DNA from: Sphingobium xenophagum NBRC 107872
Lineage (GTDB): Bacteria > Pseudomonadota > Alphaproteobacteria > Sphingomonadales > Sphingomonadaceae
Direction: 5' to 3'
NCBI RefSeq assembly: GCF_000367345.1
Contig: NZ_BARE01000023.1
Location: 1-64,000 of the forward strand
Length of the DNA: 64,000 bases
Made by a program: the position numbers and the translations under genes. The notes beneath the pieces are model-generated. The model had not been told where the DNA came from. It saw only the letters and a list, made by a program, of their open reading frames with translations, and did no database searches. Below, piece by piece: positions 1 to 64,000 of the stretch (the stretch's first letter is position 1; every line of letters starts with the position of its first letter).

Positions 1-17
1 CGGCAGGAGGTAGCGGC

Positions 18-941
18 TTGAGCGACGAAACCAGCGAAAAGCCCAAAATGGCCAAGCGCCCGCACGGGCTGGGCCGTGGCCTGTCCGCGCTGCTTGGCGA
101 TGTCGCGCGCGAAGAACCTGTCGCGGCGGTCGCGCCATCGCCATCGGGCAAGGCGATCCAGTCCATAGAGGTCGCGCTGATCCAGCCGCACCCGGAACAG
201 CCGCGTCGCCATTTCGACGAAGGCGCGTTGCAGGAACTGGCCGAAAGCATCGGCAAACGCGGCGTGATCCAGCCGATCATCGTCCGGCCCCATGGTGGCG
301 GCTTCCAGATCGTCGCGGGCGAACGCCGCTGGCGCGCGGCGCAGCGCGCCCATCTGCACCGCATCCCCGCGATCGTGCGCGATTTCGATGAGGCCGAAAC
401 GCTCGAAATCGCGCTGATCGAGAATATCCAGCGTGAAGATCTTAACCCGATCGAAGAGGCGGAAGCCTATCGCAAGCTGATCGCCGAATTCAGCCATAGC
501 CAGGAAGCGCTCGGCCGCCTGGTCGGCAAATCGCGCAGCCATGTCGCCAATCTCATGCGCCTGCTCGATCTGCCAGCAACGGTGCAGCAGCAGGTGGTCG
601 AACAGAAAATCAGCATGGGCCATGCCCGCGCGCTGATTGGCGCGCCCGATTGCGAGGCGCTGGCGCGGCAGGTCGAACAAAAGGGGCTGTCCGTCCGTGA
701 TACCGAACAGCTGGTTCGCCGGGTCAAGAAGGGCGAGGACGCACCGGCCGCACGGCGCGGCGGCGGTTCGGGCGACAAGGATGCGGATATTGCCGCGCTG
801 GAGCAGCATCTGGCCGACATATTGGGGCTGAAGGTCGATATCGATCATGCCAGCGGCGCGGGCGGCACGCTGTCGCTGCGCTATTCGACGCTCGACCAGC
901 TCGATATGCTGTGCCAGCGTCTGTCGGGCGAACGCATTTAG
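18..941 (+). CDS. parB: Chromosome-partitioning protein ParB
   Basis: ParB is a CTP-dependent DNA clamp that loads at parS sites and works with the ParA ATPase to segregate replication origins. The 307-residue product has the usual order: a basic N-terminal ParA-contact stretch (GLGRGLSALL, residues 17-26), the CTP-binding boxes GERRWRA (101-107) and ENIQRED (135-141), a helix-turn-helix near 160-190 that reads parS, and a C-terminal dimerisation domain after a charged linker. The start is TTG at 18, chosen because GCAGGAGG lies just upstream; an ATG at 48 would remove ten residues. parA is expected just left of the window. A matching parS site is present at 30471-30486. Confidence 0.96.
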   Translation: MSDETSEKPKMAKRPHGLGRGLSALLGDVAREEPVAAVAPSPSGKAIQSIEVALIQPHPEQPRRHFDEGALQELAESIGKRGVIQPIIVRPHGGGFQIVAGERRWRAAQRAHLHRIPAIVRDFDEAETLEIALIENIQREDLNPIEEAEAYRKLIAEFSHSQEALGRLVGKSRSHVANLMRLLDLPATVQQQVVEQKISMGHARALIGAPDCEALARQVEQKGLSVRDTEQLVRRVKKGEDAPAARRGGGSGDKDADIAALEQHLADILGLKVDIDHASGAGGTLSLRYSTLDQLDMLCQRLSGERI

Positions 942-993
942 GCGACCATGGGGTAGCGCGCTGCCGACCGTGAATCGCCATATGCGACATGGG

Positions 994-1015
994 CGAAGTT
1001 TGAAGAGTTTGAACC
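994..1015 (+). repeat. 22-bp tandem-9-mer motif, copy 1
   Basis: This stretch reads as two 9-mers, CGAAGTTTG and AAGAGTTTG, followed by AACC. It lies 45 bp before the pepN start. A second copy, identical at 20 of 22 positions, lies at 43970-43991 before sufD. Each copy is preceded by CATATG. Function unknown; it may be a regulatory element or a small repeat. Confidence 0.5.
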
Positions 1016-1059
1016 AAAGCAGACTGGTCTTTTACCCACCCGCTCCCTAGGTTGCGGGC

Positions 1060-3657
1060 ATGGCCGACATGCAAAGCTCTACCGCCGCTCCCACGATCAT
1101 CCGCCGCTCGGATTATCGCCCGCCCGACTGGCTGGTCCCCGCCATCGCGCTGGATTTTGATCTCGACCCGGCGCTGACGATCGTTCGCGCAACGCTGTCG
1201 GTCACGCGCAATGGCGATCATGATCGACCGCTGCGCCTCGATGGCGACGGGTTGGTGCCGCTGGAGGTGAAGGTCGACGGCACGGCGCTGGCTGCGGATG
1301 ACTGGCATATGGAGGCCGGGTCGCTGATCATCGCGTTGTCCGGCGCGGCGCACAGCATCGAAACGCTCGTCGAACTGGCCCCGGAAAGCAACAGCAAGCT
1401 GATGGGCCTCTACGCCAGCGGCGGCCTGCTCTGCACCCAGTGCGAGGCGGAAGGATTCCGGCGCATCACCTTCTTCCCCGATCGGCCCGACGTCCTGTCG
1501 TGCTACAGCGTCCGGCTGACCGCTGACAAGGCGCGCTTTCCCATCCTGCTGGCCAATGGCGATCCGGTCGACCAGGGCGTGCTGGATGATGATCGCCATT
1601 GGGCGCTCTGGAACGATCCCTTTCCCAAGCCCTGTTATCTGTTCGCGCTGGTTGCCGGTGACCTGGCCTGCAACGCCGATCGCTTCGTGACGATGAGCGG
1701 ACGGGAGGTGCAGTTGGGTATATGGGTGCGCGAAGCCGATCTGCTCCGCACCGCGCACGCCATGCAGGCGCTCAAGAACAGCATGGCGTGGGACGAGCGC
1801 GTCTATGGCCGCGAATATGATCTGGACGTGTTCAACATCGTCGCCGTGGCCGATTTCAATTTTGGCGCGATGGAGAATAAAGGCCTTAACATCTTCAATT
1901 CGCGCTACATATTGGCCGATCCCGAAACCGCGACCGACATTGATTATGACGGGGTCGAAGGCGTCGTCGCGCACGAATATTTCCACAACTGGTCGGGCAA
2001 CCGCGTCACCTGCCGCGACTGGTTCCAGTTGAGCCTGAAGGAAGGATTCACGGTCTTTCGCGACCAGAATTTTTCCGCCGACATGGGTAGTCACGCGGTC
2101 AAGCGAATCGAGGACGTCCGCATCTTGCGCGCCGCCCAGTTCCAGGAGGATAGCGGCCCGCTCGCGCACCCGATCCGTCCTGAATCCTATATGGAAATCA
2201 GCAACTTCTACACCGCGACCATCTATAATAAGGGGGCGGAGATCATCCGCATGATGGCGCTGATGCTGGGTGCTGAACGCTTCCGCGCCGGCAGCGATCT
2301 CTATTTCGACCGGCATGACGGGCAGGCCGCGACCTGCGAGGATTTCGTGGTCGCGATGGAAGAGGGCGGAGGCATAGACCTGACCCAGTTCCGCCGCTGG
2401 TATGAGCAGGCGGGCACACCGCATGTCCGCGCGCTGCTGCGCCATGACGTAGCGACCGGCACGGTTGACCTCCATCTGCAACAGAGCATCCCGCCAACCC
2501 CCGGCCAGCCCGAAAAGCAGCCCATGGCAATTCCGCTGCGGGTCGCCTTGTTCGATCCCGCTACCGGCACGCATCATGGCGATGAATTGCTGATGCTGAC
2601 GGAGGTGCAGCAGAATGTTCGTTTCGAAGGTTTCGCTGCCCCGCCGATCCTGTCGATCAACCGCGGCTTTTCCGCCCCGGTGATCGTGGAAACCAACCGC
2701 AGCCAGGATGACCTCGCCTTTCTGTCGGCGCGGGACGACGATCCGTTCGCGCGCTATGAAGCGATGCAGCAGCTGATGGTCAACGTTCTGGTCGGCGCGA
2801 TCGCGGGGCAGCCAGTCGATGACGCCGCCGTCGTCGCAGCGGTGCGCAATACGATCAGCGATCCGCTGCTGAACCCTGCCTTCGTCGCCGAAGCCATCCG
2901 TCTGCCCAGCGAAGCCTATCTGGGCGACCAGATGGCGGTGGTCGACCCCGATGCCATCCATGCAGCGCGGGAATCGCTGCAACGGCGGATCGGCGCGGAT
3001 CTGGCGCCGCTATGGCGCGACATTCACAGCCGCACCAAAGCGAACGGCTTTTCGCTGTCGCCGGCGGCCAAAGGTGCGCGCAAGCTGCGCAACGCAGCGC
3101 TGCATTATCTGGTGGCGTCGGGCGCGGAGGATGGCCCCGCCATTGCCTTCGCCCAGTTCCACGAGGCGGACAATATGACCGAGCGGCAGGCAGCGCTCGC
3201 CACGCTGGCCAATGGGACCAGCATGGAACGCGACGCGGCGATCGACATATTCTACAACCGCTACGGCCATGACGCGCTGACGCTCGACAAATGGTTCCAG
3301 ACCCAGGCGTTCGCGCTGCATCCCGATACGGTCGATCAGGTCGAGGAACTGGGAAGGCACAAGGCCTTCACTCTGTCCAATCCAAACCGGGTGCGGTCCC
3401 TCTATGGCGCATTTTCGGGCAACCAATGGGCGTTCCACCATCGATCGGGCAAAGGGTATCAACTGGTGGCCGACTGCATCATCGCGCTCGACAAGCGCAA
3501 TCCGCAGACCGCGGCACGGCTGGTCCCGCCCCTGGGGCGTTGGAAGCGTTTCGATGCTGATCGGGCCGGGTTGATGCGTGCGCAATTGTCACGCATCCTG
3601 GCGCAGCCGGGCCTGTCGAAGGATGTCACCGAACAGGCCAGCAAAAGCCTGGAGTGA
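1060..3657 (+). CDS. pepN: Aminopeptidase N (M1 metallopeptidase)
   Basis: Cytoplasmic zinc aminopeptidase that removes N-terminal residues from peptides in protein turnover. At 865 residues it matches the usual length of proteobacterial PepN. The substrate-anchoring motif GAMENKG is near residue 269. The zinc site HEYFHNW starts at 305, with the third ligand Glu about 19 residues after the second His (LKEGF). The C-terminal half is the DUF3458 region typical of the E. coli type rather than the eukaryotic type. The ATG at 1060 is the first plausible start. A 22-bp motif at 994-1015 in the leader has a near copy upstream of sufD. Convergent with the bamE-like gene, 13 bp away. Confidence 0.96.
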   Translation: MADMQSSTAAPTIIRRSDYRPPDWLVPAIALDFDLDPALTIVRATLSVTRNGDHDRPLRLDGDGLVPLEVKVDGTALAADDWHMEAGSLIIALSGAAHSIETLVELAPESNSKLMGLYASGGLLCTQCEAEGFRRITFFPDRPDVLSCYSVRLTADKARFPILLANGDPVDQGVLDDDRHWALWNDPFPKPCYLFALVAGDLACNADRFVTMSGREVQLGIWVREADLLRTAHAMQALKNSMAWDERVYGREYDLDVFNIVAVADFNFGAMENKGLNIFNSRYILADPETATDIDYDGVEGVVAHEYFHNWSGNRVTCRDWFQLSLKEGFTVFRDQNFSADMGSHAVKRIEDVRILRAAQFQEDSGPLAHPIRPESYMEISNFYTATIYNKGAEIIRMMALMLGAERFRAGSDLYFDRHDGQAATCEDFVVAMEEGGGIDLTQFRRWYEQAGTPHVRALLRHDVATGTVDLHLQQSIPPTPGQPEKQPMAIPLRVALFDPATGTHHGDELLMLTEVQQNVRFEGFAAPPILSINRGFSAPVIVETNRSQDDLAFLSARDDDPFARYEAMQQLMVNVLVGAIAGQPVDDAAVVAAVRNTISDPLLNPAFVAEAIRLPSEAYLGDQMAVVDPDAIHAARESLQRRIGADLAPLWRDIHSRTKANGFSLSPAAKGARKLRNAALHYLVASGAEDGPAIAFAQFHEADNMTERQAALATLANGTSMERDAAIDIFYNRYGHDALTLDKWFQTQAFALHPDTVDQVEELGRHKAFTLSNPNRVRSLYGAFSGNQWAFHHRSGKGYQLVADCIIALDKRNPQTAARLVPPLGRWKRFDADRAGLMRAQLSRILAQPGLSKDVTEQASKSLE

Positions 3658-3670
3658 GGGGCAGGCTGGC

Positions 3671-4186
3671 TTAGCTGCCGTTCGGGCCGCCGCCCGGACC
3701 GCTGCCGCCGGCATTGCCGCCCATGCCGCCAGCGCCGACCGCACCGATATTGCCGAATATCTCGTCAAACAGGCTGCGGTTGCGACCCAGCGTCGGCGTC
3801 TTGTCGCCCATGGGCGAAATATGGGCGACCTGTTCCAGCCCCATGCGATCCACCGCTGCAACATTGCCCGCTGCGTCGAAATGGACGCGCAGCACCGTCT
3901 GGGCGACGGGCTTGGGGTTGGAGAAGGCCAGCGCGCGCATGTCGCGCGATACATAATACCAGTCCTGCTCGCCAAATTGCGAGACGAAGCTGGGACGACC
4001 CAGCGTGCCTTCCACCGATGCGCGATTGTCGATGCCCGGCTGGACCGAATCGACCAGCAGCTTGTCGACCTGATAGCCCTGATGGGTGCGGATGCGGGTG
4101 CAGCCCGATGCTCCCAGCACCAGCGCGCCCAGGCCAAGAGCCAACAGGACACGCCCGCGTGTGGAATGACGGCTGAACTGACGCAT
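3671..4186 (-). CDS. bamE: SmpA/OmlA (BamE-like) outer-membrane lipoprotein
   Basis: BamE-family lipoproteins support the BAM complex that inserts outer-membrane beta-barrels. The start is placed at the ATG at 4186, giving 171 residues, because AGGAGA lies eight bases upstream. The N-terminus is a lipoprotein signal with lipobox LGASGC, followed by the SmpA core (YQVDKLLVDSVQPG, VEGTLGRPS, DWYYVSRD). The tail is glycine-rich and low in complexity (GAGGMGGNAGGSGPGGG), which is longer than in E. coli BamE. It is divergent from the bc1 chaperone gene, with about 164 bp of shared promoter region. The family is clear; its membership of the BAM complex here is inferred. Confidence 0.88.
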   Translation of the reverse strand: MRQFSRHSTRGRVLLALGLGALVLGASGCTRIRTHQGYQVDKLLVDSVQPGIDNRASVEGTLGRPSFVSQFGEQDWYYVSRDMRALAFSNPKPVAQTVLRVHFDAAGNVAAVDRMGLEQVAHISPMGDKTPTLGRNRSLFDEIFGNIGAVGAGGMGGNAGGSGPGGGPNGS

Positions 4187-4350
4187 GGACTTCTCCTGGC
4201 GGAACGCTCCCGCGAACCCAATAAACATGACGCCGCCATTGCATTGGGCAGCGGCTCGATCAATATGGAAATGCGTCGCTCCCGGCAAGGGGCGACACTT
4301 GGCAAGACGGTGCTCCGTCGAACGATCCATCTTAAAAAAGCATAGTCCCC

Positions 4351-4878
4351 ATGTCCACAGCCTCCCCTTCCTTCCTCCAGCGCCTGTTTGGCCGCACCGA
4401 TCCCAAGGATGGACTGCTGCCGCTCTACAATGTCATCGTCGCGCAGGGGCGGCAGCCGCACTGGTATATCGACGGCGCGGTGCCCGACACGCTGGACGGA
4501 CGATTCGACATGATCGTCGCGGTCCTGGCGCAGGTGCTGATGCGGCTGGAGCAGCAGGGCGCAACGCAGGAAAGCGTCTGGCTGACCGAATTGTTCGTCG
4601 ACGACATGGACGGCCAGTTGCGCCAGGAAGGCATAGGCGATGTCGTGGTCGGCAAGCATATCGGCCGGATGGTGAGCGCGCTGGGCGGCCGGATCAGCGC
4701 CTATCGTGCCGCGCTGGCCGGGGAAGCCGACATGGCCGACGCGCTGCGCCGCAACCTCTATCGCGGCGCACCGGTGAGCGACGCCGCGCTGGCCCATGTT
4801 GAAGGCGCGTTGCGGGAACGCTGGACGCGGCTGGGCTGCCTGACCCGCGATGCGATGCTGGCGGGGGACCTGGGATGA
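4351..4878 (+). CDS. Ubiquinol-cytochrome c chaperone (CBP3 family)
   Basis: A 175-residue homologue of mitochondrial CBP3/UQCC1, which helps assemble cytochrome b into respiratory complex III. It keeps the family signature of an N-terminal YNVIVAQGRQPHWY-like segment and an internal LFVDDMDGQLRQEGIGD acidic helix, followed by GKHIGRMVSALGGR. The stop overlaps the start of the YceD gene by four bases (ATGA), so the two are translationally coupled. This pairing is common in alphaproteobacteria. No membrane segment is seen, consistent with a peripheral chaperone. Confidence 0.9.
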   Translation: MSTASPSFLQRLFGRTDPKDGLLPLYNVIVAQGRQPHWYIDGAVPDTLDGRFDMIVAVLAQVLMRLEQQGATQESVWLTELFVDDMDGQLRQEGIGDVVVGKHIGRMVSALGGRISAYRAALAGEADMADALRRNLYRGAPVSDAALAHVEGALRERWTRLGCLTRDAMLAGDLG

Positions 4879-5405
4879 GCGCGCTGCCGACGCCCGAATT
4901 TTCGCGCCCCGTCCGGCTGGACCAGATCGGCCATATCAGCGGCAGCACCAGCATCGTCGCCGACGCGACCGAGCGGGAAGCGCTGATGCGCCGGTTCGGC
5001 CTGCTGGCGCTCGATGCGCTGGAGGCGGACTATCGAATCAGTGAGGAGAATGGCAGCATCTTCGCACGCGGTCGGGTGCGGGCCAGCCTGGCGCAGGCCT
5101 GTGTCGCAACAGGCCAGCCGGTGGCAGAAACCATCGACACAGATTTCCTGCTCCGCTTCGTTCCTGACGATGAGGATGTCGTCGAAGGCGCTGAAATGGA
5201 GCTGGACGCCGAAGATTGCGACACGATCGGCTATAGCGGCAACAGCATCGACATGGGCGAAGCCGTCGCCGAGACAGTGGCGCTGGCGATGGCGCCCTAT
5301 CCCCGCGCGCCCGATGCCGACGCCATTTTGCGCGAAGCAGGCGTGTTGCAGGAGGATCAGGCCGGTCCCTTTGCCGCTTTGCTGGCACTCAAGGGCAAGG
5401 AATAA
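4875..5405 (+). CDS. YceD/DUF177 family protein
   Basis: A 176-residue YceD (DUF177) protein. In other bacteria the gene lies next to rpmF, and plant and E. coli members are linked to 23S rRNA and 50S assembly, although rpmF is not adjacent here. The DUF177 core is visible as CVATGQPVAETIDTDF, which replaces the metal-binding-like Cys cluster of some homologues with a single Cys, followed by the acidic DDEDVVEGAEMELDAED and the IDMGEAVAETVALAMAPYPR block typical of the family. It is coupled by ATGA overlap to the bc1 chaperone. Confidence 0.86.
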   Translation: MSALPTPEFSRPVRLDQIGHISGSTSIVADATEREALMRRFGLLALDALEADYRISEENGSIFARGRVRASLAQACVATGQPVAETIDTDFLLRFVPDDEDVVEGAEMELDAEDCDTIGYSGNSIDMGEAVAETVALAMAPYPRAPDADAILREAGVLQEDQAGPFAALLALKGKE

Positions 5406-5463
5406 GTCGCGGTCGCGGCTACGCTGTTTTCCTTTCGTTCCTGTCATGGCATAAGATCGGGCC

Positions 5464-6552
5464 ATGGACGCCCCGCCGCCATCGCTGCGCAAGATCATCC
5501 ATATCGACATGGACGCTTTCTATGCGTCGGTGGAACAGCGGGACAATCCCGCGCTGCGCGGCCAGCCGATCGCGGTCGGCGGGGGCGGCCCGCGCGGGGT
5601 GGTCGCCACGGCCAGCTATGAGGCGCGGGCGTTCGGGGTGAAGTCTGCCATGCCCGGGGCACGGGCGCGGCGGCTCTGCCCCGACCTCATCTTCGTGCCG
5701 CCGCGATTCGACGCCTATCGCGCGGTGTCCGGGCAGATCCGGGCGATCTTCGCGCGCTTTACCGACATGATCCAGCCGCTCTCGCTCGACGAAGCCTATC
5801 TGGACGTCACCGTGAACAAGCCGGGCATCGCGTCCGCGACGCAGGTGGCGGCGGAGATTCGCGCGCTGATTCGCGCGGAAACCGGGCTCACCGCCTCGGC
5901 CGGCGTGTCTTATAACAAGCTGATCGCCAAGCTGGCGTCGGACCAGAACAAGCCCGACGGAATATGCGTCGTGCGGCCAAGCGAAGGCCCGGCCTTTATC
6001 GCCGCCATGCCGGTGCGGCGCATTCACGGCGTGGGGCCAGTGACGGCGGCGCGGATGCACGCGCTGGGGATCGAGACGGGGGCAGACCTGCGCGCGCGCG
6101 ACCTGCCCTTCCTTCAGGCGCATTTCGGCAACGCCGCCCAATATTATTACCGGGCCGCCCGCGGGCAGGACGACCGGCCAGTGCGCGAACGCGAGCAGCG
6201 CAAGTCAGTGAGTGTCGAGGACACATTTTTTGACGACCTGACCGATCGGGATCGGCTGGTGGCGGAGATAGAGCGAATCGCCACCAGCCTGTGGGGCCGG
6301 ATCGAAAAGGCGCAGGCCTGGGGCCGGACGGTGACGCTCAAGATCAAATTCGCCGACTTCCGTATCATCACCCGATCGCGCAGCTTTGCAACGCCGGTGC
6401 GCTCCCCCGACTTGCTGGCGCAAGCGGCGCGGGACTTGCTGCTGGCCCAGCTACCGCTGCGCATGGGCGCGCGGTTGTTGGGACTGGGGGTGCATAATCT
6501 GGAAGTGGAGGAGGAAGCGGGGCAGGGCGATCAACTGGCGCTGGGGTTATAA
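5464..6552 (+). CDS. dinB: DNA polymerase IV (Y-family)
   Basis: Error-prone translesion DNA polymerase of the DinB branch, 362 residues, the usual length. The first catalytic Asp is in IIHIDMDAFYASVE and the second acidic pair is in LSLDEAYLDV. The SYNKLIAKLASDQNKPDG motif is the family palm signature. The thumb helix-hairpin-helix is around IHGVGPVTAARMHALGI, and the little-finger domain fills the C-terminus. It has no canonical C-terminal clamp motif that I can assign with confidence. No LexA box was recognised in the 58-bp leader. Confidence 0.95.
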   Translation: MDAPPPSLRKIIHIDMDAFYASVEQRDNPALRGQPIAVGGGGPRGVVATASYEARAFGVKSAMPGARARRLCPDLIFVPPRFDAYRAVSGQIRAIFARFTDMIQPLSLDEAYLDVTVNKPGIASATQVAAEIRALIRAETGLTASAGVSYNKLIAKLASDQNKPDGICVVRPSEGPAFIAAMPVRRIHGVGPVTAARMHALGIETGADLRARDLPFLQAHFGNAAQYYYRAARGQDDRPVREREQRKSVSVEDTFFDDLTDRDRLVAEIERIATSLWGRIEKAQAWGRTVTLKIKFADFRIITRSRSFATPVRSPDLLAQAARDLLLAQLPLRMGARLLGLGVHNLEVEEEAGQGDQLALGL

Positions 6553-6588
6553 TCCCCAGCCGTCAGTCCGCACGCCGATGATCGCCCC

Positions 6589-7371
6589 TTAAAATGGCAG
6601 CCAGGTCCGCTTTTCGCTGAACTTCATGTAACCGGCATTGACGCCCAGCCGATAGCCGACGCCAAGACGGATCGGGATCAGTACGACATTGCCCCAGCGC
6701 AGATAGCTGGCTGTGAAACCGCCCACCAGATAGGCGGTGCCTTCGGCCGCCGGGAAGCGGTGATAAAGATCCTGCGTGTCGTATAGATTGTAGACCAGCA
6801 CGAAGGTGTTGGCCGCATTGCCGCCGACATCGAAGCCGATCGATGGCCCTGTCCAATAGACTTCGCGCTTGCCCTCAACCTTGTGATTGAGCGTGCCGGA
6901 CCCATAGCGCAGGCCGACAACGAAAGCGCCCGACGCCTCACGCCCGGCGATATAGGCGTTCGGGCGACCCTGATCCTTCAATATTTTTTCGATAAGGCCA
7001 GCCAGCCCTTCCGCGCCCTTGCCGAACACGCCTTCCGCCGCGCCGATCAGATCGTCCTGCTGATAGGAATCGCTGGGCGCGATGGCGGCAGGCGGGGATG
7101 ATTCCGTAACGGGCGCGCCGGTTGCGGTGGTGCCGGACGTGACGGCGCTGTTGGCCGGGCTGTCATTATAGACGCTGGGATCGACGCCGGGTTCTGTAGG
7201 GGCAGGGCGCGCGGGTGGCGGCGGCGCGAGATCGGCGTCGATCGCGGTGTTGGGATCGATGGTGCGCACCTGGGCAGACGCCACCGGGCTGAGCGCCAGC
7301 CCCGCCAGCGCCACGACCAGCGCGCCTGCGCTTGCCAGGCGGGCGCCCTTCCGTCCCATAATCCCGATCAT
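6589..7371 (-). CDS. eipA: DUF1134 envelope protein (EipA family)
   Basis: DUF1134 proteins are periplasmic envelope-integrity factors; the Brucella member is EipA. The 260-residue product starts at the ATG at 7371, eight bases after GGAG. A signal peptide with a hydrophobic core and predicted cleavage after SPVASA leads into a proline- and alanine-rich linker to about residue 90. The conserved DUF1134 domain follows (EGVFGKGAEGLAGLIEKIL, then GSGTLNHK and PSIGFDVGGNAANTFVLVYN). It is convergent with dinB. The molecular function is unknown beyond the envelope phenotype described in the family. Confidence 0.88.
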   Translation of the reverse strand: MIGIMGRKGARLASAGALVVALAGLALSPVASAQVRTIDPNTAIDADLAPPPPARPAPTEPGVDPSVYNDSPANSAVTSGTTATGAPVTESSPPAAIAPSDSYQQDDLIGAAEGVFGKGAEGLAGLIEKILKDQGRPNAYIAGREASGAFVVGLRYGSGTLNHKVEGKREVYWTGPSIGFDVGGNAANTFVLVYNLYDTQDLYHRFPAAEGTAYLVGGFTASYLRWGNVVLIPIRLGVGYRLGVNAGYMKFSEKRTWLPF

Positions 7372-7605
7372 GCCCGATGCTCCCCGCAAATTTCCATCTT
7401 AACCATCCCCCAGACTATCGGCTTTCAACCTGAAACGACAATGAACGAACGTCCACCTGAGTCGATTCCGGGCCGGAACGATTTACAGGCATGACATTAG
7501 CGCAAAAAATCCCCGAACAGGACCGTTGCCATGCGCCAAAGCCGTCGCTATAGGACACGTCGCCTAGCCGCAGCCCCGCCCCAAGCGGGCGTTCAGGCCA
7601 TGTTT

Positions 7606-7697
7606 GGAGACGTGGGTGAGTGGCTGAAACCAACGGTTTGCTAAACCGTCGTAGGGATAACTCCTTACCGAGGGTTCGAATCCCTCCGTCTCCGCCA
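7606..7697 (+). tRNA. tRNA-Ser (anticodon GCT)
   Basis: A 92-nt class II tRNA with encoded CCA. The acceptor stem is GGAGACG paired with CGTCTCC, discriminator G, then CCA at 7695-7697. The anticodon stem ACGGT/ACCGT encloses loop TTGCTAA, so the anticodon GCT is at 7640-7642 and reads AGC/AGU serine codons. The long variable arm and GGTTCGAAT T-loop fit tRNA-Ser. A run of six T follows at 7701-7706. The 234 bp before it (7372-7605) hold no gene I can support and should contain the promoters for this tRNA and for eipA. Confidence 0.97.
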
Positions 7698-7718
7698 CCC
7701 TTTTTTCGGACTGAACCG

Positions 7719-8270
7719 ATGATCCGCGCCCGTTTCGGCACTTTGCGCGGCCTGGTCCGCCTGATCTTGTCCTATCCGCAACTGGCGCTGGGCTTGTCCG
7801 CAAGTCGCTCGCCTGATCCCGCGCAGGTGCGGCGGCTGGTGTTCGTGTGTCAGGGCAATATCTGCCGCAGCGCCTTTGCCGATGTCGTGGCGCGCAGGGT
7901 GGGGCTGCGGTCCGCGTCTTTCGGGCTGTCGACCACCACGGGGCGGGCCGCGCATGATCCCGCCATCGCCGCCGCCCGTGCCTTGGGTCATGATCTGGCG
8001 CAGCATCGTGCGGTCGACATGGCGGATTATGTGCCGCTGGCGGGCGACCTGCTGCTGGCGATGGAGGTGCGGCAATTGCACCGGCTGGCCGCCGATCCGC
8101 GCCTCAACCATCTGCCGCGGACGTTGCTTGGGCGGTGGACGGTGCCGGTGCTGCCGCATCTGCACGATCCCTATGGGTTGGACGACCTTTATATGGCGAC
8201 CTGCCTTGCCCGAATCGAACAGGCGGTCGAGCGGCTGGTCAGCGCTTTCCCCCACGCACGGCTTTTCTGA
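7719..8270 (+). CDS. Low-molecular-weight protein-tyrosine phosphatase
   Basis: A cysteine-dependent phosphatase of 183 residues that removes phosphate from tyrosine (or acts as a related arsenate-reductase fold). The P-loop CQGNICRS (Cys44, Arg50) is the CX5RS signature, and the general acid lies in HDPYGLDD. About 35 extra residues precede the usual family start. The ATG at 7719 is only 21 bp after the tRNA CCA end and has no clear Shine-Dalgarno sequence, so it may be cotranscribed with the tRNA. Its 3' end overlaps the convergent ATP-grasp gene by 32 bp. The neighbouring deacetylase and ATP-grasp genes suggest a role in surface-polysaccharide metabolism; this is inference. Confidence 0.88.
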   Translation: MIRARFGTLRGLVRLILSYPQLALGLSASRSPDPAQVRRLVFVCQGNICRSAFADVVARRVGLRSASFGLSTTTGRAAHDPAIAAARALGHDLAQHRAVDMADYVPLAGDLLLAMEVRQLHRLAADPRLNHLPRTLLGRWTVPVLPHLHDPYGLDDLYMATCLARIEQAVERLVSAFPHARLF

Positions 8271-9453
8271 ACATCTGCGCCATATCCCGCATCCAGGGGC
8301 GGGGATCGGACAGCGTCAGCACATAATAGCGGGTTGCCGGGTCGAAAAAGCCCAGCACATAGCCGAACAGATCCCTGACTGGCCGCCGTTTGAAGAACGG
8401 ATCGCTGATGCGTCCCGGCGCAATCCACAGGCGTATGAGACGCTTGGTTTCCGGCACCATATAGCGCGCGCGCAGATCATCGCGCGGCGGTGGCGCCGGG
8501 TCACGCTGGCCCAGCACGGTACGGCGATAGGCTTCCCAGGCGAAATGCGCGCCACAATGGCGGGCCAGCGGCAAGCTGCCCCAGAAACGGCCATTGACCT
8601 CCATCAGCCAATAGCGTCCGCTGTCCGGCTCATAGCGATATTCGACCATCGCCTGCCCGTCCCAGTCGAGCGCGCGCAACAATTGTTCGGACAGCGCCAT
8701 CTGATCGCCATGCAGGTCCGCCGGTTCGGCCCGGCACAGCGTGGATACGCCTCCTTCGGGGGGCCATTCGTGCAGGCGGCGATGCTGGAAGCGCAGCGTC
8801 GCCTGTCCCTGTTCCATGTAGAGCATCTGCCCCAGGCCGACGCCCCGGCAATATTGCTGGATCAACGGCCAAAGGCCTACAGGCGCGTAGCGGTCCAGCA
8901 GTCCGACCAGCTCTTGCGGCGTGTGGACATATTCGGTCTTGAGCCATTCAAGCCCGGCCTGCTCCAAGATTGGCATGATCGCGGGCGGATTGGCCCATTT
9001 GGCGACCAGCGGATAATGCATCGTCGCGACACGGGCGGCAAAATCCTCGCCGATCTGCGGTTGCCAGGTCTGCGGGACGCGCAGGCCAGCCTTTTCGGCA
9101 ATGTCCAGCGTTCGGAATTTGTCGATGACCTTGGCCAGCCGGTCGGGCCGGGGCACCAATATGTGGCAATCGCCGATCGTGGGTGGCAGTTCCGCCAGTT
9201 CCAGCAGGTCTGATTCGGACACGGCCAGCACCGCGCCCGCGCCGGTGCGGGCGATCATGTCCGGCAGCCAGAGCGCGGCAGGGCCGTCGGGGCGCAAGTG
9301 CGACCGGGTGCAGTGGCGAGAGGCCGCGCCCACGCTGTCCGCATCGCCCGCGACGCCGTGCACGGGCACGCCATGCTCGCCCAGTTCACGCACGACCGTC
9401 AGGCCGATGGCGTTTTCCAGACCCAGGACGATGGCGCCGGGCAGGGCTGTCAC
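8239..9453 (-). CDS. ATP-grasp carboxylate-amine/thiol ligase-like protein
   Basis: An ATP-grasp enzyme of about 404 residues. These enzymes activate a carboxylate as acyl phosphate and join it to an amine or thiol; the substrate here is unknown. The N-terminal pre-ATP-grasp fold is seen in IVLGLENAIGLTVVREL. The ATP-binding lysine region is YPLVAKWANPP, and the metal site is LMEVNGRFWGS. The start is placed at GTG 9453, because its GTGA overlaps the stop of the deacetylase gene and the protein then starts next to the conserved core; an ATG at 9483 is the alternative. No clear Shine-Dalgarno for either, which fits translational coupling. Cotranscribed with the deacetylase. Confidence 0.83.
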   Translation of the reverse strand: MTALPGAIVLGLENAIGLTVVRELGEHGVPVHGVAGDADSVGAASRHCTRSHLRPDGPAALWLPDMIARTGAGAVLAVSESDLLELAELPPTIGDCHILVPRPDRLAKVIDKFRTLDIAEKAGLRVPQTWQPQIGEDFAARVATMHYPLVAKWANPPAIMPILEQAGLEWLKTEYVHTPQELVGLLDRYAPVGLWPLIQQYCRGVGLGQMLYMEQGQATLRFQHRRLHEWPPEGGVSTLCRAEPADLHGDQMALSEQLLRALDWDGQAMVEYRYEPDSGRYWLMEVNGRFWGSLPLARHCGAHFAWEAYRRTVLGQRDPAPPPRDDLRARYMVPETKRLIRLWIAPGRISDPFFKRRPVRDLFGYVLGFFDPATRYYVLTLSDPRPWMRDMAQMFRKAVRGGKR

Positions 9454-10430
9454 GCAGGCACCAGCCGATGTTCGTAGCGCCATGTCGACCAGGCCTGCTG
9501 GGCAATCCGCAACCCGGTGCGCAGACGACTGGGCGGCACGCGGGTCAGGCTGCGGCCAGCGCGATCGGCCAGATCGCCGGGCAGGTCGTGGAAGCCTGCG
9601 CCACGGATCTGCGGTAGGCGGGCCGCCTCCCGGCAGAGCGCGACGAACCGCGCCTTGACCGCGCCATTGGGGCGTTGCCGGTCGCGGGACAGCATTTCGA
9701 AACTATGGGTGACAATGACGAAGGCATCATGGCCTTCCTGTGCAGCATGGCGCAGCCCCGCGCGCATTTCGGCGGCGGACATGGCGCAGATTTGCGCCGG
9801 ACGAAAGCGGCCGGGCCGGTCGGATATGCCCGATACCGGCAATTCACTGATACCGTGCAGGCGGCTTGCGCCTATCTCGCCCGGATCGGCATCGATATGG
9901 CAGTCATGGCCCAGATAGGCGGGATTGACGCTGCTGTCCCAGGACAGGCCGATTGCCGCAAGGGCGCGCAGCGTGTCGTCATTGGCCCCGAAATTACCCG
10001 CGCGAAAGGCGGTGATGGCGGGCGCCCCGGCCTGTTCCAGCAGCTGCCTGGCCAAGCCCAGCAGGACGATCTGGTCCGCCAGCGTGAAATCGCCGATGTT
10101 GCGGCCCTGTCGTCCACCGACCGGCGATTCCTTCGCCCAGGCGAGCCATTCGGTGTGGACGTGCATCTGCACTTCATGGCCGCGCTCCACGATCGCGGTG
10201 ACGATCGGGGTCAGAAAATCGGCGCCGTGGACCAGCGCGGGCAGGGGATCGAGGAAGAACACGCCTTTCAGGCCATGGCGGTCGAGCATGTCCATCTGCC
10301 AGCCTATGCCATGCGCCTGCCCCTGCGCTTCGGCCCAGATCGAACGGCGGATATTGTCATCCAGGTCGACGCCGCGCTGCTGGAGCGAGGCGGACAGTTC
10401 CGTATCGACGGTGATGAGCAGCGCGGTCAT
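9450..10430 (-). CDS. Polysaccharide deacetylase family protein
   Basis: A predicted metal-dependent carbohydrate de-N-acetylase fold of 326 residues. The first motif is ITVDTE, replacing the TFDD of classic NodB members, and the metal-binding pair is in MHVHTEW. The third motif RAGNFGAND is well kept. There is no signal peptide, so it would be cytoplasmic, unlike most chitin or peptidoglycan deacetylases. The ATG at 10430 is chosen because the conserved ITVDTE follows directly; an upstream extension of 12 residues is not needed. It is the first gene of a two-gene unit with the ATP-grasp enzyme. The substrate is unknown. Confidence 0.84.
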   Translation of the reverse strand: MTALLITVDTELSASLQQRGVDLDDNIRRSIWAEAQGQAHGIGWQMDMLDRHGLKGVFFLDPLPALVHGADFLTPIVTAIVERGHEVQMHVHTEWLAWAKESPVGGRQGRNIGDFTLADQIVLLGLARQLLEQAGAPAITAFRAGNFGANDDTLRALAAIGLSWDSSVNPAYLGHDCHIDADPGEIGASRLHGISELPVSGISDRPGRFRPAQICAMSAAEMRAGLRHAAQEGHDAFVIVTHSFEMLSRDRQRPNGAVKARFVALCREAARLPQIRGAGFHDLPGDLADRAGRSLTRVPPSRLRTGLRIAQQAWSTWRYEHRLVPA

Positions 10431-10492
10431 GGGCGATCCGGTCGTGGGGAGGCAATTGGACAGCAATAGGGATCAGGAGTTAAGGACCGGTG

Positions 10493-10528
10493 ATATGTCC
10501 CCAATATGTCCTCTGGTCCACATATTGG
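10493..10528. promoter_or_regulatory. Candidate operator upstream of the deacetylase/ATP-grasp unit
   Basis: ATATGTCC occurs at 10493-10500 and again at 10504-10511, 11 bp apart. CCAATATGT at 10501-10509 is mirrored by ACATATTGG at 10520-10528. The result is three ATATGT half-sites, two direct and one inverted, 63-98 bp before the deacetylase ATG. The spacing by one helical turn fits a protein-binding site. A terminator for the flavin reductase gene is less likely because there is no T-run. Confidence 0.4.
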
Positions 10529-10593
10529 AAAGATAGCATCGGGCCGTCAATCCGCCGCCATCCCTATCCGACGCTGCGACAATGCCCGCCCCG

Positions 10594-11091
10594 TCACGCG
10601 AGCAGCGAAAATTCCCCGTAATTGCCCTGAAAGAACAGCAAGGGGCTTTCAGGCCGGTCGACTTCCAGCGCGATGACCTTGCCCAGCACGATATAATGGT
10701 CGCCCGCCTCATGCACCGCGTCCAGCGTGCAGTCGATCCAGGCGACGACATTGTCCAATATCGGTGATCCATTGGCCGATACACGGTGCGAGACGCCGGC
10801 AAACTTGTCCTCGCCGCGCCCGGACAATTGGCGGCACAGTGCCTGCTGGTCGCTGGCCAGCACATTGACGCAGAATTTGCCGACCGCAGCCAGACGTGGC
10901 CAGCTTTGCGATGTTTTGGCCGGGAAGAAGGCGACCAGCGGCGGATCAAGCGAGACGGAGGTGAAGGAGCCGACAACCATGCCGACGGGTGCGCCGTCCG
11001 CCTCTACGGCGGTGACGACGCATACGCCGGTGGGATAATGGCCCAGCACCCGGCGGAAGGTTGCGCTGTCGAAACTGATAACGTCACTCAT
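10594..11091 (-). CDS. Flavin reductase family protein (HpaC/RutF type)
   Basis: An NAD(P)H:flavin reductase-like protein of 165 residues that would supply reduced FMN or FAD to a partner monooxygenase. The fold signature is present as FRRVLGHYPTGVCVVTA, GMVVGSFTSVSLDPPLVAF and the final FFQGNYG. The start is the ATG at 11091 with GGGGAGAG upstream. No monooxygenase lies next to it in the window, so its partner is unknown. It sits between maeB and the deacetylase on the same strand, with 67 bp to maeB. Confidence 0.87.
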   Translation of the reverse strand: MSDVISFDSATFRRVLGHYPTGVCVVTAVEADGAPVGMVVGSFTSVSLDPPLVAFFPAKTSQSWPRLAAVGKFCVNVLASDQQALCRQLSGRGEDKFAGVSHRVSANGSPILDNVVAWIDCTLDAVHEAGDHYIVLGKVIALEVDRPESPLLFFQGNYGEFSLLA

Positions 11092-11158
11092 GCGGACTCT
11101 CCCCTGCACCCCATCATGTTTCCTTGCTGCCACAGGATGGGGTGCGATTTTATGTCGA

Positions 11159-13420
11159 TCAAAGCGCAATCCCGCCCGCCGCCAGCACTGCCAGCGTCAG
11201 CAGTTCCGATGCGTTGGACGCCATCGTCGCAATCTGTACCGATTTTTCCATGCCCACCAGCACCGGGCCGATCATCGACGTGCCGCCCAGTTCGCGCAGC
11301 AGCTTGGCCGAGATATTGGCCGATTGCAGGCCGGGCATCACCAGCACATTGGCGGGACCGGACAGGCGGCTGAACGGATAGCTCTTCATGACCGCCGGGT
11401 TGAGCGCCACATCGGCGGTCATTTCGCCTTCATATTCGAAATCGACGCCGCGTTCGTCGAGCAATTTCACCGCGCCGCGCACATTTTCCAGAAACGCGCC
11501 GGGCGGGTTGCCGAAATTGGAGTAGGAGAGGAAGGCGACGCGCGGATCATGGCCCATGCGGCGGGCCACGGCGACGGTGCCTTCTGCTATATCGGCCAGT
11601 TCGTTCGCCGTCGGGCGCTCGTTGACGGTGGTGTCGGCCAGGAACACGGTCTTGTCCTTGGCCACCATGACATGGATGCCGAACGGGGTGCGTCCTGCCG
11701 CCGGGTCCATCACCCGCTTCACCTCCCGCAATGTCTGCGCATAGGGGCGGGTCATGCCGGTGATCATCGCATCGGCCACGCCCATCCGGACCAGCAATGT
11801 GCCGAAAATATTGCGATCGCGGTTCACCATCCGCTCGCAATCGCGGCGCAGATAGCCGCGCCGTTGCAGGCGCGCATAGAGCAGGTCGACCATTTGCGGG
11901 ACCAGCGGCGAATTGACGCTGTTGTGCAGTTCGAAACTGTCGGGATCGCGCACGCCCAGCGCCTTAAGCTTGTCGACCACATCGCCGCGACCGACCAGCA
12001 CCGGGATGCCATAGCCCAGGTCGCGGAACTGGATCGCCGCGCGCAACACCACTTCCTCTTCCGCTTCGGCAAAGACGACGCGCTTGGGATTGGCCTTGGC
12101 CACTTCATAGGCCGTGGTCAGGACCGATGTGGTCGGGTTCAGCCGGCCCTTCAACGACTGGCGATAGGCGGCCATGTCGGCGATCGGCTTTTGCGCCACG
12201 CCGCTGTCCATCGCCGCCTGCGCGACGGCGGACGGCACCACTTCCATCAGGCGCGGGTCGAACGGGGCGGGGATGATATAGTCGGGTCCGAAACTGTGCG
12301 AACGGCCATAGGCCTTGGCCACTTCCTCCGGCACCTGTTCGCGCGCCAGTTCGGCGATGGCATGGGCGGCGGCGACCTTCATCGCTTCGTTGATCGTCGT
12401 CGCCCGCACGTCCAGCGCGCCGCGGAAGATGAAGGGGAAGCCGATGACATTGTTGACCTGGTTGGGATAGTCCGACCGGCCCGTCGCCACGATCGCTTCG
12501 GGGCGCACCGCCTTCGCATCGGGCGGGGTGATTTCCGGGTCGGGATTGGCCATCGCAAAGATGATCGGCTTTTCGCCCATATCCTTGACCATGTCCGGCG
12601 TCACCGCGCCCTTGACCGACAGACCAAGGAATACGTCCGCGCCCTTCATCGCTTCCTTCAGCGTGCGCGCGTCGGTCCTGACTGCATGGGCCGATTTCCA
12701 CTGGTTCATGCCTTCGGTGCGACCCTGGTAGATCACGCCCTTGCTGTCGCACATGATGACATTGTCACCCGCCACGCCCAGCGCCTTGATCAGTTCGGTG
12801 CAGGCGATCGAGGCCGCGCCCGCGCCATTGACCACGACTTTCAGGTCTTTCAATTCGCGCCCGGTCAGCATCGCGGCGTTGATGACGCCTGCGGCCGCGA
12901 TGATCGCGGTGCCATGCTGGTCGTCATGAAATACCGGAATGTTCATCCGCTCCTTGAGCGCCTGTTCGATGATGAAACATTCGGGCGCCTTGATATCCTC
13001 AAGGTTGATGCCGCCGAATGTCGGTTCCATCAGTTCCACCGCCTCGATGAAGCGGTCGACATCCTCGGTCTTGAGTTCAATGTCGATGCTGTCCACGTCG
13101 GCAAAGCGCTTGAAGAGCACCGCCTTGCCCTCCATCACCGGCTTGGATGCGAGCGCGCCGAGGTTGCCAAGGCCCAGAATCGCCGTGCCGTTGGTGATGA
13201 CGGCGACCAGATTGCCCTTGGCGGTATAATCATAGGCGGTGGCGGGGTCCGCCGCGATGGCCAGCACGGGCACCGCAACGCCGGGGGAATAGGCCAGCGA
13301 CAGGTCGCGCTGGGTCGCCATGGGTTTGGACGCGATGATCTCGATCTTGCCGGGGCGTCCGGTCGAATGGAAAAACAGCGCCTCGCGCTCGGAAAATTCC
13401 ACATTCGACTTGTCGGTCAT
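11159..13420 (-). CDS. maeB: NADP-dependent malic enzyme (MaeB, malic-PTA fusion)
   Basis: Oxidatively decarboxylates malate to pyruvate with reduction of NADP. At about 753 residues it has the long MaeB architecture: a malic N-terminal and NAD-binding part to about residue 430 (YSPGVAVPVL, then VVNGAGAASIAC), followed by a phosphotransacetylase-like domain that in this class is regulatory and not clearly catalytic. The initiator is ATG at 13420, directly after an in-frame GTG at 13423. It is divergent from mutS across about 110 bp. It links the TCA cycle to pyruvate and NADPH supply. Confidence 0.96.
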   Translation of the reverse strand: MTDKSNVEFSEREALFFHSTGRPGKIEIIASKPMATQRDLSLAYSPGVAVPVLAIAADPATAYDYTAKGNLVAVITNGTAILGLGNLGALASKPVMEGKAVLFKRFADVDSIDIELKTEDVDRFIEAVELMEPTFGGINLEDIKAPECFIIEQALKERMNIPVFHDDQHGTAIIAAAGVINAAMLTGRELKDLKVVVNGAGAASIACTELIKALGVAGDNVIMCDSKGVIYQGRTEGMNQWKSAHAVRTDARTLKEAMKGADVFLGLSVKGAVTPDMVKDMGEKPIIFAMANPDPEITPPDAKAVRPEAIVATGRSDYPNQVNNVIGFPFIFRGALDVRATTINEAMKVAAAHAIAELAREQVPEEVAKAYGRSHSFGPDYIIPAPFDPRLMEVVPSAVAQAAMDSGVAQKPIADMAAYRQSLKGRLNPTTSVLTTAYEVAKANPKRVVFAEAEEEVVLRAAIQFRDLGYGIPVLVGRGDVVDKLKALGVRDPDSFELHNSVNSPLVPQMVDLLYARLQRRGYLRRDCERMVNRDRNIFGTLLVRMGVADAMITGMTRPYAQTLREVKRVMDPAAGRTPFGIHVMVAKDKTVFLADTTVNERPTANELADIAEGTVAVARRMGHDPRVAFLSYSNFGNPPGAFLENVRGAVKLLDERGVDFEYEGEMTADVALNPAVMKSYPFSRLSGPANVLVMPGLQSANISAKLLRELGGTSMIGPVLVGMEKSVQIATMASNASELLTLAVLAAGGIAL

Positions 13421-13532
13421 CACTCATCCGCCCTTTGCTGTCCGTTGCGTCGGCCCTAGCGGCAAGCGCGCCTTGTGGGCAAGTGCGAGAAGGCTTCTTT
13501 CCTGCTGTGCCGCTTGGCGCTATCCGGGCTTC

Positions 13533-16184
13533 ATGCCCAGCGCCCCGAACGACATCGCGATCCAGCCCGCCCCTACGCCCATGATGGCGCAATATCTGGC
13601 GCTCAAGGCTCAGGCGAATGACTGCCTGCTCTTCTACCGCATGGGGGATTTCTTCGAACTATTCTTCGACGATGCGAAGGCAGCGGCCGCGACGCTCGAC
13701 ATCGCGCTGACCAGTCGGGGCGAACATGGCGGGGTGCCGATCCCGATGTGCGGCGTGCCGGTGCACAGCGCGGAAGGCTATCTGGCCCGGTTGATCAAGG
13801 CGGGCCACCGGGTCGCCATCGCCGAACAGACCGAAACGCCGGCGCAGGCCAAGGCGCGCGGCGGCAAGACGCTCGTGGCGCGGGACATCGTCCGCTATGT
13901 AACGGCGGGCACGCTGACCGAGGAAACATTGCTCGATTCCCGTCGCGACAACATGCTGGTCGCGCTGGCGCAGGTGGGCGGAGAGGGCGAGGTCGGCCTG
14001 GCCGCCGCCGACATCTCGACCGGCCGGTTCGAAACGATGACCTGCCGACCCGCCGATCTGCCCGCCGAACTCGCCCGCCTGCGCCCCAGCGAGACGGTGG
14101 TGGCAGAAGGGGCGACGCTCGACATAGCCGACGCGCATATGTTCGATCGCGCCGCCTTTTCCAGCAGCCGCGCCGAAACCGCGCTCAAACGGCTGTTCGG
14201 GGTCGCGACACTGGACGGGTTCGGGCAGTTCAGCCGCGCTGAACTGGCGGCGATGGGCGGGTTGATCGGCTATCTCGACCATGCGGGCAAGGGGACATTA
14301 CCCTTCCTTGCGCCACCCCTGCGCCAGACGAGCGGCGGCCATGTCGCCATCGATGCGGCGACGCGCGAGAGCCTGGAAATTGTCGCGACGATGAATGGCG
14401 CGCGGGCGGGCAGCCTGCTGGGCGCGGTCGATCGCACCGTGACGGGGGCGGGGGCGCGGCTGTTGGCGCAGGATCTGTCTGCGCCGCTGATGGATATGGG
14501 CCTGATCGATGCGCGGCTGGGGCTGGTACAATTGTTCCATGACGATGCGGGGCTGCGCGACCAGTTGCGTGGCGCTTTGCGCGCGCTGCCGGACATTGGC
14601 CGGGCGCTGGGCCGGGTCGCGGTGGGCCGGGGCAGCCCGCGCGACCTTGGCCAGTTGCGCGATGGCCTTGGCGAAGCGCGCCTGTTGCGGGAGCGGCTGG
14701 GGCGTCTGCCCGACCAGCCGCTGCTGCTCGCCCGCCTGCTGCCCGCGCTCGATGGCCATGGCGCGCTGGTCGATAATCTGGCGCGCGCGCTGGTGCCTGC
14801 CCCGCCGACCGAAACGGCGAGCGGCGGCTATATTGCCGATGGCTATGATCCGGCGCTGGATGAATTGCGCCGCATGGCGGGCGATGGTCGCCGGGCGATC
14901 GCCGCGCTGGAGGCCAAATATCGCGCACAAACCGGCATCTCCGCCCTCAAGATCCGCCATAATGGCGTGCTGGGCTATCATGTCGAAGTCCCCGCCCGCG
15001 CCGCCGACACGCTGATGCAACCCGACAGCGGCTTTACCCATCGCCAGACACTGGCGGGCGTCGTGCGCTTCAACTCGGTCGATCTGCATGAGGAAGCCGG
15101 GCGCGTCGCGCAGGCGGGGGGACATGCGCTGGTCGCCGAAGCGGCCCATCTGGAAGACCTGATCGCCGCCGTCCTGGATCGCAAGGCGGACATTGCGCGC
15201 GCCGCCCAGGCCCTGGCCCGGCTGGATGTCGCCGCAGCGCTCGCCGAACGGGCGGCGGAGGGCGGCTGGCAGCGGCCCCATTTCGTGGTGGCGGACGGCG
15301 CCGGGCCATGCCTGGACATAGTCGGCGGCCGGCATCCGGTGGTGGAGGATGCGCTGCGGCGCGAAGGGCAACCCTTCGTCGCCAATGATTGCCGTCTGGT
15401 GCAGGACGACCGGCTCTGGCTGGTCACTGGCCCCAATATGGGCGGTAAATCCACTTTCCTGCGGCAAAATGCGCTGATCGTCATATTGGCGCAGGCAGGC
15501 GCCTATGTCCCGGCGCAGGCCGCGACGCTCAGTCTGGTCGACCGGCTGTTCAGCCGGGTCGGCGCGTCCGACAATCTGGCGCGGGGCCGCTCCACCTTCA
15601 TGGTCGAGATGGTGGAAACCGCCGCGATCCTGGCGCAGGCGACCGCCGACAGCTTCGTCATTCTGGACGAGGTCGGGCGCGGCACATCCACCTATGACGG
15701 GCTTGCGCTCGCATGGGCGGTGGTGGAGGCGGTGCATGAGGTCAATCGCTGCCGCTGCCTGTTTGCCACCCATTATCATGAACTGACCCGGCTGGCGGAA
15801 AGCCTGTCCTCGCTCTCGCTCCATCATGTGCGTGCACGCGAGTGGAAGGGCGATCTGGTGCTGCTGCATGAACTGGCCGACGGGCCGGCCGATCGCAGCT
15901 ATGGCCTAGCCGTCGCGCGGCTGGCGGGCCTGCCGGCCGCGGTCCTCAAGCGTGCCAAGGACGTGCTGGCCCGGCTGGAAGCGGGCAAGGCCAGGACGGG
16001 CGGCATCGCGGCGGGACTGGACGACCTGCCGCTGTTCGCCGCCGTCGCCGCCCAGCCCGAACCGCTGGTCGATCCGCTGCGCGCCGCGCTTGATGGCATT
16101 GATGCCGACGCATTGTCGCCGCGCGAAGCGCTCGATCACATATATCGGCTGAAACAACTGGCCGCGACCAGCGAGCAAGACTAG
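13533..16184 (+). CDS. mutS: DNA mismatch repair protein MutS
   Basis: MutS recognises mispaired bases and starts mismatch repair. The 884-residue product begins at ATG 13533. The mismatch-reading motif is in FYRMGDFFELF near the N-terminus. The connector, lever and clamp domains follow. The ATPase has Walker A GPNMGGKS near residue 632 and Walker B FVILDEVGRGTS, with FATHYHEL in the signature region. Length and order are normal for MutS1. No mutL is visible. glnD starts 9 bp downstream, and this mutS-glnD order recurs in related alphaproteobacteria. Confidence 0.97.
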   Translation: MPSAPNDIAIQPAPTPMMAQYLALKAQANDCLLFYRMGDFFELFFDDAKAAAATLDIALTSRGEHGGVPIPMCGVPVHSAEGYLARLIKAGHRVAIAEQTETPAQAKARGGKTLVARDIVRYVTAGTLTEETLLDSRRDNMLVALAQVGGEGEVGLAAADISTGRFETMTCRPADLPAELARLRPSETVVAEGATLDIADAHMFDRAAFSSSRAETALKRLFGVATLDGFGQFSRAELAAMGGLIGYLDHAGKGTLPFLAPPLRQTSGGHVAIDAATRESLEIVATMNGARAGSLLGAVDRTVTGAGARLLAQDLSAPLMDMGLIDARLGLVQLFHDDAGLRDQLRGALRALPDIGRALGRVAVGRGSPRDLGQLRDGLGEARLLRERLGRLPDQPLLLARLLPALDGHGALVDNLARALVPAPPTETASGGYIADGYDPALDELRRMAGDGRRAIAALEAKYRAQTGISALKIRHNGVLGYHVEVPARAADTLMQPDSGFTHRQTLAGVVRFNSVDLHEEAGRVAQAGGHALVAEAAHLEDLIAAVLDRKADIARAAQALARLDVAAALAERAAEGGWQRPHFVVADGAGPCLDIVGGRHPVVEDALRREGQPFVANDCRLVQDDRLWLVTGPNMGGKSTFLRQNALIVILAQAGAYVPAQAATLSLVDRLFSRVGASDNLARGRSTFMVEMVETAAILAQATADSFVILDEVGRGTSTYDGLALAWAVVEAVHEVNRCRCLFATHYHELTRLAESLSSLSLHHVRAREWKGDLVLLHELADGPADRSYGLAVARLAGLPAAVLKRAKDVLARLEAGKARTGGIAAGLDDLPLFAAVAAQPEPLVDPLRAALDGIDADALSPREALDHIYRLKQLAATSEQD

Positions 16185-16193
16185 ATAGCCATC

Positions 16194-18956
16194 ATGGTCA
16201 TGCAATTTCCCGCGCTGGGATCGCGCCGCGCGATCATCGATCGGCGTGCGATTTCCGACAATATCACCGCACAGGCGCAACTGCACCGGAGCGATCCGAT
16301 GCTGCTGCGCGGCGTGATCGTCAAGGAATTGAAGGCGGCACTGGACGACGGCCGGGCCGAAATCGCCCGGCGGCTGCATGCCAAGCCCACGCGCGGTCGG
16401 GAGTCGGTGACGGCCTTTGCCTTCCTGATCGACCAGATTTTGCGCCTGCTCTATGACGCGACGACGCATCATCTCTACCCGTCGGGCAATCGCAGCACGG
16501 GCGAACGGATCGCCCTGATCGCGGTCGGCGGCTATGGCCGGGGCGAAATGGCGCCGCATAGCGATGTCGACATCGGCTTCATCACCCCATGGAAACCGAC
16601 CGGCTGGACCGAGCAGGTCATCGAATCCATGCTCTATTCGCTCTGGGATCTTGGTCTGAAAGTCGGACACTCCAGCCGCTCGATTGACGAGACGATGCGG
16701 ATGGCCAAGGCCGACCTCACGGTCCGCACCGCCCTGCTGGAGGCGCGCTATGTCTGGGGCGACCGGGCGCTGTATGAGGAAACATCAACCCGCTTCGACG
16801 CGGAAGTGATGCAGGGCACCGCGCGCGCCTTTGTCACCGACAAGCTGGCCGAGCGTGACGAGCGCCACAAAAGGATGGGCGACAGCCGCTATGTCGTCGA
16901 ACCCAATGTGAAGGAGGGCAAGGGCGGCCTGCGCGACCTGCACACATTGTTCTGGATCGGCAAATATGTGAACCGGGTGCGCTCGGTGGCCGAACTGGTG
17001 GATGTCGGGCTGCTGACCCAGCTGGAACTGCGCCAGTTTCAGAAGGCGGAGGATTTCCTGTGGGCGGTGCGTTGCCACCTGCACACCATCACTGGCCGGG
17101 CGGAGGATCGGCTGACCTTCGACCTCCAGCTGGAAACCGCGACGCGGATGCGCTTTACCGGGCGGCATGGCCGGTCGGGGGTGGAGCGCTTCATGCGCTA
17201 TTATTTCCTGAACGCCAAGATCGTGGGCGACCTGACGGCCATGTTCCTGGCCCATCTGGACGATCAGTTGGGGGCCAGGGGGCGGCGCTACATTCCCGCC
17301 CTGTTTCGCCGACCCAAGAAGCTGGACGGCTTCGTCCTGGAACGCGGTCGGCTGTCGCTGCCCAGCGATGATTTCTTTCAGGTCGATCCGGTCCGGCTCC
17401 TGGAAATCTTCGCCGTTGCCGACCGCCATGGCCTGGCCATCCACCCCGGCGCAATCCGCGCGGCCAGCCGCGACGCCGGGCTGATCACCGCCAAGGTGCG
17501 CAAGGATCCGCGCGCCAATGCGGCCTTCATGGATGTGCTCACATCCCCGCGCGATCCCGAAACCGTGTTGCGCTGGATGAACGAATCGACCGTTTTCGGG
17601 CGCTTCATCCCCGATTTCCGCCGCGTCGTGGCGCAGATGCAGTTCGACATGTACCACCATTATACGGTGGACGAACATACGATCCGCGCCGTTGGCCTGC
17701 TGGCCCGGATCGAAAAGGGCGACCTGCCCGGCGATCATCCGCTAGCGACCGAACTGATGGGCAAGCTGCTGTCGCGCCGCGTCCTGTACGTTGCAGTGCT
17801 GCTGCATGACATTGCGAAGGGACGGGGCGGGGACCATAGTATCCTGGGCGCGGACGTCGCCAAACAGCTGTGCCCGCGGCTGGGCCTGACCCCGGCGGAG
17901 ACGGAAACGGTCGCCTGGCTGGTGCGCTATCATCTGCTGATGTCGGCCACCGCCTTCAAGCGCGACCTGGCCGATTACAAGACGATCCTGGATTTCGTCG
18001 ATGTCGTACAAAGCCCGGAGCGGCTGCGCCTGCTACTCTGCCTGACCGTGGTGGATATTCGCGCAGTCGGGCCGGGGGTGTGGAACAGCTGGAAACGGCA
18101 GTTGCTGGGCGACCTGTACGAGGCCGCCGAAGAATTGCTGCGGCTGGGTCACAAGCAGAAGGGGCGCAGCGAGCGGGTCGCGGCCAAGCAGGAAGCGACG
18201 CGGCAGGCGTTGGGTCTGCCTGATGCGGAATTTGAACGGCTGCGTCGTCGGCTGCCCGAATCCTACTGGATCGCCGAGCCAGAGGATATTCTGATCCACA
18301 ATGCGCAGCACATCCTGGCTTCTGCCGATGCGCCCCTGTCGATCGCCGCCCATTATTATCCGCAGCGCGGCGCGACGCTGGTGACGGTCTATGCCACCGA
18401 CCATCCGGGGCTGTTCTATCGCATCGCGGGCGCCATCCATCTGGCGGGCGGCAACATCATCGACGCGCGCATCCACACGACGCGCGACGGCGTGGCGATC
18501 GACAATTTTCTGGTGCAGGACCCGTTCGGCGGCGCCTTTCATGATCCCGACCAGCTGACCCGCATCCGCAACGCGATCGAGGATTCGCTGTCCAATCGCC
18601 ACCGGATGATTACCAAATTGTCGGCGCGCCCGCTGACCCGGACCCGTGCCGAAGCGTTCCGCATCGTCCCCAACGTGCTGATCGACAACAAGGCGTCGAA
18701 CCGCTTCACCGTGGTGGAAATCAACGCTGCCGACCGGCCAGCCCTGCTGTTCAGCCTGGCCAATGCGTTGTTCCAGTCGAAGGTCACCGTCCATAGCGCC
18801 CATGTCGCCACCTATGGCGAACGCGCGGTCGACACATTCTATGTCACCGACCTGCTCGGCGGCAAGATCGAGAGCAAGGCGCGGTTGCAAACGCTTGAGC
18901 GCCGCCTGCTCGAAGCGGCAGGCGGCGAGGTGAATGAAGCGCTGGAGCGGGCTTAA
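16194..18956 (+). CDS. glnD: [Protein-PII] uridylyltransferase / uridylyl-removing enzyme
   Basis: GlnD senses glutamine and adds or removes UMP on PII proteins, setting nitrogen assimilation. The 920 residues contain the nucleotidyltransferase site GGYGRGEMAPHSDVD near 105-120, the PII-UTase linker (KEGKGGLRDLHTLFW), the HD hydrolase site HDIAKGRGGDHS near 535-550, and two C-terminal ACT domains (TVYATDHPGLFYRIAG; VVEINAADRPALLFSLA). The ATG at 16194 is followed by a second ATG two codons later. The 3' end overlaps the convergent lipoprotein gene by 4 bp. Confidence 0.97.
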   Translation: MVMQFPALGSRRAIIDRRAISDNITAQAQLHRSDPMLLRGVIVKELKAALDDGRAEIARRLHAKPTRGRESVTAFAFLIDQILRLLYDATTHHLYPSGNRSTGERIALIAVGGYGRGEMAPHSDVDIGFITPWKPTGWTEQVIESMLYSLWDLGLKVGHSSRSIDETMRMAKADLTVRTALLEARYVWGDRALYEETSTRFDAEVMQGTARAFVTDKLAERDERHKRMGDSRYVVEPNVKEGKGGLRDLHTLFWIGKYVNRVRSVAELVDVGLLTQLELRQFQKAEDFLWAVRCHLHTITGRAEDRLTFDLQLETATRMRFTGRHGRSGVERFMRYYFLNAKIVGDLTAMFLAHLDDQLGARGRRYIPALFRRPKKLDGFVLERGRLSLPSDDFFQVDPVRLLEIFAVADRHGLAIHPGAIRAASRDAGLITAKVRKDPRANAAFMDVLTSPRDPETVLRWMNESTVFGRFIPDFRRVVAQMQFDMYHHYTVDEHTIRAVGLLARIEKGDLPGDHPLATELMGKLLSRRVLYVAVLLHDIAKGRGGDHSILGADVAKQLCPRLGLTPAETETVAWLVRYHLLMSATAFKRDLADYKTILDFVDVVQSPERLRLLLCLTVVDIRAVGPGVWNSWKRQLLGDLYEAAEELLRLGHKQKGRSERVAAKQEATRQALGLPDAEFERLRRRLPESYWIAEPEDILIHNAQHILASADAPLSIAAHYYPQRGATLVTVYATDHPGLFYRIAGAIHLAGGNIIDARIHTTRDGVAIDNFLVQDPFGGAFHDPDQLTRIRNAIEDSLSNRHRMITKLSARPLTRTRAEAFRIVPNVLIDNKASNRFTVVEINAADRPALLFSLANALFQSKVTVHSAHVATYGERAVDTFYVTDLLGGKIESKARLQTLERRLLEAAGGEVNEALERA

Positions 18957-19585
18957 CCCGGCTGCGTTGCCAGCCAGGCCGCGACATCCGCCGCGACCTT
19001 GTTCGCTGCGGTATTGAGCGGCACGCCGATCGTGCCTGCCTCGATCTTGGCGCCGACCGGCACGGTGGCGGTAAAGCGCTGCCGCGCGATCACGGTGCCG
19101 CTGCCCTTGGTCAATATCGCGTCATAGGTCACGACCGCGCTGTTGCCCGGCGCATCCAGGCCAAAGGCGACGAGTTCGCCCATCAGCCGCTGGCCAGCGT
19201 CGCCCGCATATTGGCCTGGGTCCAGAACGATGCGGTTGCTGGTCGCGGCAATCGTCTCCGCCAGCAGTTTCTGGAACAGGTGGCGGGGCGTGTCGGCCCA
19301 TTGCACCTTGGTCACATAGGCGATCGAGGTGGGCGACAGCTTCACCGGCACCCGCACCGTATCGAGCGTCTTGGGCGCTTCGGGATCGGCCACGGTCAGG
19401 CTTGGTCCCTGCGCGCCAGTCAGCAGGCGTCCCGGCGCGACGGTCTGCGTGGCGCTCAGCGCCAGCAATTGTTCTGGCGGCTTGGCGCCGAAGGAGACGC
19501 AGCCAGCCAACAGGAAGGCTGCGGTGAGCGCAACCGTGGCGCTGCGCGTTTGGCGGTTGAACATACGCCTTGTCCCTCTCATCAT
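18953..19585 (-). CDS. linN: ABC-type transport auxiliary lipoprotein (LinN type)
   Basis: The outer component of an MCE lipid transporter, matching LinN of Sphingobium and the PqiC/YmbA-like auxiliary lipoproteins. The signal ends at lipobox LLAGC, followed by an all-beta domain of about 180 residues. The start used is ATG at 19585, which overlaps the MCE gene stop as ATGA; an internal ATG at 19564 preceded by GAGAGGG is a fair alternative. It is the last of four genes in a tightly coupled operon. It probably anchors or bridges the transporter to the outer membrane. Confidence 0.85.
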   Translation of the reverse strand: MMRGTRRMFNRQTRSATVALTAAFLLAGCVSFGAKPPEQLLALSATQTVAPGRLLTGAQGPSLTVADPEAPKTLDTVRVPVKLSPTSIAYVTKVQWADTPRHLFQKLLAETIAATSNRIVLDPGQYAGDAGQRLMGELVAFGLDAPGNSAVVTYDAILTKGSGTVIARQRFTATVPVGAKIEAGTIGVPLNTAANKVAADVAAWLATQPG

Positions 19586-20544
19586 GGCTTGTAATCCGGC
19601 AATTTGGGCGATCCTACGAGCGAACCAGCGCCTTGCTGGTCCAGCTTTTCGGCCACGCCGCGGAAGGCGCGCGACATTTCACGCAGGTCTCGGACCAGCT
19701 GGTTGACCTCCGGCATGGTCTGGTTGCTGAAGGCGCGCACGCCCGGCTGGGCTTCGGCAATCGTCTTGTCTAGCGTGTCGATGCTGCGCGTCGCCGACTG
19801 GACGCTCTTGCGCAGGTCGGCCATCAGCGGCTTGCCTTCGTCGGTCAGCAGCGAATCGGTCGTCGCGGCCAGCTTGCCAATCTGTTCGGCCGCAACCCCG
19901 GTGCGCTGCACCGCGATGCGCGCTTCGGCCAGCGTGGCGGAGATTTCCGGGCTGCGATCCGCCAGCGAACTCGAAATACGCTCGACGTTGGCTAGGATGC
20001 CGGCGATCGACTGCTGATTCTTGTCGTTCAGCAATTCGGTCAGCCGCTCGGTCAGGGTCGACAGCCGTTCCAGCAGTTGCGGCGCATTGTTGAGCAATTC
20101 GCCCAGTGCGCCCGGCTTGGTCGGGATCACCGGCACGCCATCGGGGCAAACCGTCAACGGATTGTTGGCCGGGCAAATGATCGGCGGTGCGCCCTTGACC
20201 GCGCCATCCAGCACGATTTCGCTGACGCCGGTAAAGCCCACACCCGCGATCGTCGCGGTCGTGCCTTGCAGGACGGGGGTGCCGTCCTTCACCGAAATGC
20301 GGACCTTCACAAATCCGGGATCGCGCTTCCACAGTTCGATCTTTTCGACCTGGCCGGACGGCACGCCCGAATAATTGACGCTCGATCCCTTCGCCAGGCC
20401 GTTGACCGACTGTTTGAAGAAGATGTCATATTCCTTATTCTCGCCATCGGACAGGCGCGAAAACCAGAAGGCGGCACCGATGATCGCCGCCAGCAGCAGC
20501 AGCGTGACCGTGCCCACAAGCACATGGTTGGACCGGGTTTCCAT
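19582..20544 (-). CDS. linM: MlaD/MCE-domain substrate-binding protein (LinM type)
   Basis: A 320-residue periplasmic MCE protein, anchored by one N-terminal membrane helix (residues 8-28) and binding lipids on their way between membranes. The MCE core covers about 35-125 (FKQSVNGLAKGSSVNYSGVP, GFTGVSEIVLDG) and is interrupted by a two-Cys insert (ICPANNPLTVCPDG) that could form a disulfide. A long helical region follows, ending with the YKP tail. It lies 3 bp after the ATPase gene and overlaps the lipoprotein start by 4 bp. In Sphingobium the LinKLMN system is needed for growth on gamma-HCH; its presence does not itself show HCH degradation. Confidence 0.9.
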   Translation of the reverse strand: METRSNHVLVGTVTLLLLAAIIGAAFWFSRLSDGENKEYDIFFKQSVNGLAKGSSVNYSGVPSGQVEKIELWKRDPGFVKVRISVKDGTPVLQGTTATIAGVGFTGVSEIVLDGAVKGAPPIICPANNPLTVCPDGVPVIPTKPGALGELLNNAPQLLERLSTLTERLTELLNDKNQQSIAGILANVERISSSLADRSPEISATLAEARIAVQRTGVAAEQIGKLAATTDSLLTDEGKPLMADLRKSVQSATRSIDTLDKTIAEAQPGVRAFSNQTMPEVNQLVRDLREMSRAFRGVAEKLDQQGAGSLVGSPKLPDYKP

Positions 20545-20547
20545 ATC

Positions 20548-21432
20548 CTATTGCCTTCCATCGGGCGACGTCTGGGCCACCCTATCCTGTTCGCGGTCAT
20601 GTTGACGGGTAACCGCCGCCGTCGCGGCGCGGCCGCGCGGGCCGTTGAAATATTCCTGAATCCACGGATGATCGGTGGCCAGCAATTCGTCGATCGTGCC
20701 GACGGCAATCACCTTCTTGTCGGCCAGAACGGCGACCCGGTCGCAGATCGAATAGAGCGTATCAAGGTCATGGGTGATCAGGAACACCGTCAACCCCAGC
20801 GTCTGTTGCAACTGGCGGGTCTGTTCGTCGAACGCAGCCGCGCCGATCGGGTCCAGCCCGGCCGTCGGCTCGTCCAGAAACAACAGGTCCGGGTCCAGCG
20901 CCAGCGCGCGCGCCAGCCCCGCCCGCTTCTTCATCCCGCCCGACAGTTCCGACGGATATTTGGGACCAGCCTCGGCAGGGAGACCAGTCATCCGGATCTT
21001 GTAGGCGGCGATTTCGTCGCGCAGTTCCGCGCCGATATTGGGATAATATTCGCGGATCGGCACTTCGACATTTTCCGCGACGGTCAGTGTGGAAAACAGC
21101 GCGCCGCCCTGAAACAGCACGCCCCAACGCTTGCGGATCGCCAGCGCCTCATCGTCGGAACGGCCGATCATCGATTCGCCAAAGACGTGGATTTCCCCCT
21201 CGTCCGGGGTCTGCAGGCCGATGATCGCCCGCATCAGCACCGATTTGCCGGTGCCGGACCCGCCGACAACGCCCATGATCTCGCCCTTGCGCACGTCCAG
21301 GTCCAGCCCGTCATGCACCACCTGATCGCCAAAACTGTTGCGGATGCCGCGCACGGAAATCGCGATGTCGCTTTGCTCCATCACGGTTTCGATCCGCTCT
21401 TCCTCGGCGACGATGTCGTCATGCTCGGCCAT
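20548..21432 (-). CDS. linL: MCE transporter ATP-binding protein (LinL/MlaF type)
   Basis: The ABC ATPase that powers the lipid transporter, 294 residues. Walker A is GGSGTGKS, the signature is ELSGGMKKRAGLARAL, Walker B is LLFLDEPTAGLDP, and the switch His lies in LITHDLDTL. Members of this group have LSGGM rather than LSGGQ, as seen here. The start at ATG 21432 shares its A with the permease stop (TGATG). The N-terminus carries an acidic extension of about 20 residues before the ABC fold, and the C-terminus a basic tail after HPWIQEYFNGPRG. Confidence 0.93.
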   Translation of the reverse strand: MAEHDDIVAEEERIETVMEQSDIAISVRGIRNSFGDQVVHDGLDLDVRKGEIMGVVGGSGTGKSVLMRAIIGLQTPDEGEIHVFGESMIGRSDDEALAIRKRWGVLFQGGALFSTLTVAENVEVPIREYYPNIGAELRDEIAAYKIRMTGLPAEAGPKYPSELSGGMKKRAGLARALALDPDLLFLDEPTAGLDPIGAAAFDEQTRQLQQTLGLTVFLITHDLDTLYSICDRVAVLADKKVIAVGTIDELLATDHPWIQEYFNGPRGRAATAAVTRQHDREQDRVAQTSPDGRQ

Positions 21433-22541
21433 CAGTTCCACCCTACCCAGGTAAAGAACACGGCGAAAATCGCGTCCAGAACGATGACCAGGAAGATGGC
21501 CTGCACGACAGCAGCTGTGGTGCGCAGCCCCACTTCCTCCGCATTGCCCTTGACCTGCATCCCCTGGAAACAGCCGGAAATGGCGATGATCAAGCCGAAT
21601 ACCGGGGCCTTGATCAGCCCCACCCACAGGTCGGTGATCGGCACGACTTCGCGCAGGCGCTGGACGAAGGTGATCGGGGGTATGTCGAGCGCGATGGCGC
21701 AGAGGAAACCGCCGCCGATAACCGCCATGATCGACGCGTAAAAGCCCAGCAGCGGCATCATGACGACGACCGCCAGCGTGCGCGGCAGCACCAGCGCCTC
21801 CATCGGCGATACGCCGATCGTGCGCATCGCATCGACTTCCTCGGTCAGCTTCATCGTGCCAAGTTGCGCGGCGAAGGCGGATCCGGACCGGCCCGCGACC
21901 ATGATCGCGGTCATCAGCACGCCCAGTTCGCGGAAGGTCAGCCGACCCACCAGATTGATCGTCAGCATCTCCATGCCGAACTGGCGCAACTGCACCGATC
22001 CCTGCTGCGCGATGACGATGCCGATCAGGAAACTCATCAGGCCGATAATGCCCAGCGCCGACACGCCGACAACCTCGAACCGCTGGACCACGGCATTGAC
22101 GCGGAACCGGCTGGGGTGGCGGATGATGTTCCACGTCGCGACCAGCGTGCCGCCGAAAAAGCCCAGCAGGCCCAGCATGGTCGATCCCGCCATGCTGACC
22201 GCCTCGCCGATCTGGCCGACGACGCGGCGGATCGCCGGGACATGATCGGGCCGGATCGATACAGGTTCGTCCAGCGCCCCGACCGCGTCGATCAACCGCA
22301 TCGTATCGTCGCGCCCGCCGGTGATCGGGGCGCTCAGCCGCCTGGCCGTGCGATGCACGGTCCATGCGCCGATCGTGTCGATATGGTCGACCTCCGACAG
22401 ATCGATCGCGCTGACAGGGCCCTGCACCGCATCCAGCCGACCGGGCAGGTCATGCAGGCAGGCAACGGCCAGCGATCCGGAAAGTCGGATCACTGTGCCG
22501 TCGTCACGCATTTCTTCGGCAAGATCGGCGGCTTTGTTCAT
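21432..22541 (-). CDS. linK: MlaE-type permease with N-terminal STAS domain (LinK type)
   Basis: The membrane component of the MCE transporter, 369 residues. The first 100 or so residues form a STAS-like domain (VIRLSGSLAVACLHDLPGRL, IDLSEVDHIDTIGAWTVHR), here fused to the permease rather than encoded separately as MlaB is in E. coli. The MlaE permease follows with about five hydrophobic segments and the conserved MVAGRSGSAFAAQLGTMK and EEVDAMRTIGVSP loop. It is the first gene of the four-gene operon and is divergent from the HAD gene across 98 bp. Confidence 0.92.
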   Translation of the reverse strand: MNKAADLAEEMRDDGTVIRLSGSLAVACLHDLPGRLDAVQGPVSAIDLSEVDHIDTIGAWTVHRTARRLSAPITGGRDDTMRLIDAVGALDEPVSIRPDHVPAIRRVVGQIGEAVSMAGSTMLGLLGFFGGTLVATWNIIRHPSRFRVNAVVQRFEVVGVSALGIIGLMSFLIGIVIAQQGSVQLRQFGMEMLTINLVGRLTFRELGVLMTAIMVAGRSGSAFAAQLGTMKLTEEVDAMRTIGVSPMEALVLPRTLAVVVMMPLLGFYASIMAVIGGGFLCAIALDIPPITFVQRLREVVPITDLWVGLIKAPVFGLIIAISGCFQGMQVKGNAEEVGLRTTAAVVQAIFLVIVLDAIFAVFFTWVGWN

Positions 22542-22639
22542 GCGATGGGATTACTGGTCCAATATCGGTTGCGCGGCAAGCCGAAACGGCCCAACTGCAA
22601 GTCAGAACGAAGGACAAGGGCAAAAGTTTCGGACACGGC

Positions 22640-23314
22640 ATGACGCACCGTCTGGCAATTTACGACATGGACCGCACGGTGACGTTCAGCGGCACCTATA
22701 CCGGCTTCCTCATTCACATGGCGCGCGCCATGGCCCCGTGGCGGCTGGCGCTGCTCCCCTGCGTCGGATTGCTGATGCTCGCTTATGTGGTCAAGCTGAT
22801 CACGCGCCAGCGGTTGAAAGAGCTTAATCAGGCGCTGATGATCGGCTTCAATGTCGAGCGTGCGCGGCTCATGCCGCATGTCGAAACCTATGCCGACAAG
22901 GTGGTGGCGACCAATTTGCGGCAGGGCGCGGTGGCCCAGATCGCGCAGGACCGCGCCGATGGCTATCGCCTCGTCCTCGCCACCGCATCCTACCGCCTGT
23001 ATGTCGAGCCGATCGCCCGGCGACTGGGTTTCGACGCCGTGATCGCCACCGATCATCTTTCGCAGGACTTGCGCTATGTCCGTGCCAAGATTGCCGGTGA
23101 AAATTGCTATGACACGGGCAAGCTGCGGATGATCAAGGCGTGGATGGCGGCCGAGGCGATTGATCGTGGCCAGGCGCATATCCGCGCCTATTCCGACCAT
23201 GTCTCGGACGCGCCGATGCTGGAATTCGCCGACATCCCCTTCGCGTCAAACCCGCACAGGAAGCTGGCGAAACTGGCGGCGGCCCGCGGCTGGACGCGGG
23301 TGGACTGGGTCTAA
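22640..23314 (+). CDS. HAD-IB family phosphatase
   Basis: A haloacid-dehalogenase-type phosphatase of 224 residues in the SerB-like IB subfamily. The catalytic motif DMDRTVT is at residues 9-15, motif II is around LATASYR, and motif III is SDHVSDAPML. A hydrophobic stretch near 35-52 (LALLPCVGLLMLAYVV) lies in the cap region and may place the protein at the membrane. The substrate is not evident. It is divergent from the lipid transporter, so a lipid-phosphate role is possible but only inferred from position. Confidence 0.86.
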   Translation: MTHRLAIYDMDRTVTFSGTYTGFLIHMARAMAPWRLALLPCVGLLMLAYVVKLITRQRLKELNQALMIGFNVERARLMPHVETYADKVVATNLRQGAVAQIAQDRADGYRLVLATASYRLYVEPIARRLGFDAVIATDHLSQDLRYVRAKIAGENCYDTGKLRMIKAWMAAEAIDRGQAHIRAYSDHVSDAPMLEFADIPFASNPHRKLAKLAAARGWTRVDWV

Positions 23315-23325
23315 TATCCCCACAT

Positions 23326-23342
23326 CCGTTCGAAACGAACGG
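23326..23342. repeat. 17-bp palindrome CCGTTCG-AAA-CGAACGG
   Basis: A perfect palindrome between the convergent HAD and AsmA genes, flanked by CACAT and ATGTG, which lengthen the possible hairpin. Its two arms equal the end sequences of the longer repeats at 46911-47013 and, in part, 53390-53488, so it may be a collapsed copy. It could also work as a bidirectional transcription stop, although no T-run follows. Confidence 0.55.
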
Positions 23343-23352
23343 AAATATGTGT

Positions 23353-25206
23353 TTAGCGCATAGCCGTTTTGGCCAGCCCCTCGCAGTCCGCGTCGCGCGC
23401 GCGCGGCACCTTGTCACCGGCAATCGCCTTGCCGATCATCTTCAATATGCCCTTGGCCGATCGCGCCTCGGTCGGCACGCGAATATCGGGCTGCTTGATC
23501 GTCCCACCAATCGGCACCATGCCGTTCAGCCGCAACAGGCTGCCCTGCTTGGGCTGACCGCTCGCTTTCAGCGCCATCACCTCGTCCGTCAGGCGGATCG
23601 TCCCGGCAATGCGCGTCTGGGCGCGTGACGTGTCGATCAGCACCGGGTTCGCGCGCGCCACGCCGTTGCTGACGTCGAAGCGCGCCACCACGCAGCGCAG
23701 GACCGCCATCTTGTCCTTGTCCACCGTCAGCCCCTTGCCGACATCCTGTCCCATCAGCGCCGCCGTGCGCGCCGGGATCGATCCGTCGCGCCCGACCAGC
23801 GCGATGGTGCCGGACGATCGCCCCACCGCCTGCCGGATCGTGCGGCCCGGTCCATTCAGCGCAACCCGCCCGGCCAGCCCGCCATCGATCCGCGCTTCGG
23901 GGAAGAAATCCAGCAACCGCGCCGACCGCAGATTGAGCGCCAGATCGAGACGTGGCCCTCCCTGCCGCTGATCGACCGCCAGGCGGCCCGTCAATATGCC
24001 GCGCGTCAGGCCGAGCCGCAGCGGTTCGACCACCAGTCGGCTGCGTTCCAGACTCAATGTACTGCGCAAGGATCGGAACGGGCTGGAACCGGGCCATAAC
24101 AGCCTGTCCGCCCGCACCTCCAGGCGTCCATCGGTCCGCGCCATCCGCGACAGGTCGATCGCCGTATCGGGGATCAGCCGTTCGCCCAGCTTCGCGCGCT
24201 TGGCCGCCGCCTTGCGCTTGCCTTCATTGGACGACAGATCGTCGAAATCGAACCGTGCCGACGCGATCGCGCCGTCGATGCGCGTGCGGCCATCACGTTT
24301 GCGGATGGTGGCGTGCCCTGCAATGTCGGACCGGCCGATCGTGCCTTTCAGATTCTCGATGGTCCAGTCGGGCCGGTCGCGCACGACCTGCGCCGCCAGT
24401 CGCACGGGCTGGGTGCCGGGCAGGCCCGCCTCTATGATCGCATCCAGTACGCGCAGGTCGATCGCATGGCCAGTCACCTTGCCGCGCAAATGGCCGATGT
24501 CGAGCGGCCCATCCATCGTGCCGTCGATGGTCATGCCCACGGCCTCACCGGCAATCTCCGCCTTGAACGGCCAGCGTGCACCCGCCTTCTGCCCCACGAT
24601 CGGCGCGCCGCTGGCGGTCACCCTAACCGGATGGCCGCGGACATCGCCCGTGCCCGACAGGCGTAATCCGCTGGCGTCGACCGTCAGCGCCGCGTCGACC
24701 GATCGACCGCGCTTGTCGTCGTGATAGGCGATCCGGCTGTCGCTGACCGTCAGGCTGCGCAGGGCAGGGCGCTGCCCCTTGTCGTCACTCGCGCGGCTGC
24801 GCTCGCCGCTCCAGCTTTCGCGTCCGTCGGCGGCGCGATAGAAGGACAGGCGCGCATGCGCCAGGTCCAGCCGTTCCAGCACCGGCCCGCCGGTCAGCAG
24901 CGCCAGCGCGGAAAAGCCGACCCGCGCCTCGCCAACCCGCGCCAGATCGGCGTTGCCCGGCGCCCAGTGGGGCTGCGGCACCCTTATGTCGGTCAGGCGC
25001 ACGACCGGGTGAAAGGACAGGCTGTCCTCGCGCACCATGGAGCCGATCGTGACCCGCTTGCCGATCCGGTCCGACAGGCGATCCTCGATCCGGCCCTTGA
25101 ACATGCCCCATGGAAATGCCGCCAGCAGCAGGATCAGCAGCCCGATCAGGACAAGCAGCCCGACGCCAATGCGGACGGCCCATCGCGATCCTGCTTTCAT
25201 CCCCAC
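23353..25206 (-). CDS. AsmA family protein
   Basis: A 617-residue AsmA-type protein, a class of inner-membrane-anchored bridge-like proteins linked to phospholipid transfer and outer-membrane assembly. One N-terminal membrane helix (about 12-32, LLVLIGLLILLLAAFPW) is followed by a long beta-rich periplasmic domain and a C-terminal AsmA_2-like block (GRSSGTIALVGRDGSI). The start is given as GTG 25206 because AGGAGGGGG lies nine bases upstream; ATG at 25200 is the alternative. It is convergent with the HAD gene and close to the lipid transporter. Confidence 0.86.
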   Translation of the reverse strand: MGMKAGSRWAVRIGVGLLVLIGLLILLLAAFPWGMFKGRIEDRLSDRIGKRVTIGSMVREDSLSFHPVVRLTDIRVPQPHWAPGNADLARVGEARVGFSALALLTGGPVLERLDLAHARLSFYRAADGRESWSGERSRASDDKGQRPALRSLTVSDSRIAYHDDKRGRSVDAALTVDASGLRLSGTGDVRGHPVRVTASGAPIVGQKAGARWPFKAEIAGEAVGMTIDGTMDGPLDIGHLRGKVTGHAIDLRVLDAIIEAGLPGTQPVRLAAQVVRDRPDWTIENLKGTIGRSDIAGHATIRKRDGRTRIDGAIASARFDFDDLSSNEGKRKAAAKRAKLGERLIPDTAIDLSRMARTDGRLEVRADRLLWPGSSPFRSLRSTLSLERSRLVVEPLRLGLTRGILTGRLAVDQRQGGPRLDLALNLRSARLLDFFPEARIDGGLAGRVALNGPGRTIRQAVGRSSGTIALVGRDGSIPARTAALMGQDVGKGLTVDKDKMAVLRCVVARFDVSNGVARANPVLIDTSRAQTRIAGTIRLTDEVMALKASGQPKQGSLLRLNGMVPIGGTIKQPDIRVPTEARSAKGILKMIGKAIAGDKVPRARDADCEGLAKTAMR

Positions 25207-25271
25207 GGCGCACCCCCTCCTGCAACGGCCTCATCGCCGTGCCGCGCTCAACGCACGACTCGCCGCAGGGT

Positions 25272-26213
25272 TCAGAGGCGAATGGGGGAGGGGAGCGGCT
25301 CGCCTGCGAAGTGGGCGGACAGATTGGCGATCAGCATCTGCGCCATTCGCCCTACCGCCTCGTGCGTCGCCCCGCCGGTGTGCGGGGTCAGCACCACATT
25401 GGGCACATCCACCCAGCGCGCGGGGTCGGTCGGTTCGGGGTCGAACACGTCGATCGCGGCTCCCCCCAGATCCCCCGATTTCAGCGCAGCGATCAGCGCT
25501 GTTTCATCCACCAACTGCCCGCGCGCGACATTGACCAGCAGCCCGTCCGGCCCCAGCGCATCCATGATCGCCCTGGAGATCATGCCCCGATTGCTTTCGT
25601 CCGCGCGCGCCGCGACCAGCAATATGTCGCTCTGCTGCGCCAGCGCCTCCAGACTGTCGGTGCGGGGCCAGGGGAGGGCAGGCTTGTCGCGCGGCCCCCA
25701 CCAGTTCACCTGCATCCGCATCGCCTGCGCCCGCTCCGCCACTGCAATGCCGATCGACCCCATGCCGATAATCCCCAGCCGCGCCCCGCTCATCGACCGG
25801 GTGCGCGTCTTGGCCTCGATCGTCCACAATCCTGCCCGCAAATGCCGGTCGCCACCCACGATCCAGCGACGATGGGCGATCATCAGCCCGATCGCATGGT
25901 CCGCCACATCCTGCGCATTGGCGTCGCCCGCATGGGTGACCGCAATGCCCCTCGCCTTGGCCAGCGCCAGATCCACCCCGTCATAGCCCACGGTGAAGCA
26001 GGCGATCAGCGACAGGCGCGGCATCGCGTCGATCAGCGATCGGTCCAGCGCGAATTCGCCTGCCCATATCACCGCATCGACGCGCGCCAGTTGCGTGGCG
26101 TCGGGCTTTTCCCACAGGGCGATGACGTCATGATCGCTTGCCAGCAGCGGCAGCAAGGGGGCCAGCAAGGGCTGGCCCACCAACAGAAGCGGTCGATCCA
26201 CCTTGTCGCCCAT
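25272..26213 (-). CDS. D-isomer-specific 2-hydroxyacid dehydrogenase
   Basis: A 314-residue NAD(P)-dependent enzyme that interconverts 2-oxoacids and D-2-hydroxyacids, closest in layout to glyoxylate/hydroxypyruvate reductases. The dinucleotide motif is GIIGMGSIG. The catalytic Arg is in NVARGQLVDE, the Glu in DVFDPEP, and the His in TPHTGGATH. The ATG at 26213 lies one base after the stop of the PLP enzyme gene, so the two are cotranscribed. The physiological substrate is not fixed by the sequence. Confidence 0.9.
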   Translation of the reverse strand: MGDKVDRPLLLVGQPLLAPLLPLLASDHDVIALWEKPDATQLARVDAVIWAGEFALDRSLIDAMPRLSLIACFTVGYDGVDLALAKARGIAVTHAGDANAQDVADHAIGLMIAHRRWIVGGDRHLRAGLWTIEAKTRTRSMSGARLGIIGMGSIGIAVAERAQAMRMQVNWWGPRDKPALPWPRTDSLEALAQQSDILLVAARADESNRGMISRAIMDALGPDGLLVNVARGQLVDETALIAALKSGDLGGAAIDVFDPEPTDPARWVDVPNVVLTPHTGGATHEAVGRMAQMLIANLSAHFAGEPLPSPIRL

Positions 26214-26214
26214 C

Positions 26215-27534
26215 TCAGCCGATCGCCCGCAACGCCTGGGCAAAATCGGCGATCAGATCATCGGCATCCTCGCAGCCGATCGAGATACGGACCATATTGT
26301 CGCCAATCTCCAAAGCCGCCTTGCGCGCGGCCGGCACCGACAAATGGGTCATCGCGGCGGGATGGCTCGCCAGCGTCTCGGTCCCGCCCAGGCTCACGGC
26401 CAGCTTGGCGATCTTGAGTGCGTCGAGAAAGGCGAACGCCTCCGCTTCGCCACCTTTCAGGTAAAGCGAGAAGGTCGATCCCGCCCCGCTGCAATGGCGG
26501 GCATAAATATCGCGCTGCCGTTCGCTTTCGGGAAAGCCCAGATAGACGATCTTCTCCACCTGCGGCTGGTCCTTCAGCCAGGCGCACACCTTGGCGGCAT
26601 TTTCGCCCGCCCGGCTCATCCGCAATTCCAGCGTTTCCAGCGACCGCAACAGCATCCAGGCGCTATGCGGGTCCAGAATCGTGCCGATCGTATTGCGCAT
26701 CAGCCGGATGGTGGTGATCAGCGCGTTGGACCCCAGCACCCCGCCCGCGACCAGGTCGCTATGCCCGCCGGCATATTTGGTCAGGCTGTAAATCACCAGA
26801 TCCGCGCCATGGGCCAGCGGTTTCAGCCATAACGGCCCCAGAAATGTATTGTCGATCGCGATCGGCGGCACATGCGCTTCGCCGTCGAACAGGAAGTTGC
26901 GCCGCGCGACAACCGCTTCGATGTCGACCAGTACGTTGGTCGGATTGGCCGGGCTTTCCAGATAGATAAGCGCGACGCGGCCAAGCCCCTTGGCCTTTTC
27001 GATCACTGCGCCAATCTCTTCCTCGGTCGCGCCAGCGGGAAAATCGAGCCACTGTATGCCGAACTTGCCCAATATCCGCCCGATCAGCGATTCGGTCGCG
27101 GCATAGAGCGGCGCAGAATGGACGATCACGTCGCCGGGCTGCACCATCGCCAGCAGGGTGGTGGCGATGGCCGACATGCCGCTGGAAAAGAGCAGGGCGT
27201 CCTCCGCTTCCTCCCATACCGACAGGCGGTCTTCGGCGATTTCCTGATTGGGACCATTGAAGCGCGAATAGACTAGGCCGTCCGATCCGCCCGGCCGGAT
27301 GCCCGTCACCCCCTCGAAATGCCGCTTGCCCGCCGCCGCGCTCTCGAACGCGAAAGTGGAAGTAAGGAAAATCGGTGGCTTGAGCGACCCTTCCGACAAA
27401 GTGGGGTCATAACCATGGCCCATCATAAGCGTCGCGGGTTTCAGCGGACGCCCGTCAATCTCCATGATCGGCGGCTTGGGACGGCGGCGGTTGGGTTCGA
27501 CCCCGCTAAGGTCGGCTTCGGTTTCGCCCGGCAT
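26215..27534 (-). CDS. Cystathionine gamma-synthase family PLP enzyme
   Basis: A 439-residue Cys/Met-metabolism PLP enzyme. The PLP lysine is in YSLTKYAGGHSD, and the phosphate-binding region is in FSSGMSAIATTLLA. A stretch of about 40 residues precedes the usual start, and the DPTLSEGSLKPPIFLTSTF block fits the less-studied branch annotated as cystathionine gamma-synthase family rather than MetB or MetZ proper. It could be a gamma-lyase, a gamma-synthase or an O-acylhomoserine sulfhydrylase; the residues seen do not decide. It is followed by the 2-hydroxyacid dehydrogenase, which could reduce a 2-oxoacid released by a lyase reaction (inference). Confidence 0.86.
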   Translation of the reverse strand: MPGETEADLSGVEPNRRRPKPPIMEIDGRPLKPATLMMGHGYDPTLSEGSLKPPIFLTSTFAFESAAAGKRHFEGVTGIRPGGSDGLVYSRFNGPNQEIAEDRLSVWEEAEDALLFSSGMSAIATTLLAMVQPGDVIVHSAPLYAATESLIGRILGKFGIQWLDFPAGATEEEIGAVIEKAKGLGRVALIYLESPANPTNVLVDIEAVVARRNFLFDGEAHVPPIAIDNTFLGPLWLKPLAHGADLVIYSLTKYAGGHSDLVAGGVLGSNALITTIRLMRNTIGTILDPHSAWMLLRSLETLELRMSRAGENAAKVCAWLKDQPQVEKIVYLGFPESERQRDIYARHCSGAGSTFSLYLKGGEAEAFAFLDALKIAKLAVSLGGTETLASHPAAMTHLSVPAARKAALEIGDNMVRISIGCEDADDLIADFAQALRAIG

Positions 27535-27719
27535 ATATATCTCCTGCTTGATACGGCGTCTGTTGCGCCGTTCCTGATGGCATGATGATAACGCAGGGAT
27601 GGGGCGGAGGGCCAGAGGCGTGCGTAAGAATATTTCGCCCGATGGTATTTTAGTTACCGGACTTGCGCGACTTGGACGAAGGCGGTGACACCGGGCCAGC
27701 GCCTCCCTACATCGCTGTC

Positions 27720-30128
27720 ATGGACATCCTCCCCCCGGTGCTGGAGCAATGGTTCGCCGCGCGCGACTGGACCCCGCGCGTCCATCAGCGCGCCATGCTC
27801 GCCGCCGCGCGCCGGGGCGATCATGCGCTGCTCGTCGCCCCCACCGGGGCGGGCAAGACGCTGGCCGGATTCCTGCCGACGCTCACTGACCTCATCGAAC
27901 AGCCGACCGATCGGCTGCACACCCTCTATGTCTCCCCGCTCAAGGCGCTGGCGGTCGATGTCCGCCGCAATCTCATGACCCCGATCGAGGAGATGGCGCT
28001 GCCGATCCGCGTCGAAACCCGCACCGGCGACACGCCATCGGACCGCAAGGCGCGCCAGCGGATCAAGCCGCCGCACATATTGCTCACCACGCCCGAATCG
28101 CTCTCGCTGTTGCTCAGCTATCCCGATGCGGCGCTGATGTTCGCGGATCTGCAAACGGTGATCGTCGACGAAGTCCATGCCTTTGCCACGCAAAAGCGCG
28201 GCGACCTGCTCAGCCTGTCGATGGCGCGGCTCCAGACGATCAATCCCGGCCTGCGCCGCGTCGCCCTGTCCGCGACCGTCGCGGATGTCGACGCCTACCG
28301 GGCCTGGCTCGCGCCCGATGGCGATATCGACACGGTCGCCACGGTGCTGGGCGAAGCCGGCGCGGAGCCGAACGTCACCATCCTCATCCCCCAAGGGCGC
28401 GTACCCTGGTCGGGCCATTCGGGCAAATATGCGGCCAGTCAGGTCATGGCGGAAATCGCCGCGCACCAGACGACCTTGGTATTCTGCAACACGCGCGGCC
28501 TGGCCGAACTCATCTTTCAGGAATTATGGTCGGCGAACGACGCCAATCTGCCCATCGCCATCCACCATGGCAGCCTGTCGATCGAGGCGCGGCGCAAGGT
28601 GGAAAGCGCCATGGCCGACGGCAAGCTGCGCGCGCTTGTCGCCACCGCCTCGCTCGACCTTGGCGTCGACTGGGGCAATGTCGACTGCGTGATCCAGATG
28701 GGTGCGCCCAAAGGCTCCTCCCGCCTGCTGCAACGCATCGGCCGCGCCAACCACCGGCTCGATCAGGCGAGCGAAGCCATCCTGATTCCCGGCAACCGCT
28801 TTGAATATCTCGAAGCCCGCGCGGCCCTCGACGCTGTAGAAGCGGGCGAGCGCGACGCCGATGATTTTCGCGCGGGCAGCCTCGACGTGCTGGCCCAGCA
28901 TGTCATGGGTCTCGCCTGCGCCGGGCCGTTCCGTGAAGAGGAGATGCTGGCCGAAATCCAGTCCGCAACGCCCTATAGCGCATTGACGCCCGACGCCTTC
29001 GCCTCCGTCCTCCATTTCATCGAAGGCGGCGGCTACGCCCTGCGCGCCTATGACCGGTTCAAGCGGCTGACGCACGATCCTGATGGCAGCTGGCGCGTGT
29101 CCCATCCCCGTTTCATCCAGCAGCATCGCCTGAATGCCGGCATCATCGTCGATCAGCCAGCGCTCGCCGTCCGTTTCGCCAATGGTCGCAAGCTTGGCAC
29201 GGTGGAGGAGGGGTTCGCCGCCCAGCTTACCCCCGGCGACAGCTTCTTCTTTTCCGGCATGGCGCTGGAAGTCGTCAGGATGGACACCAGCGACCTGATC
29301 GTGCGGGCGACCTCCAAACAGGCCCGCATCCCCAGTTGGGGCGGCACCCGCATGGCCATGTCCACGCGCCTTGCCGAAAGGGTCCGCACGTTTCTGGCGC
29401 AGCCCGATCAATGGCACCGCTTCCCGCCGGACGTGCGCGAATGGCTCGACATGCAGAAACTGCGCTCCGTCCTGCCGCAACCGGGTCAGCTGCTCATCGA
29501 AACCTTCCCGCACGAAGGGCGTCATTATCTGCTCTGCTACAGTTTCGAAGGCTGGAATGCCCATCAGTCGCTGGGCATGTTGCTGACCCGGCGGATGGAT
29601 GCTCAGGGGCTGATGCCGCTGGGCTTCGTTTCCAATGACTATGCGCTGGCCATCTATGGCCTGAAGCCGGTCACTGATCCCAAAAGCCTGTTTTCCGCCG
29701 ACATTCTCGACCATGAATTTATCGACTGGGTCGAACAGTCGAGCTTGCTCAAGCGCGCCTTCCGCGACGTCGCCGTCATATCCGGCCTGATCGAGCGGCA
29801 GCATCCGGGCAAGCGCAAGACCGGGCGGCAAGTCACCTTTTCGACCGACCTTATCTACGACGTGCTGCGCAAATATCAGCCCGACCATCTGCTGCTGAAG
29901 GCCGCCTGGGCCGATGCGCGCGCGCGCATGACCGATGTGGGGCGGCTGGGCGACCTGATCGACCGTGCCGCCACGACCATGCTGCATGTCAGCCTTGACC
30001 GGGTCAGCCCGCTCGCCGTCCCGGTCCTGATCCTCATCGGTCGCGAGCAGGTCGCGCAAAGCGCGGCTGAGGACGCGCTGCTGATGGAGGCGGAGGCGCT
30101 GGTCAATACAGCCATGCGCGCGGATTAG
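27720..30128 (+). CDS. Lhr-type DEXH helicase (ligase-associated family)
   Basis: An 802-residue SF2 helicase of the Lhr core type seen in ligase-associated DNA damage response sets. Motif I is APTGAGKT near residue 36, motif II is DEVH in VIVDEVHAFA, motif III is SATVAD, and motif VI is QRIGRANHR. A winged-helix and DEAD/H-associated C-terminal domain follow. The start is the ATG at 27720, because the conserved region begins at once after it. The usual companions (ATP-dependent ligase, MBL exonuclease, PdeM) are not beside it in the window; the downstream neighbour is convergent. Confidence 0.9.
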   Translation: MDILPPVLEQWFAARDWTPRVHQRAMLAAARRGDHALLVAPTGAGKTLAGFLPTLTDLIEQPTDRLHTLYVSPLKALAVDVRRNLMTPIEEMALPIRVETRTGDTPSDRKARQRIKPPHILLTTPESLSLLLSYPDAALMFADLQTVIVDEVHAFATQKRGDLLSLSMARLQTINPGLRRVALSATVADVDAYRAWLAPDGDIDTVATVLGEAGAEPNVTILIPQGRVPWSGHSGKYAASQVMAEIAAHQTTLVFCNTRGLAELIFQELWSANDANLPIAIHHGSLSIEARRKVESAMADGKLRALVATASLDLGVDWGNVDCVIQMGAPKGSSRLLQRIGRANHRLDQASEAILIPGNRFEYLEARAALDAVEAGERDADDFRAGSLDVLAQHVMGLACAGPFREEEMLAEIQSATPYSALTPDAFASVLHFIEGGGYALRAYDRFKRLTHDPDGSWRVSHPRFIQQHRLNAGIIVDQPALAVRFANGRKLGTVEEGFAAQLTPGDSFFFSGMALEVVRMDTSDLIVRATSKQARIPSWGGTRMAMSTRLAERVRTFLAQPDQWHRFPPDVREWLDMQKLRSVLPQPGQLLIETFPHEGRHYLLCYSFEGWNAHQSLGMLLTRRMDAQGLMPLGFVSNDYALAIYGLKPVTDPKSLFSADILDHEFIDWVEQSSLLKRAFRDVAVISGLIERQHPGKRKTGRQVTFSTDLIYDVLRKYQPDHLLLKAAWADARARMTDVGRLGDLIDRAATTMLHVSLDRVSPLAVPVLILIGREQVAQSAAEDALLMEAEALVNTAMRAD

Positions 30129-30661
30129 CCGGGCGGGCTGTCGCCTGTGTCCCGCTCACCCCCGCAGCCCTTCAGCACGCCATCGGCAAAGGCCACCGCC
30201 ACCCGGTCTGACCATAGCGCGTCGCTCATGCCGTCGCTGCACGGCCCCTGGCTGATCGTCATGGCGAAGCCGTCGCCGACGTAGCGGATCGTCCGCTTCT
30301 CGCGCGCGCGCGCCACCGCAAATTGCACGGCCCCCTGATCGGGTCGTTCGAGCGTCGCGACCGTCCCGCGCACCGTCACGGCCCAGAACGGCTCGGTGCC
30401 GATGGCGCGATAATCGGGCTGCGGCTGCGCTTTCACCGGGGGTGCTTTTGGGGGTGCCAGCGTTTCACGTGAAACAGGAAAGCGATTATTTTTCAGATTC
30501 TTGGGCGGCGAAACAGGCGCGGCGACATTCTCCGGCGGCGCGCTGTTCACCACCACCGGCACCGTCTGCATGACCGACGCTGCATCATTGTTCGGCTTAC
30601 TGTCGCAGCCAGCCAGCCCCGCGCCCATCGCCACGAGGCCAGCCAGCCGCAGCCCGATCAT
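30125..30661 (-). CDS. COG3650-like lipoprotein with embedded parS
   Basis: A 178-residue predicted lipoprotein with lipobox GAGLAGC, a proline-rich linker, and a C-terminal domain with the GTEPFWAVTV motif of COG3650 proteins (related to lysozyme-inhibitor-like folds). The ATG at 30661 lies two bases after the gyrB stop, so it is probably cotranscribed with gyrB. The gene carries a parS site whose bases encode the PVSRET segment. Its 3' end overlaps the helicase stop by 4 bp. The function of the protein is unknown. Confidence 0.8.
   Translation of the reverse strand: MIGLRLAGLVAMGAGLAGCDSKPNNDAASVMQTVPVVVNSAPPENVAAPVSPPKNLKNNRFPVSRETLAPPKAPPVKAQPQPDYRAIGTEPFWAVTVRGTVATLERPDQGAVQFAVARAREKRTIRYVGDGFAMTISQGPCSDGMSDALWSDRVAVAFADGVLKGCGGERDTGDSPPG
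30471..30486. promoter_or_regulatory. parS: parS centromere-like site
   Basis: The sequence CGTTTCACGTGAAACA contains the perfect 14-bp palindrome GTTTCACGTGAAAC at 30472-30485. It differs from the canonical 16-bp parS (TGTTTCACGTGAAACA) at only the first base. It lies inside the lipoprotein coding sequence. The window carries parB at 18-941, so the cognate binding protein is present. Sites of this kind cluster near the replication origin in most bacteria. Confidence 0.93.
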
Positions 30662-30663
30662 GT

Positions 30664-33183
<2,520 letters not shown>

Positions 33184-33239
33184 CTAAAGCGAAACATGGT
33201 GCCTTTCCCCGCACGCCAGACCAGTCTATCCCCTGTGCC

Positions 33240-33722
33240 ATGACGCGCGCCATCGCCCTGATTTTTCTGCTCGCCGCCTGTTCCGACAGCCGCGAGGTGC
33301 TGGACGAATTGCCCAACAGTTCGCTGGCGGGCGCACCGCGCGCCGACGTGTCGGAAAGCCGCATGGACGCGCCGGTCGCACGCGCCGTGACGATTGGGGA
33401 GGATGGCCCGCGCCTCGACGCCTGCGGCGGCATGGGACAGGTGCTGCGCACCGGGGCAGGGGGGCAGCCGCTGCGCGCCGCCCCCTTTGGCGATGCGAAG
33501 GTGCTGGCCACCCTCAACGAAGGCGATCGCGCCTATATCTGCACCCGCAGCCTCGACCAGAAATGGCTGGGCGTCGTGCTGGCACCGCCGCCTGCCGCCG
33601 ACAATGGCGCGCAAGCCCCCGATTGCGGCGTTTCCTCCCCCGTCGATCGCAAACAGCCCTATGACGGCCCCTGCGTCAGCGGCTGGGTCGCCAGCGCCTA
33701 TGTCCGGCTGATCGCCGGTTAA
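33240..33722 (+). CDS. SH3-like domain lipoprotein, uncharacterised
   Basis: A 160-residue predicted lipoprotein (FLLAACSDS lipobox near residue 14). The mature part contains an SH3b-like fold (AAPFGDAKVLATLNEGDRAYICTRSLDQKWLGVVL) ending in GWVASAYVRLIAG, as in many cell-wall- or envelope-associated SH3 proteins. Four further cysteines in the mature part could pair. It is divergent from gyrB across about 86 bp, and convergent with the DUF1993 gene, with a short CTAGTGG palindrome (33726-33740) between their stops. The binding partner is unknown. Confidence 0.75.
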   Translation: MTRAIALIFLLAACSDSREVLDELPNSSLAGAPRADVSESRMDAPVARAVTIGEDGPRLDACGGMGQVLRTGAGGQPLRAAPFGDAKVLATLNEGDRAYICTRSLDQKWLGVVLAPPPAADNGAQAPDCGVSSPVDRKQPYDGPCVSGWVASAYVRLIAG

Positions 33723-33736
33723 GCGCTAGTGGACCA

Positions 33737-34243
33737 CTAGACCCCGCCCAGAAAGTCCATTTTCCCGATCGGCACACCCGCCTGGCGCAGCAGCGCATAG
33801 GCCATGGTCAGGTGGAAATAGAAATTGGGCAGGGAAAAGGTCAGCACATGGGACCGGCCGGTAAAGGGAATGTCGGCGCCCGGCACCTTCAACACCACAT
33901 CGGCATCCTCGCGCCCGTCGATCCGGTCGCGCGGCACCGCTTCCAGCAGTGCGATCGTCTTGGCGATCCGCGCCTGCAACTCGGCAAATGTCTGTTCGGT
34001 GTCGGCCATCGCCACCGGCTCCAGCTCGCCCAGCCGCGTCACCGTACCCTTGGCGGTATCGCAGGCGAACTGCACCTGCGCGGTCAGCGGCTTCATGTCG
34101 GCGATCAATTGCGCGCCGGTCAGCGTCGCCGGGTCGATCCCCTTTTCGGCGGCAAAGGCAGAGCCTTTGTCGAGCAGCGCCGACAGCGCGTTCAGCCCGC
34201 GGATGAAGACGGGCACGGTCAGTTCATATAATTCGGTCGTCAT
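33737..34243 (-). CDS. DUF1993 family protein
   Basis: A 168-residue DUF1993 protein. Family members share a four-helix DinB-like fold, and their function is not established. The signature is clear: YELTVPVFIRGLNALSALLDK at the start, a middle QVQFACDTAKGTVTRL segment, and the end SLPNFYFHLTMAYALLRQAGVPIGKMDFLG. The ATG at 34243 has GAGAGGGGG upstream. It follows the NHL-repeat gene by 14 bp on the same strand. There is no signal peptide or membrane segment. Confidence 0.85.
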   Translation of the reverse strand: MTTELYELTVPVFIRGLNALSALLDKGSAFAAEKGIDPATLTGAQLIADMKPLTAQVQFACDTAKGTVTRLGELEPVAMADTEQTFAELQARIAKTIALLEAVPRDRIDGREDADVVLKVPGADIPFTGRSHVLTFSLPNFYFHLTMAYALLRQAGVPIGKMDFLGGV

Positions 34244-34257
34244 GAAGCGTCCCCCTC

Positions 34258-35442
34258 TCACTGGATGCCGGTAAACACCAGCTTCTGCACGCGCCGGCCG
34301 GTATTGACCTCGGTTGCATAGATATTGCCCTCGCTGTCGGTATCAATGCTGTGCAGCCAGGTAAATTGTCCCGCCTGCCGTCCGACCCGGCCGATCGCGC
34401 CCAGCACGGCATGCGTCTTGCGCTCCAATATCCAGATGCGCCCGTTCATCATGTCCGCGACATAAAGATAGGTCTGGTCGGGATCGGGCGAAAAGGCGAT
34501 GTCGGTGACTGTATGGGTGCCGCCCGTCTCGCCCGCGATCACCAGGTCGCGCACGAACGTCAGGTCGCCATCCTTGCCCCGCTTGAAGAGTTGCGCGCGA
34601 TTATTGTTGCGATCGCAGACATAGACATGCCCGTCCCTGGTCGGCACGACGCAATGGACGATGTCGGCGAAGGTCTGCGCCTTGGGATCGGCGATCTTGC
34701 TCGGGTCGACCGCATGGCTCTGGTCGAACGCGCCCTGCCGCGTCGGCGCGATCGGCGGCCTGGCATAGGCGCCCCATCGGCCCTTATAGCCATTGGTGCG
34801 CGCGTCATATCCGATCACTCGCCGGTTCACATAACCGTCCGAAATCAGCACCATGCCGTCGGAATGATTGACATCGGACGGGTTGCCCAACTGGTCCGTC
34901 GCATCATTGCCGCCGGTCTTGCCGCGCTGGCCGAACGCGCGGATGAAGGTGCCGTCGGCACGATAATTCAGCACGACATGATCGTCCTTGCCATTGCCGC
35001 CGAACCAGACCGTTCCCGCTGCATCGACGAAGATGCCATGCAGGCTGGCTGGCCACTGGTTGACGCCGCCGACGCTTGGCGCGCTGTCTGGCCCACCCCA
35101 ACCGCCCAGATAGCGCCCGTCGCTGGCAAAATGGACCACAGGTGGGGCTGGCTTGCAACAGACCGCGATCGGCGGGCTTTGCGCCAGGCCCGTGTCGGTC
35201 GCGGTCAGGCTGTGCGGGCGATGAACGACCCAGACCGAATCGTCGGGCGCGACCGCCACGCCGCTCACCTGGCCCAGCAGCAGGTCGGCGGGCATGGTCG
35301 GCCATGCCGCATCGACCTTGAACCGCGGCATTTTGGTGCCCGCCGGCGCGACCTGTTCAAAGGCCAGCGGGGCGAGCGCGCGCTCATCGGGCGTCGCTGC
35401 GGTCAGGGTCAGTAACAAGGCGGCGGCGAGGAGGGGGCGCAT
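34258..35442 (-). CDS. Secreted NHL/6-bladed beta-propeller protein
   Basis: A 394-residue exported propeller protein with a signal peptide cleaved near TAATPDE. Repeats of the NHL type recur (VWFGGNGKDDHVVLNYRADG, HVYVCDRNNNRAQLFKRG, YVADMMNGRIWILER, IYATEVNTGRRVQKL). Similar proteins are annotated as peptidylglycine alpha-amidating-like, but only the propeller part is present and no copper monooxygenase domain is seen. It has two adjacent Cys (VCCKPAP). It is upstream of the DUF1993 gene on the same strand. The ligand or substrate is unknown. Confidence 0.82.
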   Translation of the reverse strand: MRPLLAAALLLTLTAATPDERALAPLAFEQVAPAGTKMPRFKVDAAWPTMPADLLLGQVSGVAVAPDDSVWVVHRPHSLTATDTGLAQSPPIAVCCKPAPPVVHFASDGRYLGGWGGPDSAPSVGGVNQWPASLHGIFVDAAGTVWFGGNGKDDHVVLNYRADGTFIRAFGQRGKTGGNDATDQLGNPSDVNHSDGMVLISDGYVNRRVIGYDARTNGYKGRWGAYARPPIAPTRQGAFDQSHAVDPSKIADPKAQTFADIVHCVVPTRDGHVYVCDRNNNRAQLFKRGKDGDLTFVRDLVIAGETGGTHTVTDIAFSPDPDQTYLYVADMMNGRIWILERKTHAVLGAIGRVGRQAGQFTWLHSIDTDSEGNIYATEVNTGRRVQKLVFTGIQ

Positions 35443-35510
35443 CGGTCGGCTCCGCTATCAGGATGGGGCAGGCGGATCATGCCCGGATAGCCGCCCCGGT
35501 CAATCACTGT

Positions 35511-36113
35511 TCAGGCGATCGCTGCACGCGCCGACGCGTCTATGCGGAACCAGGGCAGGGCGTGGTGGACGATCCAGCCGATGCTCATGGCATAGAGGAT
35601 GGTCCCGACGCCCACGGTCCCGCCCAACAGCCAGCCGATCGCCAGCACGCTGATCTCTATGCCGGTACGGACCCATTTGACTGGCCACCCGCTGCGGCGG
35701 CAAAATCCGGTCATCAACCCGTCGCGCGGCCCCGGCCCCAACCCCGCGCCGATATAGGCACCCCCGGCAATGCCGTTGAGCACGATGCCCGCAGCCAGCC
35801 AGGTCGCGCGCATCATATAGCCTTCCGGCACCGGCAGCAGCATCAGCGACAGGTCCACCGCCATGCCAATCACGATGATATTGGTCACCGTGCCGATGCC
35901 CGGCCGCTGGCGCAGCGGCCACCACAGCAACAGCACGATGGCGCCGACCAGATTGACCGTCATGCCGAAACTTAAGCCAAGCCGGGGCGCAATCCCCTGA
36001 TGCAGCACGTCCCAGGGATCGAGGCCCAGATTGGCGCGCAGCATCAGCGCCATCGAAAAACCATAGAGGCCAAGGCCCCAGAATAGCTGGAAAAGGCGGC
36101 GGTGCATCATCAT
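35511..36113 (-). CDS. YczE-type integral membrane protein
   Basis: A 200-residue membrane protein of the YczE/YitT-like class with about five hydrophobic helices and the family hallmark GLDPWDVLHQG near residue 30, then GIGTVTNIIVIG and GAYIGAGLGPGPRDGLMTG. The substrate is unknown. It is divergent from a MocR-type regulator at 36204, an arrangement known for yczE/yczR pairs in other bacteria, so the regulator probably controls this gene. Expression is likely set from the shared 90-bp region, which contains nested inverted repeats. Confidence 0.87.
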   Translation of the reverse strand: MMMHRRLFQLFWGLGLYGFSMALMLRANLGLDPWDVLHQGIAPRLGLSFGMTVNLVGAIVLLLWWPLRQRPGIGTVTNIIVIGMAVDLSLMLLPVPEGYMMRATWLAAGIVLNGIAGGAYIGAGLGPGPRDGLMTGFCRRSGWPVKWVRTGIEISVLAIGWLLGGTVGVGTILYAMSIGWIVHHALPWFRIDASARAAIA

Positions 36114-36131
36114 GGGCAGGCTTCTTCTTCA

Positions 36132-36191
36132 CAATTGGCCTTTTCCAAAAGGACCATTTCGACATAAATGGCCCTGACCATCGGCCAATTG
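36132..36191. promoter_or_regulatory. Nested inverted repeats in the yczE/mocR divergent promoter
   Basis: CAATTGGCC at 36132-36140 is mirrored by GGCCAATTG at 36183-36191. Inside this lies CCATTT (36154-36159) mirrored by AAATGG (36166-36171) around a 6-bp spacer. The block fills the space between the two divergent starts and is the best candidate for the MocR operator. Nothing here proves binding. Confidence 0.5.
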
Positions 36192-36203
36192 GATCAGATC
36201 ATC

Positions 36204-37667
36204 ATGTCCACTTCCTTCCTTCGCCCGCCTTCCCTGCTCCGCCTGCTGGGTGCATGGCGCGCGCAGGACAGCGCCCAGCCCGCCTATCGCCAACTGGCGC
36301 AGGCGTTGCGGATGCTGGTGCTCGACGGGCGGGTGGGGCTGAACGTCCGCCTGCCGGGCGAGCGGGAACTGGCCGCCGCGCTTGGCCTGTCGCGCACGAC
36401 GATAGCGGCGGCGTTCGACCGGCTGCGGGACGAAGGCTATCTGGAAAGCCGGCAGGGGTCGGGCAGCGTCACCCGCCTGCCGCCGGGCCGGGTCGAACCG
36501 CCCCAGGCAGACATTGACATGATCACCGGCGGCAATCTGCTCAACTGGACCCATGCCGCGCTGCCCGCTGCGCCGGGCGTCGGTCGCGCAATGCAGGCGG
36601 CGGTCGAGGCGCTGCCCGCCTATCTGGGGGATCTGGGCTATGATCCGCTCGGCCTGCCCGTCTTGCGGCGCGCGGTCGCGGCCCATTTCGATCGGCGCGG
36701 TTGCCCGACGGATGCGGATCAGATCATCATCACCAATGGCGCGCAGCAGGGCTTTTCGCTGCTGCTCCATTGGCTTGCCGGGCCGGGCGATCGCGTCGTG
36801 ATCGACCACCCGACCTATCACAACGCGCTCCAGGCGTTGCAGCGCGCGCATGTCGTGCCGGTGCCGGTCGGCCTGCCGGCCCATGGCTGGGATATTGACG
36901 CCATGGACGCGGCTTTTCGCCAGACCGCGCCGCGCTTTGCCTATCTGATCGCCGATTTCCACAATCCCACCGGGCGCAGCATGGAGCCGGCGACTCGTCG
37001 CGCGCTGGTCGCGGCTGCCACGCGCAGCCACACGCCGCTGGTGATCGACGAAACGATGGTAGCGATGGGGCTGGATTTCGCCCCGCCCCCGCCGGTCGCG
37101 ATCCATGATCCGTCCGGGCGACAGGTCATCACCATGGGGTCGGCCAGCAAGATTTTCTGGGGCGGCTTGCGTGTGGGCTGGATTCGCGCCGATCCGCAGA
37201 CGGTCGCGGCGCTGGGCCGCCTGCGCACGACGACGGATATGGCCAGTCCCGTGGTCGAACAGCTTGCCGTGGCGCACCTGATCGACGCCGACGAAGGGCT
37301 GGGCGCGCGCGCCGACATGCTGCGCGGGCGGCGCGACCATCTGCTGGCGCTGCTCGAACAGCATCTGCCCCACTGGCGGGTCGAATCGCCTGCGGGTGGC
37401 CTGTCGCTCTGGGCCGAACTGCCCCGTGCGGAGGCAACCGCGCTCGCCGCACTGGCCGAAAGCCTGGGCGTGCGCGTCGCCGCCGGGCCGCGCTTCGGCG
37501 TCAGCGGCGCGTTCGAACGCTTCCTGCGCCTGCCCTTCACCCTGCCCGAAGCCCAGCTTGCGATCGGCGTGGAACGGCTGGTCCAGGCGGACGCCCATCT
37601 TCACGCACGGACCCCCAGGGGCCGCGACTCGCTGGCGCTCGCGCTGGAGGCGGACCGATTGATCTGA
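36204..37667 (+). CDS. MocR family regulator (GntR HTH + aminotransferase-like domain)
   Basis: A 487-residue MocR/PdxR-class transcription factor. The N-terminal GntR winged helix contains LPGERELAAALGLSRTTIAAAF. The C-terminal fold-type-I domain resembles aspartate aminotransferase, with the PLP lysine in GSASKIFWGGLRVGW and the DFHNPTGRSM and DETM motifs intact, so PLP binding is likely. The start is ATG 36204; an ATG at 36168 would lie in the operator region and is less likely. It probably represses or activates the divergent yczE gene and itself. The effector is unknown. Confidence 0.9.
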   Translation: MSTSFLRPPSLLRLLGAWRAQDSAQPAYRQLAQALRMLVLDGRVGLNVRLPGERELAAALGLSRTTIAAAFDRLRDEGYLESRQGSGSVTRLPPGRVEPPQADIDMITGGNLLNWTHAALPAAPGVGRAMQAAVEALPAYLGDLGYDPLGLPVLRRAVAAHFDRRGCPTDADQIIITNGAQQGFSLLLHWLAGPGDRVVIDHPTYHNALQALQRAHVVPVPVGLPAHGWDIDAMDAAFRQTAPRFAYLIADFHNPTGRSMEPATRRALVAAATRSHTPLVIDETMVAMGLDFAPPPPVAIHDPSGRQVITMGSASKIFWGGLRVGWIRADPQTVAALGRLRTTTDMASPVVEQLAVAHLIDADEGLGARADMLRGRRDHLLALLEQHLPHWRVESPAGGLSLWAELPRAEATALAALAESLGVRVAAGPRFGVSGAFERFLRLPFTLPEAQLAIGVERLVQADAHLHARTPRGRDSLALALEADRLI

Positions 37668-37822
37668 AGAGTCTGTGCCGAAATGCGCCTTTGATGCATC
37701 CGCACCGGCCCACACGCCTACCCGACCGCCCACAGAGTGTATCCTGAATGGGAGGTCGGGTGGGGGTGTGGGCCGGTGCGGCAACTAAACTGCGCTCTTT
37801 CGCGCATTTCGGCACAGACTCT
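37668..37822. repeat. 155-bp long palindrome between convergent genes
   Basis: Outer arms of 21 bp are perfect inverted copies (37668-37688 and 37802-37822; they start AGAGTCTGTGCCG). Inside, CGCACCGGCCCACAC (37701-37715) is mirrored at 37766-37780, and the pairing runs on into ACCCGACC against GGTCGGGT. An unpaired bulge separates the two stems on each side. The element begins directly after the mocR stop and ends 15 bp before the pyrD stop. It may be a MITE-like insertion, a cruciform or a bidirectional terminator. No coding capacity was seen. Confidence 0.85.
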
Positions 37823-37837
37823 AAATGACAGCGCCCG

Positions 37838-38881
37838 TCAGGCGTCGATGCCGACAATCTGGTCGATGGTGGCAAAGCCGTCGCGCGCCATCAGCGTCTT
37901 GAGACCCTGATTGATCCGCTTCGCCAGATACGGCCCTTCATAGACCAGCGCGCTATAGAGCTGGACCAGCGATGCGCCTGCGCGGATGCGGGCATAGGCT
38001 TGCTCCGCATTGCCAATCCCGCCAACGCCGATCAGCGGCAGCCGATCGCCCAGCAAGCGACGGAAATCGCGTAGTTTTTGTAATGACAGGTCAGTCAGCG
38101 GCGCACCGGACAGTCCGCCCGTTTCCCCTGCATGGGCCGACCGCAGCGCCGGGCGCGTGATCGTGGTGTTGGACACGATCAGCGCGTCGATCCGGTGGTC
38201 GAGACAGGCGGCGGCAATATCTTCCACATCCGCCGGTTCCAGATCGGGCGCGACCTTCAGGAAAATCGGCGTGGCGCGGCTACCCCGTGCCGCCATCACC
38301 GCGCCCAGCAGCTCATCGAGCGCAGCGCGATCCTGCAAGGCGCGCAGGCCCGGCGTGTTGGGGGAGGAGATGTTGACCGTCAGATAGTCCGCCAGCGGGG
38401 CCATGACCTGAACCCCGGTGACATAGTCGGCGATCCGGTCGGTCGCATCCTTGTTCGCGCCGATATTGATGCCGATCACCGGCCCTTCCCCCACCGGGCG
38501 GCGATAGCGCGCGATCCGGTCCGCCGCCGCGCCCTGTCCGCCATTGTTGAAGCCGAAACGATTGATCACCGCCCTGTCCTCGACCAGCCGGAACAGCCGC
38601 GGGCGGGGATTGCCCGGCTGGGCCAGGGGGGTCAGCGTCCCCAGTTCGGCAAAGCCAAAGCCCAGCCCGTGCATCTTGTGCGCGACTCGCCCTTCCTTGT
38701 CATAACCGGCCGCCAGGCCGACCGGGTTGGGGAAATGCAGTCCCGCAACCGTGCTGGCGAGCGCCGGATCGGGCGTCAGCGGGGCCGGAGTCGGCATCAG
38801 GCGCAGCGCGGCGATCGACAGATTATGGGCGCGCTCGGCATCCAGAGCGAACAAAAGCGGGCGGATCAGGCGGTAGGGCAT
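37838..38881 (-). CDS. pyrD: Dihydroorotate dehydrogenase (quinone)
   Basis: A class 2 DHODH of 347 residues, bound at the inner membrane. It oxidises dihydroorotate to orotate in pyrimidine synthesis and passes electrons to ubiquinone. The N-terminal amphipathic helices (YRLIRPLLFALDAERAHNLS) mark the quinone class. The FMN and substrate sites include NPVGLAAGYDKEG, NRFGFNNGG, VNISSPNTPGL and NTTITRP, with the class 2 catalytic Ser in the NISSPNT loop. The ATG at 38881 is chosen because conserved sequence begins there. Its leader is the 350-bp non-coding stretch described at 38882-39231. Confidence 0.95.
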   Translation of the reverse strand: MPYRLIRPLLFALDAERAHNLSIAALRLMPTPAPLTPDPALASTVAGLHFPNPVGLAAGYDKEGRVAHKMHGLGFGFAELGTLTPLAQPGNPRPRLFRLVEDRAVINRFGFNNGGQGAAADRIARYRRPVGEGPVIGINIGANKDATDRIADYVTGVQVMAPLADYLTVNISSPNTPGLRALQDRAALDELLGAVMAARGSRATPIFLKVAPDLEPADVEDIAAACLDHRIDALIVSNTTITRPALRSAHAGETGGLSGAPLTDLSLQKLRDFRRLLGDRLPLIGVGGIGNAEQAYARIRAGASLVQLYSALVYEGPYLAKRINQGLKTLMARDGFATIDQIVGIDA

Positions 38882-39029
38882 GGCCGCGCTATGCCAGCGG
38901 CGGGGCGGCCCGTCGAGTCGCTGTTGCAGCATGGCAACAGACTCGCCCCACGTCATTTCATAACAGGAAACGTCATGTTTGGGATCGTTTTCGGCGAAAA
39001 AATGTCTGATCCGTCCAATAATATTGCCG

Positions 39030-39131
39030 CGATTCGGGGGTAAAGCGTCCCTGCGACCCGAAGGCTCTTAGGCTTCCAGCCGATGAGACCTTTTCCTGAC
39101 CCGGCAATGCAAATTGCCGGGTCATTTTTTT
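39030..39131 (+). ncRNA. Candidate small RNA ending at a strong terminator
   Basis: The interval upstream of the terminator at 39097-39131 has no open reading frame of quality on the plus strand, yet the terminator is one of the best in the window. A short imperfect hairpin (GAAG/CTTC around GGCTCTTAGG) precedes it near 39060-39076. The 5' end given is a guess. I cannot match it to a known RNA family by eye. Confidence 0.3.
39097..39131 (+). terminator. Rho-independent terminator
   Basis: A perfect 12-bp stem TGACCCGGCAAT / ATTGCCGGGTCA (39097-39108 and 39113-39124) closes a GCAA tetraloop and is followed by seven T (39125-39131). It works only on the plus strand, since the opposite side lacks a T-run. 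No plus-strand protein gene ends before it. Confidence 0.88.
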
Positions 39132-39231
39132 GTGCGGCGCAACAGAAAACAACAAAAGTTACGATTCATTATCCATCCTGCTTGCGCGGCGGCGATGTTG
39201 GCGCATAGTAAATCCCAACTGGGGTAAGAAT

Positions 39232-40176
39232 ATGGGGTCGCATAACATCGACAGGACCGGGGGCGGTGTCGCTCTGCCGGACGACCGGGGGCCACTATCC
39301 TATACCGTGGCGGCTGCGCAGGGGCCGGTGCGGTTGCGTTACTTTGCCCCACCGGAACATTTACGCGCCTATTTCGGCTCGCTCTATCTGTTCACTGTGT
39401 CGGCGGACCAATATGCCGACGCGACCCGTGCCGATGTGCCACAATTGCGCTTCATGCTGAGCGGCGGGGGCCATTATCATTTTCAGGACGGCGTAGCGAT
39501 GGCGACGCCCGACGTCTGCCTGCTTGGCCCCACCATGGGCGCAACCCGGTTCGAACTGGACCGGCCCGCACGCGTCGTGGGCATTTCGCTGCTGCCCGCC
39601 GGCTGGCTGGCTCTTTATGGCAAGGATGCCAGTCTGCTGGCGGACCGCCTGTGTGACATGGCGGCGGAAAAGGGCGATGCCTATACACGCCTGCTCGATG
39701 ATCTGCGCGCGCTGGACGATGATCAGGCGGACGTTATGGCGGCGCTGTGCTGGGCGCGATTGGGCGCAAAGATCAAACCGCCGCGCCGGGCCATCTGGAC
39801 GCTGCTCCATGCGGTCGACGCCTGGCTGATGGACGAAGGGTCGCCGCGGATCGAGATATTGGCCGAAACCACTGGCCTGTCCCCGCGCCAGCTCGCCCGG
39901 TTGACCAACAAATATTATGGCGCGCCGCCCAAATTGCTGGCCCGCAAATATCGCGCTTTGCGCTGTTCGGCCAAGATCGCGCTCGATCGGGAAAGCTGGC
40001 AACTCATGTGCGAGGAAGCGGGCTTTTACGACCAGTCCCACTTCATCCGGGAAATCAAGCATTTCATCGGCCTGACCCCGCACCAGTTGCAGACCGAACC
40101 GTCCGCCGTCGCGCAACTGACCCTGCTGCGCCGGTCGCTGGGCGGGGATGTGGCGACGCTCAACCGCCTGAGCTGA
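39232..40176 (+). CDS. AraC family transcriptional regulator
   Basis: A 314-residue regulator with an N-terminal sensor part of about 210 residues (related to the DUF6597-type domains: VRLRYFAPPEHLRAYFGSLY, LLGPTMGATRFELDRPARVVGI) and a C-terminal AraC DNA-binding pair of helix-turn-helices (ILAETTGLSPRQLARLTNKYYG; CEEAGFYDQSHFIREIKHFIGLTP). The start is ATG 39232, eight bases after GGGGTAAG. No target gene is adjacent on the same strand apart from the SUF operon 100 bp later, which has its own regulator. The ligand is unknown. Confidence 0.86.
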   Translation: MGSHNIDRTGGGVALPDDRGPLSYTVAAAQGPVRLRYFAPPEHLRAYFGSLYLFTVSADQYADATRADVPQLRFMLSGGGHYHFQDGVAMATPDVCLLGPTMGATRFELDRPARVVGISLLPAGWLALYGKDASLLADRLCDMAAEKGDAYTRLLDDLRALDDDQADVMAALCWARLGAKIKPPRRAIWTLLHAVDAWLMDEGSPRIEILAETTGLSPRQLARLTNKYYGAPPKLLARKYRALRCSAKIALDRESWQLMCEEAGFYDQSHFIREIKHFIGLTPHQLQTEPSAVAQLTLLRRSLGGDVATLNRLS

Positions 40177-40232
40177 GGCAAGAGCAAAGCCAAAAAAGCC
40201 TTGATAATTGATGCGGGCGGGACCAAATGCCC

Positions 40233-40255
40233 AATCAGACGAATTTAGTCTGATT
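40233..40255. promoter_or_regulatory. IscR type-1-like operator of the SUF operon
   Basis: AATCAGAC (40233-40240) and GTCTGATT (40248-40255) are perfect inverted arms around GAATTTA. The core has the GAC-N7-GTC layout and AT-rich centre of E. coli IscR type 1 sites, and AGTC is kept on the right half. It lies 22 bp before the start of the Rrf2 regulator, the place expected for autoregulation by an Fe-S-sensing repressor. Confidence 0.65.
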
Positions 40256-40276
40256 TGAGAATGGTTCGCAACGCGC

Positions 40277-40683
40277 ATGAAATTGTCCAGCTTCGCTGAC
40301 TATGCCGTGGTCCTGATGTCGGCCGCCGCGCGCCATTGCGGCGCGGCCAAGATGAACGCGACGACGCTGAGCGCGGAAACCGGCATTCCGCTGCCTACCG
40401 CGCAGAAGCTGGTGAGCCGCCTGTCTGCTGCGGGCCTGCTCGAATCAAGTCGTGGCACCGGGGGCGGCGTGCGCCTGTCGCGTCCCCCCGCCACGATCAC
40501 GCTGGCCGACGTGGTGGAGGCGGTCGAAGGGCCGATCGCCATGACCGCCTGTGCCGACACCGGCGCACATGACTGCACGCTGGAGCAGGACTGCCGCATC
40601 CGCCCGCATATGAATGTGGCGAACATGGCGATCCGTTCGGCGCTGGCCGGGGTTACGATCGCGAGTTTGACGAGAGAATTGGC

Positions 40684-40687
<4 letters not shown>
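40277..40687 (+). CDS. Rrf2 family SUF operon regulator
   Basis: A 136-residue Rrf2 regulator, the likely Fe-S-sensing repressor of the operon it heads. The winged helix is residues 1-80 ([51 protein letters not shown]). Three cysteines, [16 protein letters not shown], are spaced CX7CX5C, slightly wider than the CX5CX5C of IscR, and HMN follows at the position of the IscR His ligand region. The palindrome at 40233-40255 is its probable operator. The stop overlaps the sufB start as ATGA. Confidence 0.9.
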
Positions 40688-42167
<1,480 letters not shown>

Positions 42168-42171
<4 letters not shown>

Positions 42172-42671
42172 GGTCGCTCACGCCCCGTGATCAGGCGTAC
42201 CGCCTAAACTCCCCTCCCCTTCAGGGGAGGGGCCGGGGGTGGGGGCTGTCGGTTGAGCGCCTCGCTCAATTGGATGGCTTCGCTCACGACATGCGTCGTG
42301 ATCCCACCGAACCGGAAAAACGCTTATGGACTCGTTTGTCCCGTTCCCAACTCGGTGGCCATAAATTCCGCCGCCAATCAGTCATAGGCCCGTTCATTGC
42401 CGATTTCTTTTGTCCGCAAAAGGGGTTGGTCATCGAAGTGGATGGCGACACACATGATATTTTGGCGGACCTCAAGCGCGATGCAGCATTGAACAGGCTT
42501 GGCCTTTCGGTGCTGCATGTCGGCAATGCAGATGTGATCAGCAATCTTGACGGGGTGTGCGAAACGATCCTGCATCGGCTTGAACAGGCTCCGGATCGTT
42601 GGGCATACCCCCACCCCAACCCCTCCCCTGAAGGGGAGGGGCTTTCTCCCTCTCAAGGAACAGAATTTTGA
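42168..42671 (+). CDS. DUF559 (Vsr-like) endonuclease-domain protein, repeat-flanked
   Basis: A 167-residue protein whose core (about residues 43-140) is a DUF559 PD-(D/E)XK/Vsr-like nuclease: [32 protein letters not shown] and [11 protein letters not shown] hold the predicted catalytic acidic residues. The N-terminal and C-terminal tails ([22 protein letters not shown]) are simply read through the flanking GC-rich repeats. The frame opens at GTG 42168 overlapping the sufB stop and closes as TTGA over the next gene. An internal ATG at 42291 could give the nuclease alone. It does not belong to the SUF pathway and looks like an insertion. Confidence 0.83.
42211..42246. repeat. GC-rich hairpin repeat, left of DUF559
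   Basis: CCCCTCCCCT and AGGGGAGGGG form a 10-bp perfect stem with a 2-nt loop (42211-42232). A G-rich tail with GGGGGTGGGGG follows. The same unit occurs inverted at 42609-42641, so the DUF559 core lies between two facing copies. Confidence 0.88.
42609..42641. repeat. GC-rich hairpin repeat, right of DUF559 (inverted copy)
   Basis: This is the reverse complement of the left unit: a CCCCCACCCC tract, two bases, then the stem CCCCTCCCCT (42620-42629) and AGGGGAGGGG (42632-42641). The stem is identical to the left copy; the joining dinucleotide differs (TT instead of CC when read in the same direction) and one G is missing in the tail. Confidence 0.88.
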
Positions 42672-43123
42672 GCGACGAAGACGATATTCAGGATGCCCTC
42701 GCGGATTTTGCGGAGGATGTTGGCAATGGCCAGTCATGGACCGCCGCGATCCGCATCCTGACTGAGGATTATGAGCTGGAGGAAGGCGAGCTGGAACAGC
42801 GCGCCCGCGCCGATTTCGGCGATCTCGACACATTCGAGGCCGACAGCCGCGCCGCGCTGGACAAGGCGGACGCCGCCATGACCGAGAAGCTGCGCAAGGA
42901 CAAGGCGTTCCACAAGGCGAAGGCCCCCAACCTGGCCCGCATGGGTCCGGTCAGCGAATTCGTGGTGGCGCTGCTCGAAAAAGGGCCGCCGGAAGAGAAT
43001 GTCGACTGGTGGCCCTATATGCCGATCAAGCGGCATATCGACACGCTGTTTCCGGCGCCCGGTGACGTGCGGGACATGGCCTTCTGGACCGCCCGCACGC
43101 TCCAGCGCGCGCACGAAGGATAA
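42668..43123 (+). CDS. Uncharacterised SUF-operon protein
   Basis: A 151-residue acidic protein that I do not recognise. It is helical and charged in its first 80 residues ([21 protein letters not shown]) with a tryptophan-rich motif later (ENVDWWPYMPIKRHIDTLF) and no signal peptide or membrane segment. The start is TTG at 42668, overlapping the DUF559 stop (TTGA) and eight bases after AAGGA. Its stop is followed at once by the sufC ATG. The placement between sufB and sufC suggests a role in, or tolerance by, the SUF system, but the sequence shows no cluster-binding Cys at all. Confidence 0.7.
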   Translation: MSDEDDIQDALADFAEDVGNGQSWTAAIRILTEDYELEEGELEQRARADFGDLDTFEADSRAALDKADAAMTEKLRKDKAFHKAKAPNLARMGPVSEFVVALLEKGPPEENVDWWPYMPIKRHIDTLFPAPGDVRDMAFWTARTLQRAHEG

Positions 43124-43885
43124 ATGATGCTGACGATCGACCAACTGACCAATGAAATTGACGGCAAGGCGATCCTGAAAGGCCTGTCGCTCCAGATCAA
43201 CGCGGGGGAAATCCACGCGATCATGGGGCCGAACGGCGCGGGCAAATCGACGCTGGCCTACACGCTGGGCGGCCGTCCCGGTTATGAAGTGACCGGCGGC
43301 ACCGCGACGTTCGATGGCGCTGACCTGTTCGATCTCGACCCGCATGAACGCGCCGCCGCCGGCCTGTTCCTGGGCTTCCAGTATCCGGTCGAAATCCCCG
43401 GCGTCTCCAACCTCCAGTTCCTGCGCGAAAGCCTCAACAGCCAGAAGCGCGCGCGCGGCGAAAAGGAACTGAATGGCGGCGAATTCATCCGCCTCGCCAA
43501 GGAAAAGGCCGCTTTGCTCGGCCTCGACATGGATATGCTCAAGCGCCCGGTGAATGTCGGCTTTTCGGGCGGCGAAAAGAAGCGCGCCGAAATGGTGCAG
43601 ATGGGCATCCTCGATCCCAAGCTGGCGATCCTCGACGAAACCGACTCCGGGCTGGACATCGACGCGCTCAAGATCGTGGGCGCTGGCATCAACGCGATCA
43701 TGCGCAAGCCCGAAAAGGCCGTGCTGCTCATCACCCATTATCAGCGCCTGCTCGACTATGTGAAGCCTGACTATGTCCATGTGCTGGCTGGCGGGCGGAT
43801 CGTGAAGTCGGGCGGCCCGGAACTGGCGCTCGAACTGGAACGTGAAGGCTATTCTGATGTGGTTGGGGCCGAGGTGGTCGGATAA
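43124..43885 (+). CDS. sufC: Fe-S cluster assembly ATPase SufC
   Basis: The ABC-type ATPase of the SufBCD scaffold complex, 253 residues. Walker A is GPNGAGKST, the SufC-specific signature is FSGGEKKRAEMVQMG, Walker B is LAILDETDSGLDID, and the switch His is in LLITHYQRLL. The start is ATG 43124, directly after the previous stop; a second ATG is the next codon. It is followed by an AT-rich gap of 128 bp before sufD, the longest gap in the operon. Confidence 0.97.
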   Translation: MMLTIDQLTNEIDGKAILKGLSLQINAGEIHAIMGPNGAGKSTLAYTLGGRPGYEVTGGTATFDGADLFDLDPHERAAAGLFLGFQYPVEIPGVSNLQFLRESLNSQKRARGEKELNGGEFIRLAKEKAALLGLDMDMLKRPVNVGFSGGEKKRAEMVQMGILDPKLAILDETDSGLDIDALKIVGAGINAIMRKPEKAVLLITHYQRLLDYVKPDYVHVLAGGRIVKSGGPELALELEREGYSDVVGAEVVG

Positions 43886-44013
43886 CGGAATATCTGTCCT
43901 ATCGCGGTGAAATACGAGATAATATACTTAAGTTACAAAGGCTTATACCGAAAACACCGTGCATATGGACGAAGTTGGACGAGTTTGAACCGCAAGGCAT
44001 TGAAAACAAAGCG
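43886..44013. other. AT-rich gap inside the SUF operon
   Basis: The stretch between sufC and sufD is clearly poorer in GC than its surroundings (for example GAGATAATATACTTAAG at about 43915-43931). It contains the second copy of the 22-bp motif at 43970-43991. A TTG at 43975 is in frame with sufD but has no support. It may hold an internal promoter or the remains of an insertion. Confidence 0.5.
43970..43991 (+). repeat. 22-bp tandem-9-mer motif, copy 2
   Basis: CGAAGTTGG and ACGAGTTTG followed by AACC, 20 of 22 bases shared with 994-1015. It is also preceded by CATATG (43962-43967). It lies 22 bp before the sufD ATG. Confidence 0.5.
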
Positions 44014-44766
44014 ATGAACATGTTGGACCTTCCCACCCGCCGCGACGAAAGCTGGCGTTATAGCGACCTTTCGGCGCTCCAGAGCGTCTGGCCGCTGCCC
44101 GCGCCGGTGCGAATCGACGTTGCGGCGGGCGAAGCGGCGCATCACCATCTGTTGCAGGACGCAGCCGATGGCGCGACGGCGGTGCATGATTATGTCGTGA
44201 CCGTGGCCGATGGCGCGCGCTGCGATTTTCACGTCCTCAACATTGGCGGCCAGCTGGGGCGGGTGACGATCGACGTGACGCTGGGTCGGGGCAGCCATTT
44301 CGAGCTGGGCGGCGCCATTCTGGGCAGCGGTGATCAGACGTTGGAAATCGTCACCAGCGTCACCCATGCGCAGCCCGACGCGACCAGCGGCCAGACGATC
44401 CGCTCGATCCTGAGCGAGCGCGCCACCGGCAGCTATCTCGGCAGGATCGCGGTCGCCCGCGACGCGCAGCGCACTGACGCCTTCCAGTCGGTCAAGGCCA
44501 TGTTGCTGGATCGCACCGCGACCGCCAATGCCAAGCCGGAACTGGAAATCTATGCCGACGACGTGAAATGCGCCCATGGCGCGACCGTAGGCGAACTGGA
44601 CAAGGCAGCGCTTTTCTACATGGCCTCGCGCGGGATGGACCCGGCGACCGCCAAGACGCTGCTGTTGCGCTCCTTCGTGGCGGGCGTGTTCGACAGCGTG
44701 GCGGACGAGGCGGTGAAGGACAGGCTCGAAGCGGCGGCGATCGCCAAGCTGGAGGCAATGGTATGA
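44014..44766 (+). CDS. sufD: Fe-S cluster assembly protein SufD
   Basis: The second scaffold subunit of SufBCD, 250 residues, shorter than the 400-residue E. coli protein but typical of sphingomonads. The N-terminal RRDESWRYSDLSAL motif and the C-terminal KCAHGATVGELDKAALFYMASRGM, with the conserved His of the SufB-SufD interface, identify it. The ATG at 44014 is chosen over the upstream TTG at 43975, because the leader region is not coding-like. Its stop forms ATGA with a 41-codon frame that runs through the repeat at 44786-44868. Confidence 0.93.
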   Translation: MNMLDLPTRRDESWRYSDLSALQSVWPLPAPVRIDVAAGEAAHHHLLQDAADGATAVHDYVVTVADGARCDFHVLNIGGQLGRVTIDVTLGRGSHFELGGAILGSGDQTLEIVTSVTHAQPDATSGQTIRSILSERATGSYLGRIAVARDAQRTDAFQSVKAMLLDRTATANAKPELEIYADDVKCAHGATVGELDKAALFYMASRGMDPATAKTLLLRSFVAGVFDSVADEAVKDRLEAAAIAKLEAMV

Positions 44767-44888
44767 ACGCTGTTCCATCCCACTCCGTCATCCCGGACTT
44801 GATCCGGGATCCAGGGCGGCACGCATGGTGTGGGAGACTCTGGATGCCGGATCACGTCCGGCATGACGAGGAAGGTAAAATCCTGTGA
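44763..44888 (+). other. 41-codon repeat-derived frame joining sufD to sufS
   Basis: This frame starts at the ATG overlapping the sufD stop and ends at a TGA overlapping the GTG start of sufS. Most of it is read through the palindromic repeat, giving a peptide with VIPDLIRDPG. The peptide is unlikely to be functional, but ribosomes could travel along it and reach sufS. Confidence 0.4.
44786..44868. repeat. 83-bp double-hairpin REP/REPIN-like element
   Basis: The element has nearly identical inverted ends (CGTCATCCCGGA and TCCGGCATGACG, 11 of 12 matching). It contains two hairpins: ATCCCGGA/TCCGGGAT at 44790-44810 and ATGCCGGA/TCCGGCAT at 44844-44864, each around a 5-nt loop. The layout is that of a REP doublet. 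It sits between sufD and sufS without breaking translation coupling. Confidence 0.88.
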
Positions 44889-46093
44889 GCGTCATCGCCC
44901 CCGAACGCCTGTCGCTCCGCGCCGATTTCCCCGGCGTCCTCGACTGGCATTATCTCGACAGCGCCGCCACCGCGCAAAAGCCGCAGGCGGTGATCGACGC
45001 CATCGCCCGCGCCTATGGTCCCGACTATGCCACCGTTCATCGCGGCGTCTATGCGCGGTCCGCCAACATGACGCTCGCCTATGAATCGGCCCGGCGCAAG
45101 GTGGCCGGTTTCATCGGCGCGAAGTCAGACAGCGAAATCGTCTATGTCCGCGGCGCGACCGAAGGGATCAACCTGGTCGCGCAATGCTGGGCGGGCGAAC
45201 AGCTGAAGGCGGGCGATCGCATCCTCCTGTCCACGCTGGAACATCACAGCAATATCGTGCCGTGGCAGATGGTGGCGGAAAAGGTCGGCGCCCATATCGA
45301 CGTCGTGCCGCTGACCGATGATGGCCGGATCGATCTTGACGCGATGCGCGCGATGATCACGCCCCGGCATCGCATGGTCGCGCTCGCCCATGTGTCCAAC
45401 GTGCTGGGCAGCGTGCTGGATTGCCGCCGCGCCGCCGACATCGCGCATATGGTCGGCGCGCGGATATTGATCGACGGTTGCCAGGCCGTGCCGCGCCTCG
45501 CCGTCGACGTTCAGGCGCTCGATTGCGATTTCTACGTCTTTTCCGCACATAAACTCTACGGCCCGACCGGCATCGGCGTGCTGTGGGCGCGGCAGGAACT
45601 GCTCGACGCCATGCCCCCCTATCAGGGCGGCGGATCGATGATCGACAAGGTGACGTTTGAAAAAACGACCTACGCCCCCGCGCCGACCCGGTTCGAAGCG
45701 GGAACGCCCCACATCAGCGGCGTGATCGGCCTGTCGGCGGCGATCGATTATGTGCATGCGATCGGGCTGGACGCCATCCACGCGCATGAATGTGCGCTGG
45801 TGGCGCAGGCTCGCGCGGCGCTCGACAATCTCAACAGCGTGCGGGTGTTCGGGCCGGACGACAGTGCGGGCATCCTCTCCTTTGAAGTCGAGGGGGTGCA
45901 TCCACACGATGTCGGCACCATATTGGACGAAGCAGGCGTCGCGATCCGTGCCGGGCATCATTGCGCCCAGCCGCTGATGCGCCATCTGGGCGTGGAGGCG
46001 ACCGCACGGGCCAGCTTTGGCATTTATAGCGATCAGGGCGACGTCGATGCGCTGGTCGCGGGTTTGGAACGGGTAAGGAAGATCTTCGGATGA
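44885..46093 (+). CDS. sufS: Cysteine desulfurase SufS
   Basis: A PLP enzyme of 402 residues that takes sulfur from cysteine for cluster building. The PLP lysine is in FSAHKLYGPTG, the substrate site in LEHHSNIVPW, and the persulfide-forming Cys in RAGHHCAQP, as in type II (SufS) desulfurases. The start is GTG 44885, with AGGAAGG eight bases upstream. No sufE is present in the visible operon, so the sulfur acceptor partner must lie elsewhere. The stop overlaps sufT by ATGA. Confidence 0.96.
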   Translation: MSVIAPERLSLRADFPGVLDWHYLDSAATAQKPQAVIDAIARAYGPDYATVHRGVYARSANMTLAYESARRKVAGFIGAKSDSEIVYVRGATEGINLVAQCWAGEQLKAGDRILLSTLEHHSNIVPWQMVAEKVGAHIDVVPLTDDGRIDLDAMRAMITPRHRMVALAHVSNVLGSVLDCRRAADIAHMVGARILIDGCQAVPRLAVDVQALDCDFYVFSAHKLYGPTGIGVLWARQELLDAMPPYQGGGSMIDKVTFEKTTYAPAPTRFEAGTPHISGVIGLSAAIDYVHAIGLDAIHAHECALVAQARAALDNLNSVRVFGPDDSAGILSFEVEGVHPHDVGTILDEAGVAIRAGHHCAQPLMRHLGVEATARASFGIYSDQGDVDALVAGLERVRKIFG

Positions 46094-46542
46094 CCGAGGC
46101 GAACAAGATCGTGGTGGAAGAGGTAGAGGCCGTTGACGCCCCGCCCAAGGCACGAGTGGAAGAAGCGCCGCGCCAGCGCGACTATCTGGACGGCTTCCTC
46201 GCCGCCAAGCCCGCCGAAAGCCCGGCGGGGGAGCCGGGCGGCGATGTCTATGATGGCGTCATCGACGCGCTCAAGGATATTTTCGACCCGGAAATCCCGG
46301 TGAACATCTACGATCTGGGGCTGATCTATGGCGTCGATGTGTCGCCCGACAATCATGTCGTCGTCACCATGACGCTGACCACGCCGCATTGCCCCGTCGC
46401 CGAATCCATGCCCGGCGAGGTCGAACTGCGTGTCGGGGCCGTCCCCGGCGTCGGCGATGCGCAGGTCAATCTGGTCTGGGACCCGCCATGGGATCCGGCC
46501 AAGATGAGCGATGAGGCCAAGCTGGAACTGGGGATGCTGTGA
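46090..46542 (+). CDS. sufT: SUF system Fe-S assembly protein SufT (DUF59/MIP18)
   Basis: A 150-residue protein with a C-terminal DUF59/MIP18 domain (about 50-145) that helps mature Fe-S proteins. The motif DPEIPVNIYDLGLIYGV and the hallmark Cys in TTPHCPVAESMP are intact, as is VWDPPWDPAKMSDEAKLELGML at the end. The first 45 residues are charged and of low conservation. It overlaps sufS by 4 bp and the IscA-type gene by TGATG. Confidence 0.92.
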   Translation: MTEANKIVVEEVEAVDAPPKARVEEAPRQRDYLDGFLAAKPAESPAGEPGGDVYDGVIDALKDIFDPEIPVNIYDLGLIYGVDVSPDNHVVVTMTLTTPHCPVAESMPGEVELRVGAVPGVGDAQVNLVWDPPWDPAKMSDEAKLELGML

Positions 46543-46901
46543 TGACGACCGAGACCAAGACCCGCGCCCGCCCCGCCGCCGTCACGCTGACGGCCAGCGC
46601 CGAACAGCGCATCGCCGACCTGATGGCCAACGCGCCGGAGGGGACGATCGGCGTCAAGCTTTCCACGCCCCGGCGCGGCTGTTCGGGTCTGGCCTATTCG
46701 GTCGATTATGTGAGCGAGGAAGCCAAATTCGACGAGAAGATCGTGACGCCCGGCGGCACCTTCTACATTGACGGCGCGTCGGTGCTCTATCTGGTCGGAT
46801 CGACGATGGACTGGGTGGAGGATGACTTCACCGCCGGCTTCACCTTCGCCAATCCCAATGCCAAGGGAGCCTGCGGCTGCGGCGAGAGCTTCACGGTCTA
46901 G
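46542..46901 (+). CDS. sufA: HesB/IscA family Fe-S assembly accessory protein (SufA)
   Basis: An A-type carrier of 119 residues that passes clusters to target proteins. The three ligand cysteines are in place: one in RRGCSGLAY and two in ACGCGESF at the C-terminus. The ATG at 46542 shares a base with the sufT stop (TGATG); an in-frame GTG precedes it by one codon. It is the last gene of the SUF operon, followed by a 103-bp inverted-repeat element. Confidence 0.93.
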   Translation: MTTETKTRARPAAVTLTASAEQRIADLMANAPEGTIGVKLSTPRRGCSGLAYSVDYVSEEAKFDEKIVTPGGTFYIDGASVLYLVGSTMDWVEDDFTAGFTFANPNAKGACGCGESFTV

Positions 46902-46910
46902 TCTCTGTCT

Positions 46911-47013
46911 CCGTTCGTTTCGAGCGAAGCCGAGAAACGGTGCACAGGTTTCTCGACCTTGCCTGTCCTGAGCGCCTGCCTTGGCAAGCAGTCGAAGCGC
47001 TCGAAACGAACGG
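46911..47013. repeat. Repeat with 16-bp terminal inverted copies (CCGTTCG family)
   Basis: CCGTTCGTTTCGAGCG (46911-46926) is perfectly mirrored by CGCTCGAAACGAACGG (46998-47013). The interior includes GAAGCCGAGAAACGG and GTCCTGAGCG segments. The right end merges into GGAGGAG, the Shine-Dalgarno of the next gene. Related ends occur at 23326-23342 and 53390-53488. Confidence 0.85.
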
Positions 47014-47022
47014 AGGAGTATA

Positions 47023-47829
47023 TTGCCTCATCTGTTGATCTTTGGCCTTGGCTATACCGCGTCCCGGCTGGCCGACCGCCTGCGATCGGATGGCTGGCGC
47101 ATCACCGCCACCCGCCGCCATGCCGACGCAGACACGCTGGCCTTCGATGACGAACCCGCCGTCCGCGCGGCAATCGCCAGCGCCACCCATATCCTCTCCT
47201 CCGTCCCGCCCGCGGGCGACACCGACCCGGTGCTGGCCCGCTACGGTACCGCGATAGCCGCCGCACCAGCGCGCTGGATCGGCTATCTCTCCTCCACCGG
47301 CGTCTATGGCGACACGCGCGGGGCGTGGGTCGATGAAGCCAGCCCGGTCGGCACCGGCCGCCGTACCGCCAGGGCGCAGGCTGATCAGGCATGGGGCGCG
47401 TTGCGGCCTGATATGCGCCGTTTCCGCCTGCCGGGCATCTACGGTCCGGGCCGTTCGGCGCTGGACCGGGTGCGGGCAGGGAAGGCGCATCGCATCGACC
47501 TGCCCGACCAGATTTTCAGCCGCATCCATGTCGATGACATTGTCGCGGGGATCATGGCTTCGTTCGATGGGCCGCCGGGCATCTATAATCTGGCCGACGA
47601 CCTGCCCTGCGCGCAAAACCGGGTGATAGAGGCCGCCTGCGACATGCTGGGGATGGCCCATCCGCCCCTGCTGACGCTGGAACAGGCCGCGTTGTCGCCC
47701 ATGGCGCTGGCCTTTTATGCAGAGAACCGCCGCGTCGCCAATGGACGCGCAAAACGCCTGCTGGGCTGGTCGCCACGTTACCCGACCTATGTGCAGGGAC
47801 TTGCCGCCTGCGACTCGACGGGTGCGTGA
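47023..47829 (+). CDS. NAD-dependent epimerase/dehydratase-like SDR protein
   Basis: A 268-residue extended-SDR protein of the YeeZ-like type. The nucleotide-binding region is atypical (LLIFGLGYTASRLADRL instead of a full GXXGXXG), while the YLSSTGVYGDTRGAWVDE and IYGPGRSALDRVR segments and the FSRIHVDDIV motif fit sugar-nucleotide epimerase folds. The classic YXXXK is not obvious (the position is degenerate), so catalysis is uncertain. The start is TTG 47023, preceded by GGAGGAG four bases upstream, contributed by the repeat end. Confidence 0.82.
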   Translation: MPHLLIFGLGYTASRLADRLRSDGWRITATRRHADADTLAFDDEPAVRAAIASATHILSSVPPAGDTDPVLARYGTAIAAAPARWIGYLSSTGVYGDTRGAWVDEASPVGTGRRTARAQADQAWGALRPDMRRFRLPGIYGPGRSALDRVRAGKAHRIDLPDQIFSRIHVDDIVAGIMASFDGPPGIYNLADDLPCAQNRVIEAACDMLGMAHPPLLTLEQAALSPMALAFYAENRRVANGRAKRLLGWSPRYPTYVQGLAACDSTGA

Positions 47830-47916
47830 TTCGGTTCGGCGCAAAGGCGGGCCACCGATTACCACTTGTTAACCACAGGGGCGCGATAGCGGGCTATCAC
47901 TTGTCGGGACAGACTG

Positions 47917-48072
47917 ATGGATCGCATCGACCATATTTTCGGCACGCTCAGCCAGCGGATGAGCAGCATGAAGCAACCCTGCCGTGCGATGCCAGCATCC
48001 GAACCGCTTTCCAGCCTGATCGACAAGGTCAACGCGGCCAAGCAGCGCTATCAGCCCGGCATGGGCCGTTAA
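47917..48072 (+). CDS. Small hypothetical protein (51 aa)
   Basis: An open frame of 51 residues (MDRIDHIFGTLSQRM at the start, AAKQRYQPGMGR at the end) in the 247-bp gap between the SDR gene and the secreted-protein genes. Codon choice is GC3-rich as in neighbouring genes, but the ribosome site is weak. It has no signal peptide. I do not recognise a family. Confidence 0.4.
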   Translation: MDRIDHIFGTLSQRMSSMKQPCRAMPASEPLSSLIDKVNAAKQRYQPGMGR

Positions 48073-48076
48073 AAGC

Positions 48077-48493
48077 TCAGGGTTCGCCCTTCGATTCCAG
48101 CATCCGTCGCTCGGCGAACCATTGTTGCAGCCTCTGGGCCGCACAGCCGGTAAAGCCGTTGCTGCCGATCACCGAACAACTGCCCGGCAGGGTCTGGCGC
48201 TGGACCTGTTCCATCGTCGCCACCTGGCTGCCCCAGCCGGGACCACCAGCGACCGCCGGCTTTTCACGCAGCTTCTTGGGGATGCGGTAGCGCTCGGCTT
48301 CTGGCCTGCGCGCGCACACCACGATTTCGCTGTCATCCTTGCCCTTGGGGCAGGGATCATCGCCATAGACGATCAGGTTGAAAATACGGTCGGGCGGCGG
48401 TTCAGGCTGCGCCAGCACGGGCGTCGCCGGGATCAAAGCCGCCCCCATCAAGGCCAGGGACATAGACAGACGCATCATCGGAAAATCCTTCAT
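48077..48493 (-). CDS. Secreted protein of unknown function, paralogue A
   Basis: A 138-residue exported protein with a signal peptide cut near PVLAQPE. The mature part reads LIVYGDDPCPKGKDDSEIVVCARRPEAERYRIP, followed by a segment rich in Gly and Trp, then GSCSVIGSNGFTGC. The same order of motifs is found in the next gene upstream (48567-49100), so the two are tandem paralogues. Four or more conserved cysteines suggest disulfides. No known enzyme signature is present. Confidence 0.78.
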   Translation of the reverse strand: MKDFPMMRLSMSLALMGAALIPATPVLAQPEPPPDRIFNLIVYGDDPCPKGKDDSEIVVCARRPEAERYRIPKKLREKPAVAGGPGWGSQVATMEQVQRQTLPGSCSVIGSNGFTGCAAQRLQQWFAERRMLESKGEP

Positions 48494-48566
48494 TCGCCCC
48501 TGTCATTGCCCGCCTTGCCCGAAAGCGGAGACTCCTTGTCCAGACGCCGTTCGGCGCCCGGACCCG

Positions 48567-49100
48567 TCAGGGTTGCGATGCGGGCGCCGTATCCTTGGCC
48601 TTTTCCTCCGCCACGACCCGCGCTTCGATCGCTTCGCTGTCGGCGTCGATGGTGGACAGGCGCTTGGCGCGCTCGGCTTCTACCAGATCCTTCCAGCTGG
48701 CATTGTCGAGCGCTTGCCGTTCCGCCTTGGCCAGCCGCGCCAGCTGCGCGAAGCAGCCGGTTGCGCCGCCACCGCCGACTGGCGAGCAGCTTTCGGTGCC
48801 GGACCGGCCGACATATTCCATCGATCGCACCCGCTCGCCCCAAGCCTGCTTGCTGGGTTCATTGGGATCGCCGCGTAGCGGTTCGGGGATGCGATAGCGC
48901 TCTTCCTCCCCCTTGCGCGCGCACACGACAATGTCGTCGCCCTGGCTTTGCGGACAGGCATCGTCGCCATAAACGATGACAAGGTTGACCTTCTCCGTCG
49001 TCGGCGCGGCCGCCGCGGTGGGCGCGCTTGACGGCTGGGCCAGTGCGGGGCCGGCAGCGCCCATCAGCAACAGCGCGGCGATCATCGGTATCCTGGTCAT
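48567..49100 (-). CDS. Secreted protein of unknown function, paralogue B
   Basis: A 177-residue exported protein with a signal peptide ending near PALAQPSS. It shares with its neighbour the sequence blocks VIVYGDDACPQSQGDDIVVCAR, EEERYRIPEPLRG, a Trp-containing stretch and ESCSPVGGGGATGC, and adds a C-terminal helical tail of about 45 residues (AERQALDNASWKDLVEAERAKR). The start is ATG 49100; upstream in-frame codons are excluded as lacking a signal peptide. It is on the same strand as paralogue A, 73 bp apart. Confidence 0.8.
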   Translation of the reverse strand: MTRIPMIAALLLMGAAGPALAQPSSAPTAAAAPTTEKVNLVIVYGDDACPQSQGDDIVVCARKGEEERYRIPEPLRGDPNEPSKQAWGERVRSMEYVGRSGTESCSPVGGGGATGCFAQLARLAKAERQALDNASWKDLVEAERAKRLSTIDADSEAIEARVVAEEKAKDTAPASQP

Positions 49101-49113
49101 CCGTCGGTCCTTT

Positions 49114-49668
49114 TCAGATGCGCTTCGACAGCGCGATGGCGGCCCGGCATCCCAAACGAATGGCGCCCGACAAGAGGGGGTAGGCAGGGGCTTGCTGCGC
49201 TCCATGCGCCAGCGCGGCATCGCGATGCTCGACTTCCTCTGCCTGAAAATCCGCGATGGCGGTGGAGAGTTCCGGATCGTCGCTGCCCAATTGCACTAAT
49301 TGTTCGCCATAGTGGCGGTCGATCTCCGTCTCGATCGCGGCGGTACAGGCCATGGCGGCCTTGGGACCGATCGCCGCCGTCACCGCACCCAGCGCAAAGC
49401 CCGCCACGTTCCAGATCGGCGCCAGCGCGGTCGGTCGTACGCCGCGTCGGGCGATCATGGCGTCGAACGTCTGGCGGTGGCGCTCTTCCTGCGCGGCCAT
49501 GCCCGCAATGATGCGGGCATCAGGATGCCGATCGCCCATCACGGCAAGCTGCCCGGCATAGATGCGGGTCGCGCCGAACTCACCGGCCTGATCGACCCGC
49601 AGCATCGACGCGCGATCGGCGGGCTTGGGACGGCGACCCGGTCGAGGAAAATCCTGCTTCGCGCTCAT
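49114..49668 (-). CDS. coq7: Demethoxyubiquinone hydroxylase (Coq7 family)
   Basis: A di-iron hydroxylase of 184 residues that adds the C6 hydroxyl in ubiquinone synthesis. The metal-binding pattern is complete: an early Glu in DQAGEFGA, then EERH, a central IETEIDRHYGEQ and EVEHRD. A short membrane-associating helix is likely around VAGFALGAVTAAIG. Its start overlaps the stop of dsbB (ATGA), so the two are coupled. Confidence 0.93.
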   Translation of the reverse strand: MSAKQDFPRPGRRPKPADRASMLRVDQAGEFGATRIYAGQLAVMGDRHPDARIIAGMAAQEERHRQTFDAMIARRGVRPTALAPIWNVAGFALGAVTAAIGPKAAMACTAAIETEIDRHYGEQLVQLGSDDPELSTAIADFQAEEVEHRDAALAHGAQQAPAYPLLSGAIRLGCRAAIALSKRI

Positions 49669-50153
49669 GCATTGCGTCCTTTGCGTCCCAACAACGCCAA
49701 GATGGCGAGTGCGCCACCGACCGACAAGAGGCCGTTATAGCCCGCCAGCGATATGCCCAGCAGGCTCCATGGCGCAACATCGCAGCGGGTGATGGGCGTC
49801 GCCATGATCTGGGTCAATATGTCGGCCGCATTGCCGCCGGTCGGCGATGTGGAGCAGGCAGTCAGCCCTTCCCACCAGCCATATTCGACCCCGGCATGAA
49901 ACAGGCCGATGGCGCCGCTTATGGCGATGGCGATGGCCGCCAGCGTCGTGAACATCGCGCTGGTCCTCGGATTGCCCTTTGCCGCAAAGGCCAGCAGCGC
50001 CAGCGCGATCGCGGCCATATGCGGATAACGCTGCCACCAGCACATTTCGCACGGATGCAATCCGCCCACATATTGCGACACATAGGCACCGCCCAGCAGC
50101 GCCACGGGGATCAGCAGCGCCAGGGCGCGAGCGAGGGGAAGTTTGCTCATCAT
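49665..50153 (-). CDS. dsbB: Disulfide bond formation protein B
   Basis: An inner-membrane protein of 162 residues with four hydrophobic helices that reoxidises DsbA using ubiquinone. The first redox pair is in HPCEMCWWQRYPH; the second pair is more widely spaced (CSTSPTGG and TRCDVAPW), as in DsbB-type proteins rather than DsbI. It is coupled to coq7, a quinone-synthesis gene, which fits a common link through quinones. Confidence 0.92.
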   Translation of the reverse strand: MMSKLPLARALALLIPVALLGGAYVSQYVGGLHPCEMCWWQRYPHMAAIALALLAFAAKGNPRTSAMFTTLAAIAIAISGAIGLFHAGVEYGWWEGLTACSTSPTGGNAADILTQIMATPITRCDVAPWSLLGISLAGYNGLLSVGGALAILALLGRKGRNA

Positions 50154-50246
50154 CCCCGCTTAAACCCCCAGGCACCTTTCGTCATGCTGAACTTGCGGGA
50201 TTCCCACACCATCCGCTCAGGGCGAACGGGAATGACAGGGAACCCC

Positions 50247-51593
50247 TTACTTCGCCCCCGGCTTCCTGGCCGCAGCCTGCGCGATGGTCGCGCCCGGCGT
50301 GCTGGCCAGGCGGCCAATCGTCTTGAGCGCATAGTCGAGCTGGAAATCCTCGACGCCCTTCTTCTTCAATTCCTCCGCCGACATGGCAAAGCGCGGATCG
50401 TCCTTGGCATCTTCCTCCAGCGTCTTGTCGTCGGTCTTGATCTCGTTGATCAAATGGCGGCGCAAGTCGCTTTCGCGATATTTGGGGCGGTTCTTGTAAT
50501 CGGGGTCGGACAGCTGCGGGACGCGGATGTCGGGCTGGATGCCCCCTTCCTGCACGCTGCGGCCCGAAGGCGTATAGTAACGCGCCGTGGTCAGCTTGAG
50601 CGCGGTGGTGTTCGACAGCGGCAACATCGTCTGCACGCTGCCCTTGCCAAAGCTGCGTTCGCCCATCACCAGCGCGCGATGCTGGTCCTGCAACGCACCG
50701 GCGACGATTTCGGATGCGGACGCCGATCCTGCATCGACCAGCACAATCACCGGCAGACCCTTCGCATCGTCACCAGGCTTTGCATAATAGCGTTCGACAT
50801 CGCCCTTGGCCCGGCCGCGCTGCGATACGATCTCGCCGCGTTCCAGGAAAGCGTCGCTGACTGACACCGCTTCATCCAGCAGGCCACCGGGGTTGGAGCG
50901 CAGGTCCAGCACATAGCCGGTCGGCTTGTGGCCCAGCGACTTGTCGATGCTGCGGATTGCCTGCCGTACATCGGCACCGGTATTGGCAGAGAAGCTGACG
51001 ATGTTGATGACGCCGATGCCGTTCTTCACTTCCCATTTCACCGGCTTCAACTGAATGATCTCGCGCGTCAGCGTCAGGTCGATCGGCTTGTCGCGTCCGG
51101 CCCGCACGATCGTCAGCTTCAGGCTGGTACCCGGTGCGCCGCGCATCTTGTCGACCGCTTCGTCCAGTGTGCCGCCATAGATCAGCTGCCCGTCGATATG
51201 GGTGATATAGTCGCCCGCCTTGATCCCCGCGCGCCAGGCCGGGGTATCCTGCGTCGGCGCGATGACCTTGACCGCGCCATCCTCCTGCGTGACCGACAGG
51301 CCCAGGCCGCCATAGCTGCCCTCTGTCTGGGTCCGTAGATTCTGGAAATCGCGCGCGTCCAGGAAGCTGCTGTGCGGGTCCAGGCTGGCCAACATCCCGT
51401 CGATCGCGCCCTTGATCAGCTTTTCATCGTCGACTTTCTCGACATAATCGCTGCGGACCTTCTGGAACACGTCCATGAATTCGTCGAGCGCCTTGTAGCT
51501 CGACGCCTCCCCATCGGCGAGCGCCGCGGTGGTGGCGGGAATGAGCGCAAGCGCCCCGAGCGCAAGTGCGCCCTGGAGGAAGGTGGATTTCAT
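50247..51593 (-). CDS. ctpA: S41 family C-terminal processing peptidase
   Basis: A periplasmic serine peptidase of 448 residues that trims or degrades envelope proteins. After a signal peptide comes a helical segment, a PDZ domain near 90-175 (GSYGGLGLSVTQEDGAVKVI), and the S41 core with the catalytic Ser in GSASASEIVAGAL and the Lys in SFGKGSVQ. The start is ATG 51593, preceded by AAGGA. It follows envC on the same strand across 121 bp, a neighbourhood conserved in alphaproteobacteria and linked to cell division. Confidence 0.95.
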   Translation of the reverse strand: MKSTFLQGALALGALALIPATTAALADGEASSYKALDEFMDVFQKVRSDYVEKVDDEKLIKGAIDGMLASLDPHSSFLDARDFQNLRTQTEGSYGGLGLSVTQEDGAVKVIAPTQDTPAWRAGIKAGDYITHIDGQLIYGGTLDEAVDKMRGAPGTSLKLTIVRAGRDKPIDLTLTREIIQLKPVKWEVKNGIGVINIVSFSANTGADVRQAIRSIDKSLGHKPTGYVLDLRSNPGGLLDEAVSVSDAFLERGEIVSQRGRAKGDVERYYAKPGDDAKGLPVIVLVDAGSASASEIVAGALQDQHRALVMGERSFGKGSVQTMLPLSNTTALKLTTARYYTPSGRSVQEGGIQPDIRVPQLSDPDYKNRPKYRESDLRRHLINEIKTDDKTLEEDAKDDPRFAMSAEELKKKGVEDFQLDYALKTIGRLASTPGATIAQAAARKPGAK

Positions 51594-51714
51594 GGTTGTC
51601 CTTGATTCCGGCATCTACGATCCATCATAAGCCGATTCGCGTCCCGACGCAAAAGCGCGCTTCGACGAATGTTGCGCAGGGTCGATGAGCGTCAGGTTAA
51701 TGGGCGCGCGATCC

Positions 51715-52950
51715 TCATCCCAGCCCCACCAGCGGCACGATGTCCACCGGACGGCCGTTGCGGCGCAGTTCGATGGTGATGGTCGGGCGGCCGGGGCCGG
51801 TGATGGCGACCGGCTCGCCCTGCCGCACGCTGTCGCCCACTTGCGCGGTAACGCGATGCAGGCCGGTGATCAGCGTGGTCCATCCCTGGCCATGGTCGAT
51901 GATCAATATCTGGCCATAGCCGCGATAGGGCCCGGCAAAGGCGATGCGTCCGGCGGTCGGCGCGACGGCCTGCGCCCCCGGCTGCGTCACCAGCGTCAGC
52001 CCGCGTGACCGGACGCCGCCATCATTCACCTCGCCCATGCCCGTGACCAACTGGCCTACGACGGGCAGGCGATAGGGCGGCGGGCCGCGCATCGCCACGG
52101 CCCGGTCAGGGGCAGGGGCGCCGGTCTGGTCGGGGCGAGCCGGGCGCAGCAGCGGACCAGGCAGCGCAGCGAGCTTGTCGCGCAGGTCGCCCGCTTCCTC
52201 CAGCCGGTCCATCAGGTCCACAATGTCGCGCGCCCGCTCGCCCAGCGCCAGCGCCCGCTCGCTCTCCATCCCCGCATTGGTGCGATAGTCGCGCGCGGCC
52301 ACCCGCTTCTGCGCCTCCAGCGCGGCGAGTTGGGCCTGTCTTTCCTTGCGCTGTTGCTGGCTGCTGGCCAGAGCGTCGGCCGCCTGTTGCGCCGTCGCGC
52401 GCAGCGCCCGGCTGCGTTCCAGCTCGGCGCGCAGCCCGGCGGTACGCTGGCGGATCACCGGGAGTATCTGCCCCAGCACCGCGCGCATATGCACGGCATC
52501 GGTGATCGAGCCGGGCTGGACCAGCGCCAGCGCCAGCGGGCGGCGCGCCATCATCTGGAGCGCGGCGGTCAGGCGCACGACCGGTTCCTGCTTGGCCGCC
52601 AGCCGGGCCGCCTGCGCGCGCTGCATCCGCGCGACGATGGCGATGCGCGCCTGTGCGCCCGCTATGTCGGCTTCGGCCTGCTGGATGCGCGCGGCGATCG
52701 CGGCGGCGCGGCGGCGCGCCTGCTCGGCCTCGTCGCGCGCTGCGCTCGCCTGCTGGTCGAGCCGGGCGGAGCGATCGCGCGCCTCGTCCGACTGGCGGCG
52801 CGCGGCCTTCAGCGCGGCCTGTTCCTGTTGCAATGTGGTGCCGGCGGTGCCGGGCAGGATGATGGCGTCGTCATCGGCGGCGGGCAGGCGCGACGCGGCC
52901 AGGACGCCAAGGCCCGCCATCATCGCCATCATGATCCCGCCCCGTGTCAC
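51715..52950 (-). CDS. envC: EnvC-type murein hydrolase activator (degenerate LytM)
   Basis: A 411-residue protein with an N-terminal membrane segment, a long coiled coil (about 45-270, rich in Ala, Arg, Gln and Glu) and a C-terminal LytM/M23-like domain. The zinc ligands are not all kept: where active M23 enzymes have HXGXD there is SRGLTL, and where they have HXH there is TITIEL. This matches EnvC, which activates amidases instead of cutting peptidoglycan. The start is GTG 52950, four bases after the rlmH stop, with AAGGA upstream. Confidence 0.88.
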   Translation of the reverse strand: MTRGGIMMAMMAGLGVLAASRLPAADDDAIILPGTAGTTLQQEQAALKAARRQSDEARDRSARLDQQASAARDEAEQARRRAAAIAARIQQAEADIAGAQARIAIVARMQRAQAARLAAKQEPVVRLTAALQMMARRPLALALVQPGSITDAVHMRAVLGQILPVIRQRTAGLRAELERSRALRATAQQAADALASSQQQRKERQAQLAALEAQKRVAARDYRTNAGMESERALALGERARDIVDLMDRLEEAGDLRDKLAALPGPLLRPARPDQTGAPAPDRAVAMRGPPPYRLPVVGQLVTGMGEVNDGGVRSRGLTLVTQPGAQAVAPTAGRIAFAGPYRGYGQILIIDHGQGWTTLITGLHRVTAQVGDSVRQGEPVAITGPGRPTITIELRRNGRPVDIVPLVGLG

Positions 52951-52954
52951 CCGC

Positions 52955-53377
52955 CTATCCTTCGCGATGATAGGGGTGGTTGGCAAGGATGGAGCAGGCC
53001 CGCCACAATTGTTCGGCCAGCATCGCGCGGGCCATCATGTGCGGCCAGGTCATATTGCCAAAGGCGATCAGCAGGTCCGCATTCGCCCGTTCGGCGTCGT
53101 CGAACCCGTCCGCCGCGCCGATCAGGAAGCGACATTCGCGCGTTCCCGCGTCGCGCCAGCCTTCGATCCGCCGGGCAAAGTCCATGGAGGATAGCTGTTT
53201 GCCCTTTTCGTCCAGCATCACCGTGACGGTGCCGGGCGCCTGCGGGGGCAGCTTGCCGCCCCGATCAGGCATTTCGGTGATCTTGTGCGGCATGGTCAGC
53301 CGCTTGACATAGCGGTCGACCAGTTCGGCTTCGGGCGACCGCCCGATCTTCCCGCGCGCAATGATATGGAGGAGCAT
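52955..53377 (-). CDS. rlmH: 23S rRNA (pseudouridine1915-N3)-methyltransferase
   Basis: A SPOUT methyltransferase of 140 residues that modifies pseudouridine 1915 in helix 69 of 23S rRNA. The SAM-binding knot is at FLIGAADGFDD, and the C-terminal HPYHREG tail, needed for catalysis in the family, is intact. It lies between rsfS (with a repeat in the gap) and envC. Its start ATG follows GGAG. Confidence 0.95.
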   Translation of the reverse strand: MLLHIIARGKIGRSPEAELVDRYVKRLTMPHKITEMPDRGGKLPPQAPGTVTVMLDEKGKQLSSMDFARRIEGWRDAGTRECRFLIGAADGFDDAERANADLLIAFGNMTWPHMMARAMLAEQLWRACSILANHPYHREG

Positions 53378-53389
53378 TCAGCCTTAATC

Positions 53390-53488
53390 CGTTCACCCTG
53401 AGCGAAGTCGAAGGGTTCGGCTGAGCCGCAGGCGAAGCCACTTCGCTACGCTCAGTGGAAGGCTTCGGCTTCGCTCAGCCCGAACGGC
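53390..53488. repeat. Palindromic repeat between rsfS and rlmH (CCGTTCG family)
   Basis: The ends CCGTTCACCCTGAGCGAAG and CTTCGCTCAGCCCGAACGG are inverted copies with three mismatches. The interior contains further GAAGCC/GGCTTC palindromes. The unit separates two genes that otherwise lie close together in this block. Confidence 0.8.
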
Positions 53489-53494
53489 GTCGGG

Positions 53495-53884
53495 TTATGC
53501 CGTCCCCGCCACTGGCGCGTCGACAAAGCCCCACATCCGTTCCAGATTGTAGAAGCTGCGCACTTCGGGCCGGAACAGGTGGACGATCACATCGCCCGCG
53601 TCGATCAGCACCCAGTCGGCGACCGGCAGCCCTTCGATGCGGCACGAACGGCCCGTGCCTTTCTTGACCCGCTCGGCCAGATGCTCGGCGATCGCCGCGA
53701 CCTGGCGCGACGAACGACCGCTCGCAATCACCATATAATCGGCGATGCTGCTCTTGCCTTCGAGGGGGATGGAGATGGTTTCCTGGGCCTGGTCGTCGTC
53801 GAGCGACTGCATGACGAGGGCGTGCAGGGCGGCCACGCTATCGGCCGCTGCGGCCGTATCGTTGGCAATAAGGGGTCTGGTCAA
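53495..53884 (-). CDS. rsfS: Ribosomal silencing factor RsfS
   Basis: A 129-residue RsfS/Iojap protein that binds ribosomal protein L14 and keeps the two ribosomal subunits apart under starvation. The signature IADYMVIASGRSSRQVAAIA and the DWVLIDAGDVIVHLFRPEVRSFYNLERMW end are intact. The start is TTG 53884, with GGAG about seven bases upstream. It follows nadD by 12 bp. Confidence 0.94.
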   Translation of the reverse strand: MTRPLIANDTAAAADSVAALHALVMQSLDDDQAQETISIPLEGKSSIADYMVIASGRSSRQVAAIAEHLAERVKKGTGRSCRIEGLPVADWVLIDAGDVIVHLFRPEVRSFYNLERMWGFVDAPVAGTA

Positions 53885-53896
53885 AAAAGCTCCATT

Positions 53897-54526
53897 CTAG
53901 ACGATCAGCCGACGCGTGAGCGGGTCCCGCACACGTGCATGTTCATATTCGCGATGCCAGAGGGGGTTCGCCTGCCGAAACAGGGTCGCCGATCTTGGAT
54001 CAGGGCGAAAGCGCAATAGCACGAGCGCCGGCGGTCTCCAATTCGTCCAGCCTGCTTTCTGGCAAGCGGGCAGGACGAAGCGCCGCAGCCAGTTCATGGC
54101 CACAGAGCCACGAGCAGCACCATCATAGCCCGGACGGGCGATCACGGCAATGGGCATTTGACGCGCTATGCCGCGCCAGTCCCTCCACTGGCTGAACTGC
54201 GCCAGATTATCGGCCCCCATCAGCCAGATGAAGCGGTTGCGCGGGTAGCGGCGGGTCAGCGCGCGCAGCGTGTCTGCCGTGTAGCGCGTGCCCAGTTGCG
54301 TCTCGATCGCGGTGGCGCGAATCGGGGCGCGCCGCGCGACCTTGCGCGCATGGGCCAGCCGGGCGGGCAGGGGCGCCATGCCTGCGCGGGGCTTCAGCGG
54401 ATTGCCCGGCGACACCAGCCACCATATCTCGTCCAGTCCCAGCGCCTTTGCCGCGAACAGCGAAATCGCGCGATGCCCGCCATGGGCCGGGTTGAAGGAG
54501 CCGCCGAGCAGGCCGATGCGTGTCAT
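53897..54526 (-). CDS. nadD: Nicotinate-nucleotide adenylyltransferase
   Basis: Transfers AMP to nicotinate mononucleotide in NAD synthesis, 209 residues. The nucleotidyltransferase motif GGSFNPAHGGHRAIS begins at residue 8. The substrate loop is in WWLVSPGNPLKPR, and LMGADNLAQFSQWRDW is typical. The C-terminal ISST-type motif is replaced by SATLFR, a small deviation. It is the first gene of the nadD-rsfS-rlmH-envC-ctpA block. Confidence 0.94.
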   Translation of the reverse strand: MTRIGLLGGSFNPAHGGHRAISLFAAKALGLDEIWWLVSPGNPLKPRAGMAPLPARLAHARKVARRAPIRATAIETQLGTRYTADTLRALTRRYPRNRFIWLMGADNLAQFSQWRDWRGIARQMPIAVIARPGYDGAARGSVAMNWLRRFVLPACQKAGWTNWRPPALVLLRFRPDPRSATLFRQANPLWHREYEHARVRDPLTRRLIV

Positions 54527-54577
54527 AGCCCCGCCATGCCATCTGGCGCGGGTCGCTGCAATCGCACTGCTGCTCGG

Positions 54578-55543
54578 TCAGGGTGCGGCGGCGATCCCCC
54601 AGGGCGCGGTCCCGACGGCGATCGTCGCGCTCACCTGCGCCTTGGCCAGATCGATGACCGATACCGAATCGGACAGGCCATTGGCTGTATAGGCTTGGGT
54701 GCCATCGGCGCTGACCGCGACATGCCAGACCCGCTTGCCCACGGGCACATAGGCGCGGACTTTGCGGGTCGCGACATCGACCAGCGCGACATGATCGGCC
54801 CGACCCAGCGCGACGATAGCGGTCCTGCCATCGGGGGTGAAACGGATGCCGCACGGCAGGATGCGATGCGCCGGGACGCCCGGTATCTCGAACCGCAGCG
54901 TCTCGCGCACCGCACGGCTTGTCGTGTCGATGATCTGGACTGTGCCGCCAATTTCGGCCGCGACCCATAATTGCGCGCCGTCGGCGGTGAATTCGACATG
55001 GCGCGGGCGCTGGTCGGTCGGGGTTTCGGCGACCATCTGGCGCGTGCCAAGGTCGATCCAGTTGACGACATTATCCTCTTCGGACGTCACTGCCACCCAC
55101 TGGCCGTCCGGGCTTTGCGCCACCCCTTCCGGCTCGCCGCCGACATCGACCTGAAAGGCGACGGTGCGGCTGGCCAGGTCTATCGCCGTCAGCGCGGCAT
55201 TATCCTCATTGGCGACGAACAGCGTCCTGCCGTCGCGGGAGAGGGCAAATTGCTCCGGGTCTTGCCCAGATGGCAATTCCGCGACCAGCTTGCCGGTTGC
55301 GCGGTCGATCACCTGCACCGCATGGTCGGTGCTGGCGCACAGATAGAGGTAGCGACCATCCTTCGACAGGGTGATGCCGCGCGGGCGGCCGCCCACGGCC
55401 CAGGTCGCCGTCACCTGCCCCGACGCGGTATCGACCACGGACACGCTGTCCCCGCGCTCGTTGGAGACATAGAGGGTTTCCCCGTGCGCGGCGGCGGGCA
55501 GCGCCAGCCAGACGGCCCCGACGGCAATGCCGATGCGCTTCAT
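54578..55543 (-). CDS. PQQ-catabolism-associated YVTN beta-propeller protein
   Basis: A 321-residue exported propeller (signal cut near AHGETLY) built from YVTN-type blades such as LYVSNERGDSVSVVDTASG and LFVANEDNAALTAIDLASR. Proteins of this type are found in clusters for PQQ-dependent alcohol oxidation. Its exact task, perhaps electron-transfer scaffolding or cofactor handling, is not known. It is divergent from the cytochrome c gene, with about 140 bp of shared promoter region. Confidence 0.85.
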   Translation of the reverse strand: MKRIGIAVGAVWLALPAAAHGETLYVSNERGDSVSVVDTASGQVTATWAVGGRPRGITLSKDGRYLYLCASTDHAVQVIDRATGKLVAELPSGQDPEQFALSRDGRTLFVANEDNAALTAIDLASRTVAFQVDVGGEPEGVAQSPDGQWVAVTSEEDNVVNWIDLGTRQMVAETPTDQRPRHVEFTADGAQLWVAAEIGGTVQIIDTTSRAVRETLRFEIPGVPAHRILPCGIRFTPDGRTAIVALGRADHVALVDVATRKVRAYVPVGKRVWHVAVSADGTQAYTANGLSDSVSVIDLAKAQVSATIAVGTAPWGIAAAP

Positions 55544-55682
55544 ATCCTGATCCTCTCACCGCTATGGCCGCCATCCTATCGGCTGGTAACGATCGACGGG
55601 ATTGTACCAATGGCCAATGGGCCGCGCGCCTGCCTTAGCCGATATTCCGGTCAACGAGAATCCGCGTGAGAGGATGACGCAT

Positions 55683-56108
55683 ATGAAACTGGGACGGATC
55701 GCGCTGCTGGGCGCCATTGCCACGCTGGGCATGACCGGGGCGAGCGCGCTGCTGGCGCATGGCGACGTTACGCCGCAAGCAGTCGACACGAGTGCGCTGC
55801 CGGAGATTGGCGAAGCCTGGCTCGAAAAAAACCCCTATAGCGGCAACGCCAAGGCGATCGAGATCGGCCAGTCGGCTTATGGTCAAAATTGCGCGCGCTG
55901 CCATGGGCTGGATGCGGAATCCGGCGGCATCGCGCCGGACCTGCGTTATCTGGAGGAAGGCGAATCCGGCGATCAATGGTTCGCCGAACGCTTCCGCCAC
56001 GGCTCCAGCCATGACGGCAAGGTCTATATGCCGCCCTTTGGCGACGTATTGGGGCAAAAGGCCGGCTGGGCCATCCGCGCCTGGCTTGAAACCAAACATG
56101 AGGGATAG
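55683..56108 (+). CDS. pedF: Cytochrome c-550 PedF
   Basis: A small periplasmic c-type cytochrome of 141 residues that takes electrons from PQQ alcohol dehydrogenase. After a signal peptide (cut near SALLAHG) the heme is bound at CARCH near residue 77, and the axial Met is in YMPPFGD. The start is ATG 55683, with GAGAGG a few bases upstream; an ATG nine bases earlier is also possible. The binding-protein gene follows 4 bp later. Confidence 0.9.
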   Translation: MKLGRIALLGAIATLGMTGASALLAHGDVTPQAVDTSALPEIGEAWLEKNPYSGNAKAIEIGQSAYGQNCARCHGLDAESGGIAPDLRYLEEGESGDQWFAERFRHGSSHDGKVYMPPFGDVLGQKAGWAIRAWLETKHEG

Positions 56109-56112
56109 GGCG

Positions 56113-56967
56113 ATGCTCACCCGTCGCGCCTTGATTGGCGGGGCGGGTGTGGCGCTCGCGCTGGCCGCGGGCCGCGGCGGCGCGGCTCCGTTGGCCAAGG
56201 TCAAGGCGCTCGGTACGTTGCGCGTGATCGTCTATCAGGACAACCGGCCCTGGTCGTGGGAGGAGGGCGGCAAGATCGTCGGTCTGGACGCCGACCTGGC
56301 GCAGGCGATCGCGAGCAGGCTGGGCGTGCGCGCCGATGTGGCCCAACTGGTCGCGGACGAAAGCGCCGATGACGATCTGCGCAACGGCGTGTGGAAGGGC
56401 GGCTTGCTGGGCTTCATGCCCGGCGACCTGATGCTGCATGTCCCCTTCGACCGGACCTTCGCGGCGCGCAATGATCAGGTTGCGATCATCGCGCCCTATT
56501 ATCGCGAGAGTTTCGCGCTGGCCGGTTCCGGCGGCGCGGTCGCGCTGGAAGGGATGCCGACCGAGTGGCGCGGCCGCAAGCTCGCCGCTGAACTCGACTC
56601 CATCCCCGACTTCTATCTGACAGGCTCTTTCGGCGGCGTGTTGGCCAAGGATGTTGTCCATTATCCGACCGGATCGGCGGCGGTGGCGGCGGTATTGGCC
56701 GGACAGGCGGACGCCGTGCTGGCGAGCCGGGCGCAGATCGAACACGGACTGCACGGTGCGGGCGCTGGCCGCGTCACGCTGCGCAAGGGGCCGCTGCCCG
56801 CTTTCACCTCACCCGGTTGGGACATCGGCATGGCGGTCAAGGAAAATAGCCGCACGCTGGGCGACGCGGTGGAGGAGATCGTTACCGCCATGGCGGCAAG
56901 CGGCGAGATGAAGGCGTTGTTCGCGCGCTACGGGGTCAACTGGACCGCGGCCAACGCCGCAGGCTGA
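56113..56967 (+). CDS. Quinoprotein-associated periplasmic binding protein
   Basis: A 284-residue family-3-type solute-binding protein found with quinoprotein dehydrogenases. The N-terminus has a twin-arginine signal (TRRALIGGAG), so export may be by Tat. The mature domain starts TLRVIVYQDNRPWSW and keeps IVGLDADLAQAIASRLGV. No ABC transporter subunits are nearby, so it may act as an accessory or sensor protein rather than in import. It is in one unit with pedF, upstream of the dehydrogenase by 112 bp. Confidence 0.87.
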   Translation: MLTRRALIGGAGVALALAAGRGGAAPLAKVKALGTLRVIVYQDNRPWSWEEGGKIVGLDADLAQAIASRLGVRADVAQLVADESADDDLRNGVWKGGLLGFMPGDLMLHVPFDRTFAARNDQVAIIAPYYRESFALAGSGGAVALEGMPTEWRGRKLAAELDSIPDFYLTGSFGGVLAKDVVHYPTGSAAVAAVLAGQADAVLASRAQIEHGLHGAGAGRVTLRKGPLPAFTSPGWDIGMAVKENSRTLGDAVEEIVTAMAASGEMKALFARYGVNWTAANAAG

Positions 56968-57079
56968 GCGCGGACCGCCAATATCCCGACCCAAGGTCTA
57001 ATTGTCGCTGATCGGGAGCGACATAGTCTGCACAGAAATCGTGGGGCCGAATGCGCCCGATTAAACAGGGAGGATAGTT

Positions 57080-58825
57080 ATGAAAGGACCGATCATGCGG
57101 GCGCTGTCGGGCGTCGCTGCGATGGCAATGGCGATGGGGGCCGCGCCGCTGGTGGCGCAAAGCGGGCCGACCGATGCCGATCTGATGAACGACGCCAAAT
57201 CGACGGGCGACGTGCTGACATATGGCATGGGACCGCAGGCGCATCGCTTCAGTGCGCTCAACGCGATCAACAGCGGCAATGTGTCGAAAATGGTGCCTGT
57301 CTTCTCCGCCTCGCTGGGTGGTGAAAAGCAGCGCGGCCAGGAAGCGCAGCCGATCGTCTATGACGGCACCATCTACGTGACCGGCAGCTATTCGCGCCTG
57401 TTCGCCTTCGACGCGCGCACTGGCGAGGAAAAATGGCAATATGACGCCCGCCTGCCCGATGGCATCATGCCCTGCTGTGACGTGGTGAACCGGGGCGCGG
57501 CGATCTATGGCGACAAGATCATCTTCGCCACGCTCGACGCGCGCCTCGTGGCGCTCAACCGCCTGACCGGCAAGGTGATCTGGAACAAGCAGATCGCCGA
57601 CTATAAGGAAGGCTATAGCGCCACCGCCGCGCCGCTGATCGTCAACGGCATGGTCATCACCGGCAATTCGGGTGGCGAATTCGGCGTGGTCGGCGCGGTC
57701 GATGCGCGCGACGTCAACACTGGCGAGCTGATCTGGCACCGCCCGGTGATTGAAGGCCATATGGGCACGCTCAATGGCAAGGATAATGGCATCACCGGCA
57801 AGCTGAACGCCAGCTGGCAGGGCGACCAGTGGAAAACTGGTGGCGGCGCGACCTGGCTGGGTGGCACCTATGATCCTGAAACCAACCTGCTCTTCTTCGG
57901 CACCGGCAACCCTGCGCCGTGGAACAGCCATCTGCGTCCCGGCGACAATCTCTACACCGCATCCACCATTGCGATCGACCCGGCCACCGGCGTCATCAAA
58001 TGGCATTTCCAGACCACGCCGCACGACGGCTGGGATTTTGACGGCGTCAACGAATTCATTCCCTTCGACGCCACCATCAACGGCAAGCCGATGAAGCTTG
58101 GCGCGAAGGCGGACCGCAACGGCTATTTCTTCGTGCTCGACCGCACCAACGGCAAGTTTGTCAGCGCCAGCAAGTTCGTGATGCAGACGACCTGGGCCGA
58201 TGGCTTCAACAAGAATGGCAAGCCGAATTACATCGTGGAAGGCCGTCCGCCGGCACCGGGCGATGCAAAGGGCAAGCCGGTATTCGCCTCGCCGTCTTTC
58301 CTGGGCGGCAAGAACTGGATGCCGATGGCCTACAGCCATGACACCGGGCTTTTCTATATCCCGTCCAACGACTGGGGCATGGACATCTGGAACGAGCCCA
58401 TCGCCTACAAGAAGGGCGCTGCCTATCTGGGCGCGGGCTTCACCATCAAGCCGATTGCCGAAGATCATATCGGCGTGCTGCGGGCCATGGACCCCAAGAC
58501 CGGCAAGATCGTGTGGGAATATAAGAACAAGGCGCCGTTGTGGGGCGGGGTGCTGACGACCGGGGGCAATCTGGTGTTCACCGGCACGCCCGAAGGCTAT
58601 CTGAAGGCCTTCGATGCCAAGACCGGCCAGGAATTGTGGAAATTCCAGACCGGGTCCGGCGTGGTCGGCTCGCCTGTCACCTGGGAACAGGATGGCGAAC
58701 AATATGTCGCCGTCATGTCCGGCTGGGGCGGCGCTGTGCCTCTGTGGGGCGGCGAAGTCGCCAAATCGTTCAAGGACATCAATCAGGGCGGCGCGCTCTG
58801 GGTGTTCAAACTGCCAAAGTCATAA
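57080..58825 (+). CDS. PQQ-dependent alcohol dehydrogenase, lanthanide type
   Basis: A periplasmic quinoprotein of 581 residues that oxidises ethanol or related alcohols to aldehydes. It has a signal peptide (cut near PLVAQSG) and eight propeller blades. The vicinal disulfide pair is CC at 132-133. The catalytic Asp319 is followed by Asp321 in HDGWDFDGV; an Asp two residues after the base is the mark of lanthanide-dependent enzymes (XoxF, PedH, ExaF), while calcium enzymes have Ala, Ser or Thr there. No fused heme domain is present, so PedF is the likely acceptor. AGGGAGGA lies upstream of the ATG. Confidence 0.93.
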
Positions 58826-58838
58826 GGGAGAGAGTGTC

Positions 58839-59621
58839 ATGATCGTCATGGGACGTGGCAGCTATGCAATGCAGGCTCCGGTACTGCCGCCTTGCGCTTT
58901 GCGGCTTGCCACATCCCATGACTTGGTCGATCATTTGGGCCAGGGGCAGGATATGGGCCAATATATGGGCGGCGAAGCGATCATGGAACGCGTGCTGATC
59001 GTCGATGACCATCCGCTGGTGCGCGACGGTTTGCGCAGCGTCATCGCGATCAGTTTCGACAATATCGAGATTTTCGAGGCGGCGACCCTGGACGAGGCGA
59101 TCGCCACGCTGGAAAAGCAGGATAATTTCGATCTCATCCTGCTCGATCTCCACATTCCCGACGTGCGGCGGCTGGATGGTCTCAAGCTGCTGCGCGATCG
59201 CTTCCCGATCCTGCCGGTGGTGATGGTGTCGGGGGCGTTCGACCGCGCGATCGTGCAGGAGGCGCTGGCCGCCGGCGCGGCCGGGTTCATCCCCAAATCG
59301 CTCAAGCGCAGCGCCATTGTCGACGCCTTGCACCGGGTCGTGTCGGGTGAAATCTACCTGCCCGAAACCATGGGGGAAGGGGCAGCGCCGTCCGCCGACG
59401 AAGATGACATCACCCGTCGCATCGACAGCCTGACGCCGCAGCAGAAGACGGTCCTTGGCCATCTGGTCAACGGTCGCCTCAACAAGCAGATCGCCCACGA
59501 CCTCAATGTGTCGATGACGACGATCAAGGCGCATGTATCGGCGATCCTGCAAAAGCTGGGCGTGCTCAGCCGCACCCAGGCAGTGATCAAGGCAAACCGG
59601 GTACATTTCCGCGCCGACTGA
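58839..59621 (+). CDS. LuxR-type response regulator (AgmR/ErbR/PedR-like)
   Basis: A NarL/FixJ response regulator. The receiver domain begins with VLIVDDHPLVRDGL and has the phosphoacceptor Asp in LILLDLHIPD; the C-terminal helix-turn-helix is LTPQQKTVLGHLVNGRLNKQIAHDLNVSMTT. The ATG at 58839 has a strong AAGGGAGAG and lies 13 bp after the dehydrogenase stop. It adds about 48 residues before the receiver. An internal ATG at 58983 would give the usual 212 residues. It probably activates the alcohol-oxidation genes. Confidence 0.87.
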   Translation: MIVMGRGSYAMQAPVLPPCALRLATSHDLVDHLGQGQDMGQYMGGEAIMERVLIVDDHPLVRDGLRSVIAISFDNIEIFEAATLDEAIATLEKQDNFDLILLDLHIPDVRRLDGLKLLRDRFPILPVVMVSGAFDRAIVQEALAAGAAGFIPKSLKRSAIVDALHRVVSGEIYLPETMGEGAAPSADEDDITRRIDSLTPQQKTVLGHLVNGRLNKQIAHDLNVSMTTIKAHVSAILQKLGVLSRTQAVIKANRVHFRAD

Positions 59622-59639
59622 CCCGGCACGACCTTCCAT

Positions 59640-61859
59640 CTATTTCAGCATCGTCCGCAACAGCGCGCGCAACTGTGCAGGCTTGACCGGCTTGCTCAGC
59701 AGCGGGATGCCGCAGGCGTCCAGGCGGACCTTCAGATCCTTGCCGCGATCGGCCGAAATCATCACCGCAGGCACCGGCCCGCCGAAATGGGCGCGCAGCC
59801 GGTCGATCACATGGTCGCCCGTCTCCCCGTCATTCAGATGATAGTCGATCAGGATGATGTCAGGCTTGGCGTCATCTGTGAACAGGGCGGTCGCATCGGC
59901 AAAGCCGCCCGCCGTCCGCACACTGCATCCCCAGCCGCCGAGCAGGGTCGACATGCCGGTCTGGATCGCCCGTTCATTGTCGATCACCAGCACGTTGAGG
60001 CCCCGCATCGTGCGATCGCGCCCGGATATGTTCGGCTCGCTGTCGGGATCGGTCACCGGCTCACCCGCCGGCAGGCAAATCGCAAAGGTCGATCCACGAC
60101 CGGGCGTCGATTCGAGCGTGATCGGATGGCCCAGCATGTCACTCGCCCGCTTGACTATGGCCAGGCCCAGCCCCTTGCCGCTGGTGCGGGTGTCCAGCCG
60201 GCGAAACTCCTCGAACACCAATGCCTGCTTGTCGAGCGGAATGCCGGGGCCGCTATCGGTCACGCTGATGCGGACGCCGTCCGGCCCGCTTTTGCAATCC
60301 ACCCGAACCGATCCCTGCTGGGTATAGCGCAGCGCGTTGGACAGGAAATTCTGCAGGATGCGTCGCAACAGCCGGATGTCGGATTGCACCCATGCCGGTT
60401 CGCTGGCGATCACCAGTTCCAGCCCGCCAGCGCGGGCCATCGGGGCAAATTCGACGCGCAGCGTGTCGAGCAGTCGGTCTAGCCGGAAATCGCCAACCTC
60501 CGGCTGGATCGCGCCTGCGTCCAGACGGCTGATTTCCAACAGAGCCTCCAGCAGATCCTCGACCGAATCCAGCGCCGTCGACGTCTGGTTGACCAGCGCG
60601 CGGGTCGGCAGCGCCAGTCGCCGGTCGCCCAGCGCGGCGACAAACAGCCGCGCGGCGTTCAGTGGCTGGAGCAGGTCGTGGCTGGCGGCGGCCAGAAAGC
60701 TGGTCTTGGACAGGTTGGCCTTTTCCGCCGCGGTCTTGGCGTCGCGCAACTGTGCCTCGATCGCGCGGCGTTCGGCGATCTCTGTCTCCAGTTCGGCTGT
60801 CCGCTCGGCCACCCGGCGTTCCAGCGTCTCGGCCGTTTCCTGCAGGCCTGCCTGCGCCCGCAACATCGCGGTGACGTCGGTAAAGCCGATTACCTGCCCA
60901 CCCCGTTCCAGCGCAGTGCTGCGAAGCTCGAAGCTGCGCGTCCCGGCATGGACCAGCGCGTGGCGCGGATCGCCGCCGGGCTGGTCGCCCCGCCAGTCCA
61001 GGCACCCTTCATCCGCCATGCCCAGATGCTCGCGGCACCAGGCGACCAGCGCGCCATGGCTGCCGCTTTCCTGCGCCCAGCCGCCGGGCAGGTCGAGCAG
61101 ATGCTGGAGCGCATCGTTCCACGCCGCCACGCGCCCCTGCGCGTCGAACAGGCAGACGCCTTCGGACAGATTGTCGAGCGTGGATTGCAGGATCAGGTTA
61201 CGCTCGGCCAGTTCCAGCGCCCGGTTGCGGGCGTCCTGCGCCTTCACCTCGGTAATGTCGGTATAAATGCCGACAATACCGCCTTCGCTCGTGCGCAACT
61301 CGTTGATCTGGACCCAGCGGCCATCCGACAGCGCCTGCACATGCCCGCCGTCCGCAATGCTGTGGCGCGCCAGCCGGTCCGATACCCAGCGGTCGGGCGC
61401 AACCAGCGATCCGAGCGCGTGATGATGCGCGGCGGCGAGCCGGACAATCTCGTCGAAAGACTGACCTTGGCGGATCTGGTCGGCAATTTCGGGCCAGAAA
61501 CTCAGATAGGCCTCATTGAAGAGGACCAGCCTGTCCTCTGCATCGAACAGGACAAAGCCCTCATTGATCGAATCGATCGCGTCGCGCAGCCGGGTCTGGG
61601 CTTCCTCGGCGGTTGCATGGGCCTGGGCCAGCTCCGCATTGGCGGTGGCCAGCCGGCCCAGCGCATCCTCCAGTTCGCCCGTCCGCTCCCGCACCATGGC
61701 TTCCAGCGTGATCGCGGTCTCGAACATCGAAAAGGCATTGCCGACCATATCGCTCGACCGTTCGACCCGATCGATCAGCGCGGCATTGATCTTGCGCAGC
61801 TTGCGATTGTCTTCCCGCAACCTGTCCAGTTCAGTGTCGGTTTCCGCCCGCTGGCTCAT
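59640..61859 (-). CDS. Hybrid sensor histidine kinase/response regulator (NahK/ErcS type)
   Basis: A cytoplasmic hybrid kinase of 739 residues without membrane helices. An N-terminal coiled coil leads to two PAS-like domains (about 95-210 and 225-340), another coiled coil, the phosphoacceptor domain (His in AAASHDLLQPLNAARL near 395), the ATPase (NFLSNALRYT, SGPGIP, GKGLGLAIV), and a C-terminal receiver with Asp in IILIDYHLND. This is the NahK/ErcS layout of pseudomonads, where it controls ethanol oxidation. Its start overlaps the FIST gene stop (ATGA). It is convergent with the response regulator. Confidence 0.92.
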   Translation of the reverse strand: MSQRAETDTELDRLREDNRKLRKINAALIDRVERSSDMVGNAFSMFETAITLEAMVRERTGELEDALGRLATANAELAQAHATAEEAQTRLRDAIDSINEGFVLFDAEDRLVLFNEAYLSFWPEIADQIRQGQSFDEIVRLAAAHHHALGSLVAPDRWVSDRLARHSIADGGHVQALSDGRWVQINELRTSEGGIVGIYTDITEVKAQDARNRALELAERNLILQSTLDNLSEGVCLFDAQGRVAAWNDALQHLLDLPGGWAQESGSHGALVAWCREHLGMADEGCLDWRGDQPGGDPRHALVHAGTRSFELRSTALERGGQVIGFTDVTAMLRAQAGLQETAETLERRVAERTAELETEIAERRAIEAQLRDAKTAAEKANLSKTSFLAAASHDLLQPLNAARLFVAALGDRRLALPTRALVNQTSTALDSVEDLLEALLEISRLDAGAIQPEVGDFRLDRLLDTLRVEFAPMARAGGLELVIASEPAWVQSDIRLLRRILQNFLSNALRYTQQGSVRVDCKSGPDGVRISVTDSGPGIPLDKQALVFEEFRRLDTRTSGKGLGLAIVKRASDMLGHPITLESTPGRGSTFAICLPAGEPVTDPDSEPNISGRDRTMRGLNVLVIDNERAIQTGMSTLLGGWGCSVRTAGGFADATALFTDDAKPDIILIDYHLNDGETGDHVIDRLRAHFGGPVPAVMISADRGKDLKVRLDACGIPLLSKPVKPAQLRALLRTMLK

Positions 61860-62998
61860 TTTCCGATCGCAAGTCCGCTAAAGGTCTGGTTGACGTGCAG
61901 CGCATGATATTGTTCGCCATAGGTATTGAAGCCGATGACGCGATGACGGCCATAGAGTTCGGATACGGCCCGGCTGATCTGCCGCTGTTCGGCGTCGATC
62001 CGGTTCAGCACGCAATCGAACGCTATAATCCGGTCGACCGTGCCGACTTGGGCGGCAATGTCGGTGAACATCGCCTCCATCCCCGCGATCCGGTCCACCG
62101 GCTCACCCACGGTCAGCACGATGCCTTCGTCGATCGCGCAGTAGAAGGTCAGGCTGCCGTCCGGGTTGGCGCTCTGGATCGAGCGGACATGATAGTCCCC
62201 GCCTGCCCGCACCATCGGCGGATGGGCGGCGTAGAAGGCCAGGCCCAGCGCTTCCCCGGCATGGCCCGCCAGCCGCAGATATTCCTGCGCAGCAGGCTCG
62301 GCATTGATTTCGGTGACGATCCGGTCCTGCGGGACAGCGCCCGTCACCACCATCTTGGCCGCGCCAGGGCGATAATGCTGCCCTTTGAACACATGGATCG
62401 GCCGGGGGGTGGACAGGATGGCGATCACGGCGGCGCGATGGTGGAAACGGCCGCCGTGGAAGATCGCTGTTTCGCGGAAATCGAGTCCGTCGCCTGACGA
62501 TCCGCCGATCAGCGGCACATCGCCCAGCGCATCCTGGATCGTCATCGTCAGCAGTTCCTCGCGATGGGACAGGCCATCGACCAGAAACAGCGCGACATGA
62601 TTGACCCGGTCACCCAGATGGCGGCTGTCGCGCTCCGCCACCGCTGCGAGCGATCGGATGGCTTCCCGCGCTGCGACCGGATCGAAGGCATCGATATCGT
62701 CGAAACAATGGGACACCATATGAAAGCTGGCGGCCGGAAAGCCGATGACGCTCAGGCTATCCTCGTCATAGCCCTGCTCGGTCAGTTCGCCCGAACTGGT
62801 ACAGCCGATCGCGACCCGCTGTTCGCCATGGCGGTTCACCGCACGGGCCAGCGCGTCGCGATCGAAACGGTGCGAACAAAATAGCAGCATGCCGGCCAAT
62901 GGTGAATCACCCATGGCATGGGCGACTTGCGCCATCGCATCGGCCGGATCAGGCATGTGGCTCGACGCAAAGACAATATCCGCCGCCTCCACACTCAT
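61856..62998 (-). CDS. FIST domain sensory protein
   Basis: A protein of about 380 residues made only of FIST_N and FIST_C domains, which are thought to bind small ligands such as amino acids. The end GEQYHALHVNQTFSGLAIG carries the conserved FIST_C signature. It would serve as a ligand-sensing partner for the kinase encoded by the next, overlapping gene. The start is ATG 62998, seven bases after GGGAGAG; an in-frame ATG at 63013 after AAGGGG is the alternative. Confidence 0.88.
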   Translation of the reverse strand: MSVEAADIVFASSHMPDPADAMAQVAHAMGDSPLAGMLLFCSHRFDRDALARAVNRHGEQRVAIGCTSSGELTEQGYDEDSLSVIGFPAASFHMVSHCFDDIDAFDPVAAREAIRSLAAVAERDSRHLGDRVNHVALFLVDGLSHREELLTMTIQDALGDVPLIGGSSGDGLDFRETAIFHGGRFHHRAAVIAILSTPRPIHVFKGQHYRPGAAKMVVTGAVPQDRIVTEINAEPAAQEYLRLAGHAGEALGLAFYAAHPPMVRAGGDYHVRSIQSANPDGSLTFYCAIDEGIVLTVGEPVDRIAGMEAMFTDIAAQVGTVDRIIAFDCVLNRIDAEQRQISRAVSELYGRHRVIGFNTYGEQYHALHVNQTFSGLAIGK

Positions 62999-63064
62999 TT
63001 CGCTCTCTCCCATCGCATTCCCCTTTTTCTTAGGGGTTATGCACTGTGCTGCGCATTTGTCACG

Positions 63065-63469
63065 TCAGGCGATGGCGTTGCCTCTTGGTGGATCGCCGGC
63101 CGCTTCCAGCAGGGCGTTTTCGTCGTCGGTAAAAATGCGCGACCGGACGATGAAGCGCATCCCTTCCGGGCTTTCCAGCGACATGCCCGCGCCGCGCCCT
63201 GGCACAATGTCGATCGTCACCTGGGTATGGCGCCAATATTCGAACTGGGCCGCGCCGATCCATACCGGCACATCGCCCCCGACATGCCCCAACAGCACGT
63301 CCTGCGCGCCCACCTTGAATTCGCCGCGCGGAAAGCACATTGGCGCGGACCCGTCGCAACAGCCGCCCGACTGGTGAAACATCAGCGGCCCATGCCTGTC
63401 GGTCAGCTGCGCGATCAGCGCCAGCGCTGCATCTGTCGCCAATATGCGGGGCGGAAGCGGGTTCGTCAC
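63065..63469 (-). CDS. DUF779 family protein
   Basis: A 134-residue DUF779 protein. The family signature HQSGGCCDGSAPMCFP, with three cysteines, is complete and may bind a metal. Members are usually found beside aldehyde dehydrogenases, as here, and their function is not established. The start is GTG 63469, with AAAGGAAAG upstream. A terminator lies directly before it, so it may be expressed partly separately from the dehydrogenase gene. Confidence 0.88.
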   Translation of the reverse strand: MTNPLPPRILATDAALALIAQLTDRHGPLMFHQSGGCCDGSAPMCFPRGEFKVGAQDVLLGHVGGDVPVWIGAAQFEYWRHTQVTIDIVPGRGAGMSLESPEGMRFIVRSRIFTDDENALLEAAGDPPRGNAIA

Positions 63470-63487
63470 AGCCAGGCTTTCCTTTAC

Positions 63488-63520
63488 AAAAAGGGGCGGA
63501 CGTCCGTTGGGACGCCCGCC
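63488..63520 (-). terminator. Rho-independent terminator after the aldehyde dehydrogenase
   Basis: Read on the minus strand, GGCGGGCGTCC (63520-63510) pairs with GGACGTCCGCC (63505-63495) around a CAAC loop, with one G-U wobble. Two C and five T follow (63494-63488). It ends about 18 bp before the DUF779 start. A second hairpin (11-bp perfect stem, 63526-63560) lies between it and the dehydrogenase stop. Confidence 0.8.
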
Positions 63521-63570
63521 TGGGACGAAGGCGCTTACAGGGGAAAGGCAAGCGCCTTCGTTGCGACCCT

Positions 63571-64000
63571 TTAGAAGAAGCCCAGCGCCTTGGGGCTGTA
63601 GCTGACCAGCAGATTCTTGGTCTGCTGATAATGGTCCAGCATCATCTTGTGGTTTTCGCGGCCGATGCCCGACTGTTTGAAGCCACCAAAGGCGGCATGG
63701 GCCGGATAGGCATGATAGCAGTTGGTCCACACCCGACCGGCCTGGATGCCGCGGCCCATGCGATAGGCGCGGCTTCCATCGCGCGTCCACACGCCTGCGC
63801 CCAGACCATAGAGCGTGTCGTTGGCGATGGCGAGCGCTTCGGCCTCATCCTTGAAGGTGGTGACGGCCAGAACCGGACCGAAAATCTCCTCCTGGAATAT
63901 CCGCATCCTGTTATGCCCCTTCAACACCGTCGGGGTGACATAATAGCCTTCGCTCAGTTCGCCATCCAGCTGCGCACGCGCGCCGCCGGTCAGCAATTCT
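63571..64000 (-). CDS. Aldehyde dehydrogenase, C-terminal part (cut by window end)
   Basis: The last 143 residues of an NAD-dependent aldehyde dehydrogenase; the frame stays open to the window edge. The motifs [29 protein letters not shown] and [16 protein letters not shown] are those of the ExaC/AcoD group, and [16 protein letters not shown] is their typical end. It would convert the aldehyde from the PQQ alcohol dehydrogenase to the acid. The catalytic Cys and Glu lie outside the window. Confidence 0.94.

Follow-up and report, generated by a model that had tools for sequence, protein, structure and literature searches.

According to the excerpted text of Di Nocera 2013 (PMC3733652), CGTC REPs are for the most part alphaproteobacterial repeats that occur predominantly as dimers, have no dedicated transposase and are defined by a CGTC (or TGTC/CCTC) tag, a stem of 8-9 bp that opens with AT, a loop of 4-5 nt and a CCA tail; they lie mostly between genes, with intragenic and N-terminal cases also reported. 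Excerpts of the same paper describe rickettsial palindromic elements (RPEs), which are palindromes carried in frame within proteins. MIRUs (Supply 1997, as cited in the consulted part of PMC12548453) are short mobile repeats that carry their own ORF and insert at start codons, the ORF being coupled to the downstream gene by a 4-nt overlap and insertion damage thereby being limited. Short ORFs that deliver ribosomes to the next start have also been reported, and those described in the available portions of PMC12548453 and PMC13255528 are located upstream of a gene or are synthetic. For termination-reinitiation gene pairs, the accessible sections of PMC6728339 and PMC10666635 give ATGA overlaps, a strong dependence on distance and an enrichment of overlaps in complex subunits. 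In these sections, 13 of 14 tested overlapping gene pairs were strictly coupled (PMC6728339), coupled pairs span overlaps or gaps from about -8 to +10 nt, and coupling is almost lost at a gap of ~20 nt (Huber 2023, PMC10666635).

The joint between sufD and sufS in the 64,000-nt stretch analysed here (hereafter the window, meaning that whole stretch) shares traits with each of these systems. Its element resembles CGTC REPs in the CGTC tag, the 8-bp stem, the CCA tail, the opposite units forming one large stem-loop, the alphaproteobacterial host and the position between genes, whereas the excerpted description of CGTC REPs includes neither a frame bias at operon joints nor a stop-to-start mini-ORF. 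As in a MIRU, an ORF overlaps the downstream gene by 4 nt, although this likeness concerns anatomy only. Insertion at start codons with an ORF of its own sets the MIRU apart from the window element, and several differing palindromes take up the arrangement here at certain junctions, while the same repeat elsewhere does not. Compared with termination-reinitiation pairs, the joint holds two putative couplings in series through a repeat-born ORF; compared with ribosome-delivering short ORFs, the window ORF would relay between two operon genes. RPEs recall the fused SufS tags of relatives, whereas the window repeat stands between genes and adds nothing to SufS. The bridge architecture is already known from MIRUs, and what differs here is that its register follows the joint rather than the element, with several palindromes converging on it. 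Among the titles listed in searches of the open-licence literature, none described the retention of REP inserts in coupling frames in sphingomonads.

The sufD-sufS joint and its repeat

Pfam searches of the window genes recovered the SufBD core (sufB and sufD), an ABC ATPase (sufC), a class-V aminotransferase (sufS), FeS_assembly_P, Fe-S_biosyn and an Rrf2 regulator, and gave no match for sufX or for the mini-ORF between sufD and sufS (Table 1). The sufD stop (TGA 44764-44766, preceded by the last codon GTA) lies within ATGA 44763-44766, and GTGA 44885-44888 stands on the sufS side, giving an overlap of -4 nt with the neighbour at each end of the mini-ORF, within the geometric range of coupled pairs. 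A sequence-only reading of the window had described this 41-codon frame running from the sufD stop to the sufS start, and its coordinates are confirmed. The length and frame of the mini-ORF in the window genome (G000) are identical in two other genomes, G080 and G009. The GGAGG upstream of the mini-ORF was probably the former ribosome-binding site of sufS, because the sufD stop and the sufS start overlap in all 62 insert-free genomes. The present Shine-Dalgarno (SD) region of sufS has a predicted unpaired probability of 0.60 and the sufS start one of 0.18; SD masking was rejected as a whole explanation on account of this open SD region.

Table 1. Positions of features around the sufD-sufS joint in the window
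Feature	Position	Strand	Details
DUF559 gene (PF04480)	42168..42671	+	joins sufB (GTGA) and sufX (TTGA) by 4-nt overlaps
AT-rich insert between sufC (stop TAA) and sufD	43886..44013	+	unbridged; no recognised repeat motif
sufD	44014..44766	+	start ATG 44014 or 44020; PF01458 (SUFBD_core) for 44020-44766
GGAGG	44751..44755	+	7 nt upstream of mini-ORF ATG; read directly in the sequence
Bridge mini-ORF, 41 codons	44763..44888	+	ATG 44763 on sufD stop to TGA 44886-44888 on sufS GTG
Whole dimer	44786..44868		83 bp; inside mini-ORF
CGTC REP-type unit 1	44786..44813	+	CGTC tag, 8-bp stem, 5-nt loop, CCA tail
CGTC REP-type unit 2	44841..44868	-	orientation opposite to unit 1; CGTC ends outward
AGGAAGG, Shine-Dalgarno-like site for sufS	44869..44875	+	directly outside the palindrome
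sufS	44885..46093	+	start GTG; PF00266

The repeat unit reads ATCCCGGA-CTTGA-TCCGGGAT-CCA, with ATCCCGGA and TCCGGGAT forming the 8-bp stem, and CGTCAT, which includes the unpaired CGTC tag, stands at 44786 and, on the minus strand, from 44868. Half-unit patterns with up to 3 mismatches match the window at these two places only, with ~0 matches expected in shuffles. The double-hairpin element of the earlier reading retains its two units and its 83 bp, but its RNA is predicted to fold as a single long hairpin in which both units pair (-62.1 kcal/mol, z -4.4), rather than only as two. The repeat recurs in this genome: a pattern search gave 20 half-sites with up to 3 mismatches, several of them paired, versus 0 for a reversed control, and a DNA search gave 25 partly overlapping matches at E<=1, the weakest of which may be chance. 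Judged by its sequence, the window element fits a CGTC REP dimer. Across the operon loci compared, repeat motifs match 111 times in 49 kb between genes and 4 times in 484 kb of gene alignments, as expected if intragenic insertions were purged. Operon loci yielded matches to 27 CGTC dimers, of which 23 have just one open sense frame, so that bridging is no free property of the repeat.

Taken alone, the sufD-sufS bridge could be chance. When the window insert was shifted in phase by 1-2 nt, the joint stayed linked in ~6% of trials, so that phase alone makes the single case a roughly 1-in-3 event, and only the comparative set described below exceeds chance. The internal comparison of repeat copies suggested by the earlier reading was also carried out: 18 CGTC loci were examined in this genome and 11 same-strand neighbour pairs were tested, 5 of which (L001, L002, L003, L007 and L013) have a gap below 130 nt. 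Bridging was found in 2 of these 5, a number too small to reveal any bias by itself.

The DUF559 cassette, which the earlier reading had counted as a second case in the same operon, is indeed joined to sufB and sufX through overlaps of 4 nt; as a gene with a Pfam domain, however, it is of a different kind. CTCCCC...GGGGAG palindromes lie near both of its ends, within the ORF, and the cassette looks like a gene carried along with repeats. A tblastn match to it was present in 24 of the 93 operon regions fetched.

Inserts at sufC-sufD and sufD-sufS across the genus

sufS was found in 93 of 94 genomes of the genus, G017 being the sole genome without a match at E<=1e-180, and the operon region was fetched for those 93; the sufD-sufS joint was readable in 90, and the other three, whose contig lacks sufD, were set aside. 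Under the strict rule, a joint counts as linked if a start codon overlaps the upstream stop and the frame it opens either runs in register into the downstream gene or terminates no more than 2 nt from that gene's start; this rule was framed after the sufD-sufS joint had been seen, and the other joints were tested later. Inserts were counted if they lay 31-300 nt above the empty-joint length, while spacers more than 300 nt above it (11 at sufC-sufD, 22 at sufB-sufX, 3 at sufX-sufC and 1 at sufT-sufA), some of which are real genes, were excluded. The number of linked inserts expected was obtained from random 1-2-nt shifts inside the same inserts. Inserts were also clustered by flank similarity, with the reservation that the clusters may not be independent and the genomes are not.

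All 90 genomes have a start codon overlapping the sufD stop, which is fused in frame with sufS in 84 and opens a bridge in 6. The six bridged genomes comprise four insert types whose ORF closes on the sufS start, namely the CGTC dimer shared by G000, G080 and G009, a different CGTC dimer in G063, a TCCTCCCC-type repeat in G013 and a mixed insert in G095; sister species of the window genome carry different repeat families at this joint. By the strict rule, all 28 inserts counted at sufD-sufS are linked (22 fused and 6 bridged), versus 3.1 expected after shifts, and 25 of 29 are linked at sufC-sufD, all as bridges, versus 6.4 expected. Insert-free joints are linked without exception (50/50 at sufC-sufD and 62/62 at sufD-sufS). 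By cluster, linkage holds in 9 of 10 at sufC-sufD (tail P 1.8e-3) and in 19 of 19 at sufD-sufS (P 3e-8). No repeat motif was recognised in 7 of the 29 and 5 of the 28 inserts, respectively. In G015, the sufC stop is now TAA and the bridge is kept via TAATG. Net length differences within clusters are multiples of 3, which restates the linkage and is not separate evidence.

In many relatives (L098, L149, L104, L145, L173 and others), palindromic repeats of two differing families form in-frame N-terminal extensions of SufS. At the sufS start of L102, an extra small palindrome (24 nt net) is nested in the SufS-tagging repeat with the frame kept. A requirement for some start codon may by itself account for in-frame fusion at sufS.

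The joint as the probable determinant of the frame, and competing explanations

The bridge anatomy and the frame bias recur at certain junctions of the operon only. Among inserts with a recognised motif, 22 of 22 at sufC-sufD and 23 of 23 at sufD-sufS are linked by the strict rule, versus 1 of 29 at sufB-sufX, 0 of 17 at sufT-sufA and 0 of 8 at sufX-sufC. Counting all inserts of 31-300 nt, strict linkage is found in 3 of 36 at sufB-sufX (2.8 expected after shifts; 8 of 36 by the loose rule), in 1 of 23 at sufT-sufA (2.1 expected) and in 0 of 8 at sufX-sufC (0 expected), where the loose rule links 7 of 8, but with a shifted rate of 0.55. The clusters linked are 2 of 10 at sufB-sufX and 1 of 10 at sufT-sufA. 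Neither joint is a perfect control: no start stands at the stop in 8 of 13 empty sufB-sufX joints, and most sufT-sufA inserts follow a TAA or TAG stop. When a start overlapping the upstream stop was required, 53 of 54 genomes at sufC-sufD and sufD-sufS were linked versus 4 of 28 at other joints (Fisher 1.5e-15, with genomes not independent), or 28 of 29 versus 3 of 10 by cluster (Fisher 5.7e-5).

The same contrast holds for CGTC inserts alone, which form bridges in all 4 genomes concerned at sufC-sufD and in all 4 at sufD-sufS (two insert types; G063 contributes at both joints), whereas at sufB-sufX they close on sufX in 0 of 26 cases by the strict rule and in 4 of 26 by the loose one, with a start codon at the sufB stop in 15 of 26. 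In the sufB-sufX joints of G006, G055 and G105, read by eye, the mini-ORF instead ends at the start codon of a small ORF lying in between. At the sufB-sufX joints of L119, L133, L134, L137 and L161, a small gene reading M-T-R-I-E-L-A-E-M or similar (by eye) follows a CGTC-like dimer, whose mini-ORF closes on the start of this gene in 3 of the 5.

Linkage at sufC-sufD and sufD-sufS but not at sufB-sufX, even for CGTC inserts, indicates that the joint, not the element, would set the frame, and selection for continuous translation is considered the best explanation with fairly good confidence. The first of two possibilities raised by the earlier reading, that an insertion was kept only if it preserved coupling, gains support from these comparisons. 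Normally, sufC-sufD and sufD-sufS overlap by NTGA, and downstream translation would be tied to the preceding gene. Palindromic repeats of several families would land at both joints, and mostly only unbroken translated paths would persist, with two outcomes. Either the old start would stay in frame and turn the repeat into an N-terminal tag, as is more frequent at SufS, or it would open a mini-ORF whose stop overlaps a new start for the downstream gene, as is found in all linked repeat-sized inserts at SufD and in the window joint at SufS. Because a gap of ~20 nt nearly abolishes coupling, the ~120-nt insert should uncouple sufS from sufD, and a bridge ORF that overlaps its neighbours by 4 nt at each end would re-establish the coupling in two steps. 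After terminating on sufD, a ribosome would start again at 44763, unwind the hairpin as it translates the mini-ORF, stop at 44886 and reinitiate at the sufS GTG. The frames would accordingly be translated, termination-reinitiation would be the probable mechanism, and Suf subunit balance may be the reason. Against such selection, the window genome, G080 and G086 have in common an unbridged AT-rich sufC-sufD insert without a recognised motif, and G078 has a similar one, so that linkage is not indispensable; the strict result of 0 of 8 at sufX-sufC also counts against it, as does the bridging of no more than 2 of the 5 close same-strand CGTC copies in this genome. The inserts of G022 and G101 share a similar CTGTCCTA stretch with this AT-rich insert, yet are bridged.

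The strongest competing explanation, though an unlikely one, is that ribosome cover over the insert blocks Rho-dependent termination or RNase attack, the frame being kept for transcription or mRNA survival rather than for reinitiation. The inserts do fold strongly, with a median predicted MFE of about -96 kcal/mol in bridged sufC-sufD contexts, and the excerpted PMC12548453 presents Rho polarity on untranslated RNA as general. However, sufB-sufX lies upstream of sufC, sufD and sufS, and its inserts are unlinked in 33 of 36 cases by the strict rule and 28 of 36 by the loose one, which implies that untranslated hairpins are tolerated inside the operon; moreover, protection from Rho or RNase by itself needs no mini-ORF ending exactly on the next start, as is seen in 25 of the 29 sufC-sufD inserts.

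Chance is considerably less probable than Rho or RNase protection. Any TGA stop preceded by A, G or T creates a start codon, CGTC dimers have at least one open frame, and one-third of phases close on the next start, in agreement with the 1-in-3 phase probability of the single case, the 2 of 5 close copies bridged in this genome and the sufB-sufX rate at its shifted expectation. Chance is nevertheless contradicted by the comparative set, in which 28 of 29 clusters at sufC-sufD and sufD-sufS are linked versus 12 expected when the observed phase is counted as linked and each of the remaining phases is given its measured rate, and by the recurrence of the pattern outside the genus.

It is marginally less probable still that the pattern is a MIRU-like property of the element, whereby repeats carry their own ORF and insert in register at stop/start overlaps. 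The architecture matches that given for MIRUs in the available part of PMC12548453, and the CGTC bridge peptides are similar, the repeat being the same. On the other hand, four repeat types of differing sequence (F1-F4, motif classes defined in this work and judged by eye to be mutually unrelated) reach the same arrangement, and the out-of-register CGTC inserts at sufB-sufX contradict an inherent property there for CGTC dimers. In addition, the sufS stop overlaps an in-frame sufT start in 75 of 93 genomes, and the sufS-sufT joint holds no 31-300 nt insert in any of the 93. The second possibility of the earlier reading, that the element tends to insert at stop/start overlaps, therefore appears unsupported as a general rule.

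Least probable of all is a functional small protein as the product of the mini-ORF. Of the 7 sites that vary among G000, G080 and G009, 6 fall at third codon positions (chance 0.007; the 7 sites were counted by eye), but third positions are not consistently in excess in other clusters, the bridge peptides have little in common from one insert to another apart from repeat sequence, and the Pfam search gave no match. Peptide function was set aside, as changes are not consistently synonymous and the peptides are not conserved.

Returning to selection for continuous translation, the unlinked joints hint that an own ribosome site and a relay may be alternative solutions. At sufT-sufA, 19 of 20 unlinked inserts provide a start whose SD match reaches 4 nt or more, versus 3% of 65 linked empty joints, although the script assigned to each unlinked joint whichever start had the longest SD match and thus favoured unlinked joints. 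The median unpaired probability of the SD region is 0.25 in bridged sufC-sufD joints, 0.40 in empty sufC-sufD joints and 0.51 in unlinked sufB-sufX joints, a hint only, since the start choice favours unlinked joints.

A more general proposition, to which even weight is given for and against, is that, in the Suf operon of this bacterial family, sufC-sufD and sufD-sufS need one unbroken ribosome path and keep repeats of any family only as relay ORFs or N-terminal tags, while sufB-sufX and sufT-sufA are free, so that mobile palindromes would act as natural probes of coupling. If this is true, insert phase read genome-wide would map the operon joints that need coupling, without experiment. The repeated insertion of differing palindromes at one and the same site is comparative evidence of selection on translational coupling at particular operon joints, and suggests insert frame as a genomes-only test of which gene pairs require coupling. 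Relay ORFs and N-terminal SufS tags would also represent a route by which intergenic repeats become coding.

Genomes outside the genus and the secD-secF joint

Outside the genus, the 63 genomes compared were the best-scoring of 289 searched rather than a random draw. At sufD-sufS, they contain 23 inserts, of which 21 are linked by the strict rule and all 23 by the loose one, with one further case set aside because its anchors were too far apart. At sufC-sufD, all 10 inserts no longer than 232 nt are bridged by the strict rule; the rows set aside at this joint comprised 17 with anchors too far apart, 2 with missing anchors, 3 longer bridged spacers and 10 'fused' rows of 353-380 nt, which were read as late alignment starts in SufD.

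A second CGTC dimer with a bridge, L007, lies at ~1427-1546 on contig C133 of the window genome, where the bridge runs from ATGA to ATGA and the gap of 118 nt is as at sufD-sufS. Judging by their protein sequences, the flanking genes are presumably secD and secF. In the 90 of 92 matching genomes that were read, secD-secF holds 17 inserts, 16 of them bridged by the loose rule and 6 by the strict one; the empty joint is a gap of ~20 nt with no overlap, and some inserts have a high shifted rate. As an independent operon, secD-secF is suggestive only. SecD and SecF form a single ORF in 8 of 90 genomes of the genus, which were set aside from this count.
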